Shown: piece after piece, positions 1 through 64,000 of the stretch | Numbering within the stretch: position 1 is the first letter of the stretch | How the letters are laid out: every line of letters begins with the position of its first letter | Assembly (NCBI GenBank): GCA_030431255.1 | Contig: JAUIJL010000027.1 | Span: 1 to 64,000, forward strand | DNA: 64,000 nt | Source of the DNA: Thermoanaerobaculia bacterium | GTDB lineage: Bacteria; Acidobacteriota; Thermoanaerobaculia; Multivoradales; J023 | Direction: 5' to 3' | The notes under the pieces: generated by a model | Databases searched by the model: none | What the model saw: the letters and a program-made list of their open reading frames with translations, nothing else | What the model was told of the DNA's origin: nothing | Position numbers and translations under genes: made by a program

Positions 1-470
1 CGTGCTCCACCGGCAGCTTCGTGGTCGGCACCCCCAACTCGATCACCAACGGTGGCGTGCAGACTCAGGTTCAGGGCGATCACTCCGGTGACGGCCAGGC
101 CTTCTTCACGGCTACCAACTCGAGCGCGGGCAACGTGGACGTTGACGGCGGCGTGTGCGTCACCACCTCGCCGAGCTTCTCGGTGGCGGACGCCTCGACC
201 CTGGAGATCTGGTATTTCCACGGTCAACGGGACGCCGGCGACGACGCCTCGGGCGATTACTTCCGGATCGAGGTATCCACCAACGGCGGCTCGACCTGGT
301 CGAACCTGGTGTCGATCGGCGACGTGGCCACCAACGCCTCTTGGACCCAAGCGACCACATCGATCGCGGCCGGCTCCAACGTGCGGGTGCGGGTGAGCGC
401 GTCGGACGGCTCCAGCGCCGGTGACCTGGTGGAAGGCGGCATCGACGACCTGTCGATCTGCCCGAACTGA
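1..470 (+). CDS. C-terminal end of a secreted protein (jelly-roll-like domain), 5' end outside window
   Basis: The frame is open from the first bases and ends in TGA at 468-470, so this is the last ~156 codons of a gene that starts upstream. The visible part is a Thr/Ser/Asn-rich beta domain with a Cys pair and a final GGIDDLSICPN, the layout of a secreted accessory or substrate-binding domain rather than a catalytic one. It is identical in protein sequence to the C-terminal domain of the next gene (bases 2684-3153). The upstream gene is therefore probably a tandem paralogue, perhaps also a protease, but its catalytic part cannot be seen. A rho-independent terminator follows. Confidence 0.8.
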   Translation, partial: CSTGSFVVGTPNSITNGGVQTQVQGDHSGDGQAFFTATNSSAGNVDVDGGVCVTTSPSFSVADASTLEIWYFHGQRDAGDDASGDYFRIEVSTNGGSTWSNLVSIGDVATNASWTQATTSIAAGSNVRVRVSASDGSSAGDLVEGGIDDLSICPN

Positions 471-486
471 TCCAGTGAGCTGATCA

Positions 487-518
487 GCATCGCGGCGGCT
501 AGCCGTCGCGGTGCTTTT
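487..518 (+). terminator. Rho-independent terminator of the partial gene
   Basis: A GC-rich hairpin with 13-nt arms (GCATCGCGGCGGC against GCCGTCGCGGTGC, two G-T pairs) is followed by TTTTCT, 16 bases after the stop codon. Confidence 0.75.
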
Positions 519-678
519 CTGATTTCTGGCGCTATCCCGGTGCCCCGATAGCTATCGGCGGGTAGCGCTTCCCTTAACCATTCCCGAGACCGCGTTTCAG
601 CCGCAGGGCCGGATAGTGGCCACGGGAAGTTGATGTGTGGCGAGCTCTTCTATCGAGAGCTCGAACATGAGGTTCTTT

Positions 679-3153
679 ATGAAACATGCTGTGTTGATGG
701 AACATGTATCGAAAGCAGGTCGAGCAGTCTCGACCCTCGGCCTGGCGCTTTGCCTAGCCGTGCCCACGTTTGCGGCGGATCCGGCAGAGTCCCACGCCGC
801 CACGGAGCTGACCGCCAAAGACCAAGGCGTCTGGATCAGCCTCGGCAGCGATGCCTTCGGCCATCTGGCCAAGCGGGCCGATCTGAGCTTCGATCACTTG
901 CCGTTGAAAGCCGTGGCCGAGGACGGCGAGGCCGTGGTCACGCGGGTTCGCGAGCAAGACCTGACCAAAATCTCGGGGTTGCTCCACGACTCCCACCACC
1001 GCTGCCCGGGTTTCATCCGGCACGGTAGCCTGGGCGAGGCCCTGACCCAGATGGAACAAGCCCGGGTCAATCATTTCAAGGCGTCGTTGGCCAGCTACAC
1101 CATCGATCAACAATCGGTGGTCCAAGCCCTGGAGCCCCTGGTCAACAAGACCAACATCCTGAACACCATCGATCATCTCTCCAACAACTACAACAATCGC
1201 TATTACGTGCATCAGTCCGGGGTCGACTCGGCGGTGTGGATTCGCGATTTGTGGGCGGGTTATGCGGCCGGCCGGTCCGACGTCACCGTCGACCTCTACA
1301 ACCACTCGGGTTGGGCTCAGGACTCGGTGATCCTGACCATCCAAGGCGCCACGATTCCCGATGAGGTCGTGGTCTTGGGCGGTCATCTGGACTCCACCGC
1401 CCCCGGCACCTCGAATCCGAGCTTCATCGCCCCGGGCGCCGACGACAACGCGTCGGGCATCGCCACCATCAGCGAGGTGATCCGGATTCTGCTCTCCGAA
1501 GGCTTCGTGCCCAACCGCACGGTGAAGTTCATGGGTTATGCCGCGGAAGAGGTCGGTTTGCGCGGCTCCGCGGACATCGCTTCCGCTCACCAAAGCGCCG
1601 GCACCAACGTGGTGGCCGTGCTGCAATTCGACATGACCGCCTTCCAAGGCTCCGTGCAGGACATGGCCTTCTTGCAGGACTACACCAACGCCGACCTGAC
1701 CAGCTTCCTCGGTCAATTGGTGGACACCTACCAGCCGAATCTTTCCTGGACCACCACCCAATGCGGCTACGGTTGCTCGGACCACGCCTCCTGGCACAAC
1801 CGCGGTTTTCCCGCAGCCATGCCGTCCGAAGCCATCTTCGGTCAGCACAACCAGCAGATCCACACCACCAACGACACCATTTCCACCTTCGGCGGAACCG
1901 CCGACCACTCCTACAAATTCGCCCGCCTGGGTCTGGCCTACGTTGCTGAGGTCGCCAAGACCGGAGGCGGCGGAGGAGGCGGTGGCGGTGGTGGTGGCGG
2001 CGGTGGTGGAGGCGGAGGCGGCGGTGGAGGCGGCGGCGGCCAAGTCGCGACCTACAGCTCCACCTACGGCGCTCCGCTCTGCGATCAGGCTGCCAACGAA
2101 TGCGACTCCGGCAGCCTGCTCAACGGTCGCGCAAGCCTCGGCCCAGAGCCGAACCAGCCGAATACGGTCGACAGCTGCACGGACGGTGGATCGGGCTCGT
2201 ACCACAGCGACGAATCCAACGATCGATTGGTGATCCGCACCTTAGACGGCACCAACTTCGAAGCCGGTAAAACGGTCGAGGTGAGCGCCACGGTCTACGC
2301 GTGGAGCACGGGCTCCAACGACACCGTGGACTTCTACTACGCGGCGGACGCGAGCAACCCGACCTGGGTGCACATCGCGTCCACCGGCGCCCCGGGCGGC
2401 GGCACCCAAACCATCAGCGCCCAATACACGCTGCCGTCCGGCAGCACCCAAGCGGTGCGCGCCAACTTCCGCTACAACGGCTCCCAAAGCCCTTGCGGCA
2501 GCGGTAACTACGACGACACCGACGACCTCGTGTTCACCGTCACCGGCGGCGGCGGCGGTGGCGGCGGTGGCGGCGGCGGCGGCGGTGGTGGCGGCGGTGG
2601 TGGTGGCGGTGGTGGCGGTGGCGCCTGCGCAGCCGACATCGACTTCACCGGCGGCGCCTCGGGCTGGAGTAGCTCCGGCAGCACGTGCTCCACCGGCAGC
2701 TTCGTGGTCGGCACCCCCAACTCGATCACCAACGGTGGCGTGCAGACTCAGGTTCAGGGCGATCACTCCGGTGACGGCCAGGCCTTCTTCACGGCTACGA
2801 ATTCGAGCGCGGGCAACGTGGACGTCGACGGCGGCGTGTGCGTCACCACCTCGCCGAGCTTCTCGGTGGCGGACGCCTCGACCTTGGAGATCTGGTATTT
2901 CCACGGTCAACGGGACGCCGGCGACGACGCTTCGGGCGATTACTTCCGGATCGAGGTGTCGACCAACGGCGGCTCGACCTGGTCGAACCTGGTGTCGATC
3001 GGCGACGTGGCCACCAACGCCTCTTGGACCCAAGCGACCACCTCGATCGCGGCGGGCTCCAACGTGCGAGTGCGGGTGAGCGCGTCGGACGGCTCCAGCG
3101 CCGGTGACCTGGTGGAAGGCGGCATCGACGACCTGTCGATCTGCCCGAACTGA
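679..3153 (+). CDS. Secreted M28-family Zn aminopeptidase with two poly-Gly linked accessory domains
   Basis: Predicted exported zinc exopeptidase. The ATG at 679 is chosen because GAGG lies 6 bases upstream and it begins a good signal peptide (MKHAVLMEHVSKAGRA, then a hydrophobic core ending at FAADP); in-frame ATGs at 667 and 637 are alternatives. The catalytic M28 domain shows the expected metal ligands: GGHLDS, PGADDNASG, the EE of GYAAEEVG, the Asp of QFDMT, and the His of IHTTND. The layout resembles Vibrio leucyl aminopeptidase. A run of exactly 26 Gly (1963-2040) leads to a first beta domain, and a second run of exactly 26 Gly (2545-2622) leads to a second beta domain, which is the same as that of the preceding partial gene. 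The accessory domains probably bind substrate or the cell surface (inference). Confidence 0.9.
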   Translation: MKHAVLMEHVSKAGRAVSTLGLALCLAVPTFAADPAESHAATELTAKDQGVWISLGSDAFGHLAKRADLSFDHLPLKAVAEDGEAVVTRVREQDLTKISGLLHDSHHRCPGFIRHGSLGEALTQMEQARVNHFKASLASYTIDQQSVVQALEPLVNKTNILNTIDHLSNNYNNRYYVHQSGVDSAVWIRDLWAGYAAGRSDVTVDLYNHSGWAQDSVILTIQGATIPDEVVVLGGHLDSTAPGTSNPSFIAPGADDNASGIATISEVIRILLSEGFVPNRTVKFMGYAAEEVGLRGSADIASAHQSAGTNVVAVLQFDMTAFQGSVQDMAFLQDYTNADLTSFLGQLVDTYQPNLSWTTTQCGYGCSDHASWHNRGFPAAMPSEAIFGQHNQQIHTTNDTISTFGGTADHSYKFARLGLAYVAEVAKTGGGGGGGGGGGGGGGGGGGGGGGGGGQVATYSSTYGAPLCDQAANECDSGSLLNGRASLGPEPNQPNTVDSCTDGGSGSYHSDESNDRLVIRTLDGTNFEAGKTVEVSATVYAWSTGSNDTVDFYYAADASNPTWVHIASTGAPGGGTQTISAQYTLPSGSTQAVRANFRYNGSQSPCGSGNYDDTDDLVFTVTGGGGGGGGGGGGGGGGGGGGGGGGGGACAADIDFTGGASGWSSSGSTCSTGSFVVGTPNSITNGGVQTQVQGDHSGDGQAFFTATNSSAGNVDVDGGVCVTTSPSFSVADASTLEIWYFHGQRDAGDDASGDYFRIEVSTNGGSTWSNLVSIGDVATNASWTQATTSIAAGSNVRVRVSASDGSSAGDLVEGGIDDLSICPN
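2684..3153 (+). repeat. 470-bp direct repeat of bases 1-470
   Basis: This stretch aligns without gaps to bases 1-470. By eye I count 10 substitutions, all at synonymous positions, so the encoded C-terminal domains are identical. It implies a recent duplication or gene conversion under protein-level constraint. Confidence 0.9.
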
Positions 3154-3175
3154 TCACCTCACAACGTCTGAATGG

Positions 3176-3207
3176 GGCCGCGACGGATTGTCCGTCGCGG
3201 CCTTTTT
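3176..3207 (+). terminator. Rho-independent terminator of the M28 peptidase gene
   Basis: The 12-bp perfect stem GGCCGCGACGGA/TCCGTCGCGGCC with loop TTG is followed by TTTTT. Confidence 0.9.
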
Positions 3208-3284
3208 GCGCTTCCGGACGTAGGGCCGGGGCTTGCCCCCGACCGGGCCTGGGTTGGCTCGGCAAGGCCCCGCCTCACAGGCTC

Positions 3285-3806
3285 TCAGCCGGACTGCCGC
3301 TGCTCGAAGAAGAGGGTGCCGGTCTCGGGATCGTGGTGAGATTGGCTGAAACCCAGCCGATCCAACACGGCGACGGACGCGCGATTGGGCTCATCCGTGC
3401 TGGCCAACATGGCTTCCATAGCCAAGTGCTCCCGGCCGTATCCCATCATGGCCTCGGCGATTTCGGTAGCGTAGCCGCGGCCCCAATGGTCGCCCGCCAA
3501 CCCAAACAGAAGCTCGACTCTGACCGGTTCGTGGAAAGGCCAGAATCCCGTGAATCCGATCACGCCGGATGGATTCCGATCCCGGAGCCGAGCGAGCCAC
3601 AGCCCGTAGTCGCCCGCTTTCATCCGAGCGCAGCTGTCAGCCACGAGCTGACGGGTTTGGGAAAGCGGAATCAGCTCGTCATCCCAAAGGAATCGACGCA
3701 CTTCCGGTCGCGTCCAGAGCGCGTGAAGGACCTCCGCGTCGGACGGCTCCACGGGTCGAAGCGAGCATCGAGGGGTCTCGAGGTGGGGAAGTGGACGGTT
3801 CGTCAT
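3285..3806 (-). CDS. GNAT-family N-acetyltransferase (RimJ/RimL type)
   Basis: A 173-residue single-domain acetyltransferase. It opens with the strand typical of the RimJ/RimL group (LETPRCSLRPVEPSDAE). The acetyl-CoA pyrophosphate-binding loop is visible as GDHWGRGYATE, near the middle, and the C-terminal half has the usual ...NRASVAVLDRLGF helix. It would transfer an acetyl group from acetyl-CoA to an amine, but the sequence does not identify the substrate (ribosomal-protein N-terminus, small molecule or drug). It is convergent with the M28 gene and divergent from the GMC oxidoreductase gene, so it is probably a single-gene unit. No clear Shine-Dalgarno precedes its ATG. Confidence 0.88.
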   Translation of the reverse strand: MTNRPLPHLETPRCSLRPVEPSDAEVLHALWTRPEVRRFLWDDELIPLSQTRQLVADSCARMKAGDYGLWLARLRDRNPSGVIGFTGFWPFHEPVRVELLFGLAGDHWGRGYATEIAEAMMGYGREHLAMEAMLASTDEPNRASVAVLDRLGFSQSHHDPETGTLFFEQRQSG

Positions 3807-3987
3807 AGGAGGTTCTCCGACAGTGCGATCTTATCTGTTACCCCAAAGGGGTTATTGCCGATAGCCTGGGGTTGCGGAGCTACCCCAGGGAGGTAGGGCG
3901 GACTTCGCAGAGTTTGGCAGCCCGGCCGGCACTTTGAAACAATCTGCGCGGGTCGATGCAGGAACGCGGATCACCTGAGGTCATAGC

Positions 3988-5523
3988 GTGTTTGTAGATG
4001 GTCGCGAGCTGGAGAGCGGAACAGAAGTCGAGGCGGACGTGTGCATTGTCGGCGCCGGCTTCGCGGGCATCGCATTGGCTATGGAGCTGATGGATTCCAA
4101 GCTCAGCGTCGCGCTCTTGGAAAGCGGTGGCTTCCAGGAGAGCCCCAAGCACGAGGCCCTGCTCGAAGGCACCTTTGACGGTCCCCACAAGAATAAGAAT
4201 TACCTCCACACCTCCCGCAGCCGGTACTTCGGCGGCACCTCGGCCAAATGGCTAGGCATCTGCCGTCCCTTGGACCCCATCGACTTCGAGCATCGCCCCT
4301 GGGTGGCCGATAGCGGATGGCCTTTCGACCATCGGGAGCTGGTGCCCTACTACGACCGCGCCGCCCCCGTGCTCGGCATCCGTCCTTTTAAGGTTTACGA
4401 CCGCGACGGCCAGCTCGCACCGTCGAATTTCCTCGCCGGTCGAGAGATCACCCGCTTCGTGCCCAAGGTGCTCTACCGCAAGAAACCGATCGTTCGATTC
4501 GGCGACAAATACCGCAAGCAGCTCAAGAATGCCGAGAACACCACAGTCTACTTACACGCCAACGTGGTGGAGCTGGAAACGACCCCCGACGGCGCATCGA
4601 TTCAAAGCGCCATCGCCAAGAACTTCGCCGATCGTCAAATTCGCTTCAAAGCCCGCCATTTCGTGCTGGCCGCCGGCGCGTTCGACATCGTCCGTCTGCT
4701 GCTGACCTCGAATCGGCATCACGCCGAAGGCTTGGGCAATGCCCACGACCAAGTGGGGCGTCGCTACATGGACCATACCCGCCTGCCCCAGACGGGCTTG
4801 GTGATGCAAACCGAGGGGCGCCCCCGGCGCTGGCACAGCACCGGCTCGGCCTCCGTGCCGGGCGGATTCTCGTACGTGATGTTCTCGCCGACCCTGGAAG
4901 CCCAGCGACAACTGCAGATGCTCAACTGCGGCGTCCGGCTCATGCCCCTGGACGACGACACCGAGCAAGACATCGACCCAGGAACCCTAGCGCGCGACGT
5001 CGGCGGTTTGGCCCGCGGGCTCGATCAAACCGTCACCTCCGGCGCGGACCCCATGCCGCGAACCAAGATCCGTTTCACCACCAAGCTCTACAACGAGCAC
5101 ATTCCCCTCGCCCACAGCCGTGTCCGTCTCGATACCGAGCGCGATGCCTTGGGGCAGCTCCGGCTGGTGGTGGAGTGGCGTAGCAACCGTCAAATGGATC
5201 GCAGCGTCGAAAGGACCCTCGAGCTCCTAGCCATGGAGCTGGGCCGCACCTCCCGCGGGCGTCTCCGCCTCGCTCTCACCGACCCGCTCTACGGTCCACC
5301 GAGCTTCCTCGGCTCGCACCCCATGGGCATGACTTGCATGCATCCGGATCCGAAAAAAGGAGTTGTCGATGCGGAGTGTAAGGTCCATGGGTTAGAAAAC
5401 CTTTTCATCGCGGGAAGCTCGGTCTTTCCCACGGGTGGGTTCGTCAATCCTACGCATACGATTGTTGCGTTGGCGTTGCGGATCGGGGAATCGTTGAGGC
5501 GGCGGTTGGAGTCGGTTCCTTGA
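3988..5523 (+). CDS. GMC-family FAD-dependent oxidoreductase
   Basis: A 511-residue flavoprotein of the glucose-methanol-choline oxidoreductase group. The N-terminus carries the dinucleotide-binding GAGFAG loop (residues 22-27) after a beta strand. The C-terminal GMC domain shows the signature GSHPMGM, then LFIAGSSVFPTGGFVNPTHT, which holds the active-site His/Asn region and the FAD-contacting segment. The start is a GTG at 3988 with GAGG seven bases upstream. No signal peptide is apparent, so it is probably cytoplasmic. Substrate (alcohol, sugar or sterol) is unknown. It stands alone and is followed by about 400 bp without a gene. Confidence 0.88.
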   Translation: MFVDGRELESGTEVEADVCIVGAGFAGIALAMELMDSKLSVALLESGGFQESPKHEALLEGTFDGPHKNKNYLHTSRSRYFGGTSAKWLGICRPLDPIDFEHRPWVADSGWPFDHRELVPYYDRAAPVLGIRPFKVYDRDGQLAPSNFLAGREITRFVPKVLYRKKPIVRFGDKYRKQLKNAENTTVYLHANVVELETTPDGASIQSAIAKNFADRQIRFKARHFVLAAGAFDIVRLLLTSNRHHAEGLGNAHDQVGRRYMDHTRLPQTGLVMQTEGRPRRWHSTGSASVPGGFSYVMFSPTLEAQRQLQMLNCGVRLMPLDDDTEQDIDPGTLARDVGGLARGLDQTVTSGADPMPRTKIRFTTKLYNEHIPLAHSRVRLDTERDALGQLRLVVEWRSNRQMDRSVERTLELLAMELGRTSRGRLRLALTDPLYGPPSFLGSHPMGMTCMHPDPKKGVVDAECKVHGLENLFIAGSSVFPTGGFVNPTHTIVALALRIGESLRRRLESVP

Positions 5524-5932
5524 TCGGTTGGGCTATCGTCATCTTTGCTGTTTAGAAAAACTATAAGTCGTGTGTGTTTTGAAAGACGGCTTTCAAGCCT
5601 CGGTCGGAAATTGACCAGGAAGCTGGTGTTTCGGCATCTATCGTCAGGGGAATGACGGGCTCGGTTACCGCACGTCGCAGAGCTCCCTTCAATCCTGCGA
5701 ATCGCCCTCTATCTTAGAGGCAAAGAGATTACATGCGGTCAGTTCTTTTCGGATAACTCCAACATAATCAGCATATTGCGACAGGATCGCATAGCGAACG
5801 TTCGCCAGGCAGCGTTGACGATCAGCCTGGACGCGCCGTAAAATTTGAAGATAGGGACGTTACCGAGGGGCGATCAGTGCTTGAGCCTTCCCGCAGGCAG
5901 TTTAGGCGATACGTCCAATACGTAAGTCAAAG
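5524..5932. other. Gene-free region between the GMC gene and the cassette array
   Basis: About 410 bp with no convincing reading frame and no obvious terminator. It contains the palindrome GCGAACGTTCGC (around 5804) and a small CCAGGC/GCCTGG hairpin just after it. These may be a decayed recombination site, but no matching right-hand box was found. No integrase gene and no recognisable attI site were seen. Confidence 0.5.
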
Positions 5933-5995
5933 GTTCGATGCCACTTGCAAAAGGAAGGCAATGCAGTATCAGGTTGATAGCATGAGAGTAGAGCA

Positions 5996-7246
5996 GTGAC
6001 TCAGCGGAGGCATGTGGTGTTCCTCCTGCACGGCATAAGGACGCAGGGGGAGTGGGCTTCTCGGGCCGCAGCTGTCATCGAGAGGGACCCGTCGATTCGT
6101 GTCCGGCCTATTAGATATGAGTTTTTTGATATTATTCGGTTTCTTATCCCGATCTCCAGATTCCGGGATCAGCCCGTAAAGCGGGTCACCCGACTCCTGC
6201 GCGATGAACTGAGTAAGAAGCCAGAATATATTTCTATTGTGGCTCACAGTTTCGGAAGTTTCGTTGTCGGGAAAATTCTTGACAGGGAGCCAGACATTCG
6301 CTTCCATCGCTTGATCCTGTGCGGGAGCATCCTGGATGACGGCTTTGACTGGGGGCGCTTTGGTCATCGCCTTGATGCCGACTCGGAGGGAGACTGGCAC
6401 GGCTTGAACGACTGTGGGATGAAAGATATTTGGCCCGTATTCGCCAAGTCGGTGACTTGGGGTTATGGATCGTCAGGACGATTTGGTTTCGGGCATCCGA
6501 GAATCAAGGATCGCTTCTTCGATGTAGGTCACAGTGGATTCTTTGGTCCAGATCATGTAGCGAAATACTGGCTTCCCTACCTGAGGTTCGGTCGGATCCA
6601 ACCGGGAGTTCTCGATAGGCCTACCAATTCCTGGTGGGTGTCAGTCCTTACTGTAGTCAAGCTGAGGTATCTGCTAATCGGGCTCTTGGTGGCTCTCACC
6701 GTCTTCAGCTTGAAGCACCAAGGTCTCCTCAACCTCGTGCCCCTTCCCGCAGCGACCGATACCAAGACTGCGCTCACGAAGCCGCTTGTGGTTGACAGTC
6801 TGAATGAGAAAGAGAAAGAAGCGGTACAGAAGGTTCGGGCGGATGAACATGTAGAGGTTAGTCTGGAGTCATTCTTCGCAGTCGCCGTCCTTTCGGGGCA
6901 GATCACGGAGAGTGAACTCGATGCCTTCCTGAACTTGTCCTCTGAGGTGCTCTCTGGCCCAGAGAGTTTCTATGGCGATGGTGACCAAGACGCCATCAGT
7001 ATCGGCGCGGATTGGGAGGTCTTCATTTGGCGTACGAAGAACCCAAGTGTCTTTGAGAAAGTTCAGGCAGGTGTCCTTGAGGTGATTCAGTACCTGCTGG
7101 ATCTGAGAAGCGGCAAGCTAGTAGAGAAGCCAAATAGCTTACTCGGCGTCACAGTAAACATCCGTGGCCAAGGGCGCTTCTTCGACCTTGAGGGCGTACC
7201 TGGAGCAGGGCAACGAACCTGGGTAGGCTTTGATCTTCGAAACTAG
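5996..7246 (+). CDS. Cassette 1: alpha/beta-hydrolase-fold membrane protein
   Basis: A 416-residue protein of unknown substrate. The first ~210 residues look like an alpha/beta serine hydrolase: an HG oxyanion motif in FLLHGIRTQGEW (residues 12-13), a nucleophile elbow AHSFGS with Ser85, and later Asp/His candidates. A single transmembrane segment lies at about 223-240 (LLIGLLVALTVFSL), followed by ~170 soluble residues. The start is GTG at 5996; a five-codon ATG frame (5982-5999) overlaps it and might couple translation. The stop codon is directly followed by the first attC site, as in a classical cassette. A membrane-tethered lipase-like hydrolase in such an array could be a toxic effector (inference). 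Confidence 0.75.
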   Translation: MTQRRHVVFLLHGIRTQGEWASRAAAVIERDPSIRVRPIRYEFFDIIRFLIPISRFRDQPVKRVTRLLRDELSKKPEYISIVAHSFGSFVVGKILDREPDIRFHRLILCGSILDDGFDWGRFGHRLDADSEGDWHGLNDCGMKDIWPVFAKSVTWGYGSSGRFGFGHPRIKDRFFDVGHSGFFGPDHVAKYWLPYLRFGRIQPGVLDRPTNSWWVSVLTVVKLRYLLIGLLVALTVFSLKHQGLLNLVPLPAATDTKTALTKPLVVDSLNEKEKEAVQKVRADEHVEVSLESFFAVAVLSGQITESELDAFLNLSSEVLSGPESFYGDGDQDAISIGADWEVFIWRTKNPSVFEKVQAGVLEVIQYLLDLRSGKLVEKPNSLLGVTVNIRGQGRFFDLEGVPGAGQRTWVGFDLRN

Positions 7247-7247
7247 C

Positions 7248-7323
7248 GTCGAACCCACTCGCTGCACCGAACTGCTTCCGCGCATAAGCGCTCCAGCAGT
7301 CGGTGAGCGAGGTCACGTTCGGC
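7248..7323 (+). other. attC recombination site 1
   Basis: R'' is GTCGAAC (7248-7254) and R' is GTTCGGC (7317-7323). The L arms TCGCT[G]CACCGA and TCGGTGAGCGA pair over 11 bp with one extrahelical G. Bases CCGCGC...GCGC lie in the variable stem. It begins one base after the stop of cassette gene 1. Confidence 0.88.
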
Positions 7324-7410
7324 GAATCTCAGGCGCCAGCCAGCTAATCGAATCTCAGGGGCTAGAAAGCTGGTGGCTGAACTAAGATGACAAAGAGGCG
7401 ATTCTAGAGA

Positions 7411-8355
7411 ATGGGCTGGATAATATTCATTGCTATTGTGTTGCTTTTTGTGAATTCGATCGATGACAACGATATTGCAATCGGATGCTCGATTTTTGCC
7501 CTATTCTTAGCCGGATCGGCTATTTTTGAAGCCTACAAGTGGTCGGCGGACAACCCTCAATGGGCAGCCAAAGGCGCCTTCCTTGTGCTTATCGCCCTAA
7601 CCTCATTCGTAGGGGTAAAGAGGTACTGGACGAATGCAAGACAACGGAAGATGATCCTAGGTAGCGTGTTCTGGCACAAGAGCTTCGACTCCTACCGAGA
7701 GTCTTTCCCTTGGGATGAGTTGTCGCGATGCGTTGGTTCGCTAGCCAGCCCCCCAAAATCGGCTCAGAAGTTGCCCAGGTTTGTCGCTAAGAAGTATCGG
7801 AAGATCATCAATGGAGCCGACCTGCGAAAGAACCTTGAAGACCCGTTGCGGACATATTTTCAGAGAGTGGACAGGAACTCTATTTGGTCCTTACCGCTTG
7901 CCAGGATCGGCCGGCTGCGAGGCGCCGAACCTCTGGCTATCCTACTGAGAACCATCAACTCCTCACGAGCGAATAAGGCAGGCTTTCAAGATCCAGTCGG
8001 CCTTTTCTGTCGCGACATTTTTGCTATGGCGAATGCCTTGGTCGTTATCCAACTCATTCGCGAGATCGATTTAGAGTCTCAAGATGGGTTTGAGGCATCG
8101 CTGCAAAAACTTACGAAGGCCAAGAGGCTGGTCGAGCACCTTAAAGACTTGGAGTTACGCGAGATGTTAGACGCGCTGGTCACTGAGATGCACGAGCTAC
8201 GCCGGGTCCTTCGAGAGGAGGTGCCACGAGTCTTGGTCAGTATACAGAAGGGCGACCGCGCTGGCGCTGAAGCTCACTACTTCCATTCTGTAGAGAGTTG
8301 GTGCCAGTCTGCCCCAGGGCTTGTGCCTTCCTATGCCGCGATGTTTCACTCATGA
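7411..8355 (+). CDS. Cassette 2: membrane-anchored helical protein, unknown
   Basis: I do not recognise a named family. The 314-residue product has two or three hydrophobic helices in the first ~75 residues (IIFIAIVLLFV, then IFALFLAGSAIF and GAFLVLIALTSFVG). A long, mostly helical soluble part follows, rich in Arg, Leu and Glu, with possible coiled-coil character at 230-280. There is no signal-peptide cleavage site, so it is probably an inner-membrane protein with a cytoplasmic C-terminal domain. It fills one cassette between attC 1 and attC 2; the stop lies 10 bp before attC 2. An effector or sensor role is possible only by position. Confidence 0.7.
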   Translation: MGWIIFIAIVLLFVNSIDDNDIAIGCSIFALFLAGSAIFEAYKWSADNPQWAAKGAFLVLIALTSFVGVKRYWTNARQRKMILGSVFWHKSFDSYRESFPWDELSRCVGSLASPPKSAQKLPRFVAKKYRKIINGADLRKNLEDPLRTYFQRVDRNSIWSLPLARIGRLRGAEPLAILLRTINSSRANKAGFQDPVGLFCRDIFAMANALVVIQLIREIDLESQDGFEASLQKLTKAKRLVEHLKDLELREMLDALVTEMHELRRVLREEVPRVLVSIQKGDRAGAEAHYFHSVESWCQSAPGLVPSYAAMFHS

Positions 8356-8365
8356 GGCGGATATC

Positions 8366-8427
8366 GCCGAACACCGCAGTTCCAGCCGCAAGCGCTCCGC
8401 GCTGCGCTGAACTGCCCACCGTTAGCT
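8366..8427 (+). other. attC recombination site 2
   Basis: R'' is GCCGAAC (8366-8372), the exact complement of the R' of site 1. R' is GTTAGCT (8421-8427). The L arms GCAGTT[C]CAGC and GCTGAACTGC pair fully with one extrahelical base. At 62 bp this is a compact site. Confidence 0.88.
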
Positions 8428-8458
8428 CCGCGGCAACATTCCCCGGTGAGGTATAGCA

Positions 8459-9322
8459 GTGTCTAGTTTCGTGTTTTCTGGAATTCGAATCATCCAGTCT
8501 TTGGGAGTCGAAGACCCGCCCACCGGCGACCAACTGAGAGATTGGCTCCAGGTAAGACTTGGCGAGCCAGATCAAAAAAGGGTCGAGCTTTTCGATGCTT
8601 ACAACAAATTGGACCTCTTGGGAGATCTTGAGGGGATCGCTGACCGACTTGAAAAGACGGGTTTTCTTCCGATAATCCAGTTCGAAACACATGGGAATGA
8701 GAGTGGTCTATCCCTTGCTTCCGGCGAGTTGGTTCCATGGTGGGAGTTGAAGCCGTACCTAGCTCGTATCAACGCGCTTTGCGGGCTCAACTTGCTTGTA
8801 GTGGGCTCGGCTTGCTTTGGAGACTCTCTTTCAAGTGTCCTTGAGCCTCATGAACCAGCACCAGTCTGGGGTTGCATAGGGCCAGTCGGCCGCAAGTCCC
8901 CAGGCGAGCTAAAGGAAACTTGGAAAAAGCTCTATGAGCATCTAGTTCTCAGGGATCAGACAGATTTCCGTGAAATACTCAGAAGATCAAGCATAGGACT
9001 GTTTCACCAGGAATGTGAGTATCGATTCTGGCCCGCAGAGTGGTTTTTTCTTGTCGCTTTTAAGGCATACGTAGAAAACCACTGCTCTGATATGTCAGTT
9101 GCGGACCGAGTTGATGATGTAATCGAGCACATATGGCGCCGCAGCCCTGAGGCTCAGATCTCGGATCATGCAAAAGCCCAAATTGCTTCAGAACTCTCAG
9201 ATTGGAAGAAGCAGTTCTTAAATCTGAAGCCGAAGTTCTTTATGGAAGACTTGTTTCCAAGCAACTCCCAGAGGTTTCCGATTGAAATTGATAAGCAGAG
9301 TGTTCTGAGGATGGGTTCTTGA
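8459..9322 (+). CDS. Cassette 3: caspase-like (CHAT-type) cysteine protease
   Basis: A 287-residue soluble protein whose residues 65-125 match the caspase-fold His-Cys pattern. A hydrophobic strand is followed by FETHGN (His78-Gly79), then a strand with WWELKPYLARIN, then LLVVGSACFGD with Cys119 in the SAC[FY]G context. In CHAT and related peptidases these two residues form the catalytic dyad. The C-terminal ~150 residues are helical and unassigned and may sense or dock substrate. The start is GTG at 8459 with GAGG a few bases upstream. It is alone in its cassette, so its trigger and target are not encoded beside it. Proteases of this type act as death effectors in several phage-defence systems; a defence role here is inference. 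Confidence 0.75.
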   Translation: MSSFVFSGIRIIQSLGVEDPPTGDQLRDWLQVRLGEPDQKRVELFDAYNKLDLLGDLEGIADRLEKTGFLPIIQFETHGNESGLSLASGELVPWWELKPYLARINALCGLNLLVVGSACFGDSLSSVLEPHEPAPVWGCIGPVGRKSPGELKETWKKLYEHLVLRDQTDFREILRRSSIGLFHQECEYRFWPAEWFFLVAFKAYVENHCSDMSVADRVDDVIEHIWRRSPEAQISDHAKAQIASELSDWKKQFLNLKPKFFMEDLFPSNSQRFPIEIDKQSVLRMGS

Positions 9323-9334
9323 GATCTAGCGAAG

Positions 9335-9409
9335 AGCTAACCCACTCGCTGCACCGCACTGCTTCCGCGCTTCGCGCTCCAGCACGCGGTGAGCGAGGTC
9401 ACGTTCGGC
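9335..9409 (+). other. attC recombination site 3
   Basis: R'' is AGCTAAC (9335-9341), complementary to the unusual GTTAGCT that opens this cassette at site 2. R' is GTTCGGC (9403-9409). The L arms are CTCGCT[G]CACCGC and GCGGTGAGCGAG, with the same extrahelical G as site 1. Confidence 0.9.
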
Positions 9410-9494
9410 GGCAGAAGCCACCAGCCCTGAAAACTTCGTTTCTTTCCTGCCTGAAACGCTCTTGACAAATCACTGCGAATAGCTTTAAAAGCCA

Positions 9495-9839
9495 ATGAAT
9501 CTTCTAGGACTGCTGCGCACCGAAATTCCAAGGCCGTTGATATCAAGGGCGGTAGTTCTGGCGTTCGTCTTGTTGGCCTACCTTTGCATCTTTGGAGTTG
9601 CAGCTATGACTACTTCTCCTCGGGGCTCGGGCGAGACTCCGGGCGAAGCCGTAATGGCGCGAGGAGCCTACTTCTTCACATTTGCACCGTTTGCAGCTTT
9701 CGCTGCTTTGGTCGCTGCTGCTGTGACTGTCTGGCAAAGGCGCCATCTCTCCAAACTCTGGTTCGCCACCGGAGTTAGCCCGGCTTGTTCGCTGCTGCCA
9801 GTCACAGTGTACATTTTCTTGAACTTCGGAGACTTCTAA
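9495..9839 (+). CDS. Cassette 4, first gene: small three-helix membrane protein
   Basis: A 114-residue protein of no family I recognise. Three hydrophobic segments are visible: residues ~20-38 (VVLAFVLLAYLCIFGVAAM), ~58-76 (FFTFAPFAAFAALVAAAVTV) and ~92-110 (SPACSLLPVTVYIFLN). It lies 93 bp upstream of the SLATT gene within the same cassette, so the two were probably mobilised and perhaps act together. No good Shine-Dalgarno precedes the ATG. Confidence 0.6.
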   Translation: MNLLGLLRTEIPRPLISRAVVLAFVLLAYLCIFGVAAMTTSPRGSGETPGEAVMARGAYFFTFAPFAAFAALVAAAVTVWQRRHLSKLWFATGVSPACSLLPVTVYIFLNFGDF

Positions 9840-9932
9840 TCAACATGGTCCACGATGTATTCGGTGCGGTAGCCCGCTTGCTCGTGCAGCACAGGATTCG
9901 ACGCCAGATGATAGTGATCCGGGAAGGCATTT

Positions 9933-10616
9933 ATGAAATCTAGCCAAGAGCGAGCAGACACTGGCACTGGAAAGGCGCCACAACCCTATCTTGATGGGGA
10001 CTTTGCCAAAGAGCTCAGCTACCAACTCTGGGTAACGAAAGGTGCCCGATTTCATGCTTGTAGAAGGCTCCAGACGAAGCAGAAGTGGTCGTCCTATTCG
10101 ATTGCTGCGCTAGCCTTCTATGCGATTACTGTCAATCTGGTCCCGGTATACGGAGTGGCATTCTCACCAGATACCGGGCCGCTTTTCGCTTTCGTCAGCA
10201 GTGCGCTATCTGTGTTGATCATTATTATCAGCTTGCTTGAGGGGGCTCGGCAGTATGATCTCCGGGCCGACAGACATCATCGCTGCGGCCTTGAGCTTGG
10301 AAAAATATATCGTGAGCTGCGCCAGCTACGAACAGCACACGGTGACGAGCCACAGCCGCTACCTGCCGAGACGATTCAATTACTTAGAGAACGCTACGAG
10401 GCTATACTTGATAAACACGAGAATCATGAGGATGTAGACTTTCTTCTAATGCAGGCGAAGAAGTCCGAATGGTTCAACAAAGGTTTTGCCATGAGGGTGT
10501 GGGTTCGTGTACGTTGGTATCTCCAGGTCTCCCTCTTCTATCACTTGACGATCTTGGTTCCTCCAGTCGTTCTTATTTGGTGGTGGGCCAGCAGCGCCAC
10601 GACAGGAGCGTCGTAG
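9933..10616 (+). CDS. Cassette 4, second gene: SLATT-domain membrane effector
   Basis: A 227-residue protein with the layout of SLATT domains: an N-terminal helix with W-TKGARFHACRRL (residues ~33-47), two transmembrane helices close together (~55-73 and ~80-101), then a long cytoplasmic helix (LLEGARQYDLRADRHHRCGLELGKIYREL). A third hydrophobic segment is near the C-terminus (~203-220). SLATT proteins accompany nucleotide-signalling and reverse-transcriptase defence systems, where they are thought to form pores that kill or arrest the infected cell. Here no cyclase or sensor is adjacent. GGAAGG lies six bases before the ATG. Confidence 0.75.
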   Translation: MKSSQERADTGTGKAPQPYLDGDFAKELSYQLWVTKGARFHACRRLQTKQKWSSYSIAALAFYAITVNLVPVYGVAFSPDTGPLFAFVSSALSVLIIIISLLEGARQYDLRADRHHRCGLELGKIYRELRQLRTAHGDEPQPLPAETIQLLRERYEAILDKHENHEDVDFLLMQAKKSEWFNKGFAMRVWVRVRWYLQVSLFYHLTILVPPVVLIWWWASSATTGAS

Positions 10617-10653
10617 TATCAAAGGTCGGAAACCCCTCTTTCAAAGAAACTCC

Positions 10654-10729
10654 GCCGAACCCGCCCGATCCACGCGGACACCCTCCGCGCTTCGCGCTCC
10701 GGCTGCCGGTGATCGGGGTCACGTTCGCT
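10654..10729 (+). other. attC recombination site 4
   Basis: R'' is GCCGAAC (10654-10660), the complement of the R' of site 3. R' is GTTCGCT (10723-10729). The L arms CCCGATCCACGCGG and CCGGTGATCGGG pair with bulged bases. The central TCCGCGCTTCGCGCTCC is shared with sites 3 and 5. Confidence 0.9.
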
Positions 10730-10762
10730 GCCAACAATCTAACTTGACTTCGAAGGGAAGCT

Positions 10763-12313
10763 ATGCCGGACGCCGGTGGTCAGACAGATCTACAGAAAAG
10801 ACTTAAGGAACTCCTTCCGTCTGACAACGACAAGCTCAGGCACTCCGAACGGAGGAGGGCTTCGGCTACCGCTGGGTTCCAGTTTGAGATGTTTGTCTCA
10901 GAGCTTCTCCGACTACACCTTAGAAGCAGAGACCTGCCTTCAGAGACATCTGTCGTGACGTCAGAGCTTGGGCATTATGATCTCATTACTGACACTTCAA
11001 TCCGAGATCTGCCTCCTCCGATAGCCTTTTCAGTAAAGTTCTTTAGGAATTCGAGTCATCTGAACCAGATGGCGAAGTCTGTCTGGAGAGATTTGCTTCG
11101 GGGTGACGACTCCAAGGCTCGATCCATTGTTCTGGTAACGAACCTACAACCTAGTGCCCGTGCGCAGCAAGTTTTCGATCAGATCCGAAGCCCAGGATCA
11201 GGCGAGCGCTTGAGGCTAGTTTGGTGGGGCCCAAAGGATCTAGAGGCCTTGGTGTCACAGTTGGGGGATGCCGGTTCAGAAATTGTCAATACGCTCCATG
11301 TAGCAGATCTTGGCGCGGCCATACGGAACGCTATCAGGGGTGATGTGGACCTCTGGAAGGCCAACCGGGAGCGCTATGTCTCGGAGCTCCACGATTCCTG
11401 GAAGGCCGATGAGCTGGTATTCTTTCTCGGCGCAGGCGTCTCCATTGATGCTGGTGTTCCCTCCTGGAAGCGACTCTTGTCGGAGCTATATGGCGCCCTT
11501 CTCGAAGAGGCTTCGCCGGATCTCTACAGCTTGAGCTCAGAGAGTAGGGCGCAAGCGGTTCAGCTTCTCCTCAAGCTACAGGACAACTCACCGCTCTTGA
11601 GTGCTCGAACACTTCGGTCTGGGCTGCGAGGACGATTCGAAGATTCTGTACGGAAGGTGATCTACAAAAAGGCAAGCGTCGAAGACTCCCAACAGCTTCT
11701 GTCAATTGCTCGACTCTGTGACCCGCCGAGAGGCCGAATCGGCGCTCGCGCTGTTGTAACCTACAACTTTGATGATCTACTAGAGCAGTGTTTAAGTAAA
11801 CTCAACATCAGATACTTTTCAGTCAATTCGGGGAGTGTCCGTGCCAACTCTATGGAGTTGCCAATTTACCATGTGCATGGCTTGATTCCGCAGCGGGGGG
11901 CCCTTGATGAAGATCAAGTCCTAGTCTTCAGTGAAGAGGGGTACCATACGGCTTACAATAATCCATACACATGGTCGAATGTCGTGCAACTAAATCTTAT
12001 GACCCAACACACATGTGTCTTTGTAGGCTTGTCAATGACCGATCCGAACCTTCGGCGGCTCCTTGAAATCGCCAGCGATGCGCAATCGGATGCTGGCCCG
12101 AGACATGTAGCCCTACTCAGGCGGCTTGCTGACAAAGACCTAGGGGACGACGAAGAAATGTCCTCAAAAGTTGCCGAGGGCATTTCGGCTACTTATCACT
12201 TGGCTTGGGAAAGGACGCTGGGCGAGCTTGGAGTGCGGATTCTTTGGTTCGAAGACTTCTCTGAGATCCCTGGCATTCTAAAGGGAATCAGGACTGGTTT
12301 CTTGGAAGACTAA
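10763..12313 (+). CDS. Cassette 5: restriction-nuclease-like domain fused to a SIR2 domain
   Basis: A 516-residue two-part protein. Residues ~35-180 resemble a PD-(D/E)XK-type fold: GFQFEMFVSELLR, then HYDLIT, then IAFSVKFF; catalytic identity is uncertain. Residues ~210-480 are a SIR2-like domain: GAGVS at 223-227, the NAD-binding TYNFDDLLE with Asn335, YHVHG with His370/His372, and VFVGLSMTDPNLRRLL near the end. SIR2 domains in defence proteins degrade NAD+ on infection and starve the phage of NAD. The N-terminal part could recognise or cut invading DNA (inference). It occupies its own cassette, with its stop 20 bp before attC 5. Confidence 0.82.
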   Translation: MPDAGGQTDLQKRLKELLPSDNDKLRHSERRRASATAGFQFEMFVSELLRLHLRSRDLPSETSVVTSELGHYDLITDTSIRDLPPPIAFSVKFFRNSSHLNQMAKSVWRDLLRGDDSKARSIVLVTNLQPSARAQQVFDQIRSPGSGERLRLVWWGPKDLEALVSQLGDAGSEIVNTLHVADLGAAIRNAIRGDVDLWKANRERYVSELHDSWKADELVFFLGAGVSIDAGVPSWKRLLSELYGALLEEASPDLYSLSSESRAQAVQLLLKLQDNSPLLSARTLRSGLRGRFEDSVRKVIYKKASVEDSQQLLSIARLCDPPRGRIGARAVVTYNFDDLLEQCLSKLNIRYFSVNSGSVRANSMELPIYHVHGLIPQRGALDEDQVLVFSEEGYHTAYNNPYTWSNVVQLNLMTQHTCVFVGLSMTDPNLRRLLEIASDAQSDAGPRHVALLRRLADKDLGDDEEMSSKVAEGISATYHLAWERTLGELGVRILWFEDFSEIPGILKGIRTGFLED

Positions 12314-12332
12314 TGCGCGTTGTAAAAAAGGC

Positions 12333-12408
12333 AGCGAACCCACCCGATGCACGCGGACTTCTTCCGCGCTTCGCGCTCCAGAAGCCGGTGATCGGGAGCA
12401 CGTTCGCA
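12333..12408 (+). other. attC recombination site 5
   Basis: R'' is AGCGAAC (12333-12339), complementary to the GTTCGCT of site 4. R' is GTTCGCA (12402-12408). L arms are CCCGAT[G]CAC[G]CGG and CCGGTGATCGGG. Confidence 0.9.
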
Positions 12409-12757
12409 GAATTCCGGCTCAGGCTTCGGAACTGGTGCCGAATTGAGCCGGGTTTGTCGTTCACCACGCGTTTCTTCGTTGAAGGTCTGACTTGAAAGGA
12501 AACGTTTTTGAAGTCTCGCTCCGTTCCACGAAATCCAGGGCTGAAAGTAAGCCGACTTCGGCGAGGAAGCCAGCGGCTGGGCGGTCCGTTGTCGAATCGT
12601 GGCCTCGCCCTCGGATGTGGTCTTGGAGGTCGGTCTTGTTTGGAGCCGGTCTTCTTTGAACCGGCTCGTCCTGGCGATTGGCCGGGCGTTGGTACCTTGA
12701 CAGAAGTGCTATCCGCGTTTGTACAGGGCGGCGGTCCCGAGTTTCAGGGGCCGTCTC
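12409..12757. other. Cassette 6 body: no convincing gene
   Basis: About 350 bp between attC 5 and a short attC-like site. Two weak frames cover it (12508-12834 forward, 12461-12811 reverse). Both have unnatural composition and run across the recombination site, so I do not call them. A GAGCCGGT/ACCGGCTC hairpin lies at about 12640-12666. This may be a gene-less or regulatory cassette. Confidence 0.5.
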
Positions 12758-12806
12758 TGCCAACCAGCTGCTCCAGCGGACGAGCGGAGCAGCCAGGCCG
12801 TTCGCT
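12758..12806 (+). other. Short attC-like site 6
   Basis: R'' is TGCCAAC (12758-12764), one mismatch from the complement of GTTCGCA at site 5. R' is GTTCGCT (12800-12806). Between them GCTGCTCC and GGAGCAGC form a perfect 8-bp stem. I see no extrahelical base, and at 49 bp it is short, so confidence is lower. Confidence 0.6.
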
Positions 12807-12837
12807 GTCAAACATCAAGAACTATGGAGGATGAGGG

Positions 12838-13194
12838 ATGAAGCTCACTATTAAGAGGAATCAGAAAGATGTCAAAGGGATGTTCGGAGGCCATAAGGGG
12901 GTCAGCTTTACCCTGTACGCAAGAGCAGATGTAACGGACGAGGAACGATCACTCATAGATCATTATCAAGTTGGCCAGCATGTCCTCGTGGTCTTTGAGA
13001 TCCCAGTGAGAGGAGATCAGAGCGTTACTTTTCGGTGGACAGTTCAGCACCTAATTGACGGCGAAACGACAGAGGCAGATAGCATTTCGACTCTGATTTC
13101 CCTTGAAGAGCAGATCAAAGAAAGCTGCCGCAATCTGAAAGAGTTGCTTGGTGTAATGAAGACATTCGGAGGTGAGGAAACATTTGAAATTTAG
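12838..13194 (+). CDS. Cassette protein of unknown function (118 aa)
   Basis: I cannot name a family. The protein is soluble and begins MKLTIKRNQKDVKGMFGGHKG, where a basic strand-turn segment is followed by a beta-rich middle (VGQHVLVVFEIPV) and a helical C-terminus (SLEEQIKESCRNLKELLGVMKTFGGEE). A very strong Shine-Dalgarno (GGAGG) lies about 8 bases before the ATG. It lies 31 bp after a short attC-like site, consistent with a cassette gene, and is followed by a tiny zinc-ribbon frame that may share its transcript. Confidence 0.65.
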   Translation: MKLTIKRNQKDVKGMFGGHKGVSFTLYARADVTDEERSLIDHYQVGQHVLVVFEIPVRGDQSVTFRWTVQHLIDGETTEADSISTLISLEEQIKESCRNLKELLGVMKTFGGEETFEI

Positions 13195-13279
13195 AATCCT
13201 CACTAAGATCCTCGACTTGAGTTCACCCGACGATCGAAATGGCCAAGCTACTTGAAAATCTGAACAGAAGGAAATTATC

Positions 13280-13399
13280 ATGTTGTGCTGCCCAAAGTGC
13301 TCATCAAATCTTGACCGGGATGGCTGGTGTACGAATCATAAATGTATCTATTCCTATGAAAGAAGAGAGAGTCCTTCACCGCCGTTTACGCCAGGCTGA
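13280..13399 (+). CDS. 39-residue zinc-ribbon microprotein
   Basis: ATG at 13280 follows AGAAGGA at good spacing. The product starts MLCCPKCSS and continues to GWCTNHKCIYS, so CPKC (residues 4-7) and CTNHKC (residues 17-22) supply the four ligands of a small treble-clef or zinc-ribbon. The tail is Ser/Pro rich. It ends three bases before the ATG of the next frame. Function unknown; its strong ribosome-binding site and cysteine spacing argue that it is real. Confidence 0.55.
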   Translation: MLCCPKCSSNLDRDGWCTNHKCIYSYERRESPSPPFTPG

Positions 13400-13402
13400 A
13401 GA

Positions 13403-14080
13403 ATGAAGCAAGAAGCCGCGTGCATATGCAGCGTTGCTGATAAGGCGTTGTATCCATTAATTCTGAACGGCTTGAAGCGCGTCCGCATGTACACCTGCCT
13501 GCGAACCAGGCTACGGAAGCTGCGCTCGTCAGCCCAACCAGCCGTCTCTCACATCGAGACGAGCGGTCTTCTGCCAGGGGCGCGTTTCTACTCGGACATG
13601 GTTCCGGACAGTCGGGAGGGCCGGGGGCGATGGACTCGCCAGCTTTTGGAAAAGGCCCGGGGTACTGAGCTTGTCTTTGTCGACCCCGACAATGGTTTCG
13701 AAATTCCGTCAAAGCCGGTAGGGCGGAAAGGCTCCTCGAAGTTCGTGACGAAAGAGGAGATTCGGAGCCTCTGGGATCTTGACTGCTCCGTCCTCATCTA
13801 CCAGCACTTCCGACGCGAGAAGCGTGACTCGTTCGTGCAGCGCATGCTCTTGGAGCTATCCGAGATCGCCGCTGGTGGCTCAGTCATCGGTTTCCGAACT
13901 CCACACGTGCTCTTCCTGCTGGCCGTGCAGCGCCATCACCAGCAAGAGATTGAACTGGTAAATTCTCGCCTTCAAGAGACCTGGAATGGAGAGATAGTGC
14001 TGAATCGGCTGGCTAGACCAACAATTCCAGACGCAAGCGCTGGGCACTGCGCTCATCGGCCCACCGTCAGCACCCGATGA
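13403..14080 (+). CDS. Conserved hypothetical cassette protein, apparently lacking its N-terminal third
   Basis: From residue ~45 on, the product reads like a conserved family I remember but cannot name: SGLLPGARFYSDMVPDSR, ELVFVDPDNGFEIPSKPVGRKGSSKF, SVLIYQHFRREKRDSFV, GFRTPHVLFLLA. From memory, full-length relatives have about 90 further residues before this part. Here the first ~45 codons look unrelated and Arg-rich. A lone TGCGAAC at 13500 resembles half of an attC site, so a deletion may have removed the rest of that site and the 5' end of this gene. The C-terminus reads into a decayed attC (14016-14072) and overlaps the next start by four bases. The protein may be non-functional, or the start may differ. 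Confidence 0.5.
   Translation: MKQEAACICSVADKALYPLILNGLKRVRMYTCLRTRLRKLRSSAQPAVSHIETSGLLPGARFYSDMVPDSREGRGRWTRQLLEKARGTELVFVDPDNGFEIPSKPVGRKGSSKFVTKEEIRSLWDLDCSVLIYQHFRREKRDSFVQRMLLELSEIAAGGSVIGFRTPHVLFLLAVQRHHQQEIELVNSRLQETWNGEIVLNRLARPTIPDASAGHCAHRPTVSTR
14016..14072 (+). other. Decayed attC site 7
   Basis: GACCAAC (14016-14022) and GTCAGCA (14066-14072) bracket a core whose CGCAAGCGCT...CTGCGCT and GGCCCACC match site 2 closely. The R' has C where GTT is expected and the L arms no longer pair. The next cassette's R'' is TGCTAAC, the complement of an ancestral GTTAGCA, which supports this reading. Confidence 0.6.
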
Positions 14081-14538
14081 GACGTCGCTTCACAGCGCGG
14101 GCTTCTGCGGGCTGGGTCGTGCTGGTGGCGATCGTGGGACTAGGGATTTGGACGAGCCGACCAATCGTCAACCAGAATCCTCAGATCGGGACCATCCGGT
14201 ATGAGCGGCTGCTTGGTCGGATCGTCGCGATTGAGGTGGATTCCGACGGTGATGGCCGCCCGGAGTCTCTGGCTCGGTTTCGCTGGCGAGAGCCCTACGA
14301 CCCGAACATCTACACCTACAATGGGCCCTACTGTGCCGACGTCGGTCGGCACTTTGAGGATCGTGATCGAGATGGGCGGTGGGACACCTGGTTCCACTCA
14401 ATCAGCGAGGTGGGTGAAGGCGATTGTGTGTACTCCTTCGAAGCTGACACCAATGGTGACGGGCAGCCTGACTGGTTCCAGGAGTCTGCCGACGGGATTG
14501 GCATCTTCGCTCAGCTGGTTGAGCTGAGGGGCTTCTGA
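14077..14538 (+). CDS. Cassette protein: membrane-anchored with EF-hand-like Asp loops
   Basis: A 153-residue protein with one N-terminal hydrophobic segment (residues ~10-26, AGWVVLVAIVGLGIW), probably an anchor or uncleaved signal. The rest carries three calcium-loop-like motifs: DSDGDGRPE, DRDRDGRWD and DTNGDGQPD. Such loops occur in secreted Ca-binding and dockerin-like proteins. The start codon lies in an ATGA overlap with the preceding frame. It sits between the decayed attC and the long attC at 14549, so it fills one cassette. Function unknown. Confidence 0.65.
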   Translation: MRRRFTARASAGWVVLVAIVGLGIWTSRPIVNQNPQIGTIRYERLLGRIVAIEVDSDGDGRPESLARFRWREPYDPNIYTYNGPYCADVGRHFEDRDRDGRWDTWFHSISEVGEGDCVYSFEADTNGDGQPDWFQESADGIGIFAQLVELRGF

Positions 14539-14548
14539 GCGTGCCGCG

Positions 14549-14675
14549 TGCTAACACGGGCCTGCAGGCGACATCGCTCGGGCTCTTCGTCCGAAAGGGG
14601 CGGCGAGAGGTCTTACTCTCTCGTACGCTCAGAAGGTGTTGACGGCGGTGCGGTTGAAGCCCAGAACTGTTCGGC
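14549..14675 (+). other. Long attC-like site 8
   Basis: R'' is TGCTAAC (14549-14555) and R' is GTTCGGC (14669-14675), the same R' as sites 1 and 3. L arms GGGC[C]TGCA (14558-14566) and TGAAGCCC pair with one extrahelical base and one mismatch. At 127 bp it is at the long end for attC, so the assignment is moderate. Confidence 0.6.
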
Positions 14676-14764
14676 CGCATCCGGATCGCCGCTCCCCCAG
14701 CTGAGGGCGTCGCATCGCGCGAAGCCGCGGGACCGCTCAGGAACGCTATTCGCACGAGGAAATA

Positions 14765-15208
14765 ATGACGTTTGAGCAGCTGTGGTCACAAATCTCGGAG
14801 AACACGGACCTTGGTCTCCTGCGTCGTTTTGTTGATGCGGGTGGCGACGTGGCCAGGTTCGATGAAACTCTGGGTTGGACACTTCTCCATCTGGCTTGTG
14901 AACATGGCGATCTTGCATTGATTCGCGCCTTGGTCGAATGCGGTGCAGATCCGAATGCTGCGGATCGTGATGGCACCCCGGTGTTGCACTTTGCCGTAGA
15001 CACCGACATTGACTGTACTTGGCAGCGGCATCATTCACTCGACTCGTTGGAGTTTGAGATCACCAAGGTCTTGTTGGAGCTGGGAGCCAAACCGGATTTG
15101 CCCGACGCAGTCGGTAGAATCGCAGAAGACATCGCCGATGGGTACGATAGCAAGGCAAGCGCCGCGTTCAGGAAGCTCTACCCAGACTCGGGCGACCTCA
15201 ACGCATGA
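14765..15208 (+). CDS. Ankyrin-repeat protein
   Basis: A 147-residue soluble protein with ankyrin repeats, visible as GWTLLHLACEHGDLALIRALVECGADPNAADRDGTPVLHFAV and a second, partly degenerate unit ending VLLELGAKPDLPDAVG. Ankyrin repeats bind other proteins, and small stand-alone copies often act as immunity or regulatory partners. The ATG at 14765 has GAGGA five bases upstream. It follows the last attC-like site, but no closing attC was found after it, so it may be the eroded last cassette or a chromosomal gene. Confidence 0.8.
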   Translation: MTFEQLWSQISENTDLGLLRRFVDAGGDVARFDETLGWTLLHLACEHGDLALIRALVECGADPNAADRDGTPVLHFAVDTDIDCTWQRHHSLDSLEFEITKVLLELGAKPDLPDAVGRIAEDIADGYDSKASAAFRKLYPDSGDLNA

Positions 15209-15435
15209 CCTGCTATCGTCCAAGCGGGCCCAAAAACGGCAATCCTGGCGGAAGTGTGCTTCGGGAAACTCGGCAGCCCGCTCACCTGCTTTTCGGTGCT
15301 CCGCCGCCCTGTAGTAACCGACCAGGATCCGCAGGAAAACCTTCCTCATCTCCTGGCCGGCGAGCTTTCTAGTGGAAGGCGTGAAAGAGCGGATCATTTC
15401 CAGAACATCGACCTGGCACCGGAACGGCATCCGGA

Positions 15436-15945
15436 ATGGACACAAAGCTCACCAAAGTCATCTCCGGCGGACAAACCGGTGTAGACCAAGCAGCCCTTCG
15501 AGCCGCCCGAGACCTGGGAATTGCCATCGGAGGCTGGTGTCCTCCAAATAGGGAATCGGAATCCGGTGAGATCCCAGCGGATTTCCCGCTCATCGAAACA
15601 TCCTACGACCGCAGTGATCATGCCCAGGATGTCCCTCGATCCCTGCGGACCGAGTGGAATGTCCGAGATTCCGACGCCACCCTGATCCTGAGACCCAAGC
15701 ATCCGACAGGCCCCGATCTCGGCACCGACTGGACGGTCGCTTGTGCGATGCGCTTCGGCCGGCCGATATTGACTTGTGATCCGGGTGACTCGGAAGCTAG
15801 GGGTCGAATTGTGAGTTGGGTGAAGAGTCTCGGTGTCACGACGTTGAATGTCGGCGGGCCCAGCGAGTCGACGGTTCCTGGAATGGGTGAGCACGTCTAT
15901 GAGCTGCTGTCCGTGGTGTTCGGGAAGCTGATAGATCCCGATTGA
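15436..15945 (+). CDS. cpYpsA/SLOG-family putative nucleotide-binding protein
   Basis: A 169-residue Rossmann-like protein. The N-terminus KVISGGQTGVDQAALRAARDLGI, followed by GGWCPPNR, and then LRTEWNVRDSDATLIL are hallmarks of the circularly permuted YpsA group, once annotated as putative molybdenum carrier proteins. SLOG domains bind nucleotides or nucleotide-derived ligands and recur in conflict systems. The gene lies on the edge of the cassette array, but no attC separates it from the PadR unit. It ends just upstream of the padR promoter. Function in the cell is unknown. Confidence 0.82.
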   Translation: MDTKLTKVISGGQTGVDQAALRAARDLGIAIGGWCPPNRESESGEIPADFPLIETSYDRSDHAQDVPRSLRTEWNVRDSDATLILRPKHPTGPDLGTDWTVACAMRFGRPILTCDPGDSEARGRIVSWVKSLGVTTLNVGGPSESTVPGMGEHVYELLSVVFGKLIDPD

Positions 15946-15965
15946 ACCTACCGACATCATACCCC

Positions 15966-16014
15966 TTGACCATTTAGGGGTTGGTCAGTACGATACCTAA
16001 ATGAACAAGGTATC
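15966..16014 (+). promoter_or_regulatory. padR promoter overlapped by two inverted repeats
   Basis: TTGACC (15966-15971), a 17-bp spacer and TACGAT (15989-15994) form a good sigma-70-type promoter. Two inverted repeats with the same 11-base spacing overlap it: TGACC...GGTCA (15967-15987) and GATACC...GGTATC (15992-16014). Both read ACC-N11-GGT at the core. Their position over the -35 to +1 region suggests autorepression by the PadR product. Confidence 0.7.
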
Positions 16015-16055
16015 GGTCAAAACACACCTCATCCATTCAAGCCCGGGAGATCACC

Positions 16056-16403
16056 ATGCCCGGTAGCAACCTATTCAGCGGCACGTTGGATCTCCTCATC
16101 CTTCGCTCTCTCGTCTGGGGACCCCTGCACGGCTACGGCATCGGACGGTGGATTCGTCGCACCAGCTCCGAGATCCTGAGCATCGAAGAAGGGGCGCTCT
16201 ATCCCGCGTTGCATCGTATGCAGAAGAAGGGCTGGCTGAAGTCCGATTGGGGGCTTACGGAGACCCGTCGACAAGCCAAGTTCTACAGCCTGACGGACCT
16301 GGGCCGCGAGCATCTGAACCAGGAAACGCAGCGTTGGGAAGAGCATGCGACGGCGGTGCGTTCGGTGCTTTCTGGTAGCCGGGAAGCGGAGACCACCCCA
16401 TGA
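16056..16403 (+). CDS. PadR-family transcriptional repressor
   Basis: A 115-residue winged-helix regulator with the classic opening SGTLDLLILRSL, HGYGIGRWI, then EEGALYPALHRMQKKGWL and the wing TRRQAKFYSLTDLGREHL. PadR proteins bind as dimers to palindromes and release on ligand. The ATG has GGGAGA at proper distance. The stop codon overlaps the start of the permease gene (ATGA at 16400), the arrangement always described for ADOP permeases. The twin inverted repeats upstream are its likely operators, so the pair is probably autoregulated. Confidence 0.93.
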   Translation: MPGSNLFSGTLDLLILRSLVWGPLHGYGIGRWIRRTSSEILSIEEGALYPALHRMQKKGWLKSDWGLTETRRQAKFYSLTDLGREHLNQETQRWEEHATAVRSVLSGSREAETTP

Positions 16404-19099
16404 GACGGCCATTCCTTCGCCTATTTCGAATCACTCGCCATCAAGCAGACCCGGCCCGAGACGTGCGAGACGAGCTGGAGCTGCATTTGGAGATGCGCAC
16501 GGAAGAGCTCATGGACGAAGGCTGGTCGGAGGAGGCGGCTCGTCGTGAGGCGGAGCGGACCTTCGGGGATCGCCAACGCATTGAAATGGAGTGTCGAGAC
16601 TTGACCCGAGAGCGCCAGACACGTCGTCGCCGGTTGGATCTCCTGGATGCCTTGCGCATGGATCTGCGCCAAGCTTTTCGGGAAATTCGACGTCATGGCA
16701 TGGTGTCGGCCCTGATCGTGACCACTCTCGCGATCACCTTGGGGCTGAATCTGGCGGTTTTCAGCACGGTGCAATCCGTGGTTTGGGAGCCGCTGCCCTT
16801 TGCCGAGCCGGATCGACTCGTTCGAGTCCTCAACCAATATCCCGCGCTGGAAGAAATGCGTGCCAATAGCAGCGTGCCCGACCTTTTCGATCGACGGGAG
16901 CTGGCGGCTTTCGACGGGGTCACCCTCTACCAAACTCGGACCGAGGCGGTGGGGGAGCAGGGCTCGCTCACCCAAGCCTTCTCCATGCGAGTGGAGCCGT
17001 CGTTTCTCCGGGTGCTCGGCGTGGCTCCGGCCATGGGCGGGGGATTCACGGGCGATGCCTTCAAAGCCTCCGACGAGCCTGAGGTAATCGTCAGCCATGG
17101 TTTCTGGCAGGAATATCTCGGTGGCCGTCCGAGCCTCGGCAAGACCTTGAGGGTGGAAGGGGAGCCTCGGAAGATCGTCGGCATCATGCCCGAAGATTAT
17201 TTTTTTCCGGGCTGGGAAACGGAAATTTGGCTGCCTCTTTGGTTTGCTGAGCGGCAGATGGCGGATGCCGCCCGACATCGCAACTCTTTTCAAATGATCG
17301 CGCGCCTGGCGCCCGGCGCGACCTTAGAGCAAGCTCAAGCCCAAATCGACGCGTTGAACGCCGCCAACACGGAACGGCTACCGGCGTCGATGCAGACCCG
17401 AATTCGCGAGTCCGGGTTCCGCAGCCAAGTCGTCGGCTTTCACGACGACCTGGTGCACGAAAGCCGTCCATGGCTTTATCTGCTCGCGGCCGGAGCCCTA
17501 TTCGTCGGATTGATCTCCGCCGTCAGCCTGACCAACCTGCTGTTGGTGAGAGCGTCGGCTCGGCTCCGGGAATGGGCGACGCGACATGCCCTGGGCGCCG
17601 GGCGCGGGCGGATTCAGCTGCGGCTGTGGGTCGAAAGCGGTCTTCTGTCGACTGTCGGCTGCGTGCTCGGTCTGATGCTGGGGATCGTCGTGCTGCAACA
17701 GCTACGGGGTTTCGAAGCCTACGAGATTCCTCGCATCGAGCGGCTGATCATGAGCCCGGCCGTGTCGATCTCGGCGGTCTCCGCGGTCTTCCTCATGATG
17801 GCCCTGGCGAGCGCCGTGGCCCTGGGCATGACCCTCAGGGGATCCCTATTCTCCGTGCTGCGGGGTGGGGCAGCCACCGCGACTCGATCCCAATCCTTGA
17901 TGCGCAGCTTGTTGGTTTCCGTGCAAATCGCCATCGCCTTCGTGTTGTTGGTGGGAGCCGGTTTGATGACCCGCAGCTTGACCAACGTGATGTCCGTGGA
18001 TTTGGGATTCGAGCCCGACGGAGTGGTGGCGGGGGCGGTGTTCCTGGCCCCCGATGTTTATCCGACCACCGCGGACCGTGACGGATTCTTCGGTCGATGG
18101 GTGACGGAGGTGGAGTCGGTTCCCGGCATCGAGCGGGCCGCTGTGGCGAGCCAGATCCCGTTTTCCGGTGTCGATGAAAGCGCTTTCGTGCTGCCGAAGC
18201 AAGGGTGGGACGATCAGCAACGGCGGCGGTCACGACCGTCCCTGGTGACGGCGGTCAGCCCGGGATATTTCGACGTCATGGGCATTCCCCTGCTTTCCGG
18301 TCGTGTTTTCGACAGCCGTGACCACCGAGACGGGCCCCTGGGGGCGATCGTGAGCGTCGAGCTGGCGCGTCGCCTCGGGGCCGGCGATGCTCGCTCGGGC
18401 AGCGACATCCTCGGTCGGCAAGTGATGCTCGGTGAGGAGATCACGGACGATGCGGAGTGGTACACGGTGATCGGTGTGGTGGGGGACGTGGTCCACGATC
18501 GTCCCACCTCCACGACGCGCCCGGACGGCATCTACCTGGCCCAGACCCAAGCCGATATGCGCTTTGCCCGAATGCTGACCCGGGGTGAGCTCGACGCCGA
18601 CGCGAAGCTCGGGGCGATGGGTGCGCAGGTGCGCGAGATCGACCCCAGCCGGACGTTCTTCTGGAATAAACGCTTGACCGGCACGGTGGACGCCGCGTTG
18701 ATCCCGTTCCGGATTCCCGTGGGATTGCTGGCGGTCTTCTCGAGCATCGCCCTGATGCTGGCCGTGCTCGGCATCTACGGTGTGGTCGCCCAATCGGTGA
18801 TCCAACGCTCGAAAGACATCGGCATCCGATTGGCCCTAGGTGGCTCGAAGACCCACATCCTCAGCTCGATTCTCGCCTCCACCGTGCGCTTCGTCGGCGT
18901 GGGCGTCGGCCTGGGTCTGTTGGTGAGCCTGGCGGTGGTCGGCTTGCTAGAATCGTCCCTATTCGGTGTTCAGCCGAAAGACCCCGGGGTGCTGGGTGCG
19001 GTCATGCTGCTCATGCCCCTGGTCGCCGCGATCGCGACCCTGATTCCAGCCCGTCGGGCAGCACGCATCGATCCCGTGCGAGTCCTGTCGGCGGATTGA
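16400..19099 (+). CDS. ADOP-type duplicated FtsX/MacB-like permease (no ATPase)
   Basis: An 899-residue inner-membrane protein. An N-terminal ~90-residue helical cytoplasmic region (DELELHLEMRTEELMDEGWS...AERTFGD) is typical of the acidobacterial duplicated orphan permease (ADOP) family. Two units follow, each with a transmembrane helix, a MacB-type periplasmic domain and three FtsX helices: MVSALIVTTLAITLGLNLAVF and LLAAGALFVGLISAVSL in the first, RSLLVSVQIAIAFVLLVGAGL and FRIPVGLLAVFSSIALMLAVLGIYGVVAQSV in the second. There is no ABC ATPase nearby, so it either borrows one or works otherwise. Translation is coupled to padR. Probable role: export or stress response at the envelope; substrate unknown. 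Confidence 0.92.
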   Translation: MRRPFLRLFRITRHQADPARDVRDELELHLEMRTEELMDEGWSEEAARREAERTFGDRQRIEMECRDLTRERQTRRRRLDLLDALRMDLRQAFREIRRHGMVSALIVTTLAITLGLNLAVFSTVQSVVWEPLPFAEPDRLVRVLNQYPALEEMRANSSVPDLFDRRELAAFDGVTLYQTRTEAVGEQGSLTQAFSMRVEPSFLRVLGVAPAMGGGFTGDAFKASDEPEVIVSHGFWQEYLGGRPSLGKTLRVEGEPRKIVGIMPEDYFFPGWETEIWLPLWFAERQMADAARHRNSFQMIARLAPGATLEQAQAQIDALNAANTERLPASMQTRIRESGFRSQVVGFHDDLVHESRPWLYLLAAGALFVGLISAVSLTNLLLVRASARLREWATRHALGAGRGRIQLRLWVESGLLSTVGCVLGLMLGIVVLQQLRGFEAYEIPRIERLIMSPAVSISAVSAVFLMMALASAVALGMTLRGSLFSVLRGGAATATRSQSLMRSLLVSVQIAIAFVLLVGAGLMTRSLTNVMSVDLGFEPDGVVAGAVFLAPDVYPTTADRDGFFGRWVTEVESVPGIERAAVASQIPFSGVDESAFVLPKQGWDDQQRRRSRPSLVTAVSPGYFDVMGIPLLSGRVFDSRDHRDGPLGAIVSVELARRLGAGDARSGSDILGRQVMLGEEITDDAEWYTVIGVVGDVVHDRPTSTTRPDGIYLAQTQADMRFARMLTRGELDADAKLGAMGAQVREIDPSRTFFWNKRLTGTVDAALIPFRIPVGLLAVFSSIALMLAVLGIYGVVAQSVIQRSKDIGIRLALGGSKTHILSSILASTVRFVGVGVGLGLLVSLAVVGLLESSLFGVQPKDPGVLGAVMLLMPLVAAIATLIPARRAARIDPVRVLSAD

Positions 19100-19150
19100 C
19101 AGCGGCCGGAGCACGCAGCACGGGTCCCGGTGTCGTAGGTTGGGTTCTTG

Positions 19151-19708
19151 ATGGATCCAAGACAGTTGCTCGCGGTGATACTTTTGGCGTCGGCTTTGCG
19201 GGATGACCGGTGGGAAACGTGGGTGCCCCTGAATTGGTCGTTGGGCGGCGGTGGCCACTACCTAAGCACCCCAAAACAAATCTGTCCTGCTTCTCGACCA
19301 CGGGGCGATGTCTTGACGGAAGATTCAGAAGAAGCGGAAGGCCATGTCATCAGCCAGGGTTGGCTCATAGACTTTTTGCAGCGCTTTCCGGACCCGACGT
19401 TCGCGCTCCCTGGAAGGCCCCTGTATCGGGTCTTCGTAAACGGATCTGGCTTTCGCGACTCGGTAGAAGACTCGGAGCCACTGATCGGTTTCTACGTCAC
19501 AGTCTTTGTGCGAGCTGGAAGCCCCGCTGAGGCCGAGCGGAAAGCGAGGCATCAAGTCGAAACCCGGTGGCAGTCTTTCCATCAAGAGGCAGAGGGTCCC
19601 CTGCATCTGCTTGTTGAGGAGTGCGAACCGACAGGGGATCGATTCAAGTTGAGGTCGACACACGGTTTCGCGTTCTATTCGGAAGACGACGAGGAGGCCC
19701 CAATTTGA
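19151..19708 (+). CDS. Hypothetical protein (~185 aa), start uncertain
   Basis: I do not recognise the family. The C-terminal ~120 residues look like a genuine folded protein, with alternating strands and helices (GFYVTVFVRAGSPAEAERKARHQVETRW, GPLHLLVEECEP). The N-terminal ~55 residues are less convincing, and a TTG near 19315 may be the true start. It runs on the same strand as the permease, 52 bp downstream, and converges on the FG-GAP gene with a 10-bp gap. No signal peptide or membrane helix is evident beyond a weak N-terminal hydrophobic stretch. Confidence 0.5.
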   Translation: MDPRQLLAVILLASALRDDRWETWVPLNWSLGGGGHYLSTPKQICPASRPRGDVLTEDSEEAEGHVISQGWLIDFLQRFPDPTFALPGRPLYRVFVNGSGFRDSVEDSEPLIGFYVTVFVRAGSPAEAERKARHQVETRWQSFHQEAEGPLHLLVEECEPTGDRFKLRSTHGFAFYSEDDEEAPI

Positions 19709-19718
19709 GACTGAGGCC

Positions 19719-21341
19719 TTAAGGCGCGGAGCTCGACCAAGCCTCCAAGCTGCCGTTCTCGAACCCGTCGGCGAAGATCGGGGCCAGATTGCGCACCAGG
19801 AGGACGCCGCCTGCCCGGTCCTGCATGTCGAGGTTCTCGTGACCCGGCGTGCCGATGGCGAGGTGGTTGCCCAGACGATCGCCGCCCCAACGTCCGACCG
19901 CCACGGCCGAGCCGAGGTGGCCTCCCGACTCGACGGTGAGCAGGGTGAAGCCGTTCCACAGCTGGGCACCAGCGGCTTGGAGGCCGCCGCCGGCGCCGCG
20001 GAGCACTGCCACGTTGCCGGAGTTGGGAACGCCGAAGACGTTGTCGAAAGGGAAGCCGACGACCAGCTCGTCGCGACCGTCGGCGTCGAAGTCGCCGCTC
20101 GCCAAGACGTCGCCGAAGCGATCGAAGGTGGCGATCTCGGGGCTGATCAGGTTCTCGAAGAGGATCTGCTCGGTGTCGACCGAGAGGCCCCCGCCGAAGG
20201 TGCCGTAGAACACCTGCACCGCGCCGCTGCCTTCGGGGCCGAATTGGGACTCGAAGGGAATGCCGATCGCCAGGTCGAGGAGACCGCCACCATTGAAGTC
20301 GCCCAGCACGATCGCCGACCCGAAGGCGTCGCCTTCGGCCGCGTTGCCCAGCACGTCGTCGACGTCCTGGTGGAGCAGCTGCTGGGTTTCGACCGAGATG
20401 TCGACACCGCTGACGCCGCCGGCGATCACCTGCACCGAGCCCGCGGACTGCACCAGCCCGACGCGGTCGCCGGGCGTGCCCACCACCAGATCGGGCACGC
20501 CGTCGCCGGTGACGTCGCCGATGGCGAGGGAAGCGCCGAAGTGGTCGTCGGGCCCGGCGATGCCGAAGACGTTGGTCACGTCCTGGTGCAGGCGGGCGTC
20601 GAAGGCCGTGCCGAGACCGTCGCTGTCGTTCGAGGTGATCAGGTGCACGGCTCCGGCGTCCGCGAAGTCGCCGACCCGGTCGTCGGGCGCGCCCACCACC
20701 AGATCCGGGAAGGGATTCTGGCCGACGGGCCCGGCGGCGAGCACTGAACCGAAGCGATCGCCGGCCTCCGGTGTGCCGGTCAGCACCGACTGGTCGAACC
20801 ACGACGTGACCTCGGGGTTTAGGCCCACGCCGAGCCGGCCGTAAATGACCGCCACCCGGCCGGCGGCGGAGAGCCCGTCGACCTCAGCACCGGGGATTCC
20901 GATCGCCAGGTCACAAGCGCCGTCGAGGTTGAAGTCGGCCGCCGCCAGGGCGGCTCCGAAGGCGTCCCCGGCGTCGTCCTGACCGAGCGGCAGGTCGCCC
21001 TGGCGAAGCGGTGAGCCCGGTGTTTCGACCGCGGTGCCGGTCCCGTCAGCGGAGAAGATGCGCACTGCGCCGGCGTTCGACTGTGTGCCCTCCGGCGTCT
21101 CGACGTCGGTTTCGGGTATGCCGACGGCCAGCTCGTCGTCGCCGTCGCCGTCGAAGTCGCAAAACACCAGGGCCTCGCCCATGCGCTCGTGGGCCTGGGG
21201 CCCGGGCAGCCACTGAACACCTGAGGCGGTCAACTGAGCGTCCGCTGCCGCGGTGCAGGTCACCAGGGCGACGAGAGAGAGACAGGTGCGGAGCAGCGGT
21301 CGCCGAGGTTGGTGGTGGGTCGTGGAGAGTGATTGCAGCAT
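19719..21341 (-). CDS. Secreted FG-GAP/integrin-alpha-like beta-propeller protein
   Basis: A ~540-residue exported protein. The ATG at 21341 has GAGG upstream and starts a signal peptide (LLRTCLSLVALVTCTAAADA). The body has about seven FG-GAP units with Asp-rich calcium loops, for example DFDGDGDDELAVG, DFNLDGACDLAIG and DVTGDGVPDLVVG, each led by a phrase such as GERFG or GDAFGAALAA. These blades build an integrin-alpha-type propeller that binds Ca and usually mediates surface or protein contact. The C-terminus reads PIFADGFENGSLEAWS, a tail I recall from many secreted proteins of related bacteria and perhaps a sorting or processing tag (inference). Confidence 0.9.
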   Translation of the reverse strand: MLQSLSTTHHQPRRPLLRTCLSLVALVTCTAAADAQLTASGVQWLPGPQAHERMGEALVFCDFDGDGDDELAVGIPETDVETPEGTQSNAGAVRIFSADGTGTAVETPGSPLRQGDLPLGQDDAGDAFGAALAAADFNLDGACDLAIGIPGAEVDGLSAAGRVAVIYGRLGVGLNPEVTSWFDQSVLTGTPEAGDRFGSVLAAGPVGQNPFPDLVVGAPDDRVGDFADAGAVHLITSNDSDGLGTAFDARLHQDVTNVFGIAGPDDHFGASLAIGDVTGDGVPDLVVGTPGDRVGLVQSAGSVQVIAGGVSGVDISVETQQLLHQDVDDVLGNAAEGDAFGSAIVLGDFNGGGLLDLAIGIPFESQFGPEGSGAVQVFYGTFGGGLSVDTEQILFENLISPEIATFDRFGDVLASGDFDADGRDELVVGFPFDNVFGVPNSGNVAVLRGAGGGLQAAGAQLWNGFTLLTVESGGHLGSAVAVGRWGGDRLGNHLAIGTPGHENLDMQDRAGGVLLVRNLAPIFADGFENGSLEAWSSSAP

Positions 21342-21531
21342 GGTGGAGTCCTCGCAGTGGCTGTTTTCTCGACAATCTATGCGTCCGAGGGAGGGAGCGT
21401 CCGAGAGAGGGACGTCGGTCAGGGATAGGATCTTGATTGGCGGCACCAGCCGGAGTCCTTACGAAAGCCTTAGGGCGGGCTTAGGGACGAGAATTGGGCT
21501 TATCCGATGGTGAGCCCATCTTGTGAGATGG

Positions 21532-21596
21532 AATTGCAACCAAGGGGTTGCAATTTAAGGCGATGCTTTTTAGGATATGGGCAACCTAGAGGTTGC
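21532..21596 (+). promoter_or_regulatory. Two GCAACC-N4-GGTTGC palindromes before the SRPBCC gene
   Basis: Palindrome 1 (21532-21555) has perfect 10-bp arms AATTGCAACC around AAGG. Palindrome 2 (21581-21596) has GCAACC, TAGA, GGTTGC and sits three bases before the ATG, covering its AGAGG ribosome-binding site. The centres are 45 bp apart. They look like twin operators, and the second could also fold over the ribosome-binding site. No regulator gene is adjacent. Confidence 0.65.
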
Positions 21597-21599
21597 GTA

Positions 21600-22058
21600 A
21601 TGCGTCAAGAAGATCGGGATCGAATCGAGAAGGTTGTCGACCTAAAAGCGCCCGTTTCGCGGGTGTGGCGTGCGCTCACGGACTACGAAGAATTTGGGCG
21701 GTGGTTCAGGGTTCGGCTGGATGGACCGTTCGAAGTCGGTGTGACGAATACGGGCAATATCACGTACCCCGGCTATGAGCACATGAAGTGGGAGTCCGTG
21801 ACCGAGCACATGGAGCCCGAGCGGCGTTTCGTCTTTTCCTGGCCTCCCAGTGCCTTGGATCCCGAGACCACCTACAGCGACGACGCCAAGGTGGTCGTCG
21901 AGTTTCGCTTGCAGCCCATCGAAGGCGGAACGCGTCTGACGATCACCGAGACGGGTTTTCTGCAATTCCCAGAATCGAAACGATTAGAGGTGCTTCGGTC
22001 CAACCAAGAGGGCTGGGATATCCAAGCGAAGAACGTGGCTGCTCATGTCGCGAGTTGA
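21600..22058 (+). CDS. SRPBCC/AHSA1-family protein
   Basis: A 152-residue START-like helix-grip protein. It begins RIEKVVDLKAPVSRVWRALTDYEEFGRWF, the standard opening of the AHSA1 (activator of Hsp90 ATPase-like) branch. Later it has FVFSWPPSALDPET, VVEFRLQPIEGGTRLTITETGF and a C-terminal helix GWDIQAKNVAAHV. These proteins bind hydrophobic ligands, but the ligand is unknown. The ATG at 21600 is chosen over an upstream in-frame ATG (21507) because AGAGG lies 7 bases ahead and homology begins there. Control by the GCAACC palindromes is likely. Confidence 0.87.
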   Translation: MRQEDRDRIEKVVDLKAPVSRVWRALTDYEEFGRWFRVRLDGPFEVGVTNTGNITYPGYEHMKWESVTEHMEPERRFVFSWPPSALDPETTYSDDAKVVVEFRLQPIEGGTRLTITETGFLQFPESKRLEVLRSNQEGWDIQAKNVAAHVAS

Positions 22059-22184
22059 GATTCGAAGGCCTCCAGGGTGTGTTCGGTAGCGAGTGATCGG
22101 GCGCTTCCGGGCTTTTTCGTGAGCCGCAATTTCTTAGGTCAGGTAGAGTCGGCATAAATGAGTGCAGCAGATAGGAGAACTGAC

Positions 22185-22421
22185 ATGAGCACGGTCACTC
22201 TTCAAATCCCGGAGTCTTTGCACCTTCAACTGTCGCAGTTGGCAGAGCGGGACGGGGTCTCTGTGGACCAGCTACTCACCATAGCTGCTGCTGAAAAAGT
22301 ATCGGCCTTGCTGACGGTGGACTACCTCAAAGAACGCGGTAAGGGCGCAAGCCGCGAGGAGTTTGAAGCCATACTCGCCAAGGTGCCCAGCGTTGAGCCC
22401 GAGGAACAAGACCGCTTGTAA
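22185..22421 (+). CDS. RHH/HicB-like antitoxin-type protein without a toxin
   Basis: A 78-residue protein that starts STVTLQIPESLHLQLSQLAERDGVSVDQLLTIAAAEKVSALL, the strand-helix-helix pattern of ribbon-helix-helix DNA-binding proteins of the HicB/CopG kind. The ATG at 22185 has AGGAG seven bases upstream, better than the in-frame ATG at 22158. The C-terminal part (YLKERGKGASREEFEAILAKVP) resembles the tail found after antitoxin domains. No toxin gene lies on either side: the next gene is on the opposite strand. It may be a solitary regulator or a relic of a toxin-antitoxin pair. Confidence 0.75.
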   Translation: MSTVTLQIPESLHLQLSQLAERDGVSVDQLLTIAAAEKVSALLTVDYLKERGKGASREEFEAILAKVPSVEPEEQDRL

Positions 22422-22462
22422 GATGGTGGAGCAGGATGAGCGAAGCCTTCCCTGTTGCTCAT

Positions 22463-22510
22463 CTTCTCTTCGCTAGCCCGTTTCGACTTCTCTTCGCTAG
22501 CCCGTTTCGA
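22463..22510. repeat. 24-bp tandem duplication at the cyclodeaminase 3' end
   Basis: Bases 22463-22486 and 22487-22510 are identical. The unit contains the CTA (reverse-strand TAG) stop codon of the cyclodeaminase gene, so the duplicated copy lies just past the stop. Confidence 0.85.
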
Positions 22511-23543
22511 CCTCGAGCCCGAGCCCCAGCTCTTCGGCCTTTTCCAAAGCGAAAAGCGCGATGGCTGTGTCCTGCGCTCCGGTGCCCGTGAGATCGCAGA
22601 CGGTGACTTGATCTGACGATGTACGTCCCGGCTTTCGACCGCTGACCAAATCCCCCAGCTCTCCGTAAACGATGTCTTGCCGATGCTCGGGCTCCACATG
22701 TTGGAGCTCCCCAAGCCGCTCGCATTGGCTCAAGCGATCCACCACGCACAGATCCGCTCGACGCAGCACATCCGCTTCCAGCTCCTGCTTGCCGGGCAAG
22801 TCCGAGCCCATGGCGGTGATGTGTCGGCCGGGCTCGAGCCAATCCGCGCGAATCAGGGGACGGCGCGCCGGGGTGGTGGTGACCACACATTGGCTTTGGC
22901 GGACGACCTCTTCCGCGGACGGCAGGCAGCGGATCTCGAGCTCGGCCAAGCTTGCCCCATCCGATGTTGCCTGAAGCCGAGTCATGAGATCCTGCGCCCG
23001 TTCGGCGTGGCGTCCCCAAATCAACAGCCGATCGAAGGGGCGCACGAGGAATAAAGCCCGGGCTTGAAGCTCCGCCTGTCGACCGGTGCCCAAGATCCCG
23101 GCCGTGGTCACGGTTTCCGGGGCCAGGTGTTTGGCCGCGACCCCGCCGGCCAGGGCGGTGCGCAGGTCCGTCAACAGGCCGTTGTCCAGCAGCACCGCTC
23201 GACAAAAACCGGTTCCGGCGTCGAGCACCACCATCAGGCCGCTACCGGTGGGCAGGCCGAGGGCGCTGTTGCCGAAGAACCCCGAGGCGATTTTGACCGC
23301 AAAGGCGTCCAGTCCCGGCACGAATGCGCTTTTGATGTCCACATCACCGCCGTGCCTGCCGTCGGTGGGCGAGCCGCTGACGGAAATGTGTTGGATCGGC
23401 GGCATGTCGACCGCTCTTTCGGTCAGCCAAGCGAAGGCCTGCTCCACCCGGAGCAAGGCTTCCAGGTCCAGGGACACACAACGCTTGAGATCCGCTTCGG
23501 TGAGCAGGCGAACGGAGGTCGAAAACGGTGGATTTGAAATCAT
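22497..23543 (-). CDS. Ornithine cyclodeaminase/mu-crystallin family protein (EutC-like)
   Basis: A 348-residue NAD(P)-dependent enzyme. It begins LLTEADLKRCVSLDLEALLRVEQAF, continues MPPIQHISV and VDIKSAFVPGLDAFAVKIASGFFGN, and has the Rossmann segment TAGILGTGRQAELQARAL. This suits the ornithine cyclodeaminase superfamily, which includes pyrroline-2-carboxylate reductases and the EutC enzyme of ectoine breakdown. The exact substrate cannot be read from sequence. It is divergent from an aminotransferase gene with only 57 bp between the start codons. The pair plausibly share a promoter region and an amino-acid pathway. Confidence 0.85.
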   Translation of the reverse strand: MISNPPFSTSVRLLTEADLKRCVSLDLEALLRVEQAFAWLTERAVDMPPIQHISVSGSPTDGRHGGDVDIKSAFVPGLDAFAVKIASGFFGNSALGLPTGSGLMVVLDAGTGFCRAVLLDNGLLTDLRTALAGGVAAKHLAPETVTTAGILGTGRQAELQARALFLVRPFDRLLIWGRHAERAQDLMTRLQATSDGASLAELEIRCLPSAEEVVRQSQCVVTTTPARRPLIRADWLEPGRHITAMGSDLPGKQELEADVLRRADLCVVDRLSQCERLGELQHVEPEHRQDIVYGELGDLVSGRKPGRTSSDQVTVCDLTGTGAQDTAIALFALEKAEELGLGLEVETG

Positions 23544-23600
23544 GGTTTGAGGGACTCAGCTGGCTTGGACATGCATTTCTAACATATCTAAGATAGCGCC

Positions 23601-24716
23601 ATGGATATTGAAGAATTCCAATTGGAGCGTCTGCAGTCTCTGTGGGAAAACGAGGTCGAGATCAATCTCACCGAAAGCGGAGTGCACCCGCTGACCCTCA
23701 GGGAGCTGATGAGCGACGGCGAGATCCAAGAGCTCTTGGATCTGCGTCTCACCTATGGCTGGACCAACGGCTCGCCGGGTCTGCGCGACGCGGTCCGCCA
23801 GTACTACCCGGGCACCTCCCGCGACCAAGTCCTGATCACCTGCGGCTCGGCGGAAGCCAATTTCTTGGCCATGTGGACCCTGCTGGAGGCCGGTGACGAA
23901 ATCGCCCTGATGTTGCCCAACTACATGCAGATTTGGGGTTTGGCCCGCTCCCTCGGGGTGACGGTCAAGCCCTTCCACCTTCGCCCGAAAGGAGATCGCT
24001 GGGCCCTCGACCTGGACGAGCTGGAACAAGCGGTCACCCCCAAGACCAAGATGATCGTGGTCTGCCATCCCAACAACCCCACGGGCGCTACCCTGACGGT
24101 CGGGGAAATGGACCGCATCGTGGAGCTGGCGGAGTCCGTGGACGCTTGGGTTTACGCGGACGAGGTCTACAAAGGCGTGGAGCTGGACGGACGCGAGCGC
24201 CCCAGCTTCTTCGGCCGCACCGACAAGGTCGCTGTGGCCTCGGGTTTGAGCAAAGCCTTGGCCCACCCCGGTCTGCGTATCGGCTGGCTCGTGGGGCCGG
24301 AGCCGCTGATTGCAGACGCCTGGCACCGCAACGACTACACCACCATCACCACCAGCGTATTGAGTGAGAAGGTGGCGGAGAAAGTCTTGGAGCCGGACAC
24401 CCGACGCCGATTGTTGGACCGCAATCGTGACATGTTACGCAACAACCTGGACGCGTTGGTCCGATGGATCGCGGAACGGTCCGATCGCTTCAGCCTGATC
24501 CCACCCCAAGCAGGTGGCATGGCCTTCATGCAATACCGCTACGACATCGGCTCCACCGAGCTTTCCACCCGTCTACGGCAGGAGAAGAGCGTCTTCGTGC
24601 TGCCCGGTGACGTGTACGGCATGGACCATTACCTGCGCCTAGGCATCGGCGAGACGTCCGACAAGCTGACCCGCGGCCTCGACGCGTTGGCTCAATTCTG
24701 TGAGGGGTTGTCATGA
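23601..24716 (+). CDS. PLP-dependent class I/II aminotransferase
   Basis: A 371-residue fold-type I aminotransferase. It shows YGWTNGSPGLRDAV, the cofactor-contact Asn/Pro motif VVCHPNNPTGATL, YADEVYKGVEL with the Asp that binds the pyridine nitrogen, and SGLSKALAHPGLRIGW with the PLP-binding Lys in SGLSKA, followed by the Arg-containing loop. The substrate amino acid is unknown. It is divergent from the cyclodeaminase gene and lies 52 bp upstream of a methyltransferase on the same strand. The intergenic region to the cyclodeaminase is short, so both promoters must overlap. Confidence 0.92.
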   Translation: MDIEEFQLERLQSLWENEVEINLTESGVHPLTLRELMSDGEIQELLDLRLTYGWTNGSPGLRDAVRQYYPGTSRDQVLITCGSAEANFLAMWTLLEAGDEIALMLPNYMQIWGLARSLGVTVKPFHLRPKGDRWALDLDELEQAVTPKTKMIVVCHPNNPTGATLTVGEMDRIVELAESVDAWVYADEVYKGVELDGRERPSFFGRTDKVAVASGLSKALAHPGLRIGWLVGPEPLIADAWHRNDYTTITTSVLSEKVAEKVLEPDTRRRLLDRNRDMLRNNLDALVRWIAERSDRFSLIPPQAGGMAFMQYRYDIGSTELSTRLRQEKSVFVLPGDVYGMDHYLRLGIGETSDKLTRGLDALAQFCEGLS

Positions 24717-24768
24717 GCACGAGGATCGTGTCGAGGGATCAAGGAACGTCGAGGAAACGGGGAATGGG

Positions 24769-25464
24769 ATGAACCAAGACGAAGTCAAAGCCATCTTCGA
24801 TCAGCAAGCAGCCGGCTACGACCAGCAGTGGGAGAAAATGGCTCCCATCCGAAATGGGCTCTACTTTCTATTGGAATCGTTTTTTAGTGAATGCCCTGCC
24901 GACGCGCGTGTGCTCTGTGTGGGGGTTGGAACTGGACTGGAGCTTGCCCACCTAGCGCAGAAATATCAGGGCTGGCGTTTTACCGCGGTCGAACCTTCTG
25001 GGCCGATGCTCGAGGTCTGCCTGCGGCGGGCTGAAAAGGAAGGCTTCTCGTCTCGTTGTCGCTTCCATGAGGGCTATCTCGACTCGCTGCCCGCCGACGA
25101 TGAGCATGATGCAGCGACTTGCTTCCTCGTCTCTCAATTCATTCTCGATCAGCAGGCACGATCCGAGCTCTTCCGTGAGATTGCGACCCGGCTGAAACCG
25201 AGTGGGGTGTTGGCCAGCTCGGATCTGGCTTCCGATGTGGAATCGGAGGAGTACGAGGTGCTGCTGAGTGCTTGGATGAATATGATGGCCGGGGCGGATG
25301 TTCCGGCTGAGACACGGGAACGCATCCGCAACGCGTACGCGAAGGATGTCGCGGTGCTACCCCCGAAATCGGTGGCGTCGATCATTGAATCTGGAGGCTT
25401 CGAGCCGCCGGCGCAATTCTTCCAGGCCGGATTGATTCACGGGTGGTTTTCGAGGCGGTTGTAG
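24769..25464 (+). CDS. Class I SAM-dependent methyltransferase
   Basis: A 231-residue enzyme with the SAM-binding motif VLCVGVGTGLELAHLA (residues ~47-62), the acidic end of strand 2 in FTAVEPSGPML, and a motif IV-like CFLVSQFILD. The N-terminus (FDQQAAGYDQQWEKMAPIRNGLYFLL) is typical of small-molecule methyltransferases. The ATG at 24769 is preceded by GGGGAATGGG; longer in-frame starts to 24700 lack support. It sits 52 bp after the aminotransferase, so co-transcription is possible. Acceptor unknown. Confidence 0.87.
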   Translation: MNQDEVKAIFDQQAAGYDQQWEKMAPIRNGLYFLLESFFSECPADARVLCVGVGTGLELAHLAQKYQGWRFTAVEPSGPMLEVCLRRAEKEGFSSRCRFHEGYLDSLPADDEHDAATCFLVSQFILDQQARSELFREIATRLKPSGVLASSDLASDVESEEYEVLLSAWMNMMAGADVPAETRERIRNAYAKDVAVLPPKSVASIIESGGFEPPAQFFQAGLIHGWFSRRL

Positions 25465-25547
25465 ACCGGGACGAATCCGCGACTTTTTTGCGCTCGTTCT
25501 TCGCTCCTGAACGGCGGCGGCCGCCGATCCCCAACGTCGAACTCTCT

Positions 25548-25597
25548 CGATGAGCCTTTTTTCGCCCGATGGCGCTTTTATCTCCTAAAGGCCGGAA
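25548..25597 (+). promoter_or_regulatory. Leader motif, copy 1 (before the zinc-ribbon membrane protein)
   Basis: About 80% identical to 28009-28059: CGATGAGCC, a T-run, CGC, GATGGCGCTTTTATCT, then AAAG and GGAA. In this copy CTCCT (25582-25586) can pair with the AGGAG of the ribosome-binding site ahead of 25621. It could be an mRNA control element or a dispersed repeat. An alternative view is a leader peptide, since ATGGCGCTTTTATC reads MALLS in both copies. Confidence 0.5.
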
Positions 25598-25620
25598 TCT
25601 TCGGTTCAGGAGGTCGGGCG

Positions 25621-26877
25621 ATGCTCGAGTACTACATGATGACGTTGGGGTTTATCCCCTATTTCACAACCAGAACGTTCGTGCCGCTCTTCAGCGCGGC
25701 GCTGCTGATTCAGCTCAGCGAGCACGGCGGCAAGATCCTCGACGATCCCGTGGTCGCCATTCTCGGTGGCGCGCCCCCTTGGATGACCGATGGATGGATT
25801 TTGGTGGCTCTCGGGATCCTGGCGATTTTCGAGATCATCGCCGGCAAATCACCGGAGATGCGGGAGCTTGCGCTGCTCGTCGATTCGAAGACCAAAGCGA
25901 TGGCCGCCTTCGCCCTGTCGTTCCTCTTGGCACCCAGCGCGCTCCAGGAGGCCGGGGCCAACCTGGTCGTGCATGCCTTCTCGATCGTGCAATCCATGGA
26001 ATATGCGTGGGCGGTGTTGGTCGGCGCCGGGACCTGGTTTTGCGCCGCAATGCGCGGCACGATCTACGAATTCTTGATCACCGTCGACCCCGACGACGAT
26101 CTCGGCGTCCAGGGGCTCTTGAGCTGGCTCGAAGACGGCATCGGCTTTGCCGGGGTCTTCTTCGTGGTGCTGATGCCCGTGCTGTCGCTGGTGGTGCTCG
26201 GTTTGACCGTGCTCGGCCTCTGGCTGACGCAGGTCTATCTCAAGAAGCGTGAGGAGAAAAGCAAAGTGCCGTGCGAGCGTTGCGGCGTGCCCTTCGCCCC
26301 CTGCGGACCGCGGTGCCCGAGCTGTGGGCACGGTCGTTCCCTGGTGCGCTCGGTGGGTCCGCTGGGCGTCGTGCGCGAAACCTTGGCCACGGATCCCGCC
26401 CGACACACCCAAGCCCTTCGAGCCCAGAAGCGATGCCCTCACTGCGGAGAGCGCCTATCGGAAAGGCGCCTCGACCAAAGCTGCGGTTCCTGTCGCACCG
26501 CTCCATTTGCCGATCGACGAGAGCTCGACGTGTACCTGGCACAGATCCGGGCGCAGCTCCCCAAAGTCCTGCTCTGGCTCCTGGCGATCGGCCTCGTGCC
26601 GCTCATCGGCTTGGTGGTGGGAGTCGTCTATTACCGCCTCTCCGTCATCGCCTCCCTACGGTGCTACATCCCGCGCGGCACCGGAATTTTGGCTCGCTGG
26701 GGCGTCCGGCTGATCAACCTCGTGGTCCTCTGCTTCCAGCCCGTGCCCATCTTGGGCATGTTCACCCTGCCACTCATGTGCCTGACCAACTACGTGGTGT
26801 ATCGATCCCTGCTCGAAAAGCAGGCGGACAGAGCTCTTCACGGGAATATGCCCCAGCCGGTCTACGGAGCTGGTTGA
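25621..26877 (+). CDS. DUF4126-like membrane protein with central zinc ribbons
   Basis: A 418-residue inner-membrane protein. The first ~210 residues are a five- to six-helix membrane unit that starts GFIPYFTTRTFVPLFSAAL, resembling DUF4126. The middle is cytoplasmic and holds two zinc-ribbon-like modules: CERCGVPF...CPSCGHG and CPHCGERL...CGSCRTAP. Three further helices follow (LLWLLAIGLVPLIGLVVGVVYY, LINLVVLCFQPVPILGMFTL). AGGAGG stands 7 bases before the ATG. Fusion of this membrane unit to tandem ribbons is unusual and might make it a redox- or metal-responsive membrane protein (inference). It is a single-gene unit. Confidence 0.78.
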   Translation: MLEYYMMTLGFIPYFTTRTFVPLFSAALLIQLSEHGGKILDDPVVAILGGAPPWMTDGWILVALGILAIFEIIAGKSPEMRELALLVDSKTKAMAAFALSFLLAPSALQEAGANLVVHAFSIVQSMEYAWAVLVGAGTWFCAAMRGTIYEFLITVDPDDDLGVQGLLSWLEDGIGFAGVFFVVLMPVLSLVVLGLTVLGLWLTQVYLKKREEKSKVPCERCGVPFAPCGPRCPSCGHGRSLVRSVGPLGVVRETLATDPARHTQALRAQKRCPHCGERLSERRLDQSCGSCRTAPFADRRELDVYLAQIRAQLPKVLLWLLAIGLVPLIGLVVGVVYYRLSVIASLRCYIPRGTGILARWGVRLINLVVLCFQPVPILGMFTLPLMCLTNYVVYRSLLEKQADRALHGNMPQPVYGAG

Positions 26878-27028
26878 TTGCGTCAGTTCCGAGCTGCCTT
26901 GCAGTAGCCGAGCTTCGTCTAGGGCTCGGCCGAGCTTCTCCGACTTGCGACCTGCCGCCAGCCTATGCATACTCGCTGAGGATGGAGTGGATCGGTATGT
27001 CTAGCAGCTGGGTCGAGGGGGTGACGGA

Positions 27029-27883
27029 TTGAAGCGTGATTTGAGACATTGGAGGGCAGCGACACTACTCTTGGCAGCGCTCGCCATGGGTTGTGATTTC
27101 GGTGCCAAGCTGAGCCCTGAGGACCTGAATCGCTTCCATCCCCCTCCAGACGAGCTGATCCAGATTCCCGACACGGGGTGGATAGGGGTAAATTATGATT
27201 ACCCAGGAACGGACCATTTGGCGATTCCAGAGGGTCGAAGAGTCGCAGCTTTAGACGAGATTGCGGGTTTGGGCACCGTCTTCGTCACGTCGAAGCGCTC
27301 CAGCCGTTTCGCCCGGCAACAGATGTTCTTCCGCGACCCGGAGGGAGAAGTCACTCCGATAACGATTTCCAAGTCTTTGCGCAATCCCGTAGACAGTGTC
27401 ACCTTGGTGAGCGTAGAGCCGCCTCGGTTGATCCTTGGAGAGACGTGGACCAATCGGCCGGATTGGCAATATTATTATTTTGGTCTGTGGGCGAGAGATA
27501 CGTCATTTCAGGGCGATCTGACAATTAGTGATTTTTCGGGACATATCCATCGTCGGTACGAAAATGCCCACGATCCTTTGTTGTCACCCGATCGTGCTTC
27601 GATCGTATTCTGGCGCTCCGGCTACAGTGGTCTTCACAACCTCTTCGTTGCACATCTCGAAAAGGACGATCCGCCAACGTTTGTCTGCGCCGCCGTCGAA
27701 ATGGATCCAGGATCAGGGAGATCCTTCGAGGCCGCTTGGTCCCACGACTCGAGATACATCAAGATCGAGGGCCGAGCCTACCGTCGAAATATCAAATGGA
27801 TTTACGACACGCGCTCCCAAAAACTATTTGAGCTGGCGCCAGACCCAACCAAACAAGGTTTGGTGACGCCGAATTCGGACTAG
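27029..27883 (+). CDS. Predicted lipoprotein, possibly a partial beta-propeller
   Basis: A 284-residue exported protein. It starts at TTG 27029 behind GGGGGTGA, with a signal peptide ending in a lipobox (LAALAMGC, Cys22). The mature part contains repeats that look like TolB/WD-type blades, for example HDPLLSPDRASIVFWRSGYSGLHNLFV and FEAAWSHDSRYIKIEG, where the D-x-x-I/Y-F pattern recurs. No catalytic motif is visible. A strong bidirectional terminator follows directly. Confidence 0.75.
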   Translation: MKRDLRHWRAATLLLAALAMGCDFGAKLSPEDLNRFHPPPDELIQIPDTGWIGVNYDYPGTDHLAIPEGRRVAALDEIAGLGTVFVTSKRSSRFARQQMFFRDPEGEVTPITISKSLRNPVDSVTLVSVEPPRLILGETWTNRPDWQYYYFGLWARDTSFQGDLTISDFSGHIHRRYENAHDPLLSPDRASIVFWRSGYSGLHNLFVAHLEKDDPPTFVCAAVEMDPGSGRSFEAAWSHDSRYIKIEGRAYRRNIKWIYDTRSQKLFELAPDPTKQGLVTPNSD

Positions 27884-27975
27884 CAACAAAAAGGCCGCAG
27901 ACGAGTCCGCGGCCTTTTTGCGTCCCATGATGGGGCTCAGTGGTTGCGGATCACGACCTCCGACGTCGCAGGCCG
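27883..27975. repeat. 93-bp copy of the 3' end of the giant GEVED gene
   Basis: It matches 31166-31257 with one indel and a few substitutions. The match covers a terminator hairpin plus the reverse-strand sequence that, in the other copy, encodes the LRRRRS end of the giant protein. Here that coding tail is an orphan, since no related gene is attached. Confidence 0.85.
27888..27919. terminator. Bidirectional rho-independent terminator
   Basis: AAAAAGGCCGC pairs with GCGGCCTTTTT around a short loop, giving a U-tract on both strands. It serves the lipoprotein gene, five bases after its stop. Confidence 0.88.
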
Positions 27976-28008
27976 GGCGTGATCATCAACCTGGCACCTG
28001 ACCAGCCG

Positions 28009-28059
28009 CGATGAGCCCCTTTTTCGCTGGATGGCGCTTTTATCTTCCAAAGACTGGAA
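28009..28059 (+). promoter_or_regulatory. Leader motif, copy 2 (before the Hint protein)
   Basis: Second copy of the element at 25548. The shared core is CGATGAGCC...TTTTTCGC..GATGGCGCTTTTATCT. Here TTCCA and TGGAA make a small hairpin at its 3' end. It lies 44 bp before the start of the Hint gene. Confidence 0.5.
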
Positions 28060-28102
28060 GAACCAGTTTGATTGCCTCACACTCCAACCAGAAGGAGGCC
28101 AC

Positions 28103-28798
28103 ATGGCTACGAAGACGTGCCCTAGCTGCAGTGGACATGGAACAAAAAACCATTCTATTTCTAAGGGAGTTGCGAGTAATATTTGCTCGAATTGCGGCGG
28201 ATCTGGCCAGGTACAGGATTACAACGCCGGTGGAGGCGGCACCGGTGTCCGCGATTGCTTCCCAGGGGAAGCCATGGTTCTAACTCCCGACGGGCAAAAG
28301 AGGATCGACAGCCTCGGCGTTGGCAAGATCGTCCTCAGCCTCGATACCAATAGCCGCCTAGTGCCCGCGAAAATCACACGCATGGTGAGCCATCGGAGAC
28401 CCCATCCAATTCTTCGCGTGGTCTCGGTGCATGAGGATTTGTCGTTCTTCGCGACCAAGCGACATCCGGTTCGGACACAACGGGGATGGGTTCGAATCAA
28501 AAGCCTCCAGCCTGGGGATGTGCTTTCCTATGTGACCGAAAAGGGCGAAGTGCGTAGCCATGAGGTGGCGAGGGTTGAAAAGACGGAGCGGGTTGAGCCT
28601 GTTTACAACCTGATTGTTGATGGAGATCACACGTTCTTGGTTCAAGGCTGCGTCGCTCACAGCTTTGTCTACTTCAGAAGGCTGCGGACATTCCTAAACA
28701 GGAGCTGGCGGCAGCTGGCGGTGTTCCCGCTTCGCGCTGTTCAGGGCGAGCTCTGGTCACGCCACACCTCCGGCGGCGGCGCGGTGCCAGCGGGCTAG
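28103..28798 (+). CDS. DnaJ-type zinc finger fused to a Hint (intein-like) domain
   Basis: A 231-residue protein. The ATG at 28103 follows GAAGGAGG. Residues 6-36 hold two CxxCxGxG-type motifs (CPSCSGHG, CSNCGGSG) like half of the DnaJ cysteine-rich region. After a Gly linker, a Hint domain begins at CFPGEAMVLTPDG (Cys52) and shows the TxxH block (ATKRHPVRT), GWVRIKSLQPGDVL and the end block YNLIVDGDHTFLVQGCVAHSF. Hint domains cleave at their N-terminal Cys and release flanking parts. The final ~42 residues overlap the 3' end of pnuC and look like read-out to a chance stop. There is no toxin domain, so its purpose is unclear. Confidence 0.75.
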   Translation: MATKTCPSCSGHGTKNHSISKGVASNICSNCGGSGQVQDYNAGGGGTGVRDCFPGEAMVLTPDGQKRIDSLGVGKIVLSLDTNSRLVPAKITRMVSHRRPHPILRVVSVHEDLSFFATKRHPVRTQRGWVRIKSLQPGDVLSYVTEKGEVRSHEVARVEKTERVEPVYNLIVDGDHTFLVQGCVAHSFVYFRRLRTFLNRSWRQLAVFPLRAVQGELWSRHTSGGGAVPAG

Positions 28799-29506
28799 GC
28801 CGACGAAGGCCATGACGAGGAAAAGGACGTACAGCGCGGCGAACATATAGGCGCCGGTGGCGAGGTATAGCGCGATCGCCGACATATTCACCGGGCCGAT
28901 CCAGAACCACCACGACTCGACGCGTTTGTCGGACAGCAGCAACATCGCGATCACCGACGCCGCGACGACCGAAGCGTCCCAGTAGGCAAACACAGCGCTG
29001 TCCCAGCCGGCGTCGAGCAGCCGGCCGAACGCAAACGTTCCGGCGACCAGGGCTGCAGCCGAGCCGAAACGCGCCCCGGTACCAAGCCGCCGGACGATCA
29101 GCTCCGTCGAGTCCGGGCCTCCGCGGCACCACCGCGCCCATGCCCAGAATTGGACCGGTAGGTAGTAGCCGAGATGGAGGATGGACTGTCCGATCAGGTG
29201 GATTTCGGCGAAGAACAGCCCCATCAGCACGACCGAGACGATCCCGATCGGCATCGCCAGCACGTTGCGGCGCTGGGTGATCCACACCGACCACAGCGAC
29301 GTCACGGTGCCGCCGAGCTCGACGGCACCGGGCGTGATCTCGGGCGCGAAGGCTCGCGTCGCTGCCCAGTAGGCGATTCCGGCTGCCAACGAGCCGGCGC
29401 CCGCGATCAGCGCGTGGCGGTGCTCCCACGGGCGGCCGAGCCACGGCGCGGCTTCGGCCGGTGCGGTGGCACCCGCTTCGGGCAGCGGGTCAAGGGTCGA
29501 CGTCAC
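28757..29506 (-). CDS. pnuC: Nicotinamide mononucleotide/riboside transporter PnuC
   Basis: A 249-residue inner-membrane transporter of the NMN/nicotinamide riboside family with seven or so helices. The characteristic early part GGTVTSLWSVWITQRRNVLAMPIGIVSVVLMG (the PnuC gating region) and YYLPVQFWAWARWCRGG are visible, then YWDASVVAASVIAMLLLSDKRVESWWFWI and the last helix AALYVLFLVMAFVG. The start is GTG at 29506, overlapping the nadR stop (GTGA), so translation is coupled. PnuC imports vitamin B3 ribosides and NadR phosphorylates and adenylylates them. The 3' end overlaps the Hint gene on the other strand. Confidence 0.9.
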   Translation of the reverse strand: MTSTLDPLPEAGATAPAEAAPWLGRPWEHRHALIAGAGSLAAGIAYWAATRAFAPEITPGAVELGGTVTSLWSVWITQRRNVLAMPIGIVSVVLMGLFFAEIHLIGQSILHLGYYLPVQFWAWARWCRGGPDSTELIVRRLGTGARFGSAAALVAGTFAFGRLLDAGWDSAVFAYWDASVVAASVIAMLLLSDKRVESWWFWIGPVNMSAIALYLATGAYMFAALYVLFLVMAFVGLARWHRAAAGGVA

Positions 29507-30660
29507 GCTCGGACCTCCGCGGGGCTCGTGGCCGGAGGAGTGTCCTTTGTCGCGTCTGCGGCCGCGACCATCCGCTCGAGCCGCGCCGAGATATCGACGA
29601 CCTCCGGTCGAGGTGGCGGGAACATCGACGCCATCCCGTCTAGGCGTTGATGGAGCACCGGCGGTGGGCTGTGCTGCCGCACGGCCGCGAGCGCGCGATT
29701 CAAACGCTGCTTCCTCGAGCCGGTCACCTCGACCCAGGGCATGTCGCTGTGTTTGAGGCGTTCGACGGTCGCCCGCTGCATCGCGCTTCGCTGCGCCCGC
29801 GACTCGCGGGTGCCGTCCTGAATCCAGGGGATCTCGTCGCCGCAAAGGATGCGGAGCGCTGCCCGGCCGGCACTGCCGGGTGAGCTGAGGCGATCCACCT
29901 TCTCGCCGAGATATCGCTCGGCCCACACCTCGGTGACCAGCGCATCGGTATCAGCGATCAGCCACGGGACGGAAACCTCACGGGCGTGGAGCTCGATCAG
30001 CTCCTGCTGGATGGACGCAATGTGGGCAAATTCGTCGAGCGTCGGTGAGGTGTCGGGCCGCTCGTCCCAGTACAGCCGGCCGTATTCAGGCACCCAGCGC
30101 GTTCCTAGGGCTACGGCCAGATCGCGGGCGAGCGTCGTCTTGCCGGTGGACTCCGCGCCGACCAGCACGACGGTCCGGACCAGCCCGGCGCGGGCCGCCG
30201 GGACGAGGTCACCGTAGCGACCGACCGGGTCCCGCCGGATCGCCGTCGCGGAGGTCGCCACCCGCCGCCGGTCCGGGTCGAACGACACGTGCCGGATGTC
30301 CATTGCGGCGGCCCACGGCTCGCCGTAGTCCTCGGAGGTGAACGCCGCGTCCGGTGGGTCCTCGGCGAGAAGCTCCAGCGTCCGACGGGCCCACGGCTCC
30401 GGCTCCTCAGGTATGTCGTCGGGCGTGACGTGGAAGTGGACCTTTTCCGATTTCGTCAGCTCGTCGGGCAGCGAAAAGGACATCCAGCGCGCGCGCAGCG
30501 CTGCCTCGACAACGTCGCCATCGCGCTCGCAAACGATGACGTGGACACGCTCGCGACAGTGCTCTCCAGCAAATTCGATCAAGGCGAGATGCCCTAGATG
30601 CGGTGGGTTGAGCTTCCCCACCACGACCCCGACACGCGGACGGCAAGGTGCGTTGCTCAA
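29503..30660 (-). CDS. nadR: Bifunctional NMN adenylyltransferase/ribosylnicotinamide kinase NadR
   Basis: A 385-residue cytoplasmic enzyme that turns nicotinamide riboside into NMN and then NAD. The N-terminal nucleotidyltransferase shows GKLNPPHLGHLALI (HxGH) and the late SATAIRRDP motif. The C-terminal kinase has the Walker A GAESTGKTTLA and WVPEYGRLYW, DTDALVTEVW. The Xre-type repressor domain found in enterobacterial NadR is absent, as in many other bacteria. It starts at TTG 30660 with AGGAG about 9 bases upstream and is the first gene of the nadR-pnuC operon. GC content is visibly higher than that of the cassette region. Confidence 0.93.
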   Translation of the reverse strand: MSNAPCRPRVGVVVGKLNPPHLGHLALIEFAGEHCRERVHVIVCERDGDVVEAALRARWMSFSLPDELTKSEKVHFHVTPDDIPEEPEPWARRTLELLAEDPPDAAFTSEDYGEPWAAAMDIRHVSFDPDRRRVATSATAIRRDPVGRYGDLVPAARAGLVRTVVLVGAESTGKTTLARDLAVALGTRWVPEYGRLYWDERPDTSPTLDEFAHIASIQQELIELHAREVSVPWLIADTDALVTEVWAERYLGEKVDRLSSPGSAGRAALRILCGDEIPWIQDGTRESRAQRSAMQRATVERLKHSDMPWVEVTGSRKQRLNRALAAVRQHSPPPVLHQRLDGMASMFPPPRPEVVDISARLERMVAAADATKDTPPATSPAEVRA

Positions 30661-30990
30661 GCTGGGTTCTCCTCAACGACTATCTTCAGCGCGGCGTCGG
30701 CCCAACAGCTGTGCTATTTCGTTCGCATGATCCCGCTGAGCTCGACGATCGCCTCGGCCTAGCGAGCTCTGTCACCATGATCTGATGGGCGATTCAGATC
30801 TCACACCGGAGAATTGGGTTCACGATTCTACTGAAGGAAGCGTCAAAGTTGACGGGGGTTAGGTTGAATGATCCACCGCCGCGGGGTATCTCGATGCTGC
30901 CGACAGATCCCAACCGGGCTTGGTGACCGCTCAAGCTTGAGCCGGGACTCGTTTCCGTTGATAACATCATCCCAAAAGAGGCCAAAAGTT
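30661..30990. other. Gene-poor region upstream of nadR
   Basis: About 330 bp. It must hold the nadR promoter. A 25-codon frame (30785-30862) and a 63-codon reverse frame (30794-30985) exist, but neither has a convincing ribosome-binding site or recognisable composition, so they are not called. Confidence 0.4.
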
Positions 30991-31146
30991 ATGCATGACG
31001 AATACGATTTTTCTTCCGCAAAGCGAGCGAAAGATATACCCCACCTCGCCAAGCTCCAGGAGGAGATGAGCGGCAAGAGCCGGATCACTATCATGTTGGA
31101 CAACGATACTTCTGGAGCTGGTATCTCGATAGACGACGATTCTTGA
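30991..31146 (+). pseudogene. Truncated BrnA-like antitoxin fragment
   Basis: A 51-codon frame reading HDEYDFSSAKRAKDIPHLAKL...GKSRITIMLDND. The EYDFS-AKR opening and the RITI-LD strand match the start of BrnA/CopG-type antitoxins. In those proteins the helix-turn-helix part should follow, but here only a short Asp/Ser tail precedes the stop. No BrnT toxin gene is found upstream. It is best read as a remnant, although a functional micro-antitoxin cannot be excluded. The giant gene's terminator lies just downstream. Confidence 0.55.
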
Positions 31147-31165
31147 ATCCGGACGGGCTCGACGA

Positions 31166-31257
31166 GCAACAAAAAGGCCGCGGACGAATCCGCGGCCTTT
31201 TTGCGTCCCATGTGGGGCTCAGTGGTTGCGGATCACGACCTCCGACGTCGCAGGCCG
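31166..31257. repeat. 92-bp repeat, original copy at the giant gene's 3' end
   Basis: Counterpart of 27883-27975. It contains the terminator and the last eight codons of the giant GEVED protein on the reverse strand. Confidence 0.85.
31171..31202. terminator. Bidirectional rho-independent terminator of the giant gene
   Basis: A perfect 14-bp stem, AAAAAGGCCGCGGA with TCCGCGGCCTTTTT, and a CGAA loop. It lies 31 bases past the reverse-strand stop codon at 31233 and also ends transcription of the antitoxin fragment. Confidence 0.92.
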
Positions 31258-34200
31258 ACCATCGCCGCCGATGCCAGGAGCAGGGCCAACATCACCAAGC
31301 CGACGGTGTCGACGGTGGGGATGTCGAGCACCAGGACCGGTAGGTCCACGGGCGTCGGGGTGTCGTTGTCTTCCGGATCGCCGTTGTCGTCGGGATCGGG
31401 ATCGTCGCCGTCTTCCGACTCGTCGTCCACGGTCTCGCCGTCCGGGCTGGTGCCGACTCCGAGGGCGGAGCAATAGTACGGACCCGGGTTGCCGCCGCTG
31501 TCGATGCGCACGACCACTTGTAGGCTTCCGCTTTCACCCACCGCCAGCGTCTGGCCGACGTCCAGCATTTGGATGTCGTTAACGCCGTCGTAGGCGGGGT
31601 TGGGGGTGAAGTCCATGCTCACCACGGAGACGATCTCGAAGCCCGCGGCGTCGGCGAAGGCGATCGACATGTCGGCGATCACGTTGACGTCGCTCAGGGG
31701 CACGTTGCCCAGGTTTTCCAGACCGATCTCGAAGGTGGCGTCGAAGACCGTGGACGAGCCGGCTTCCGCGACGTCGAGCAGCATCTTGTTGACGCCGATC
31801 GAAGGCTCTTCCACGCCGATCGGCGCCAGATGATCCTCCACCTCGCCGTCGGCCGCTTGGCCGGTAGGCGTCAGACCCGTTTCCGAGCTGATGCGCACCC
31901 GCACGCAAGCGGTGCCCTCGGGCGAGCCCACCGGCACGGGGAAGGTCACCGTGACCGTGGTGTCGGCGGCGGCCGGCTCGTCCGTGGCGATTTGCTCGCC
32001 CGGGTCGTTCCAGTCGCCGTCACCGTTGAAGTCGATCCAGGCGTTGACCGAGCCGCCGGTGGATCCCACCGTCAGCTCCACGGTGCCGTCGGTGCCCGGG
32101 ATCAAGATCGCCGGGAAGACCACACCGTCCTCGTCGTCGTTGCCGTCGTTGTCGTCACCGTTGTGATTGGCCGACGGTTGACCGTCGGTTTCCGTGTCGG
32201 CCGGGGTTCCCAAGGTGGGGTTGTCGACCGGCAGAACGACGTGCCTGGCACCGTTCGACGCCAACAGGGTCGGGTAGGTGGGATCGGGCGCGTCGCCGTA
32301 GTCCAAGCCGCGGACGGTGAAGGCATAGTCCTCAATCTCGCCGTCCACCGCCGTGCCCGTGGGCGCGGTCACACCCGTGGAGCTGAAGCGGAAGCGGGCG
32401 TAGGTCGTGGCCGAGCCGACATCGCACGGCACGTTGTAGGTCACCGGCTGGGAGCCCGTGGTGACCGCCGTGCCGTCGGCGATGCGGTCCCGTGGATCGT
32501 CGAAGGTGCCGTCGGCATCGAAGTCGATCCACGCGTCGAGCACACCGTCGGCGCTCACGTTCACCGTCAACGTTTCCATGGCGCAGGCGGTGCCCACACC
32601 GGAGCCGCCGGGGAAGGTGACGCCGTTTTCGTCGGCGCCGTCGCCCAACGCGTCCGCGGACGGTTGTCCGTCGGTTTCGCTGTCGACGTCGGCTCCCAGG
32701 TGGAAGCCGGCGACGATGCCGTGGCGCGGACCATCGGCCCCCACGGTGGTGCCGTAGGAATCCGGCGCGTCGCCGAGGTCGGTCACCCGCAGGTTGACCC
32801 GGTGATCTTCCACCTCGCCGTCCACGGCGGTGCCGGTCGGATCCACCACACCCGTGCTGCTCAAGCGGAAGCGGGAATGGGTATCCCCGGCCACCGCGTC
32901 ACACGGCACATTCACGTGCAGGGCGTTGGCGCCGGCCACCAGGGGCTCGTTGTCGAAGACCTGATCCCCGGCGTCGAAGGTGCCGTCACCCCCGAAGTCG
33001 ATCCAGGCGTCGAGCAGGCCTCCGGCGCCCGCGGTGACCGTCAGATCCGCGGTTTGGCAGGCGATCAGCGGCGTGTCGAACGTCACGCCGTCCTCGTCGT
33101 CGTTGGTGACGACACAGGTGCCGACCGTGCCGATGCCCGCTCCCAGGTCGTCGCCATCGGCGGTGCCCGTGGGCTGACCGTCGGCCTCGGTGTCGACGCA
33201 GGCGCCGAGCAAGAGGCTGGTGCCCACCAGCACGCCGTGGCGAGGACCGCCAGACGCAGTGAGGGTGCCGTAGGTGTCGGGCGCGTCGCCCAGGTCGACC
33301 CCGGCCACGGTCACCACGTAGTCCTCCACCTCACCATCAGCCGCTTGGCCGTTGGGATTGGCGATGCCCGTCGAGCTCAGGCGGAAGCGGGCGTACGAGG
33401 TGCCTGGCACCGCGCCGCAGGGCACGCTGACCCCGAGATCGGTGCTGCCGGCGCTGACCCCCTGGCCGTCGAAGACCTTCTCGCCGATGTCGAACGTGCC
33501 CGAGCCGTCGAAGTCGATCCAGGCGTCGAGCACGCCGGCGGAAGCGGCGACCACCGTCACGTTCGGCGTGTCGCAGGCCACCATCACCGGCAGGGTGACG
33601 CCGTCCTCGTCGTCGTTGCCGACGCAGGTGCCGGCGGTGGCTAGGCCCGTGTTGACGTCGTCGCCGTCGGCTCCCACGCTGGGCTGACCGTCGGCGTCGG
33701 TGTCGACACAGGCACCCAAATACAGGCCGGTGCCGGCGTTGATCACGTGTTGGGCGCCGGTCGGCAGGTCGGTGTCGTAGGTGTCGGGGGCGTCGCCCAA
33801 GTCGAGGGCGGCGAGGGTCACCACGTGGTCCTCGATCTCACCGTCGGCCGCCGGTCCCGTGGGATTCGCGATGCCCGCCGACGACAGACGGAATCTCGAG
33901 TAGGAGGTTCCGAGGGTCGCTGCGCAGGGCACGGTGAAGCCGATGTTGTTGGCTCCCACGGCGACCGCCGTGCCGTCGGCGATTTTCTCGCCCGGCTCGA
34001 AGGTGCCGCTGCCGTCGAAATCGATCCAAGCGTCGAGGATGCCGGCCGATCCGGCGGTGACCACCACCGTGTTCGAAGAGCACGCCAACAGGGTGCCGGC
34101 GAAGACCACGCCGTCCTCATCGTCGGCGCCGGTGCAGGCACCCACGGTGACGATGCCGGAACCGACGTCGTCGCCGGTGGCTCCCATGCTCGGCTGGCCG

Positions 34201-37200
34201 TTGACCTCGGTGTCGACACATGTGCCCAGGAAGAGCGTGGTGCCGGCATCGATGGTGTGGCTCGGTCCCGTCGGCAGGGTGGTGCCGTAGGAGTCGGGCG
34301 CGTCGCCCAAATCCAACGACCTCAGGTCCACCACGTGGTCTTCCACCTCACCGTCGGCCGCCGGTCCGGTGGGGTCGGTGACGCCGCCGGAGCTGAAGCG
34401 GAAGCGCGTGTAGGTGGTTCCGTTGCCCACGGAGCAGGGCACCGTCACCATCAGGTTGTGGGTGCCGACCGCCAGGGCCGTGCCGTTGAAGACCTTTTCA
34501 CCTGGATCGAAGGTGTTGCTGTTGTCGAAATCGATCCAGGCGTCGAGGATGCCCGCGGTGTTGACGGAAACGGTGACCGGGGCCATGCCGCAAGCCACCA
34601 ACGGGCTCGGGAAGACCACGCCGTCCTCGTCGTCACCGGTGCACAGACCCACCGTCGAGCCGCCGACGTTGAGGTCGTCGCCGTCGGCTCCGGGGGAGTC
34701 TTGGCCATCGGCCTCGGTGTCCACGCAATTGCCCATGTAGAGCGGCGTGACCGAGCTCACCTGGTGCACCGCGCCCGTCGGCAGGGTGGTGCCGTAGGAG
34801 TCCGGCGCGTCACCGAAGTCGGTGCCGATCACCGCCACCCGATGGTCTTCCACCTCACCGTCGGCCGCTGGGCCGGTGGGGGTCAAGCCGCCGGTGCTGT
34901 CGCAGCGGAAGCGGGAGTAGACCGTGCCGGGGGTCGTGCCCACGGGAACCGTCGGTGCCAGGTTGATGGTATTGCCCGACGGCACGGTCAGGTCGGTGGC
35001 CAGGACCTCGTTGGCGTTGTTGCCGAAGACCCCGTCCCGATCCCAGTCGATCCACGCGTTGAGCACGCAATCGTTGGTGCCGCCGGTGGCGGTGACGTCG
35101 ATCGACGCCGGCGATCCGGCCAGCAGCTGTCCGTTGAAGATCACGCCGTCCTCGTCGTCGCCGGGCACGGCGCAGGTGCCGGTGAGCAGGCCGAAGGCGC
35201 TGCCGTCGTCACCGGCGGCGGCCACGTCCTGGGTCACGCCGTCGTCGGCGTCCACGCAATCCCCGAGGTATGGGCTGTTGACCTGACCCTGGAGGTGGAA
35301 CGCGCCCGAGTCGAGGGCGGTGGTTTGGTAGTCACTCGGACCCGAGCCCGAGATCACGTCTGGGGCGTCGCCGTAGTCGTATTCCGGCACCACCACGGCG
35401 GCGTCGGTGAAGCCGAAATCCACGGTCAGGTTGGTGTCGTCGTCGCCATCGTCGGTGGTGGGCTCGTTGTTGTCCTCGAGGGTCACCGCCTGGCTGGCGA
35501 GCACCGCGCCCACGTCCGTGCCGTTGTCGTCGCCGTTGACGTCATCGTCGGGGTCGGGCGCCGGGTCGTTGCCGGTGCTGGTCACCTTGCCCGACAGCTC
35601 ACCGCTGCCGCTGAAGTTGTCCAGATCCACCACCACGATGTAGTCGCCCGGATCCAGGAGATCGAAGCGATAACGGCCGGCGAAACCCTCGGAGGTGAAG
35701 GTTTGGGTGGTGCCCAGGTATTCGTCCAGGGTCGGCTCGCCGTCGGAGTTGACGTCGATGTAGAGACGCAGGACCACACCGTCGACCCCCAGCTCGCCGT
35801 CCTCGGGCTCGAAGATGCCGTCGTTGTCGTCGTCGCACCACACCTGATCACCGAGCACCAAGTCTCCGGTGGGAGCCACCAGGCCGGCGTCGAGGGTCAG
35901 GATGCGGTCGCCCGGGTTGGGGGTCACCACTTGGGTGACGCCGGTGCCGGTGTCGGCGTCGGAGTCGATGGTGTCGTCACCGCCCGTGTCCTGGCTGGTG
36001 AAACCCGTGGCCGAGGCCGGCAGCACGAATTCCACGAAGTAGGGAATGCCCGGGGTCAGCAGGTCGAAGAGGTAATAACCGGGCCGACCGTGGACGTCGT
36101 CGTCCGTGGCGGTGGTCGCCACCGCCGCGCCGTCGTCGCCACCGGGCTCGGGCACGCCGTCGCCGTCGTCGATGTAGAGACGCACCGCCACACCGTTGAC
36201 GCCGAAGAAGGGCGATTCGTTTTGGGTGCCGTCGCTGTCGCGATCGAACCACACGTAGTTGCCGAGGGCGGCTGGCTGCGGCGGCAGCAGACCCATGTCG
36301 ACCGTCAGGTTCGACTCGTCGGTCATCAGGTTGACCAGCGGCGTGCACGCCGTGGTCGGATCGGCGTCGGAGTCGAGGGCGTCGTCACCACCCGCGTTGT
36401 CCACGGTCACCGCGTAGGTGGGCGGTGGATCGAAACGCACGTAGTAGTCGCCCGGCGCCAGACCCGGGAAGAGGTACCAACCGGGGTTACCCATGACGTC
36501 GTCGGAGGTCAAAGCCGTGGCCACCCGCACATCGTCGAAGGTGCGTGGCACGCCATCGACGCCGGGGGTGAAGAGCTCCACAAAGACGTCGTTCAAACCC
36601 GTGTCGCCGTCGTTTTGGGTGCCGTCACCGTCGGTGTCGACCCACACGTAATCACCGAGCTCCGCCGCGGGGCAGGGTCCGATGCTGACGCCGACCTTAT
36701 TGGGCTCCGCCGACAACGAGCCCAAGCCGTCGCTGCGTTGGCCGAGGTAGGCGAAGGAGTTGAACGCCGTGCCACCGAGAGCGGCTTCCGCCGGTGTGGT
36801 GAGCTGGAACTCGAATTGCAGCGAGTCGCCGGGATTGACCACCCGGTCCCCGAATTCGATTTTGAACGAGCGCACCGAGGAAATCGGATCGGGCGCCACC
36901 GTGGTCCAATTCGGCGGATCACAGCCCATGGTGATGCCACCCACCTCGGGTCGGCAGGGATTGCCGGAGGTGCTGTAGAAAATGGCCGTGCCCGGCGGCG
37001 GGGTGATCGGCGCGGTGAGCAAAGGCGTCCAATCCGACAAGCGCGGATTGGTGTCGAGCACACCGGTATCCCCCAGGAAGGGCAGGATGTCGATCAGCAC
37101 GAAATCTTCCATCGCCACGGTGCCCACGTTCTGCACCGTCAGCAGATATTCGATCGAGCCGCCGATCAAGGTGCCGGAGGAGCTGGAGCCGAAGCCGCCG

Positions 37201-39215
37201 TCGCAATTGCCTTGCAGCTGCTTGTTGGAAATCAGTTGGGCAATGCCCACCACCTCGGCGGACGCGGTGTCCGTGCAATGGGTTTCGGTGGTGTCCGCGT
37301 CACCGTCCTGGTCCAGGATATCCACCGCCGACGGCGTGCCGCAGCGTTGGCCGAGGCCGGGATCGTCGTGGTCCAAATAGAAAGTGTTGTCGATATCACC
37401 GGCGGCCGCACCGTTGCGGATGGTGGTGTCGTATTCGATCCGAATCTCCTGGCCGGGGGTCAGATCACCACTGGCGGCGTTCCAGGTCCAACGCAGCAAG
37501 GTCCGTCCCGTTCCGGCGAAATTCGGAATCTCTTCGAAATTCTGCGGCGCCGGCAGACCCGTGCCCAGGGGATTGAAGGACCAGGAGGTTGGGGTGTAGA
37601 TCAGATCCACGGGCAGAAGATCCGTGGCCGTCAGCTCTTCCAGGGGCACGGGGTCGCTGGAATTGGCGGACGAGCGCAACCGCAAACGCCATTGCACGGT
37701 TTGACCCGGGTTGAAGGGACCACCGCCGGTGATTCGTACCTTGTCGGGATTGAGCTGGACGAAGGGGCCGCTGAGGGTGAAGTTGCGGCATTGGTTGAGG
37801 TCGTTGACCGGCGTGTTGACGCCGCCCGGATCGTAGACCGAGGTCAGGTCGGCGCAATTGGAGATGTTGTCGCCGATATTGACCGGGTTGCCCAGGTGGT
37901 CCGGGTTGATGATCTCGCCCCAGATCCGAGGTCGGTTGTTGGAGTTGGTGGCGATCAAACCCACCGGTGCCGTGCCGAAGTCCCAACGCAGGCGGGTGAC
38001 GAATTCACCCGGTGCCAGCGGGGGCATGTTCAGCGTCGCGAAGGTATTGCCGGGAGAGCTTCCCAGGTTGGTGAAGGGATTTAGATTCGTCTCGTAGTCG
38101 ACGGTGATGGTGGTCGGCGGGTTGGCGAACGCGCCCGTTCCCACCCGATCGACGAGGAATTGCGCCGGAATATTGTCGATCACCACGAAGTTTTCGAGGT
38201 CCACATTGCCCGTATTGCGCGGGTCGAGGGTGTAGGAAAACTCTTGGTTATAAGTCGGCGGATTGGGTCCGGAGAGCCTCTTGGTGAGGTCGTTGTCGGG
38301 GTTGGGGGTAAAGACGTTGACCGGATGGGTGACGTCACCGACACCCAGGTTGCCCGGTGGCTGGCCGAGGGGCGTGCCGTCGGCGGTGAAGGAGTTGGTC
38401 GCCATGTCGCCGTCCATGAAGGTGGCGCTGGGGAAGGTCACGGTCACGAAGAAGTCGAGATTGTTGCCCGCGTTCACACTGAACGGGCCGGTCCACACCA
38501 AGGCCGGCGCCACCGTGCCCACACAGCCGGGCTCACAATCGGCGGCCGGGCTGGCGCCATTGAAAACCACTCCGGCAGGCAAGGTATCCGTCACCGAGAT
38601 GTTGGAGATATTGAGCGCCCCGGGATCGTTGGGCACGTTGATGCGCAAGCGATACACCGTGGGCAAGTCGAGCAGGGCCTGACCTTGGAGGGTCTTGGTG
38701 ACGTTGACCTGGGTCGAGGCCACCGCCGTCACGTCCACGGGCGGCGTGGTCACCGTGCCGGGGGTGGTCTCCAAATTGATGCCGTCGGCGGTATTGGTCG
38801 CCACCGTGCCGTCGGGAGTCGAGCCCCGGGGAAAACGCACGTTGATGATCAAATCACCGCTATTGCCGGCGGTCAGCGGATCGACCATGTCGAAACGCAC
38901 CCGCGTGCGTCCCGTGCCCATGTAGTTGGGGGTGACGTCCACCGCGGCGACGTCGCCACCGGCGGAAGCAGGCACCGTGCTCAGGAATTCCACCTCCGGC
39001 GGCAGCAGGTCGATGACCTCCGCGCCGGTGCAATCCGTGAGCGTGTTGTTGCAGCTGTAAGTCAGCCGATACCCGAAGGTTTCGCCGGTCGGTTTGGTGT
39101 TACCGGCGTCGACAGTGATGGCTGTTTTTTGGAGTGGCTGAGCTTCGAGCCCTGTGCTGAGAGCGCACAGGAGCACGATGCCCAAGAGGGCATGACGGGC
39201 AAGAGTGGAAAACAT
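31233..39215 (-). CDS. Giant secreted adhesin-like protein: DUF11-like, SdrD_B-like and seven GEVED repeats, IPTL-CTERM-type end
   Basis: About 2,660 residues. The ATG at 39215 has AGAGG about 8 bases upstream and begins a clear signal peptide (ARHALLGIVLLCALSTGLEA); a longer frame upstream is not needed. The first ~900 residues are DUF11-type beta domains (EVIDLLPPEVEFLS, VTDTLPAGVVF, ATDLLPVDLIYTPTSW). Three SdrD_B/Cna-B-like domains follow (LGDYVWVDTDGDGTQND, LGNYVWFDRDSDGTQNE, LGDQVWCDDDNDGIFEP). Then come seven GEVED repeats, each starting near GDAPD and ending TGxAxDGEVEDH. A last DUF11-like unit leads to IPTVDTVGLVMLALLL and RRRR, an IPTL-CTERM-like sorting tail. It is extremely Asp-rich and probably Ca-binding. 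Likely surface attachment or matrix protein. Confidence 0.92.
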   Translation of the reverse strand: MFSTLARHALLGIVLLCALSTGLEAQPLQKTAITVDAGNTKPTGETFGYRLTYSCNNTLTDCTGAEVIDLLPPEVEFLSTVPASAGGDVAAVDVTPNYMGTGRTRVRFDMVDPLTAGNSGDLIINVRFPRGSTPDGTVATNTADGINLETTPGTVTTPPVDVTAVASTQVNVTKTLQGQALLDLPTVYRLRINVPNDPGALNISNISVTDTLPAGVVFNGASPAADCEPGCVGTVAPALVWTGPFSVNAGNNLDFFVTVTFPSATFMDGDMATNSFTADGTPLGQPPGNLGVGDVTHPVNVFTPNPDNDLTKRLSGPNPPTYNQEFSYTLDPRNTGNVDLENFVVIDNIPAQFLVDRVGTGAFANPPTTITVDYETNLNPFTNLGSSPGNTFATLNMPPLAPGEFVTRLRWDFGTAPVGLIATNSNNRPRIWGEIINPDHLGNPVNIGDNISNCADLTSVYDPGGVNTPVNDLNQCRNFTLSGPFVQLNPDKVRITGGGPFNPGQTVQWRLRLRSSANSSDPVPLEELTATDLLPVDLIYTPTSWSFNPLGTGLPAPQNFEEIPNFAGTGRTLLRWTWNAASGDLTPGQEIRIEYDTTIRNGAAAGDIDNTFYLDHDDPGLGQRCGTPSAVDILDQDGDADTTETHCTDTASAEVVGIAQLISNKQLQGNCDGGFGSSSSGTLIGGSIEYLLTVQNVGTVAMEDFVLIDILPFLGDTGVLDTNPRLSDWTPLLTAPITPPPGTAIFYSTSGNPCRPEVGGITMGCDPPNWTTVAPDPISSVRSFKIEFGDRVVNPGDSLQFEFQLTTPAEAALGGTAFNSFAYLGQRSDGLGSLSAEPNKVGVSIGPCPAAELGDYVWVDTDGDGTQNDGDTGLNDVFVELFTPGVDGVPRTFDDVRVATALTSDDVMGNPGWYLFPGLAPGDYYVRFDPPPTYAVTVDNAGGDDALDSDADPTTACTPLVNLMTDESNLTVDMGLLPPQPAALGNYVWFDRDSDGTQNESPFFGVNGVAVRLYIDDGDGVPEPGGDDGAAVATTATDDDVHGRPGYYLFDLLTPGIPYFVEFVLPASATGFTSQDTGGDDTIDSDADTGTGVTQVVTPNPGDRILTLDAGLVAPTGDLVLGDQVWCDDDNDGIFEPEDGELGVDGVVLRLYIDVNSDGEPTLDEYLGTTQTFTSEGFAGRYRFDLLDPGDYIVVVDLDNFSGSGELSGKVTSTGNDPAPDPDDDVNGDDNGTDVGAVLASQAVTLEDNNEPTTDDGDDDTNLTVDFGFTDAAVVVPEYDYGDAPDVISGSGPSDYQTTALDSGAFHLQGQVNSPYLGDCVDADDGVTQDVAAAGDDGSAFGLLTGTCAVPGDDEDGVIFNGQLLAGSPASIDVTATGGTNDCVLNAWIDWDRDGVFGNNANEVLATDLTVPSGNTINLAPTVPVGTTPGTVYSRFRCDSTGGLTPTGPAADGEVEDHRVAVIGTDFGDAPDSYGTTLPTGAVHQVSSVTPLYMGNCVDTEADGQDSPGADGDDLNVGGSTVGLCTGDDEDGVVFPSPLVACGMAPVTVSVNTAGILDAWIDFDNSNTFDPGEKVFNGTALAVGTHNLMVTVPCSVGNGTTYTRFRFSSGGVTDPTGPAADGEVEDHVVDLRSLDLGDAPDSYGTTLPTGPSHTIDAGTTLFLGTCVDTEVNGQPSMGATGDDVGSGIVTVGACTGADDEDGVVFAGTLLACSSNTVVVTAGSAGILDAWIDFDGSGTFEPGEKIADGTAVAVGANNIGFTVPCAATLGTSYSRFRLSSAGIANPTGPAADGEIEDHVVTLAALDLGDAPDTYDTDLPTGAQHVINAGTGLYLGACVDTDADGQPSVGADGDDVNTGLATAGTCVGNDDEDGVTLPVMVACDTPNVTVVAASAGVLDAWIDFDGSGTFDIGEKVFDGQGVSAGSTDLGVSVPCGAVPGTSYARFRLSSTGIANPNGQAADGEVEDYVVTVAGVDLGDAPDTYGTLTASGGPRHGVLVGTSLLLGACVDTEADGQPTGTADGDDLGAGIGTVGTCVVTNDDEDGVTFDTPLIACQTADLTVTAGAGGLLDAWIDFGGDGTFDAGDQVFDNEPLVAGANALHVNVPCDAVAGDTHSRFRLSSTGVVDPTGTAVDGEVEDHRVNLRVTDLGDAPDSYGTTVGADGPRHGIVAGFHLGADVDSETDGQPSADALGDGADENGVTFPGGSGVGTACAMETLTVNVSADGVLDAWIDFDADGTFDDPRDRIADGTAVTTGSQPVTYNVPCDVGSATTYARFRFSSTGVTAPTGTAVDGEIEDYAFTVRGLDYGDAPDPTYPTLLASNGARHVVLPVDNPTLGTPADTETDGQPSANHNGDDNDGNDDEDGVVFPAILIPGTDGTVELTVGSTGGSVNAWIDFNGDGDWNDPGEQIATDEPAAADTTVTVTFPVPVGSPEGTACVRVRISSETGLTPTGQAADGEVEDHLAPIGVEEPSIGVNKMLLDVAEAGSSTVFDATFEIGLENLGNVPLSDVNVIADMSIAFADAAGFEIVSVVSMDFTPNPAYDGVNDIQMLDVGQTLAVGESGSLQVVVRIDSGGNPGPYYCSALGVGTSPDGETVDDESEDGDDPDPDDNGDPEDNDTPTPVDLPVLVLDIPTVDTVGLVMLALLLASAAMVGLRRRRS
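31830..35380 (-). repeat. Seven tandem GEVED repeats of ~160 residues
   Basis: The GDAPD start of each unit falls near 35370, 34810, 34300, 33795, 33280, 32770 and 32295 on the forward axis, about 0.5 kb apart. Units 2 to 4 are the most alike at DNA level (GDAPDSYGTTLPTG). Confidence 0.85.
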
Positions 39216-39627
39216 CAAAAAGCCTCTTTCGGCGGTTGTCGAGGGGGGACCGTGCAGCGAAAGAAGATGTCGAAACAAGGCGAAGACCGAAGGCAAGGAC
39301 AGGTTTTTAATACACATCTGGGCTCGATTCAACCTTATGGGGAAGGGTAAATAGGTCTCTGAAAGGTGTTGATGGCAAACGACTTCCGCCGCCAATCCCG
39401 GACTTCCGGACCGTATGGACGCTCTTCACTTAAAGAGCTGTCCCCAAGACGCGATCTATCCCAGGGAAACGCCAAATTGCTCGGAGAATTGCCTCGATTT
39501 TCGGATCGAGCGACCGGTCGGGCTGTCACGGGCCCTACGCCAAACAAGCACCCAACTGCTCATCGTCTATGCCCCGCAGGGCCCGTTCGTATACCGTGGG
39601 ATCACGACCTCAACCACGGAGACCCCC
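39216..39627. other. Divergent intergenic region of the giant and DUF3995 genes
   Basis: About 410 bp that must hold both promoters. A reverse-strand TATTAA preceded by TTGAAT is only 14 bp apart, so I do not call a promoter. No gene is seen. Confidence 0.4.
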
Positions 39628-40053
39628 ATGACCCACCTCGCCGCTTGGACCCTAGCCACCATCCTCGCCACCCTCAGCGGCCTGCACGTCTACTGGGCCT
39701 TCGGCGGCAAAGCAGCCCTCGAAGGCACCCTGCCCCGCATCGAAGGCAGCGAAGAAGCCCTCTTCCGTCCCGGCCCCCTAGCCACCCTAATCGTCGCCGG
39801 CATCCTCGCCTTTGGTGTCACCCTCACCCTCTGGCGAGCCGGCATCGTCGAGCCGGCCGTCCCCGCGTGGATCCCCCGCACCGGTTTGTGGTTCATGGCC
39901 GTCGCCTTTGCCTTGAGGGCGATCGGTAACTTCAAATACGTCGGTTTCTTCAAAAAACCCAGCGAGTCCACCTTTGCCCTTCGGGATAGCCGAATCTATT
40001 CACCCCTGTGTGTGGTGATCGCGGTTTTGTCGGTGGTGGTTGGGTTGGGGTGA
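39628..40053 (+). CDS. DUF3995 small membrane protein
   Basis: A 141-residue integral membrane protein with four hydrophobic helices. The first helix reads AAWTLATILATLSGLHVYWAFGG, whose HVYWAFGG end is the hallmark of the DUF3995 family. Further helices are LATLIVAGILAFGVTLTL, RTGLWFMAVAFALRAIGN and SPLCVVIAVLSVVVGL. The ATG at 39628 is chosen because homology starts there; an in-frame start at 39415 would add an implausible Cys-rich leader. Function unknown. It lies upstream of the IS66 insertion. Confidence 0.8.
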   Translation: MTHLAAWTLATILATLSGLHVYWAFGGKAALEGTLPRIEGSEEALFRPGPLATLIVAGILAFGVTLTLWRAGIVEPAVPAWIPRTGLWFMAVAFALRAIGNFKYVGFFKKPSESTFALRDSRIYSPLCVVIAVLSVVVGLG

Positions 40054-40229
40054 GCTTCCTTGCCGCCAGGTGTTCTGTTAAGCTGCCAGAACAGTAAAAA
40101 ACAGGAAGCCTCTCTGTCTGTCTGTCACACGCAGAAGCTCGGGGGTGTAGGCTTGGTGTGCTATGCCGAATCGTAAGCGTTCGGCAAACCCCACCCCATG
40201 AGCAGGATCCAGCCGCGGAGTGACCCCGG

Positions 40230-41765
40230 CTACTTCGAGGTCAGATTGGACGTGAGACCGTTCTCGGCGGCCCAGGCCAGCGGCGAAAGCTCCAGCAGAC
40301 GATCTGCCGGTCGGCTGGGCAGGCGCTCGAAAAGCCAGCCCAAGTAGGCATAAGGATCCCAGCCGTGGTAGCGGCAGGTTCCCACCAGACTGTACATGCC
40401 CGCCGCGCGACGGCCCCCGGCGTCGTTACCCGCGAACAGCCAGTTCTTCCGCCCCACGGCGATCAGGCGAAGCATCCGTTCCGATCGGCCGTTGTCGATG
40501 TCCAGTCGACCGTCTTCGGTGTATCGGCACAGTGCGTCCCATTAGTTGGTGACGTACGTCAAGGCCTTGCCCAACGGGCTCTTGGGCAGCACGGTGTGCC
40601 GGTGTTTTTCCATCCATGTCTTCATGGCGTCGAGCACGGGCACGGCCTTTTCTCGACGCAGGGCGAGCCGTTGGTCGGGAGAAAAGTCTTTCGCCGCTTT
40701 CTCGAATCGAAACAGCTCGCGGATCATCGCCAAGGCCTCCAAAGGCAAGCCTTTGTCTTTGAGTGAGGCCTCGTAGAAATATCTTCGGGCATGCATCCAG
40801 CACCCGACCTCTTGAATTCGGGGTGAGCGATCGGGCTTGAAGAGCTGGTCGTAACCGGAATAGGCGTCGGCTTGGAGGTAGCCGCCGTAGGATTCGAGAA
40901 ATGTCCTCGGCGCCTCTCCTTCTCGGGTCGGCGAATAGTCGTAGAGCACCAGCGGATGGTCGAGATCGCCGAGATAGACCCACAGTCGACCGGAATAGGC
41001 GCCGCCCTTTTTCTGCACCGGCACGGTGGTGTCGTCGGTGGCGACGACGGCGGAGTGGAACAGCTCCTTTTTGAGGGCTCCGAGCAAGCCTTCGACCCGC
41101 TCGCTGCATTCCTTGACCCATCCACAAAGGGTCGTTTTAGGAATCTCGACGCCTTGGCGCCGCAGGATGCCTTCCATGCGGTGCAGCGGAATATGGTCGC
41201 AGTATTTGGAGACCACGACATGGGCCAAGAGGCCCGGGCCGGGCAGACCCTTTTCCACCATCTGGGGAGGCTTGGTGGAGCTGACGATCTTCTCGTCGCA
41301 ACCTTTTCGGCAACCGTAGACGAAAGTGACGTTTTCAATCACCTCGAACGACGCTGGTTTGTAGTCGATTTGCTCGTGAATTTCTTCACGAATGGCCGGC
41401 ATCACCTCGTCGCAGCATGGGCAGATACGCTCTTCGTCGGGCAGAGGATGCTCCACCCGGCGCCGAGGCAGCTCTTTGCTCGGGCGTTTGCGTTTGGCGC
41501 GACGTCGCGGCTTGGTCGGGACCTCGTCCTTCTCAGGCTCGGCCGGGGTGGGAGCTTCGAGACCCAAAGCCTCGAAATCGATCAAAGCGAGTTGGTTCGG
41601 ATCGAGCTTTTCCGTCTTGCGCCCGAACAATTTTCGCGCCAGCTCGTCCACCTTGGCCTGCAACGATTCCTCCCGTCGCTGAGACTTTCTCAGCTCGGCG
41701 AAAAGCTCGCGCACCAAGGGCTTGAGCAGCGCGGGATCGTCGGGGATGGAAGTGGGCTCGACCAT
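40230..41765 (-). pseudogene. tnpC: IS66 transposase TnpC with an in-frame stop
   Basis: Full length would be 511 residues, normal for IS66 TnpC. It has the N-terminal coiled coil (ELRKSQRREESLQAKVDELARKLFGRKTEKL), a zinc-binding CPCC, and DDE elements TDDTTVP and QADAYSGYD. A TAA at 40542-40544 interrupts it after ...YVTN. The downstream frame WDALCRYTEDGRLDIDNGRSERMLRLIAVGRKNWLFAG continues the family sequence and holds the third acidic residue (Glu at 40479-40481). The truncated 407-residue product therefore lacks the catalytic Glu. A C-to-T change in CAA would explain it. The element is probably immobile unless the stop is read through. Confidence 0.9.
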
Positions 41766-41814
41766 GATTTCGACCCCCGAAATCTATCACTTCGAGCCCG
41801 TTTTATAAACCTTT

Positions 41815-42159
41815 TCAGGCCACTTTTCGGCGCCATCTCGGGCGTCTTCGAGCCCCTCGCAAATCGATCCCCTCCAACAGTAACGCCAGCTCCGCCGCCT
41901 CCACTTCCGTGGCCTTCCCGGAGCCGTCCGGAAATCGAAACGTTCCCTTTTCGAGACGTTTGTACCAAAGCGCGAACCCGGACCGATCCCAGAACAAGAT
42001 CTTCACTCGATCGGCCCGCTTGTTGCGGAACACGAACAGATGGCCGGAGAACGGATCCCGCTCCAGAATGTGCTGTACGCGGGCCGTCAAGCCGTCGAAG
42101 GCGCACCGCATGTCGGCCGGCTCGGTGGCGATGAACACTCGGACCGAAGGTGGGAGCAT
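41815..42159 (-). CDS. tnpB: IS66 accessory protein TnpB
   Basis: A 114-residue IS66 Orf2 protein: [67 protein letters not shown] is the family signature. It is needed with TnpC for transposition. Its ATG overlaps the tnpA stop by one base (TGATG), so the two are translationally coupled. The C-terminal Arg-rich tail is common in the family. Confidence 0.95.
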
Positions 42160-42515
42160 CAGCACGAGCCGGCCACCTGCAACGCCCACAACACCTCCGC
42201 CAGCTCTCGCCCCTGGATCCGCGAAGGCAGCTTCAGCCGAAGGCCGTTGGGGAAAACCAGCTCGAACCCGTCTTCGTCCGACGCTTCCGGAACCGCAGCC
42301 GCCGAGGTTTGGACTTCGACGAATTTCACCTCGCTCGTCGCCTCCTCGGAGGTCCCGTGGAGGCGACGACGCCAGGAATAGAAGGTGGAGACGGGCAGAT
42401 CGTTGCGTCGGCAGAATTCCGACGGCGAAAGGCCACTGTTCTTCTGAGCCAGAAACGTCCGCCGCCAAAACGCCGCTCCACGCCTTCGTCGAGTCTTGTG
42501 TAGATCCTGAGTCAT
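42159..42515 (-). CDS. tnpA: IS66 accessory protein TnpA
   Basis: A 118-residue small helix-turn-helix protein of IS66: [37 protein letters not shown] is the DNA-binding part, followed by a beta-rich domain ([16 protein letters not shown]...ELAEVLWAL). It is the first gene of the tnpA-B-C transcript. Its ATG lies 69 bp inside the right terminal repeat end of the element. Confidence 0.93.
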
Positions 42516-44118
42516 GGTTACCTCCGACCCGGATCATCGCGGACTGTTGGCTCTGAAGGAAGGTGGGGTTTGCCGAACGCTTACGCCGAATCTGACTCTA
42601 GAAAGAAAAAAAGCTATCAAAGAGCCGCGATTCCGTACGGATTCGGAGCGAGAGGTTTTGCGTGTGCTCTGGGCGCATCAAGATCAAGGGTTGGTCCGAA
42701 GCCAGATCTATCATCGAATGGCATTGCCTCCTAAAGAGCGCCCGACCACCCATCGAATCGGTCAGATCCTCAAGATGTTCCATATTCATGATTACCTCGA
42801 TCGTGAGATCGACCGTTTTCAGGGCACGAAAAGAGCTGCCTTTTATCGACTTAACCCCAAAGGAAAACAGGCCTGTCGGGAGCGTTATAGATTCGATAAT
42901 CAGGATCAGGCTTTGTTTCACGTGACCGACGGCGTGCGGCGCAAATACCTTACGGCCGAAAACTTTGATGGTAGCCCGGAGGCGCAGCCACAGCGAGTGA
43001 TTGGTTTCTACTCCTACAGTCCGGGTCTCGACCAAGCTGTGATGGTGGCTCATACTGCCAGTGCCCTCGCTCGTCAGGCTAAAGAAAAAGAAATTTTGGT
43101 GATAGATCTCGACTTCGAGACGCCTGAGCTGGATCGTTTCTTCGCAACTTCGACGGGCGAATCGAATCGTTGTTTTCGAAGGCTGCTCACGGATTATTTG
43201 AGACAGCCGGACTGGCGAAAAGAGCAATGGCTTCAAGAAGCGGTCAATGAAAGCTCTTACACCTTCCTTGCACGGCCTGAGAGATTTTCTAATCTTCATT
43301 TTCTGCGAAGCGGCATGAAGGAAAGTCTTGAAGATCCAACTGTTGCCGTAGAACGTGGGTCAGTTTTGGATCATCTGAAAGCGGAGCTAAAAGCTGCAAC
43401 TGGAGATGACTCTCAATCTGGAGAAGCCTGCTTTCTGCAGCAATTCCGATCTGCTCTCTTAGATCGGTATGACCTTGTTCTCGTGTGCTCGCAATCGGGA
43501 CGATCCGTCGGTGCTTTGGCGATGATCCAGCTTGTGGACCAGTTGGTTTTGAATGCTCACGCTACTGAAAGTCAGCCTACCCTAGGGGGCTTAAGGGCAG
43601 TTGCCGCATGGTTCTTGCGCGCAAAGCGAGCGGCTCGGCAGATCCATCCAGGAATTATCATGGCTTTGCACCTTTCGGAATACAGTAGCGGGGCTTTCGA
43701 TGGCATCGGATGGCTACGTGACAAAATTCTATGCCCCGTGGGTGAGGGACCGTTGCCCGAGAAGTCTCCCTGGATTCTGAGATACAACCGCCTGCTCGAC
43801 ACCCCCACGAATTGGCGTGCGACCAAGGTCTTCGTCCCGTTCGCAAAACGACTGCTGGACCCTCAAGACCAACAAGATCCGATGCATCCGGTGGTCAAAG
43901 CAGTAGACACGTTGCTGAACCCGAACGCGCAGATGGACTACCGCACTATGATGGCTGCTAGTCTGGAGAATGCCGACTTCGGAACCTTCAGCCAATCCGT
44001 CAACGCTTGGCTGGGTGACGAAGAGTTCGAGCAGCGAACCGACGAGGCTGGGTTGGAGATGCTCAAAGAAGTCTTCGATCAGCAGCAACGGAAGATCTTC
44101 GCGAAGTTGGGAGGATAG
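42514..44118 (+). CDS. Winged-helix/ParA-like protein with lost P-loop; 5' end split off by IS66
   Basis: The frame reads out of the IS66 right end into a ~510-residue host protein. Removing the IS and one target copy restores ATG CCG AAT CTG at 40163, in frame, so the IS separated the start codon from the gene. Any product now needs a new start, for example the IS-internal ATG at 42514 or a later TTG. Residues ~45-125 are a winged helix ([25 protein letters not shown]...[10 protein letters not shown]). Then [25 protein letters not shown]...[13 protein letters not shown] aligns with the FYSYKGGVGRT ParA/MinD-like NTPases, but the Lys/Gly of the P-loop is gone. The Shine-Dalgarno of the next gene lies within its last codons, suggesting an operon with the histidine kinase. 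Confidence 0.75.
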
Positions 44119-44120
44119 CT

Positions 44121-46721
44121 TTGGCGATATTCGCCCTTTTCCAAGAAAATATTGATGTTGAAGGCCTTTTCCTTAAATCGTTGGTCGACATCGAAAACGC
44201 CGCTCTCGAACAGAAGGGCGTTTTCGACCTTTTGGGTGCGTGCTGCCGAGTCTTGGCTCAGTTGCCCGGGCTCTCCGGGGCCACCATCGCGGCGACCGAC
44301 GGTCACGGCAGCGTGTTGCACCATCTTTCGAGCGGTACCGACTTTCTGTTGAGCAGCAACGCCTTCGAGAATCTCCGGCGGCTTCGCGACGTCTCCCAAG
44401 CGCTACGCGATGGAGCCTGGGCCGAGCTACCCGCTGGCTCGAGCATGCAGCAGGCCACCTCCGGCCGGCTTCTCTCGTTGCACGGCAAAGAATACGGCAT
44501 GGTGTTTTTGCAGAGCGAATCGACGGGCAGATCTGGCGATGAACAAAGGAAAGTCGCAGCATCCCGCGAGATCGTCACCAAACTGGCGCCGCATTTGGCC
44601 AAGCATATCAAGCTGGGTTTGACCCGAAGGGAGCGCCGTCTCCATCGGGGCCTTCAAAAATTCGCCACAGTCGAATTAACCCCCAAAGTCCCGAGCCCAA
44701 AACAAATCGTCGAGAGCTTGTCGGAGCTCTTCGAGGCCGACAGCTGCACACTCTTCGTCCAAGAGCTCGACAAGCTCTACCTTTCCGCCACCAACGATCC
44801 CGACGTAGAGTCCAACCCCTTCAAACATGCATCCGGACAAGGTCTGACGGATCTTGTGGCGCGAACCGGCAGGGCTGTACAAATCTTCGATACGGCTGAT
44901 GCTGAAGAAGTTGAGGAGGCCACAGGCCTGAGCGAAGAGGCCGCACGGCCGTCGGCTGAGAAGGCGGCCCTATTCTCAAAATCGCTTCACCTCCTCGCCA
45001 TCCCCCTCTATTCATTCAACCCCGAAGCGGAAGAAGCGGCACCTGAAGGTCATTCCGGGCCCACAGATCTACGCAATGGCGTCTTGTGGATCACCCGCTC
45101 GGGAATGCCCTTTGCCGACTATGAGAAAAAGGCGCTTGCGCACACCTGCGTTGCCCTGGGTTCAGCCTTGGCGAGGGCCTGGAAGATCTTTTTGAGCGAC
45201 AGTTTGTGGAACGCAAGAACGGAAGCGATTGCGGTGTCGCGGTATCAGCCTGGAAGGAAGAAATCTGGAGAAAGGGGAGTTTCCCATCTTGTAGATTTCG
45301 ACAAGGCTGCTTTAGATCTCTTTGGCGGTAGAGAAGAAGAGCTCCGCGGATTGGAAGTGTCTCGGTTGTACCTAAAGTCCGACTACAAGAAACTCAACAA
45401 AGAGTTGGCACTGGCCCGTAAGAACGGAAAGAAGGAACTGGGGCCAGTCGATCTGAAGATTCGCCGCCTAGATGGAACCCTCCGGCCTGCGGCTACCTCC
45501 TACAGGTTGGTCACAAGTCCCTTTGTAGCTACTCCAACCCACTATACTCTGAGTCTGTTGCGAGACACCTCCGCTCGGGAGAAAGTGCTCGCTCAGCACA
45601 AGCGGCTTGTGGAGCTCCTTGACGAACGGGGGATTGCTTATTTTGCCGGGACCAAGGAGGGCACTACCCGTGAATCATCGAAGACTGAGCAACGATTAAC
45701 CGGGTATGACGAGAAAGAAATCTTCGAAATCACACGCGGTGATCTCTATCCCAACATAGAAAATCAGCAAGTTTTGTATCAAAAAGCGGTATACCAAGAT
45801 GGCAAGGTCGTAAAAACGGTTCAAGATCTAAAACGTAAGAGCGGCAGAGTATGCAAAGCGAGTGGCTTCATTCGACTACTGAAGAATGAATTGGGTGAGC
45901 AAGACGGCTTTGAAGGTCTATACGAAGACGCCTCCGATAAAATCAAACTGCAAGAGTTGCTGGATTTGCCCACCAACCGGGTCATTGAAGATAGAGAGCT
46001 ATACGAAAGGTTGAAAGAAAATACGAGACTGAACCTAGATTACATGACAAGCCTTAGCCACCAGATTCGCACTCCTTTGGGAGCGTTGACTCACAATCTG
46101 GAGGAAGCAAAAGGGTGGATTCCCGAGGACTCACCCCTTTGGAAGCAAATGAGCTACCTCATTGGGCAGACCCGGGTCTGTAACATGCTGGCGCAGAACC
46201 TCTCCTATATCGATCGAATTTTGAAGGGAGAGGATTTCAAAAAGGAAAAGATTGATCTAGCGCGCATGCTTATTGAGACTAAATTGGATTTTAAGCATAC
46301 CTTGAAGTCAGAGCGTCTCAAGATGGAAATCGATTCTGAAAGTGTCAACAGGTTTTTTCCAGATTTCGCAGGAAGTCCCGAGTTGTTTAGACAAGTTATA
46401 GTTAACTTGGTGGATAACGCAATCAAATATTCAAAACCTGGGACGACAATCGAAATTGTTGGCAGCACTGGAAGGTATTCGAGCAATCTCAACATCTCCA
46501 ATATCGGCATCCCAATAGCTCTCAGCGAGAGATCTTCGATATTTGAACGGGGGTATCGAAATTCAGTGGCCGCGGCTTCGAAGGATGGAACAGGTCTGGG
46601 GCTCTGGATTGTCAAAAAGATCGTGGATCTTCACTATTGTTCGATCTCTTGCTCCTCTGAAACAAATGCCGAACATAGTCCTATGGAGAAGGTGACGTTC
46701 CAACTGACGTTTGATGCCTAG
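44121..46721 (+). CDS. GAF/PAS sensor histidine kinase
   Basis: An 866-residue cytoplasmic kinase; no membrane helix is visible. It starts at TTG 44121 with GGGAGG upstream, two bases after the stop of the preceding gene. Two GAF-like regions occupy roughly 30-170 and 185-355, two PAS-like regions about 365-480 and 490-605. The H-box SLSHQIRTPLGAL carries His647. The ATPase domain shows the N-box LFRQVIVNLVDNAIKYS, and IFERGYRNS...DGTGLGLWIVKKIV for the F and G2 boxes. The signal is probably intracellular. It is followed 21 bp later by a receiver protein, its likely phosphate acceptor. Confidence 0.9.
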   Translation: MAIFALFQENIDVEGLFLKSLVDIENAALEQKGVFDLLGACCRVLAQLPGLSGATIAATDGHGSVLHHLSSGTDFLLSSNAFENLRRLRDVSQALRDGAWAELPAGSSMQQATSGRLLSLHGKEYGMVFLQSESTGRSGDEQRKVAASREIVTKLAPHLAKHIKLGLTRRERRLHRGLQKFATVELTPKVPSPKQIVESLSELFEADSCTLFVQELDKLYLSATNDPDVESNPFKHASGQGLTDLVARTGRAVQIFDTADAEEVEEATGLSEEAARPSAEKAALFSKSLHLLAIPLYSFNPEAEEAAPEGHSGPTDLRNGVLWITRSGMPFADYEKKALAHTCVALGSALARAWKIFLSDSLWNARTEAIAVSRYQPGRKKSGERGVSHLVDFDKAALDLFGGREEELRGLEVSRLYLKSDYKKLNKELALARKNGKKELGPVDLKIRRLDGTLRPAATSYRLVTSPFVATPTHYTLSLLRDTSAREKVLAQHKRLVELLDERGIAYFAGTKEGTTRESSKTEQRLTGYDEKEIFEITRGDLYPNIENQQVLYQKAVYQDGKVVKTVQDLKRKSGRVCKASGFIRLLKNELGEQDGFEGLYEDASDKIKLQELLDLPTNRVIEDRELYERLKENTRLNLDYMTSLSHQIRTPLGALTHNLEEAKGWIPEDSPLWKQMSYLIGQTRVCNMLAQNLSYIDRILKGEDFKKEKIDLARMLIETKLDFKHTLKSERLKMEIDSESVNRFFPDFAGSPELFRQVIVNLVDNAIKYSKPGTTIEIVGSTGRYSSNLNISNIGIPIALSERSSIFERGYRNSVAAASKDGTGLGLWIVKKIVDLHYCSISCSSETNAEHSPMEKVTFQLTFDA

Positions 46722-46742
46722 ATTGAAGTCGAAAGAGTATTT

Positions 46743-47183
46743 ATGACGCAAAAGAAAGTTTTCATTGTCGACGATAGGAGTCGAGAGATAGAGTGGCTAA
46801 CTCAATTCCTGAAGAATGACCTCGATTGTAAGTTGATCCATAAAGACAACGAAATGGATACTCGTGCGCATTTCCGAGAGTTTGCAGATGACAAGTTGAC
46901 GCCTTATTCACTAGCTATAGTTGACATAATGATACCTGTAGCGAAGCTTGAGGATTTGGTGGTTTTGGACGAAAGGTACTTGAAAGACTCTCGCGATACC
47001 GGTGTGCGGATCTGTAAATATATTCGCCACAAGCTTCGGATCAATGAGGAGGAGTTGCCTCTGATGGCAATATCAGCCCGGGCCGACAACGAACTCTCTC
47101 GCCAGCTCGACGAGCTGAGAGTGCCTCTGTTCAGTCGGGATGACCTTGGGATCAAAGATCATCTGAGAAAGATCCTCCAATAG
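46743..47183 (+). CDS. Single-domain response regulator
   Basis: A 146-residue receiver. The acidic pocket is KVFIVDDRS (Asp10/Asp11) and the phospho-acceptor is Asp61 in SLAIVDIMIP. The conserved Thr/Ser follows in MAISAR, while the expected Lys near the end is not obvious (VPLFSRDDLG). An insertion of ~20 residues after the acceptor (VAKLEDLVVLDERYLKDSRDTG) is unusual. There is no output domain, so it probably works through protein contact or as a phosphate relay. It is co-transcribed with the kinase. Its stop is 7 bp from the stop of the opposing diguanylate cyclase gene. Confidence 0.85.
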   Translation: MTQKKVFIVDDRSREIEWLTQFLKNDLDCKLIHKDNEMDTRAHFREFADDKLTPYSLAIVDIMIPVAKLEDLVVLDERYLKDSRDTGVRICKYIRHKLRINEEELPLMAISARADNELSRQLDELRVPLFSRDDLGIKDHLRKILQ

Positions 47184-47190
47184 CGAATCA

Positions 47191-49236
47191 CTAGTCCGCA
47201 ACCGTCACGCGATTCCTTCCGGCCTGCTTCGATTTGTACAACGCCCTGTCGATTCGCTCAATGATCTGCTTGAGAGACTCATTGGAATGAAAGACGTGGG
47301 TAATGCCAGCCGAAATGGTCATATTGATCTCCTGCCGACCATGCTCGGTTTCGACGAGTATGGGAGTTTTCTCGACGTCTTGCCGTAGACCCTCGGCGTG
47401 CCTTAGCGCGAGGCCTTTAGTTCTTTCCATCGACAGAATTACCATCTCGTCTCCGCCCCATCGAACGGCGTGATCGCTTTTTCTTCGATAGCGTTCCTTG
47501 ATCATGGAGCCCAGCTGCTGAAGAGCGCGATCGCCGGCAGGGTGGCCGTAACGGTCGTTGATCTCCTTGAAATGGTCGATATCCATCAGGAGCAACGAAG
47601 GCTTGTGGCGAGACTTAGCGGCTTCTCGCAAGGCTGCCTCCACCTTTTTTTCGGCCGAGCTTCTAGTCAGCAGGCCGGTTAGACCGTCGATCTCTGCTTC
47701 TGCGAGCTGTCCTTGGAGCTTTTCGAGCGCTTGTTGGGCTTCTTCCAGCTTGGCTTGGTTGGCTTTTCGGAAGAATAGGAAAGCAATGGGTGATCCGACC
47801 ACAAGCATCAGCAGAACAAGACTAATCTCCGGCTCCGGGAGAACCCACACTTCGAGCTTAAAGTCTCGCGACCTATTGCCGTATTCGTCCATGACGAAGA
47901 AGGAGCGTGAATTATGCCACAGCTCAAGCTCAAGAGTCCTACCACACTGGTAGTCTGAATGTTTGATTTGTGTTGACTGGTCATCATAAGCACAGGCATG
48001 GAAACGGCCATTGGCTTGATCGAATGACACAGGCGGGGAACCGGAATACTCTGGTTCTAATTCAAGGAAACGCTGAAACTGAACGCCGCCCCCCTTCGTG
48101 GCGACTTGAATCCCAGAGTCCGCAACCCACCGAAACAACCCTTGATCGGCAGCAACCCATAAGTTGTCTTGAAAGACGACTGCATCGGTGGCACTTAATT
48201 TTCCCCCAACGGGCGACATCTCGAAGTCGAATTCCGGGCCAGCTCCACGCAGCAACCCCTGCGTGGTTGCCAACCACAGCATTGAATCTCGCACGAAAGC
48301 GAGTCGAACCGGGTGATCAGTCGGCACAAGCTCGGCTTTTCCGCCATGGAGAATCCCCAAACCGCTTCTGGTGGCGAAAACGGGAGAGCCCTCATATTCA
48401 CTAATCCAGCTGACCCTCCAGTCGGAGGTGCTGGGCGGAACCTCAGCTCTACCGTCGGCTATCAAATAGGCCTTTCCTGGCCAATCGAATCTGGGGTCTC
48501 CGATAGTCGTAGTCCAGATAGCACCGCCGCTTCGCTCGATGCTCTTGCTTGGGGGTGCCACTGCTGGGCCAGGGGATGGTCTACTCTTGGCGGCCCCAAT
48601 ACCTACCACTTTGATGTTGTCCCAGCCAATGAACTCAACACTCTTGAGTCGTACAAAGTCTGGCGTCCCAGCGGTGATTCGAAATGCACCTTGAGCGCTC
48701 GCGACCCATAGGTCTGCTCCGATAGCTTCGAGATCAAAGACTTGGAGTCTGTGGCGTGGGTTCTCTTCCCCCAAAACGAATAGACCCTGTTGGGTGCCGA
48801 TCCATAAGCGTTCTTCAAAGACCGAAAGGGAGGTAACACCGGCATGGATGATAAACTCGGGCTCTGCTTCTCCTAGCCGAACGAGGCCGTTCGTGGTTCC
48901 AACATAGGTGTTGCCTTCGAAACTGATGACTGACGTTGCGCGGACTTCGCCTAGAACCAACGTCGGTTTGTCATCGTCTCTTAGGCGATACAGGTTTCTC
49001 TTCCCAAGAATCCATAGGTCTGATCCAGCGACTTCTAGGCGGTTGATCGCTTCTTTCGAAGCAAGCTGAGGGAGCAACACGTCGGCTCTTGTAATGGAAA
49101 CGGACGCAGAGAAGAAATAATAGATTAGCGCCGAGAATACCATCAATAGCGAGCGACTACAGGTGAAGGTCAGTGGGCCCGACCCCCGCTTTTCTGCGCC
49201 ATTATTCAGTCTAGATGCTTCCAAAAACTTGATCAT
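47191..49236 (-). CDS. Propeller-receptor diguanylate cyclase (GGDEM variant)
   Basis: A 681-residue membrane sensor. A signal-anchor (LLMVFSALIYYFFSASVSI) exports a ~420-residue beta-propeller with blades such as LWILGKRNLYRLRDDD, LWIGTQQGLFVLGEEN and LWVAADQGLFRWVADSG, like the sensor part of hybrid two-component proteins. A Y_Y_Y-like region and a transmembrane helix (ISLVLLMLVVGSPIAFLFF) follow, then a coiled coil and a GGDEF domain: DGLTGLLTR, MDIDHFKEINDRYGHPAGD, and WGGDEMVIL (594-598). The fifth signature residue is Met instead of Phe, which some active cyclases tolerate. It would make c-di-GMP in response to an outside cue. The 51380-52789 gene is a close copy of its sensor half. Confidence 0.9.
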   Translation of the reverse strand: MIKFLEASRLNNGAEKRGSGPLTFTCSRSLLMVFSALIYYFFSASVSITRADVLLPQLASKEAINRLEVAGSDLWILGKRNLYRLRDDDKPTLVLGEVRATSVISFEGNTYVGTTNGLVRLGEAEPEFIIHAGVTSLSVFEERLWIGTQQGLFVLGEENPRHRLQVFDLEAIGADLWVASAQGAFRITAGTPDFVRLKSVEFIGWDNIKVVGIGAAKSRPSPGPAVAPPSKSIERSGGAIWTTTIGDPRFDWPGKAYLIADGRAEVPPSTSDWRVSWISEYEGSPVFATRSGLGILHGGKAELVPTDHPVRLAFVRDSMLWLATTQGLLRGAGPEFDFEMSPVGGKLSATDAVVFQDNLWVAADQGLFRWVADSGIQVATKGGGVQFQRFLELEPEYSGSPPVSFDQANGRFHACAYDDQSTQIKHSDYQCGRTLELELWHNSRSFFVMDEYGNRSRDFKLEVWVLPEPEISLVLLMLVVGSPIAFLFFRKANQAKLEEAQQALEKLQGQLAEAEIDGLTGLLTRSSAEKKVEAALREAAKSRHKPSLLLMDIDHFKEINDRYGHPAGDRALQQLGSMIKERYRRKSDHAVRWGGDEMVILSMERTKGLALRHAEGLRQDVEKTPILVETEHGRQEINMTISAGITHVFHSNESLKQIIERIDRALYKSKQAGRNRVTVAD

Positions 49237-49273
49237 TTAAGACTCGTTCTGTTTCGATCAACGACTCGTCTAT

Positions 49274-49765
49274 TCACACATCTCTCTCGGAAACGCCGGC
49301 TAGCGCCATTGCAAGTCCCAGGACGAGGAGAGGTGCCGACATCAAGGGAGGTAAGTGGTCGAGGTATCCCCCCAGACCCGTGCCAAAAACTGCAGAACCC
49401 AGGCTCAGCAGACAGATTGAGATTTTCGATTTCATTGAGGGCTTGACCTTTAAGTGAAGACTATAAATCACTGGAATCTCGGAGGCGTTTGCGTTGGCCG
49501 ATATTAGTATATTCTGCACATAGCTCGAAGCTCGAGTCCCGATTTTTTCCAAGGCCTTACGGGCCACCGGTTTCTCTGAATCCAGGTAGAACTCGACGGG
49601 ATCGCCTCCTAGAGCTTCTTCATTTTCGTCGACAGCGACAAGAATAAGGCGGATTCTGCCCTTTCCGCGGAGCCCAATCACCTCAGGCCTGGTTTGCTCT
49701 CTGAGTAATCTGGGCTGAGACACTCCATACTCTTTCGGTTCTTGTTGATCCATTGCAGTTGACAT
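49274..49765 (-). CDS. Membrane protein with two C-terminal helices, unknown
   Basis: A 163-residue protein I cannot assign. The ATG at 49765 follows GAGAGGGG. The N-terminal ~115 residues are soluble with a beta-rich region (KGRIRLILVAVDENEEALGGDPVEFYLD...YVQNILISANANASEIPVIYSLHLKV), and two helices close the chain (KISICLLSLGSAVFGTGLGGYL, LMSAPLLVLGLAMALAGV). It is 37 bp upstream of the cyclase gene on the same strand, so an operon and a partnership with that sensor are likely. Confidence 0.65.
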   Translation of the reverse strand: MSTAMDQQEPKEYGVSQPRLLREQTRPEVIGLRGKGRIRLILVAVDENEEALGGDPVEFYLDSEKPVARKALEKIGTRASSYVQNILISANANASEIPVIYSLHLKVKPSMKSKISICLLSLGSAVFGTGLGGYLDHLPPLMSAPLLVLGLAMALAGVSERDV

Positions 49766-49938
49766 TTGAAAATCCCCTCTCGGCTGGTCAAGTGGCAATT
49801 CACGTAACAACCTTAGTGCCCAAACCCTCGACCAGCCACCCTGAAACAGGAAGTAACGGGAATATTCAATAGAGAGCAACAGGAAAATTTCGCTGGAGTC
49901 GTTTGATTACTTTGGGTACATGGCCAGGACATTGCCTT

Positions 49939-51273
49939 CTAGTAAGGGATCTGCCGCTGTAGAATCTGCTTACACTTGTGTTGCGAGAGGGGACCTTGTC
50001 TTTCTAAGAACCGCGCTCGGTGCGGCTGCCACCTAAGACAGTCTTTTGCGAGCAAATCATCTCCAGGCGGACATCCCTCCGGCACTCCCTCGTCAAGCAG
50101 AGGGTCCCATGGGAGCTCTTTCCAGTGAATTGGTGGATCCATTCCATCGGGCAGGATTACCGCAGCCCCGCAGGTTTGCTCTAGTTGATGAGGTTCTAGG
50201 CTCTCTGCTCCGCTGAGATCCGCTCCGTAGAGCCATGCTCCGGACAAGTTAGAGTTTCCGAGATCCACATTTTTCAGAAACTTTGCATTTCTGAGATCCG
50301 CACACTGCAGTTGGGCATCCCGAAAGCTGACGTCGGAAGCCGAGGTTTCTTGAAAGCTGGCATGGCTCAATCGGGCTCTGGCGAACGTGCTATTTTCGAG
50401 CATGAGGTTTTCGAACCACGTCTTACAGACATTTGCTTCCTCGATCAAAGCGGCGCAATCTGCTTCTTTGCAGCTCTGCTCGGTTTGAATCGCTTCTGCT
50501 TTTGCGTCTGAGAAGTCAAATCCGATTAGATTCCTTTTGTTCTTTTCCTCGGCGACGCCGATAGCCGCTCCACGGAGATCGCTCTCGGCGAAAATCAACT
50601 GATTGCCTTGAATGGTCCTAAGATCCAGACCGACAAGAATAGATTTGGTAAAATCGGCACCTTCCATGTGGGTGCCAGACAGGTCGAGAATTGAAAGATC
50701 CATTCTTGAAAGATCCGGCCTGTGGAGCGTCAACCAAGTGCTGCGATCCTGGCCTGCCAGGCTTCTGGAGAGCTCAAGATAGGTAGAGAGAGCCTGGACG
50801 CGTTTGGCTGGATGAGAACCAGAAATACATCGATCTGTAGGCTGAAGCGCGGGGGTTTCAGACCGAATCTTGCAGTCATAAATTTGTGCCAATAAATCGC
50901 TGTTTGCTGTGTTGAGTAGGCTCTTTGATTGAAGATAGTTAGCTTTCCTCGATTCGAGGAGTTGACCCTGGAGGGTTTCGTTTTGTGAAGCGAGGAAATT
51001 GTTCTGGCTAACCATCGTGACACCCTGCTCAGAAAGAATTCCGTTCTGAAGAAATAGAACCACGACTTCAGCAAGCAAAAGCATCGCAACAATCAACGAC
51101 ACCCAGAATTCGGCATTAGATAGCCCATCGTTTCTGTGATTGGGCGATGGCTGCTTTTCGGCCGGAGAGTAATTGTCTGACGGCGATCCATGAGAGCCAT
51201 CGCTGCACCTAGAAAAAGCAACCAATAGTATGGCCGCGATAGCGAGCAATAGGTTCTGGAGCAGTCTAAGCAT
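49939..51273 (-). CDS. Membrane protein with pentapeptide repeats
   Basis: A 444-residue protein. Two hydrophobic helices occur early (NLLLAIAAILLVAFS and FWVSLIVAMLLLAEVVVLFL), then a coiled coil (NNFLASQNETLQGQLLESRKANYLQSKSLL). The C-terminal half has pentapeptide A(D/N)LXX units: DLSRMDLSILDLSGTHMEGADF, ESDLRGAAIG, ADLRNAKFLKNVDLGNSNLSGAWLYGADLSGAE. Pentapeptide repeats fold as a right-handed beta helix and mediate protein contact. Paired Cys residues near the C-terminus hint at disulfides and so at a periplasmic location. Same strand as its neighbours. Confidence 0.8.
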   Translation of the reverse strand: MLRLLQNLLLAIAAILLVAFSRCSDGSHGSPSDNYSPAEKQPSPNHRNDGLSNAEFWVSLIVAMLLLAEVVVLFLQNGILSEQGVTMVSQNNFLASQNETLQGQLLESRKANYLQSKSLLNTANSDLLAQIYDCKIRSETPALQPTDRCISGSHPAKRVQALSTYLELSRSLAGQDRSTWLTLHRPDLSRMDLSILDLSGTHMEGADFTKSILVGLDLRTIQGNQLIFAESDLRGAAIGVAEEKNKRNLIGFDFSDAKAEAIQTEQSCKEADCAALIEEANVCKTWFENLMLENSTFARARLSHASFQETSASDVSFRDAQLQCADLRNAKFLKNVDLGNSNLSGAWLYGADLSGAESLEPHQLEQTCGAAVILPDGMDPPIHWKELPWDPLLDEGVPEGCPPGDDLLAKDCLRWQPHRARFLERQGPLSQHKCKQILQRQIPY

Positions 51274-51379
51274 CGGTTGGGAATACCATTCTCAACTTGG
51301 TGTGTTTCTGTAGAGAGCTAAGATAACCTGCCATCAGGCAATCACATAGTTGTACTCTATTTCTGAAGGCTATCGCCAC

Positions 51380-52789
51380 TTAGCGCTGTTTCGCTCTGAA
51401 AAGAACAACAAAGATCAGAATCGTCACTCCCGTGGTCAATAGCAAGAATGGAGAGGGAGAAGGCAGGCGAAAAAGTCGAATGCTCTTGGATCTTGTGTTG
51501 CCGTAAGGGTCTAGGAGCAAGACATCGACCGTGCTCCTTCCAAGAGGAAATGGGTAGGCGACGCCGGAAAGATCGCTGCTGATGGTTTGCTCGCTCACTT
51601 TGGCCGGAGAGTTGGTCGGCAAGCCTTCGTAGAAGGGTTGAAGAGCCTTCAGCTCATCACCTTGGACAACAATATTCCACCCAAAAAATGAGCCGGAGTC
51701 TAGGTCGAGCCTGACTTTTGGGTAGTACCGGAATAGACCCTGCTCGGCTGCGATCCAAAGTTTCTTTTGAAAAACCTCCGAATCGTTGCATGATAGGGAG
51801 CCTCCTGCTGTAGATCTTCGAAAGACCGAGTCTCCTAAGGATCCACGCAAGAGCTCTCTGGTGGTACACAGGCCGAGTCGATCACCCCATTTAAAGGCAA
51901 GTTTAACGGGGTGTTCCGTTGATAGAAGCTCGGCCTTTCCGTTGGCTATCTTTCCAAGCCCTTCTCTCGTGGCAAAGAAGAGCTCGTCGCCGATACTCGT
52001 CATCGAAGAAACTTGCCAGTCGTGAGTCCCCAAAGGAGAGTAGGTCTTACCATTCACTACCAGATAGGGGTTCCCAGGCCAATCAAGTTGGAGATTTCTG
52101 AGCGTAGCTAACCATATTTGATTGTCGAGGCGTTCGATGCCCTTGACCGGGACAGGTGTTTTTTCTGCGAAGTCTACAGATTCCAGCGGACGTTTGAGTA
52201 CCGGTTTCGCGCCGTCCCTTCGAGGATCCGGGCCGGCAATGGTGAATGCCCCTTGGACGCTGGCAATCCATAAATCTCCCTCTATCACCTTGAGGTCAAG
52301 GACTTGTAGTCTATGGAGTGGTCGATTTTGCCCCAGAACAAAGAGTCCTCTTTGTGTTCCCACCCACAGGTGTTCTTCGAAGACCTCGAGGGAGGTAATC
52401 GACTCCCCTGGCAAGACGGCGATGGTCTCCTTTCGGCCGAGTCGGAATAAACCAGAGACGGTCCCTATGAATATGTCCTTGCCGAATTTGGTGACGGAAG
52501 TTGCTCGGGCTATTCCTTTCACTGGCTCCGCGGTCTGCTCGGCATCGGTAAGCCGATACAAATTTCTAGATCCAATGATCCAGAGCTTGTCATCAGCCAC
52601 CTCGAGACGGTTAATTTGTTCCTCAGCGGATAGATGAGGAAGGAATACATCGGCATAAAGACCAGACTGCGATCCGAGAAAGATTGCTAGGAAAACCAGC
52701 GTTTTCAATAGCTTCCGCCCCCAAAGAGATCTTTTCTGTTGGGTAAGAAGGAGGGCGAGAGGAGTGCTGCTCATTGCTTGGTTAGGCAA
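51380..52789 (-). CDS. Propeller receptor lacking a GGDEF domain (paralogue of the neighbouring cyclase)
   Basis: A 469-residue protein that matches the sensor half of the 47191-49236 product nearly throughout: signal-anchor, DVFLPHLSAEEQINRLEVADDKLWIIGSRNLYRL, LWVGTQRGLFVLGQNRPLHRLQVLDL, LWIAAEQGLFRYY, and a final membrane helix (FLLLTTGVTILIFVVLFRAKQR). It stops exactly where the paralogue continues into its coiled coil and GGDEF. No remnant GGDEF reading frame follows. It could form heterodimers with the cyclase or act as a decoy or co-receptor (inference). Confidence 0.85.
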   Translation of the reverse strand: MPNQAMSSTPLALLLTQQKRSLWGRKLLKTLVFLAIFLGSQSGLYADVFLPHLSAEEQINRLEVADDKLWIIGSRNLYRLTDAEQTAEPVKGIARATSVTKFGKDIFIGTVSGLFRLGRKETIAVLPGESITSLEVFEEHLWVGTQRGLFVLGQNRPLHRLQVLDLKVIEGDLWIASVQGAFTIAGPDPRRDGAKPVLKRPLESVDFAEKTPVPVKGIERLDNQIWLATLRNLQLDWPGNPYLVVNGKTYSPLGTHDWQVSSMTSIGDELFFATREGLGKIANGKAELLSTEHPVKLAFKWGDRLGLCTTRELLRGSLGDSVFRRSTAGGSLSCNDSEVFQKKLWIAAEQGLFRYYPKVRLDLDSGSFFGWNIVVQGDELKALQPFYEGLPTNSPAKVSEQTISSDLSGVAYPFPLGRSTVDVLLLDPYGNTRSKSIRLFRLPSPSPFLLLTTGVTILIFVVLFRAKQR

Positions 52790-52845
52790 AGTGGATCTGC
52801 TCAGCTTCCAGCGAAGCTGAGCTAGTTGTTGATCAAGTGGAGCGA

Positions 52846-54099
52846 TTAAGAGCAGTTTCGAGAGTTTTCCAAGAAGCCGTCCTTTAGGCCTTTGATCCAG
52901 GACGCCGGTATCACTTTCAGGCTCTGTATCGGCAGGTATGGGGCTACCCAGCCCTGGGCTGCGATGCTTTCGGCCGCGCCCTTCTCAAGGAATGCCACGG
53001 CGTCGTCGCCGACCGAGACCGTGAGATGACAAGTCTCCTTTGAGACAGGAAGCTGAGCACGGCCGATTTCTGAACCGTCAGTAACGCTCAGCTCGGAAAC
53101 AGTCCAGTTAACGCCGTCGTTGTCGATGGATTCTCTACTGATCAGGAATAGTTGTGAACCGAGCGAGAAAATTGAAGATGCGCCAGGGGTGGATTCAGCC
53201 ATCTGGTAGTGGAGCATCAGTTGCTCTGCCCCACGGGTCATAAACTTCCAGTCGCGATGAGTCTTGAGGACTGCGCGAGACCTCAGGTCGCTAGGAACAT
53301 CCAACTTCTGAGGCTCTTTTTGGTGAAGCCCGTCGGGGGTTAAGTCCACTTGGAGCAGATATGGCTCTGACTCCCAGACCAGCATGAATCCTTGATGGCC
53401 GACGACCGCGATGTAGCCGTTCGCCTGAGTGCTCTGGAGAACAAAGTCCAAGTTGGTCGGCCATTCGTGAAAGATGCGCACGTTGTCCTGTTCGTCGAAA
53501 AAGACGAGCCCACTTTTCCAGTCGTGGCCTCGTTGAAAATCTCCGAATGTTAAGATTCCCAGCGTGCCGTCGATCGAAGCGGGCTGCCAGTCGTAGATGA
53601 CGTCGAGAGTCGCGCCGTTCCCGAGGTCGCGCCCTTGGATTTCCAACCTTGTCGAAGTTGGGTTTAAGTTGCTGTCGATTCGGATCAGTTGATCACCCTC
53701 CGATCCCGCCTCGTCCTCGGCGAGATAGTGACCGCTAGCGTCAGGAATGCTTCGGATCTCCGAAACAGCCTCGGTCGTTTCACTGAGACCGCCCTTTGGA
53801 GATTTGTAGGTTTCGAATTGCTGCTCGTCGGGATTGAAGATGACGAGGGCTCGAGCCAGCGAGTCGGCAAAGATGATTTCTCCTCCTCTCCAAACCCCCG
53901 AGGTCGGCCAGTCGAGGCCACTAGACGGGACCTGATAGCTCCGGCATTGTACAGTTGATTCTTCAGTGGTCTCCTCAGAGTCGGGAGCGTTGGCACATGC
54001 GGTAAAAAAACTCAAGAAAATCGTGACAGCCATAGTCAGCAAATCCAAACTGAGGGCTTCGACGCTCTTGGGTTTTCGAGTGCTCTCCGAATTTCCCAC
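52846..54099 (-). CDS. Predicted lipoprotein with beta-propeller-like repeats
   Basis: A 417-residue exported protein. A hydrophobic signal ends in a lipobox-like SFFTAC (Cys35). The mature chain has repeated strand blocks such as GGEIIFADSLARALVIFNPDEQQF, GHYLAEDEAGSEGDQLIRIDS, and GLVFFDEQDNVRIF. These suggest a propeller, but no family could be named. It runs 56 bp upstream of the GGDEF-less receptor on the same strand and may deliver a signal to it or bind the same ligand (inference). Stretches are AT-rich compared with the core genome. Confidence 0.7.
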   Translation of the reverse strand: MGNSESTRKPKSVEALSLDLLTMAVTIFLSFFTACANAPDSEETTEESTVQCRSYQVPSSGLDWPTSGVWRGGEIIFADSLARALVIFNPDEQQFETYKSPKGGLSETTEAVSEIRSIPDASGHYLAEDEAGSEGDQLIRIDSNLNPTSTRLEIQGRDLGNGATLDVIYDWQPASIDGTLGILTFGDFQRGHDWKSGLVFFDEQDNVRIFHEWPTNLDFVLQSTQANGYIAVVGHQGFMLVWESEPYLLQVDLTPDGLHQKEPQKLDVPSDLRSRAVLKTHRDWKFMTRGAEQLMLHYQMAESTPGASSIFSLGSQLFLISRESIDNDGVNWTVSELSVTDGSEIGRAQLPVSKETCHLTVSVGDDAVAFLEKGAAESIAAQGWVAPYLPIQSLKVIPASWIKGLKDGFLENSRNCS

Positions 54100-54164
54100 C
54101 CAACGTACCTCATTGTTTCACTTAGAGTTCAAAACTTTCTGCGGCGATTGCAATTCTGTAATTC

Positions 54165-55103
54165 TTAGCAATTCCTAGGCGCGCCGTCGCATCCGAAGTT
54201 ACTGAAGGTGCCGTTCCCCCTGTTGAATCCAAATTCGACTTCACTACAATTTCTGCTGGCGTTCCCATTGCGCGCAGATGATTGCAACGAAATCAAATTG
54301 ACAAACAATCGCAATGATGCCTGATTTCCTGCCTCCACTTCCGAAGAGAAGGGCCGGGTGGAGTAAATAAAATTCCCTTTCCCGTAATCGGTTAATAAGA
54401 TTTCTACATTCCCCTCGCTAGTACGAATCAAAGGTTGATATTTCGAATCCCACGAGTCGACTTCAGCGCGAGATCGACCTTCAGCGAGCTGCTCTAGATC
54501 AATATCGTCAAGGCGGTTTGGAAAGTTGAAAGCCTTGTGTCCTGGTTCAGTGAGCTCGAATGCCCGATCACTTGCTTGTTTGCTGAGCTGTTGTCGGAAG
54601 GGATAAGGAGCGGCGCTGCTTTCAGGGTAGTCATCCGCTTGATTTTGGGTCACCAGAAGCCCGCCTTCGCGAGCATACGACAGCAACCTAGGTCCGATGG
54701 CCTTTGCATCGCCGGATAGCGAATAAGCGTAGGGGCCGATCAGGATCGCCGAATAATGCTTAAGGTCGGTTTGAGGGATATCGGATATCTCGATCACCTC
54801 AACGTCTATACCGACTTTGTTTAGGATCTCAGGCAGCGAGTCGTTGGAGCCGCGGATGTAACCGACCGCGGAATCGAGCTTCGCCAAATGGAGAAACTCC
54901 GGGACCACGAAGTCAGCCGAGCCGGAGCCGCTCGATCGTTTAGAGATCTCGTCTTGATCCAGACGGTCGATCTGGATGGCAGGACGGTCGATTTTGTAGG
55001 AAGCAGCGTGCCCCGACAGCCCCAAGAGCGCTGAGCAGAGGAGCGCAATCAGGCCAATGAAACCGGGCAGCTTTCTAGTGGAGTGGGTTCGTGGAGATCT
55101 CAT
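54165..55103 (-). CDS. Secreted protein with a GATase1-like (ThuA-type) domain
   Basis: A 312-residue exported protein with a signal peptide (GFIGLIALLCSALLGLSGHA). The middle resembles a class I glutamine-amidotransferase-like fold as in ThuA proteins: IEISDIPQTDLKHYSAILIGPYAYSLSG, LLSYAREGGLLVTQNQ and, near the end, VEILLTDYGKGNFIYSTRPF. The usual nucleophile Cys is not seen, so a binding rather than catalytic role is likely. The tail carries several Cys residues. It precedes the lipoprotein gene by 65 bp. Confidence 0.7.
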   Translation of the reverse strand: MRSPRTHSTRKLPGFIGLIALLCSALLGLSGHAASYKIDRPAIQIDRLDQDEISKRSSGSGSADFVVPEFLHLAKLDSAVGYIRGSNDSLPEILNKVGIDVEVIEISDIPQTDLKHYSAILIGPYAYSLSGDAKAIGPRLLSYAREGGLLVTQNQADDYPESSAAPYPFRQQLSKQASDRAFELTEPGHKAFNFPNRLDDIDLEQLAEGRSRAEVDSWDSKYQPLIRTSEGNVEILLTDYGKGNFIYSTRPFSSEVEAGNQASLRLFVNLISLQSSARNGNASRNCSEVEFGFNRGNGTFSNFGCDGAPRNC

Positions 55104-55178
55104 AGCTACCCATTGTAGCTTGAGATAGACCTAGAACCAACCGAGGCGGCTCGTGATCGAGTGGCGACTATGCTCGAA

Positions 55179-57170
55179 TCAAGGTGCCTTCGACCTCACC
55201 GGCCGACGATTCTCGAACAACCTCAGGTGGGTGACTAGCCGCCGCAATGTATTCCGATCATTACCGGCTTGGGCTTGTTGCACTAAGCCCCGTTGGAATT
55301 TGATGGCATTTTCGAAGCGACCGGTTTCCGCCAAGGCCATGGCCATGGTTTCGGCGTGGTCGAGGGTGGCTTGTTGGCCGTAGGCTTGACGGGCGTAGAC
55401 GATGGCGCGTTCGCCGTCGCGGACGCTGGGGTCGAAGCTGGTGGCTAGGAGGCGGGCGAAGGTGTTGGCTAGGCCGATGTGGTCGGGGTGGAGCTCGACG
55501 GCTGTTTCTAAGCGTTCTTTGGCGGTGGTGTGGTCGCCGGCTAGGATGCGCAGGTTGACTTCGGAGAGCCAGGCTGTGGCGTTTTGGGGGTCGAGCTCGG
55601 TGGCTCGGGTGAAGAGCTCTAGGGCCTCGTCTTGCTGACGGAAGAGCTGGAGGCCGTTGGCGAGGTTGGTGAGGGCTTCGGAGGATTCCGGGTCGAGCTC
55701 GACGGCCTTTCGCCACATGGTGATGGCGTCTTCTTGCCGACGGTGGGGCCAGACCATTTTGGCGCCGGCGTTGAGCAGGGCGACGGCTTCTTCTTTAGGT
55801 TGGTCGAGCTCGGCGCCGGTGAGGATCAGCTCGACGGCTTCGTCGACTCGACGGGTGGCGCTCAGGATGCTGGCCAGGCCTTCGCGATAGATACGCTCGT
55901 TGGGGTTTTGCTCGAGCAGCCGGCGCAGCTCGGCTTCGGCTTGTTGGCGGCGGCCTTGTTGGTGTTGGGCCATGGCCGCGAGGTAGCGGGCGCGGGTGTG
56001 GTCGGGCTCGAGCTCGAGGACCCGGCGGGCGGCGGCTTCGGATTTGGCCCATTGGTTAGAGGAGCCGAAGGCGTTGGCCAGGTTGAAGTGGGCGGACGGA
56101 TAGTCGGGCTCGAGCTCGACAGCCTTTTCGAACGCGGCCACGGCCTCGGCTTGCAGCCCCTTGGCCATGTAGGTGGTGCCGAGATCGTGGTGGATTTGGG
56201 GGTTTTGAGGCTCGATGTTGAGGGCGGCCTTGAGCTCGAGCAGGGCGTCGTCGAGACGCTGGCGACGCACTTGGGTCAGGGCCAGGTTGAGACGCAGCTC
56301 GATGTTTTTGGGGTTGGCGGCTTTGCCTTGCTCGAAGAGCTGGTGGGCTTCTTCTAGGCGACCGGCCACGAGGGCTTGGTTGCCTCGACGCAGGAAGCTG
56401 CCGGCGCTGCGGGGCAGGGTGTCGAGACGCTCGCGCAGGGGGTCGGGAAAGACGACCGCTCCGGATTCCTTTTTCGCCAGCTCGGCCTGAGCCTCCTCCG
56501 CGCGACCCAGGGCGCGCAGGCTTTGGGCCAGGGCGTTGCGGATGCCGCCGGCGCTGGGTTGGAGCTCTAGGGCTTTGTGGAAGCCGTCGACCGCTTGCTC
56601 CTGGTGGCCGCGCTGGGCGGCGATGCGCGCCAGGCCGTGGTGGGCCAAGGGGGCGAAACCGTCTTGGTCGAGCAGGACGGTGAAGTGGGGCTCGGCGTCG
56701 TCGGGCCGACCTTGGAGCAAGAGGACTTCCGCCAGCCGGGCGCGGACGGGGGCGCTTTGGGGGCGCAGCTCGGCGGCTTTGGCGAAGGCTTGCTCGGCGG
56801 CCGCGAGGTCGCCGGATTCTTGGGCGAGCAGCCCGGTGTAATAGGGCCAAGCGAAATCGCCGGGTGCCATGGTCATGGCGTTGCGGTAGCAGACGGCGGC
56901 GGCCTCGTTCAGGCCGTAGGCGTGGTAGAGCTCGCCCAGGGAGCCGAAAGCGGCGGCGACCACGGCGTCGTCGCGATCCTTGAGGTCCTTGTCCAGCTTC
57001 CGCTTGCCGTCCTCCAGCTGATCCCGCGCTCCGGCCTCTACCGTCGACAGATCGGGATGGGGCACGGGCTCCAAGTGGGAAAGATCCCGGCCACAGCCGA
57101 CGGCGAGCAACAGGATCAGGAGCGTCGCTCCGATCTGTGATCTTTGAAAACGGGGAGAAAATTTCTTCAT
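55179..57170 (-). CDS. TPR-repeat lipoprotein
   Basis: A 663-residue protein. The ATG at 57170 starts a lipoprotein signal (GATLLILLLAVGC, Cys26). Almost all of the mature chain is tetratricopeptide repeats, e.g. AVCYRNAMTMAPGDFAWPYYTGLLAQESGDLAAAEQAFAKAAEL and AVAAFEKAVELEPDYPSAHFNLANAFGS. I estimate about 14 units. TPR arrays scaffold protein complexes. The CRTAC1 gene lies upstream on the same strand, and TPR and ASPIC/UnbV genes are often neighbours in this group of bacteria. The upstream spacer holds a REP-like element. Confidence 0.9.
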   Translation of the reverse strand: MKKFSPRFQRSQIGATLLILLLAVGCGRDLSHLEPVPHPDLSTVEAGARDQLEDGKRKLDKDLKDRDDAVVAAAFGSLGELYHAYGLNEAAAVCYRNAMTMAPGDFAWPYYTGLLAQESGDLAAAEQAFAKAAELRPQSAPVRARLAEVLLLQGRPDDAEPHFTVLLDQDGFAPLAHHGLARIAAQRGHQEQAVDGFHKALELQPSAGGIRNALAQSLRALGRAEEAQAELAKKESGAVVFPDPLRERLDTLPRSAGSFLRRGNQALVAGRLEEAHQLFEQGKAANPKNIELRLNLALTQVRRQRLDDALLELKAALNIEPQNPQIHHDLGTTYMAKGLQAEAVAAFEKAVELEPDYPSAHFNLANAFGSSNQWAKSEAAARRVLELEPDHTRARYLAAMAQHQQGRRQQAEAELRRLLEQNPNERIYREGLASILSATRRVDEAVELILTGAELDQPKEEAVALLNAGAKMVWPHRRQEDAITMWRKAVELDPESSEALTNLANGLQLFRQQDEALELFTRATELDPQNATAWLSEVNLRILAGDHTTAKERLETAVELHPDHIGLANTFARLLATSFDPSVRDGERAIVYARQAYGQQATLDHAETMAMALAETGRFENAIKFQRGLVQQAQAGNDRNTLRRLVTHLRLFENRRPVRSKAP

Positions 57171-57236
57171 GGGCACTGGAATTGGGAAGCAACTGGTTTT
57201 GGGCCGCAAAGAAGGTTGGGTGCGCATTCCGGGCCG

Positions 57237-57283
57237 TCCCCGCAGGGGACAAGGCATGTGTAGCCTCGGGCTTCAGCCCGTGG
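57237..57283. repeat. REP-like palindromic element, copy 1
   Basis: It reads CCCCGCAGGGGACAAGG, then GTGTAGCCTCGGGCTTCAGCCCGTGG in effect, ending in an imperfect CGGGCT/AGCCCG hairpin. An inverted copy, about 93% identical, is at 59234-59279. Confidence 0.7.
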
Positions 57284-57289
57284 TGGGGT

Positions 57290-59440
57290 TCAGGGTCGTT
57301 TGGACGAAACGGCAGTTCCGCTCCCCCGGGTCAGGGTTGAATACGTTCCCGGCGATAGCTTGTTCGCCGGCCCGGGACTCCAAGATTCGATGCTGCCGTC
57401 CGGCCAGCGGACGGTGACGGTGATGTCGCCCGAGGCATCGCGGGACGATCCTACCGGGAACGATAGCCGTGGGTCACCTGTGGAGGCGTAGCCGGCGTTA
57501 GCGCCCACCCGGGCGGTGACCTGTCGGCCGTCGCCGAATTGCACGGTGGCCGAGGCGCCGGGCACGTCGCTTCCCGCTTCGGACACCAGGCGCAGTCCGA
57601 TCCACGGACGATCTTGGCCGACCCGATTGAGCAGCACCCGCGCCGGACCGGCGTTGTTGGTCAGCACCAGGTCGAGATCGCCGTCGTTGTCGAGGTCGCC
57701 GATCACCGCGCTGCGGGTGACCTCGGAGACGGCGAAGGCGGCGCCCGCTTGGTCGGTGACGTCTTCGAATCGGCCTGGGCCGACGCCCCGATACAGCTGG
57801 TTACGTTGGTGCAAGGGATGGGGATCCCCGGCGAGAGCCAGCTCTTTCAAGATCTTGACCGCGCCGGCGGCGACCACCGCGTCCATCAGACCGTCGTGGT
57901 CGTAGTCGAAGAAGGCGGTGCCGAAACCCGTGCGATCGAGGCTCGGGCCGGCCAGGCCGGATTCGGCGGAGCGGTCGAAGAAGGCGCCGCTGCCGTCGTT
58001 GACGTAGAGGGTGTGGGTTTCCCGAGTCAGGTGGGTGAGCAGGATGTCCTCGTCCAAATCGCCGTCCACGTCGGCCACGGCCACGCCCATGGACGCTTCG
58101 GCGTGACCCTGAGCGTTGACCCCGGCGCCGGCCAGCAGGGCTTGGTTCTCGAACCGACCGTCGCCTTGGTTGATCCACAACACGTTGGGGCTGCCGTCGT
58201 TGGCGACGTAGAGGTCGAGCCGGCCGTCACCGTTGAAATCGGCGGCTGCGGCGCCGAGGCAGGCGCCGGCTTCCCGGTCGATGCCGGAGCGATTGCTTTG
58301 GTCCTCGAATCGAAGGTCGCCGGGGCCTCCGGGCACGTTGATCAGCAGCGCGTCGGGCAGGGAAGGGTAGGCCATGGGGCCGCAGTAGTTGGCACGACCC
58401 AGCTCGTCCGGGCAGTTCTTATCGATGGCGATGGAGTGGGCCACGTAATTGCACACGAAGAGGTCGAGGTCGCGATCCCCGTCGGCGTCGAAGGCGACGG
58501 CGGGCACGGCCCAGCGGGTATTGCCCGTGACCTCGTCGGTGACGTCCTCGAATTTGGGCCGAGCCTCACCGCCCGACCGGTCGACACCGAGATTGCGCAG
58601 CATGCGGTTGGCGCCGGTTTGGGTGACGAAGAGGTCGGTCCAGCCGTCGCCGTCGAAATCCGCGGCCGCGACCCCCATGCCGTAACCGTCGCGCTCGCCG
58701 GGGATGCCGCTGTCGGCGGTGACGTCGAGCCAGCGGAAGGACGGCTTGTCGGGATCGTCGGATACTGAATCGCTCGAGACGTTCAAGTACAGGCGGTCGG
58801 AAAGGGGGAGGGAGCCGGGAGCCGGCGGAATGCTCGAATCTTCCGGCGGTATGTCGTCGAGGGCGCTGCCTTGGATCAAGAAGAGATCGAGGTCGCCGTC
58901 GTTGTCGGCGTCGAAAAGCGCCGCGCCCGGGCCCATCATTTCCGAGTAGTAGAAGCGGCCGGTCATGCCGTTGAAATGCACGAAGTCCAGACCGGTCTGC
59001 TCGGTGACGTCGATGAAGGGATCGTCGGTGCCGGCGGCGGGTGTCGAAGCCGTCGGACCCGGGGCCTGCGCAGGCCCGTCCTCAGCCGGCTCGGAGCCCT
59101 TCGGTTCGCCACAAGCGATCATCCCGATCAAGGCGATGGGTGCTAGGAAACCGAGCCCCCGCGGTGCCGGACGGCGCGGGAAGATTCCTTGGATCCACCT
59201 TCGCCACGGGCTAAGGCGCCACGGGCTAAGGCGCCACGGGCTAAAGCCCGAGGCTACACATACCTTGCCCCTGCCGGGGCTGCCCTGCATTTCTCCGGGC
59301 CGCGCAGGCCGGGCCGCCCCCGCTAGGGGGCAAGGCAAAGGTAGTCGGGGGCGCCTAGCCTCGGAATTTATTCCGTGGCGGAGCCCCCGCGGTGCCGGAC
59401 GGCGCGGCGAGGGACGATGGGCTGGACAATGAGATTTCAT
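57290..59440 (-). CDS. CRTAC1-family (FG-GAP/ASPIC-UnbV) lipoprotein with an insertion in its signal peptide
   Basis: A ~716-residue exported protein. FG-GAP/VCBS units (ALFDADNDGDLDLFLIQG, AAADFDGDGWTDLFVTQTG, AVAFDADGDRDLDLFVCNY, AAADFNGDGRLDLYVAND) form a Ca-binding propeller. The C-terminal ASPIC/UnbV domain shows SVTVRWPDGS-type sequence (TVTVRWPDGSIESW). The start is placed at ATG 59440. A 228-bp in-frame insertion (76 codons) of repeat DNA, flanked by 27-bp direct repeats, splits the signal region. Without it the N-terminus would read MKSHCPAHRPSPRRPAPRGL then GFLAPIALIGMIACGEP, a good lipoprotein signal with Cys at the lipobox. An alternative start is ATG 59290. Whether the present protein is exported is uncertain. 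Confidence 0.82.
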   Translation of the reverse strand: MKSHCPAHRPSPRRPAPRGLRHGINSEARRPRLPLPCPLAGAARPARPGEMQGSPGRGKVCVASGFSPWRLSPWRLSPWRRWIQGIFPRRPAPRGLGFLAPIALIGMIACGEPKGSEPAEDGPAQAPGPTASTPAAGTDDPFIDVTEQTGLDFVHFNGMTGRFYYSEMMGPGAALFDADNDGDLDLFLIQGSALDDIPPEDSSIPPAPGSLPLSDRLYLNVSSDSVSDDPDKPSFRWLDVTADSGIPGERDGYGMGVAAADFDGDGWTDLFVTQTGANRMLRNLGVDRSGGEARPKFEDVTDEVTGNTRWAVPAVAFDADGDRDLDLFVCNYVAHSIAIDKNCPDELGRANYCGPMAYPSLPDALLINVPGGPGDLRFEDQSNRSGIDREAGACLGAAAADFNGDGRLDLYVANDGSPNVLWINQGDGRFENQALLAGAGVNAQGHAEASMGVAVADVDGDLDEDILLTHLTRETHTLYVNDGSGAFFDRSAESGLAGPSLDRTGFGTAFFDYDHDGLMDAVVAAGAVKILKELALAGDPHPLHQRNQLYRGVGPGRFEDVTDQAGAAFAVSEVTRSAVIGDLDNDGDLDLVLTNNAGPARVLLNRVGQDRPWIGLRLVSEAGSDVPGASATVQFGDGRQVTARVGANAGYASTGDPRLSFPVGSSRDASGDITVTVRWPDGSIESWSPGPANKLSPGTYSTLTRGSGTAVSSKRP
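59153..59407. repeat. 228-bp insertion with REP-like elements, flanked by 27-bp direct repeats
   Basis: Bases 59153-59179 and 59381-59407 are identical. Between them lie a 15-bp unit present three times (59204-59248, CCACGGGCTAAGGCG), an inverted REP-like copy (59234-59279) and further GC-rich palindromes. The spacing of 228 keeps the CRTAC1 frame open. Confidence 0.85.
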
Positions 59441-59482
59441 CGGTGCGCGGTAGGGGCTTTCCACCGAATCGGGCGGCCGGGC

Positions 59483-61270
59483 TCAGCTGTAGAGCGATTC
59501 GAGGTCGTCGCCGTAGCGATCCATGACCACTTTCCGTTTGATGCTCAGCTTGGGGGTCAGCATGCCGTTTTCGACACTGAATTCTTCCTCCAGCAGCTTG
59601 AATCGGCGGATGCGCTCGTATCCCTTGAAATCTTTGGAGTATTTCTCCAGCTGGGCTTCGATCAGGGCGTAGACCTTGTCGTTGTCGAGCAGGTCTTTGT
59701 AGTTGCCGGAAAGGCCGCGGTCTTTGGCCCAGCCTTCGAGCGCCGTCCGATCGGGCACGACCAGGGCGACGTTGTGGGGTTTGTTGAAGCCGTGGATGAA
59801 TACCTGCACCACGTAGGGGGAGAGCTGGACCAGCTCTTCCAACGGCGCCGGCACCACGTATTTACCGTTTTCCAGCTTGTATTGCTCTTTGATCCGGCCG
59901 GTGATGTAAAGGAAGCCGTCCTCGTCGAGGCGACCCATGTCGCCGGTGCGGAAGGCGCCGTCGTCGGTCATCACCTTGGCGGTTTCTTCCGGCAGGTTGT
60001 GGTAGCCCTTCATGACGTTCGGACCCTTGATCACGATCTCGCCATTGCCGGTGTCGTCGTCTTCCATGACGCTGGTGTCGATGATCACCTCGACGCCCTT
60101 CAAGGGTTGGCCGACGGAGCCGATTTTGCGCGCACCCGGATGGTTGGCGGTGCAAATGGGGCTGGTTTCCGTGAGGCCGTAGCCCTCGCAGACCATGATG
60201 CCCAATTTATCGATGAAGTCGGCGACGTCGGGGGAGAGGGCGGCACCGCCGGAGCAGGCGTATTTGAGCCGACCACCGAAGCGATCCCGCACCTTGGAAA
60301 AGACCAAGCCGTCGAAGAATTTATGTTTGCTTTCCACCACGAAGGAGCTTTGACCCCGGGCCGCCAGCTGCTTGCGCTTCTCGGCGTTGGCCATGCCCGC
60401 TTCGAAGAGGGCTTTCTTCAGTCCGCCCTCTTCGGCCATGCGCTTTTGCAGGCCGTCGTAGATGCGATTGAAGATGCGGGGCACGGCGTAGAGCACGGTG
60501 GGCCGAACCTCGCCGAAGTTGTCGACCAATTTGTCGATGGATTCGGCGATCGCCATGGCCGCGCCGCGGGACAACAAACAATGCAGCTCACAGGTTTGGC
60601 CGAAGGAGTGGGCCCAGGGCAGAAAGGATACGGAGACGTCGGCGTGGTCCACGGGCAGGATGGCCGACACTCCATTGATATTCGAGCAGATGTTGTTGTG
60701 GGTGAGCAGCACGCCTTTGGGTTTGCCCGTGGTGCCCGAGGTGTAGATGAAACCGCACACCCATTCCGGATCGATGTCCACCACCGGTGTGGGATGATTG
60801 CGCCCGCGGGCTTCGAGGGATCCGAAGCTGGTGACGTCTTCCTCGGGCAAGGCCATGCAGAAGACGTTTTCCAAAGAATCGAGCTCTTGGCTCCAATCTC
60901 GGGTCTGCTCGAAAATCTGATAAGTGGAGGTGAGCAGGACTTTGGCGCCGGAATCCTTGATGATGTATTCCCAATCTTTCGGCAGCTGGGATTCGTACAT
61001 CGGGCAGAAGCGGGCGCCGAGACCGTAGGTGGCGTAGGCGGCGATCGCCCACTCGACCCGATTGGCGGCGATGATGGCGACGGTATCGCCTTGTTTCACC
61101 CCCAGCTCGGCCAATCCGCCGCGCACATGATCCACCCGCTTGCCGAAGGCCCCGTACGTGATCCATTGCCAGCTGCCGTCGACTTTGGTGCCGAAGAGAT
61201 TGCGCTGGGCATGCTTAGCGACGGACTGGGTCAGCACGTCGACGAGATCACTATAGGAGCTCTGCTTCAT
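59483..61270 (-). CDS. AMP-forming long-chain fatty acid-CoA ligase
   Basis: A 595-residue adenylate-forming enzyme. The ATP-binding loop is YTSGTTGKPKGV (residues ~171-182). Other signatures are SFLPWAHSFGQ, the A5 motif GYGLTETSP, and the A7-type FRTGDMGRLDEDGFLYITGR, where the Asp binds ribose. The C-terminal Lys motif lies in NGMLTPKLSIKRKVV. Length and order fit the FadD15-like long-chain acyl-CoA synthetases, which activate fatty acids for lipid synthesis or breakdown. No membrane segment is seen. It is divergent from the uvrA-type gene across 238 bp. Confidence 0.93.
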   Translation of the reverse strand: MKQSSYSDLVDVLTQSVAKHAQRNLFGTKVDGSWQWITYGAFGKRVDHVRGGLAELGVKQGDTVAIIAANRVEWAIAAYATYGLGARFCPMYESQLPKDWEYIIKDSGAKVLLTSTYQIFEQTRDWSQELDSLENVFCMALPEEDVTSFGSLEARGRNHPTPVVDIDPEWVCGFIYTSGTTGKPKGVLLTHNNICSNINGVSAILPVDHADVSVSFLPWAHSFGQTCELHCLLSRGAAMAIAESIDKLVDNFGEVRPTVLYAVPRIFNRIYDGLQKRMAEEGGLKKALFEAGMANAEKRKQLAARGQSSFVVESKHKFFDGLVFSKVRDRFGGRLKYACSGGAALSPDVADFIDKLGIMVCEGYGLTETSPICTANHPGARKIGSVGQPLKGVEVIIDTSVMEDDDTGNGEIVIKGPNVMKGYHNLPEETAKVMTDDGAFRTGDMGRLDEDGFLYITGRIKEQYKLENGKYVVPAPLEELVQLSPYVVQVFIHGFNKPHNVALVVPDRTALEGWAKDRGLSGNYKDLLDNDKVYALIEAQLEKYSKDFKGYERIRRFKLLEEEFSVENGMLTPKLSIKRKVVMDRYGDDLESLYS

Positions 61271-61508
61271 CCTTGCCTCCGGGGAGCTGGTGGTGGCCGA
61301 TCGGGGCCGAAAGTATGGCCTTGGAAGCCGGTATCAAATCATAATTCGCATCTGCGTCCAAGCTGCGTAGGACACCGAGACGAGCCGAAGCGTCCAATTT
61401 TCAAGACTTTGACAGATCGCCGTCAATGGAGACGCATTGACCGAGCCTTTGCCGGGATTCCGGCACCCATTTGGAATCCAACCCCTTCGAGGCAATGAAG
61501 CCCTTCCC

Positions 61509-64000
61509 ATGACCAGCTCTTCCCCAGGCAACGATGCCGCCCTCAAGCGGGCGTCGGGTATTTCCATCCGCAATGCGTCGACCCACAATCTGAAGGGGGT
61601 CAGCTGCTTTATTCCCCACGGTAAGGTCACGGTGGTGACCGGCGTGTCGGGCGCGGGCAAGTCGTCCCTGGCCTTCGACACCCTTTACGCCGAGGCCCAG
61701 CGGCGCTTCGTGGAGTCCATGTCGACCTACGTGCGTCAATTCTTGGAGCAGATGGAGCGACCGCCCGTGGACGCCATCGACGGGGTGCTGCCGGCGGTGG
61801 CGTTGGAGGCCAAAAACTCCGTGCGCAACGCGCGATCCACGGTCGGCACGTTGACCGAGGTCCACGACGTCTTGCGCTTGATCTTCACCCACCTGGGGCG
61901 GGTGGAATGCCCCAACGGCCACGGTCCTGTGCGCGGTTACGGTCCCCAGGAGCTGGCGTCGCTCTTGATCGAGCGTTTCGAGGGCGAGCCGATCCTGCTG
62001 GTGGCGTCGTTGCCCAGGCCGAAGAAGCTGGCCAACGACAAGCTCAAGGAGCTGGTGCGCCAGGGTTATTTCCGGCGTCGGCAGACCGCGGAGGAGCGTG
62101 AAGCCGCTGCTTCGGACGGGGTCGCCAAAGACGGAGCGACCGGCGACATCGTGCGCATGAGCCCTTCGGATCGCTGGACCCTCAAGCTGGATCCCCTGGA
62201 GCTGGTAGTGGGACGGTTCAAACCCCGGGACGACAACCGGGCGCGGTTGGTGTCGGCGATCGAGGAGATTTATCTCTTGGCCGCCGGTCGCGCGCAGGTG
62301 ATCCTCGAAGATGGAAGCCGCTTGTTCTTCGGCCGCGCCCTGACCTGCGAGCACTGCGACGCGGTCATGCGTCGACCGACCCCGGCGCTGTTTTCTTTCA
62401 ACTCGCCTCTCGGCGCGTGCCCGGAATGCCAGGGTTTCGGACGGGTGACGGGCATCGATCGGGAGCGGGTGATTCCCGATCCGAGCAAATCGTTGGATGA
62501 GCGACCGATCGCACCGTGGAACTCGCCGACTTATCAGAAGCATTACCCAGGCCTGCTGCGGGCGTGTCGCGACCACGGCATCGACACGCACGTGCCCGTG
62601 GAACGGCTGAGCGCGGAGGATCGAGAATTCTTGTGGTCGGGGCGCGGCAGCTTCACCAGCCTGGGCAAATTCTTCGCTTGGGTGGAGCGCAAGAGCTACA
62701 AGATGCACCATCGGGTGCTGCTCTCTCGCTATCGGGCGTATACGCCGTGTCCGGAATGCGGCGGAACCCGGCTCAAGCCCGAGGCTCTCGGGGTGCGGAT
62801 AGCGGGTCGCAACGTGGCGGAGCTGTCGGCGCTTTCGGTGGAAGACCTCAGCGTTTGGACGGAAGAGCTCGGCGAGGAGCGCCTCGGCGGAGCGGCGGAG
62901 CATGTGTGGTCGGAGCTGAAGAACCGTCTGGAGACCCTGGAACGGGTGGGCTTGGAGTATTTGACCCTCGATCGCCAGGCCCGCACCCTCTCCGGCGGGG
63001 AGAGCCAGCGGATCCATCTGGCGTCGGCTCTCGGATCGGGTTTGACCGGCACCCTTTACGTTTTGGACGAGCCCACCATCGGTCTGCACGCTCAGGATTC
63101 CCACAAGTTGTTGGCGCTGTTGGGGGATCTGGCGGACCGGGGCAATACGGTGGTGGTGGTGGAGCACGATCGCACCCTGATCGAAGGCGCGGACCATGTG
63201 ATCGACATGGGGCCGCGGGCGGGGGAGCACGGCGGTGAGGTGTTGAGCCAAGGTGGCTTGGCCGAGGTGCTGGCCTGTGAGCAGAGCTTGACCGCCCAGT
63301 ACCTGCGCCCGAGCGGCGAAACGTCGACCGGGCCGGTGATGTCGCCGGAGGCGGTGGAAGCCTTGCCCCGGCTCGCCATCCGCGGCGCCCGGGCGAACAA
63401 TCTGAAGAACCTCGACGTCGAGCTGCCCTTGGGCTGTCTGGTGGCGGTGACCGGGGTGTCGGGCTCGGGCAAGTCGACCCTGATCGAGAACGTGTTGCAC
63501 GGCACCTTCCAGCGATCCAGGGGCGTGGTGGACGTGGAGCCGGGGCAGTGCGACGCCCTCGAAGGTTTCGACGGTCTAGCGGATGTGGTGTTGGTGGACC
63601 AACGACCCTTGGGGCGCTCCAGTCGGTCCAACCCGGTGACCTACACCAAGGCTTACGACGAGATCCGCAAGCTCTTCGCCGCCACGCCCGACGCCGAGCG
63701 TCGGGGCATCTCCGCCGGTCATTTTTCCTTCAACCTCGACAAGGGCCGCTGCCCCACCTGCCAGGGCACCGGCACGACCGAGGTGGACATGCATTTCATG
63801 GCGCCGGTTTCGGTGGTTTGTGAGACCTGCAACGGCAAGCGTTTCCTGCCGGAGATTCTGGCGGTGCGTCTGCGGGGTCGGAATATCTACGAGACCCTCG
63901 AGCTGACCGTCGACCACGCGTTGGAGGTCTTCAGTGACCAAAAGCGCCTGGTGAAAAAGCTGCGCACCCTGGCGGACGTCGGCCTGGGGTATCTGCGCTT
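61509..64000 (+). CDS. uvrA: UvrA-type excinuclease ATPase, 3' end outside window
   Basis: 830 codons are visible and the frame is still open. It shows THNLKGVSC, Walker A GVSGAGKSS (residues ~44-52), YVRQFLEQMERPPVDAIDGVLPAVALEAKNSVRNARSTVGTLTEV, zinc motifs CEHC/CPEC and CPECGGTR, the ABC signature LSGGESQR, LYVLDEPTIGLHAQD, a second Walker A GVSGSGKST, and CPTCQGTG/CETCNGKR. UvrA loads UvrB at damaged DNA in nucleotide-excision repair. Some signature positions differ from canonical UvrA (YVRQFLEQMERP for YARQFLGQME-P), so it may be a paralogue. The ATG at 61509 overlaps the stop of a five-codon frame (ATGAAGCCCTTCCCATGA). Confidence 0.9.
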   Translation, partial: MTSSSPGNDAALKRASGISIRNASTHNLKGVSCFIPHGKVTVVTGVSGAGKSSLAFDTLYAEAQRRFVESMSTYVRQFLEQMERPPVDAIDGVLPAVALEAKNSVRNARSTVGTLTEVHDVLRLIFTHLGRVECPNGHGPVRGYGPQELASLLIERFEGEPILLVASLPRPKKLANDKLKELVRQGYFRRRQTAEEREAAASDGVAKDGATGDIVRMSPSDRWTLKLDPLELVVGRFKPRDDNRARLVSAIEEIYLLAAGRAQVILEDGSRLFFGRALTCEHCDAVMRRPTPALFSFNSPLGACPECQGFGRVTGIDRERVIPDPSKSLDERPIAPWNSPTYQKHYPGLLRACRDHGIDTHVPVERLSAEDREFLWSGRGSFTSLGKFFAWVERKSYKMHHRVLLSRYRAYTPCPECGGTRLKPEALGVRIAGRNVAELSALSVEDLSVWTEELGEERLGGAAEHVWSELKNRLETLERVGLEYLTLDRQARTLSGGESQRIHLASALGSGLTGTLYVLDEPTIGLHAQDSHKLLALLGDLADRGNTVVVVEHDRTLIEGADHVIDMGPRAGEHGGEVLSQGGLAEVLACEQSLTAQYLRPSGETSTGPVMSPEAVEALPRLAIRGARANNLKNLDVELPLGCLVAVTGVSGSGKSTLIENVLHGTFQRSRGVVDVEPGQCDALEGFDGLADVVLVDQRPLGRSSRSNPVTYTKAYDEIRKLFAATPDAERRGISAGHFSFNLDKGRCPTCQGTGTTEVDMHFMAPVSVVCETCNGKRFLPEILAVRLRGRNIYETLELTVDHALEVFSDQKRLVKKLRTLADVGLGYLR

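Follow-up and report, generated by a model that had tools for sequence, protein, structure and literature searches.

The question raised by this locus is what becomes of a gene, and of the operon that it leads, when an insertion sequence (IS) comes to lie directly behind its start codon. In the stretch of DNA analysed here (64 kb, called the window), an IS66 element of 2,412 bp was delimited by inverted repeats, target duplication and Pfam matches to positions 40173-42584 (40165-42592 counting both target duplications), with its transposase genes on the minus strand. The terminal inverted repeats (left, plus strand, 40173-40195; right, minus strand, 42562-42584) match each other perfectly in 23 of 23 bases and have the ends GTAAGCG; GTAA-type termini are expected of IS66 inverted repeats. 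The 23-base pattern, with up to 3 mismatches allowed, was found at two sites only in the 64 kb, compared with a mean of 0.00 in shuffled sequences (n = 100). The element is bordered by the 8-bp target duplication GCCGAATC, whose left (40165-40172) and right (42585-42592) copies are identical in 8 of 8 bases. Encoded on the minus strand are tnpA (42159-42515, 118 aa; HTH_Tnp_1, 3.6e-05), tnpB (41815-42159, 114 aa; TnpB_IS66, 5.4e-37) and tnpC (40230-41765), and the IS66 transposase model NF033517 was matched with 306.7 bits against a cut-off of 180.

In tnpC, codon 407 is followed by a premature in-frame stop, and this copy does not encode a complete DDE transposase. Downstream of the stop fall DDE-profile positions 240-284 together with the C-terminal element, and both the profile end and this element can still be recognised there; the final catalytic residue is presumably lost past the stop. 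Because of this stop, the window copy is probably unable to move by itself. The genome (G000), a draft of 10,192,622 bases in 54 contigs, contains a second full copy on contig C32 with its own 8-bp duplication, TCCCATTC; there tnpC is open (511 aa), and this copy might supply transposase protein to the one in the window. The two copies are 91-92% identical to each other, and the last 85 bp of their right ends are the same. The C32 copy (L015, C32:117500-122800) interrupts an ORF of 455 aa, the stop codon of which is provided by the repeat end.

When the flanks are joined without the IS, they read TAG GCT TGG TGT GCT ATG CCG AAT CTG ACT CTA, a frame that continues into the gene at 42586-44118 on the plus strand (gene 1, counted from its second codon). 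The ATG stands at 40163-40165 (plus strand), and its G (40165) is the first base of the left GCCGAATC. The first-pass annotation had placed the IS66 inside a start codon, had named the G of the ATG as the first base of the target duplication and had predicted that deletion of the element and of one 8-bp copy restores ATG CCG AAT CTG in frame. The last two statements were borne out and the insertion is indeed at the ATG, but the codon itself is whole to the left of the IS and has been cut off from codon 2. The left flank retains ATG CCG AAT C and then enters the IS, which gives a peptide of 12 codons and a stop within the IS.

An in-frame TAG lies five codons 5' of ATG 40163 with no start codon between them, and between this TAG and TTG 42658 the joined frame contains no ATG, GTG or TTG besides ATG 40163. 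Counted over the 510 codons that follow the ATG, TTG 42658 corresponds to residue 25 and falls inside a predicted helix (residues 19-30, helix 1 of the winged helix), and the similarity to relatives begins upstream of it (R-x-R-x3-E-x-E-x-L-R-V-L-W). Since no other in-frame start precedes 42658 and the similarity to relatives starts before it, ATG 40163 is, by elimination, the best candidate for the ancestral start of gene 1. Its best predicted ribosome-binding match (-12.3 kcal/mol) lies about 14 bases off, which is farther than ideal; this and all further binding energies are predicted pairings with an assumed 16S tail, and the ribosome-site model is of the E. coli type. That the IS has parted gene 1 from its only plausible native start is well supported.

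Gene 1 is followed on the plus strand by a sensor histidine kinase (gene 2, 44121-46721; HATPase_c, 1.9e-14, 54.5 bits against a cut-off of 26.4) and a receiver-like protein (gene 3, 46743-47183; Response_reg, E 0.01, below the cut-off). For the gene 1 product itself, alignments to profiles and relatives together with a structural model predict a winged helix and a ParA/MinD-like region that has lost its P-loop: the P-loop site (window positions 43018-43062) reads SPGLDQAV versus SGGLGRTT and SGGLGRST in the relatives from genomes G003 and G006, and the DLDF motif is intact despite this loss. No Pfam match was found for gene 1, and a sequence search of the PDB gave weak matches, the best being BceF (E 0.0012) and MinD (0.045). 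The AlphaFold model was poor (mean pLDDT 43.3; about 58-84 locally in helix 1) and, given this, no fold search was made. With PADLOC, matches were either weak or confined to the shared kinase domain (PDC-M28B, 9e-06; PDC-M43B, 8.8e-15), and no defence role is claimed. The G+C content is 0.44-0.58 per kb at 42600-52000 compared with a window mean of 0.598, and because the IS sits at the left edge of this low stretch, the operon may be part of an acquired island. In the same stretch, 47191-49236 encodes a GGDEF protein, and the protein encoded at 51380-52789 is 43% identical to its N-terminal part.

The arrangement of a winged-helix gene (with or without the ParA-like region), a kinase and a receiver was found at five places, spread over three genomes of a single family: in the window (42586-47183), twice more in the same genome (C7, L021; C32, L022) and once each in G003 (C67, L019) and G006 (C437, L020). 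None of the four cassettes outside the window has an IS in or between its genes in the stretches taken, the G006 gene 1 being cut by the contig start. By ORF ends, the spacing between gene 1 and the kinase is 2 bases in the window, 1 in C32, 18 in C7 and 28 in G003, and the two ORFs overlap by 20 bases in G006. The relatives support a three-gene operon, and the earlier claim that the first gene of the operon had been decapitated is upheld in that its start is separated from its body and in that it is the first of a conserved three-gene cassette. Common to the cassettes are the winged helix, a kinase of the GAF/PAS type and a divergent receiver; the two paralogous cassettes of G000 have no ParA-like region, and both are preceded by a gene for 527-556 aa (L021 6847-8430; L022 3426-5096) with a sub-threshold match to CN_hydrolase.

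When 98 genomes were searched with the gene 1 protein, 6 gave matches, strong ones only in G000, G003 and G006, and a scan of genome contigs with gene 1 matched 20 stretches, 0 of them relatives. The same scan with a kinase alignment returned two relatives among 48 stretches, both of them Acidobacteriota MAG contigs already found as G003 and G006. Kinase matches were obtained in 40 of 40 genomes because the domain is widespread, with the five places far above the rest. The receiver alignment matched 44 of 396 genomes of the phylum (best score outside G000, 32.6 bits); G003 and G006 are absent from these 44 and presumably lie outside the sample. A genome of the same genus (G001) gave no match to gene 1, to the receiver or to the left-neighbour DUF3995 gene, and an IS-free allele of the window locus was not found in the genomes and contigs searched. 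The closest relatives of gene 1 are about 30% identical and have a different N-terminal tail; in G003 the tail is longer, the shared block being preceded by about 40 residues, and the gene has a good ribosome site. Because of this low identity, they neither confirm nor refute the exact start of gene 1.

The explanation that we favour, and hold to be likely, is that a standard IS66 insertion split the ATG from gene 1, most likely with silencing or reduced expression of that gene as the result. As the junctions show, transposition with staggered cuts 8 bases apart, starting from the G of the ATG, put the IS between this codon and codon 2. The native translation signals now lead into the short peptide that ends in the IS. 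The remainder of gene 1 stays open, and its frame coincides by chance with an open one in the outermost 71 bases of the element, a part with neither a good ribosome-binding site nor a recognisable outward promoter. A low-level product of gene 1 might still arise from an ATG in the IS or from the internal TTG 42658 or GTG 42664, the internal starts cutting into the winged helix. The kinase has a strong predicted ribosome-binding site of its own (-10.2 kcal/mol) and would be translatable from any transcript that reaches it. As an event, this is an ordinary kind of disruption with an elegant junction.

It could also be argued that the IS rescues the gene by offering a fresh start codon along with an outward promoter, with a protein of 534 aa (24 new residues) and the kinase depending on IS-borne transcription; we consider this unlikely. 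A plus-strand ATG is, indeed, present at 42514-42516, 71 bases from the IS end and in frame, and it opens an ORF of 534 aa that runs through gene 1. Furthermore, gene 1 is open over 510 codons, and since its identity relative to that of the kinase (30.3/34.0% between the window and G003) is in the same ratio as in the IS-free pair G003-G006 (60.1/67.9%), there is no excess divergence and no sign of decay, which would fit either a recent insertion or a retained function. However, because the last 85 bp are identical in the C32 copy, ATG 42514 is a fixed feature of the IS end, where it shares bases with the start codon of tnpA (42513-42515, opposite strand). In both copies each phase of this end can be read from a start codon (TTG in phase 0, GTG in phase 1, ATG or TTG in phase 2), so that after any insertion in the same orientation the gene body would follow some start codon in frame, and an ATG in one of three phases. 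An in-frame start was therefore to be expected and is weak evidence of rescue. Predicted ribosome binding at 42514 is also poor (-4.1 kcal/mol, compared with -10.9 for tnpA and -10.7 for tnpC), which is not decisive against translation since the receiver (-2.6 kcal/mol) and the gene at 47191-49236 (-2.5 kcal/mol) have weak sites, too. Thus, the replacement ATG named in the first-pass annotation exists and is in frame, but it is a constant part of an IS end open in all phases and is poorly placed for ribosomes.

A strict promoter scan of 39900-42800 gave 0 sites (0.4 expected) with an E. coli-type model, from which the rules of the host may differ. With a relaxed matrix, likewise of the E. coli type and possibly not that of the host, scores were ranked against those of 1,500 stretches of 180 bases drawn at random from the window; the highest-scoring outward site in the right end of the IS reached the 30th percentile and the native region upstream of gene 1 the 56th. 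Because the models are E. coli-type, the missing outward promoter is weak evidence. Nevertheless, the suggestion that the downstream kinase may depend on IS-borne transcription found no backing, with neither scan recognising an outward promoter in the IS end and tnpA reading opposite to the operon; as a shown fact, this dependence was rejected. The kinase has its own ribosome-binding site. Rescue of gene 1 together with IS-driven expression of the kinase is possible but unsupported. Going further, the gene could have adopted the IS end as its new 5' end, with the operon being expressed with an IS-fused, P-loop-less regulator of 534 aa, a frozen rewiring that would be kept because the window copy cannot make a whole transposase itself; this we regard as quite improbable.

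A true start inside gene 1, at TTG 42658 or GTG 42664, would leave the IS in a 5' untranslated region and the protein whole. Of the in-frame starts listed in the first 75 codons from 42514, these two are predicted to bind the ribosome best (-6.7 and -7.0 kcal/mol), and just upstream of them a promoter-like site in the 87th percentile of the relaxed E. coli-type matrix starts at 42592, where the duplication ends, and otherwise consists of host DNA. The similarity to relatives reaches further upstream, however, and half of the predicted helix 1 would be removed; for these reasons an internal codon was rejected as ancestral start, and a protein left whole in this way is quite unlikely. Finally, that an assembly artefact joined the IS to this locus is barely credible and was rejected: the genome is a draft, but the two full copies differ in sequence and each has a perfect duplication of its own.

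With the separation of gene 1 from its start as the preferred reading, the locus provides a clean case in which the only thing lost through an insertion is the connection of the start codon to the gene body, and a limited search of open-access literature revealed no title describing an IS66 element that separates a gene from its start codon in this way. It also cautions against taking an in-frame start in an IS end as a sign of rescue: where each phase opens from some start, such evidence is weak. The less-described part is the operon behind the IS, a small, lineage-restricted signalling cassette.

Elements named in the cited excerpts as activating their neighbours via outward or hybrid promoters are IS5, IS3, IS21, IS256 and IS1 (PMC3281130, PMC8764528). 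Like these, the window IS66 adjoins the 5' end of an operon; unlike them, it has no recognisable outward promoter, and IS66 is not among the elements named in those excerpts. The gene 1 product resembles the KGGVGR-motif variant AAA ATPase (NCBIfam NF047398), which is matched by residues 161-363 (1.3e-12, 48.4 bits), but it differs in scoring below the cut-off of 90 and in having lost P-loop residues. The element itself is unlike the family standard in the premature stop in tnpC, which bears on the activity of the IS and not on its IS66 membership; with the family it shares tnpA, tnpB (PF05717), tnpC (PF03050), the inverted repeats and the duplication of 8 bp, a length also given for the IS66 elements ISPpa5a and ISPpa7 in the cited part of PMC3281130.
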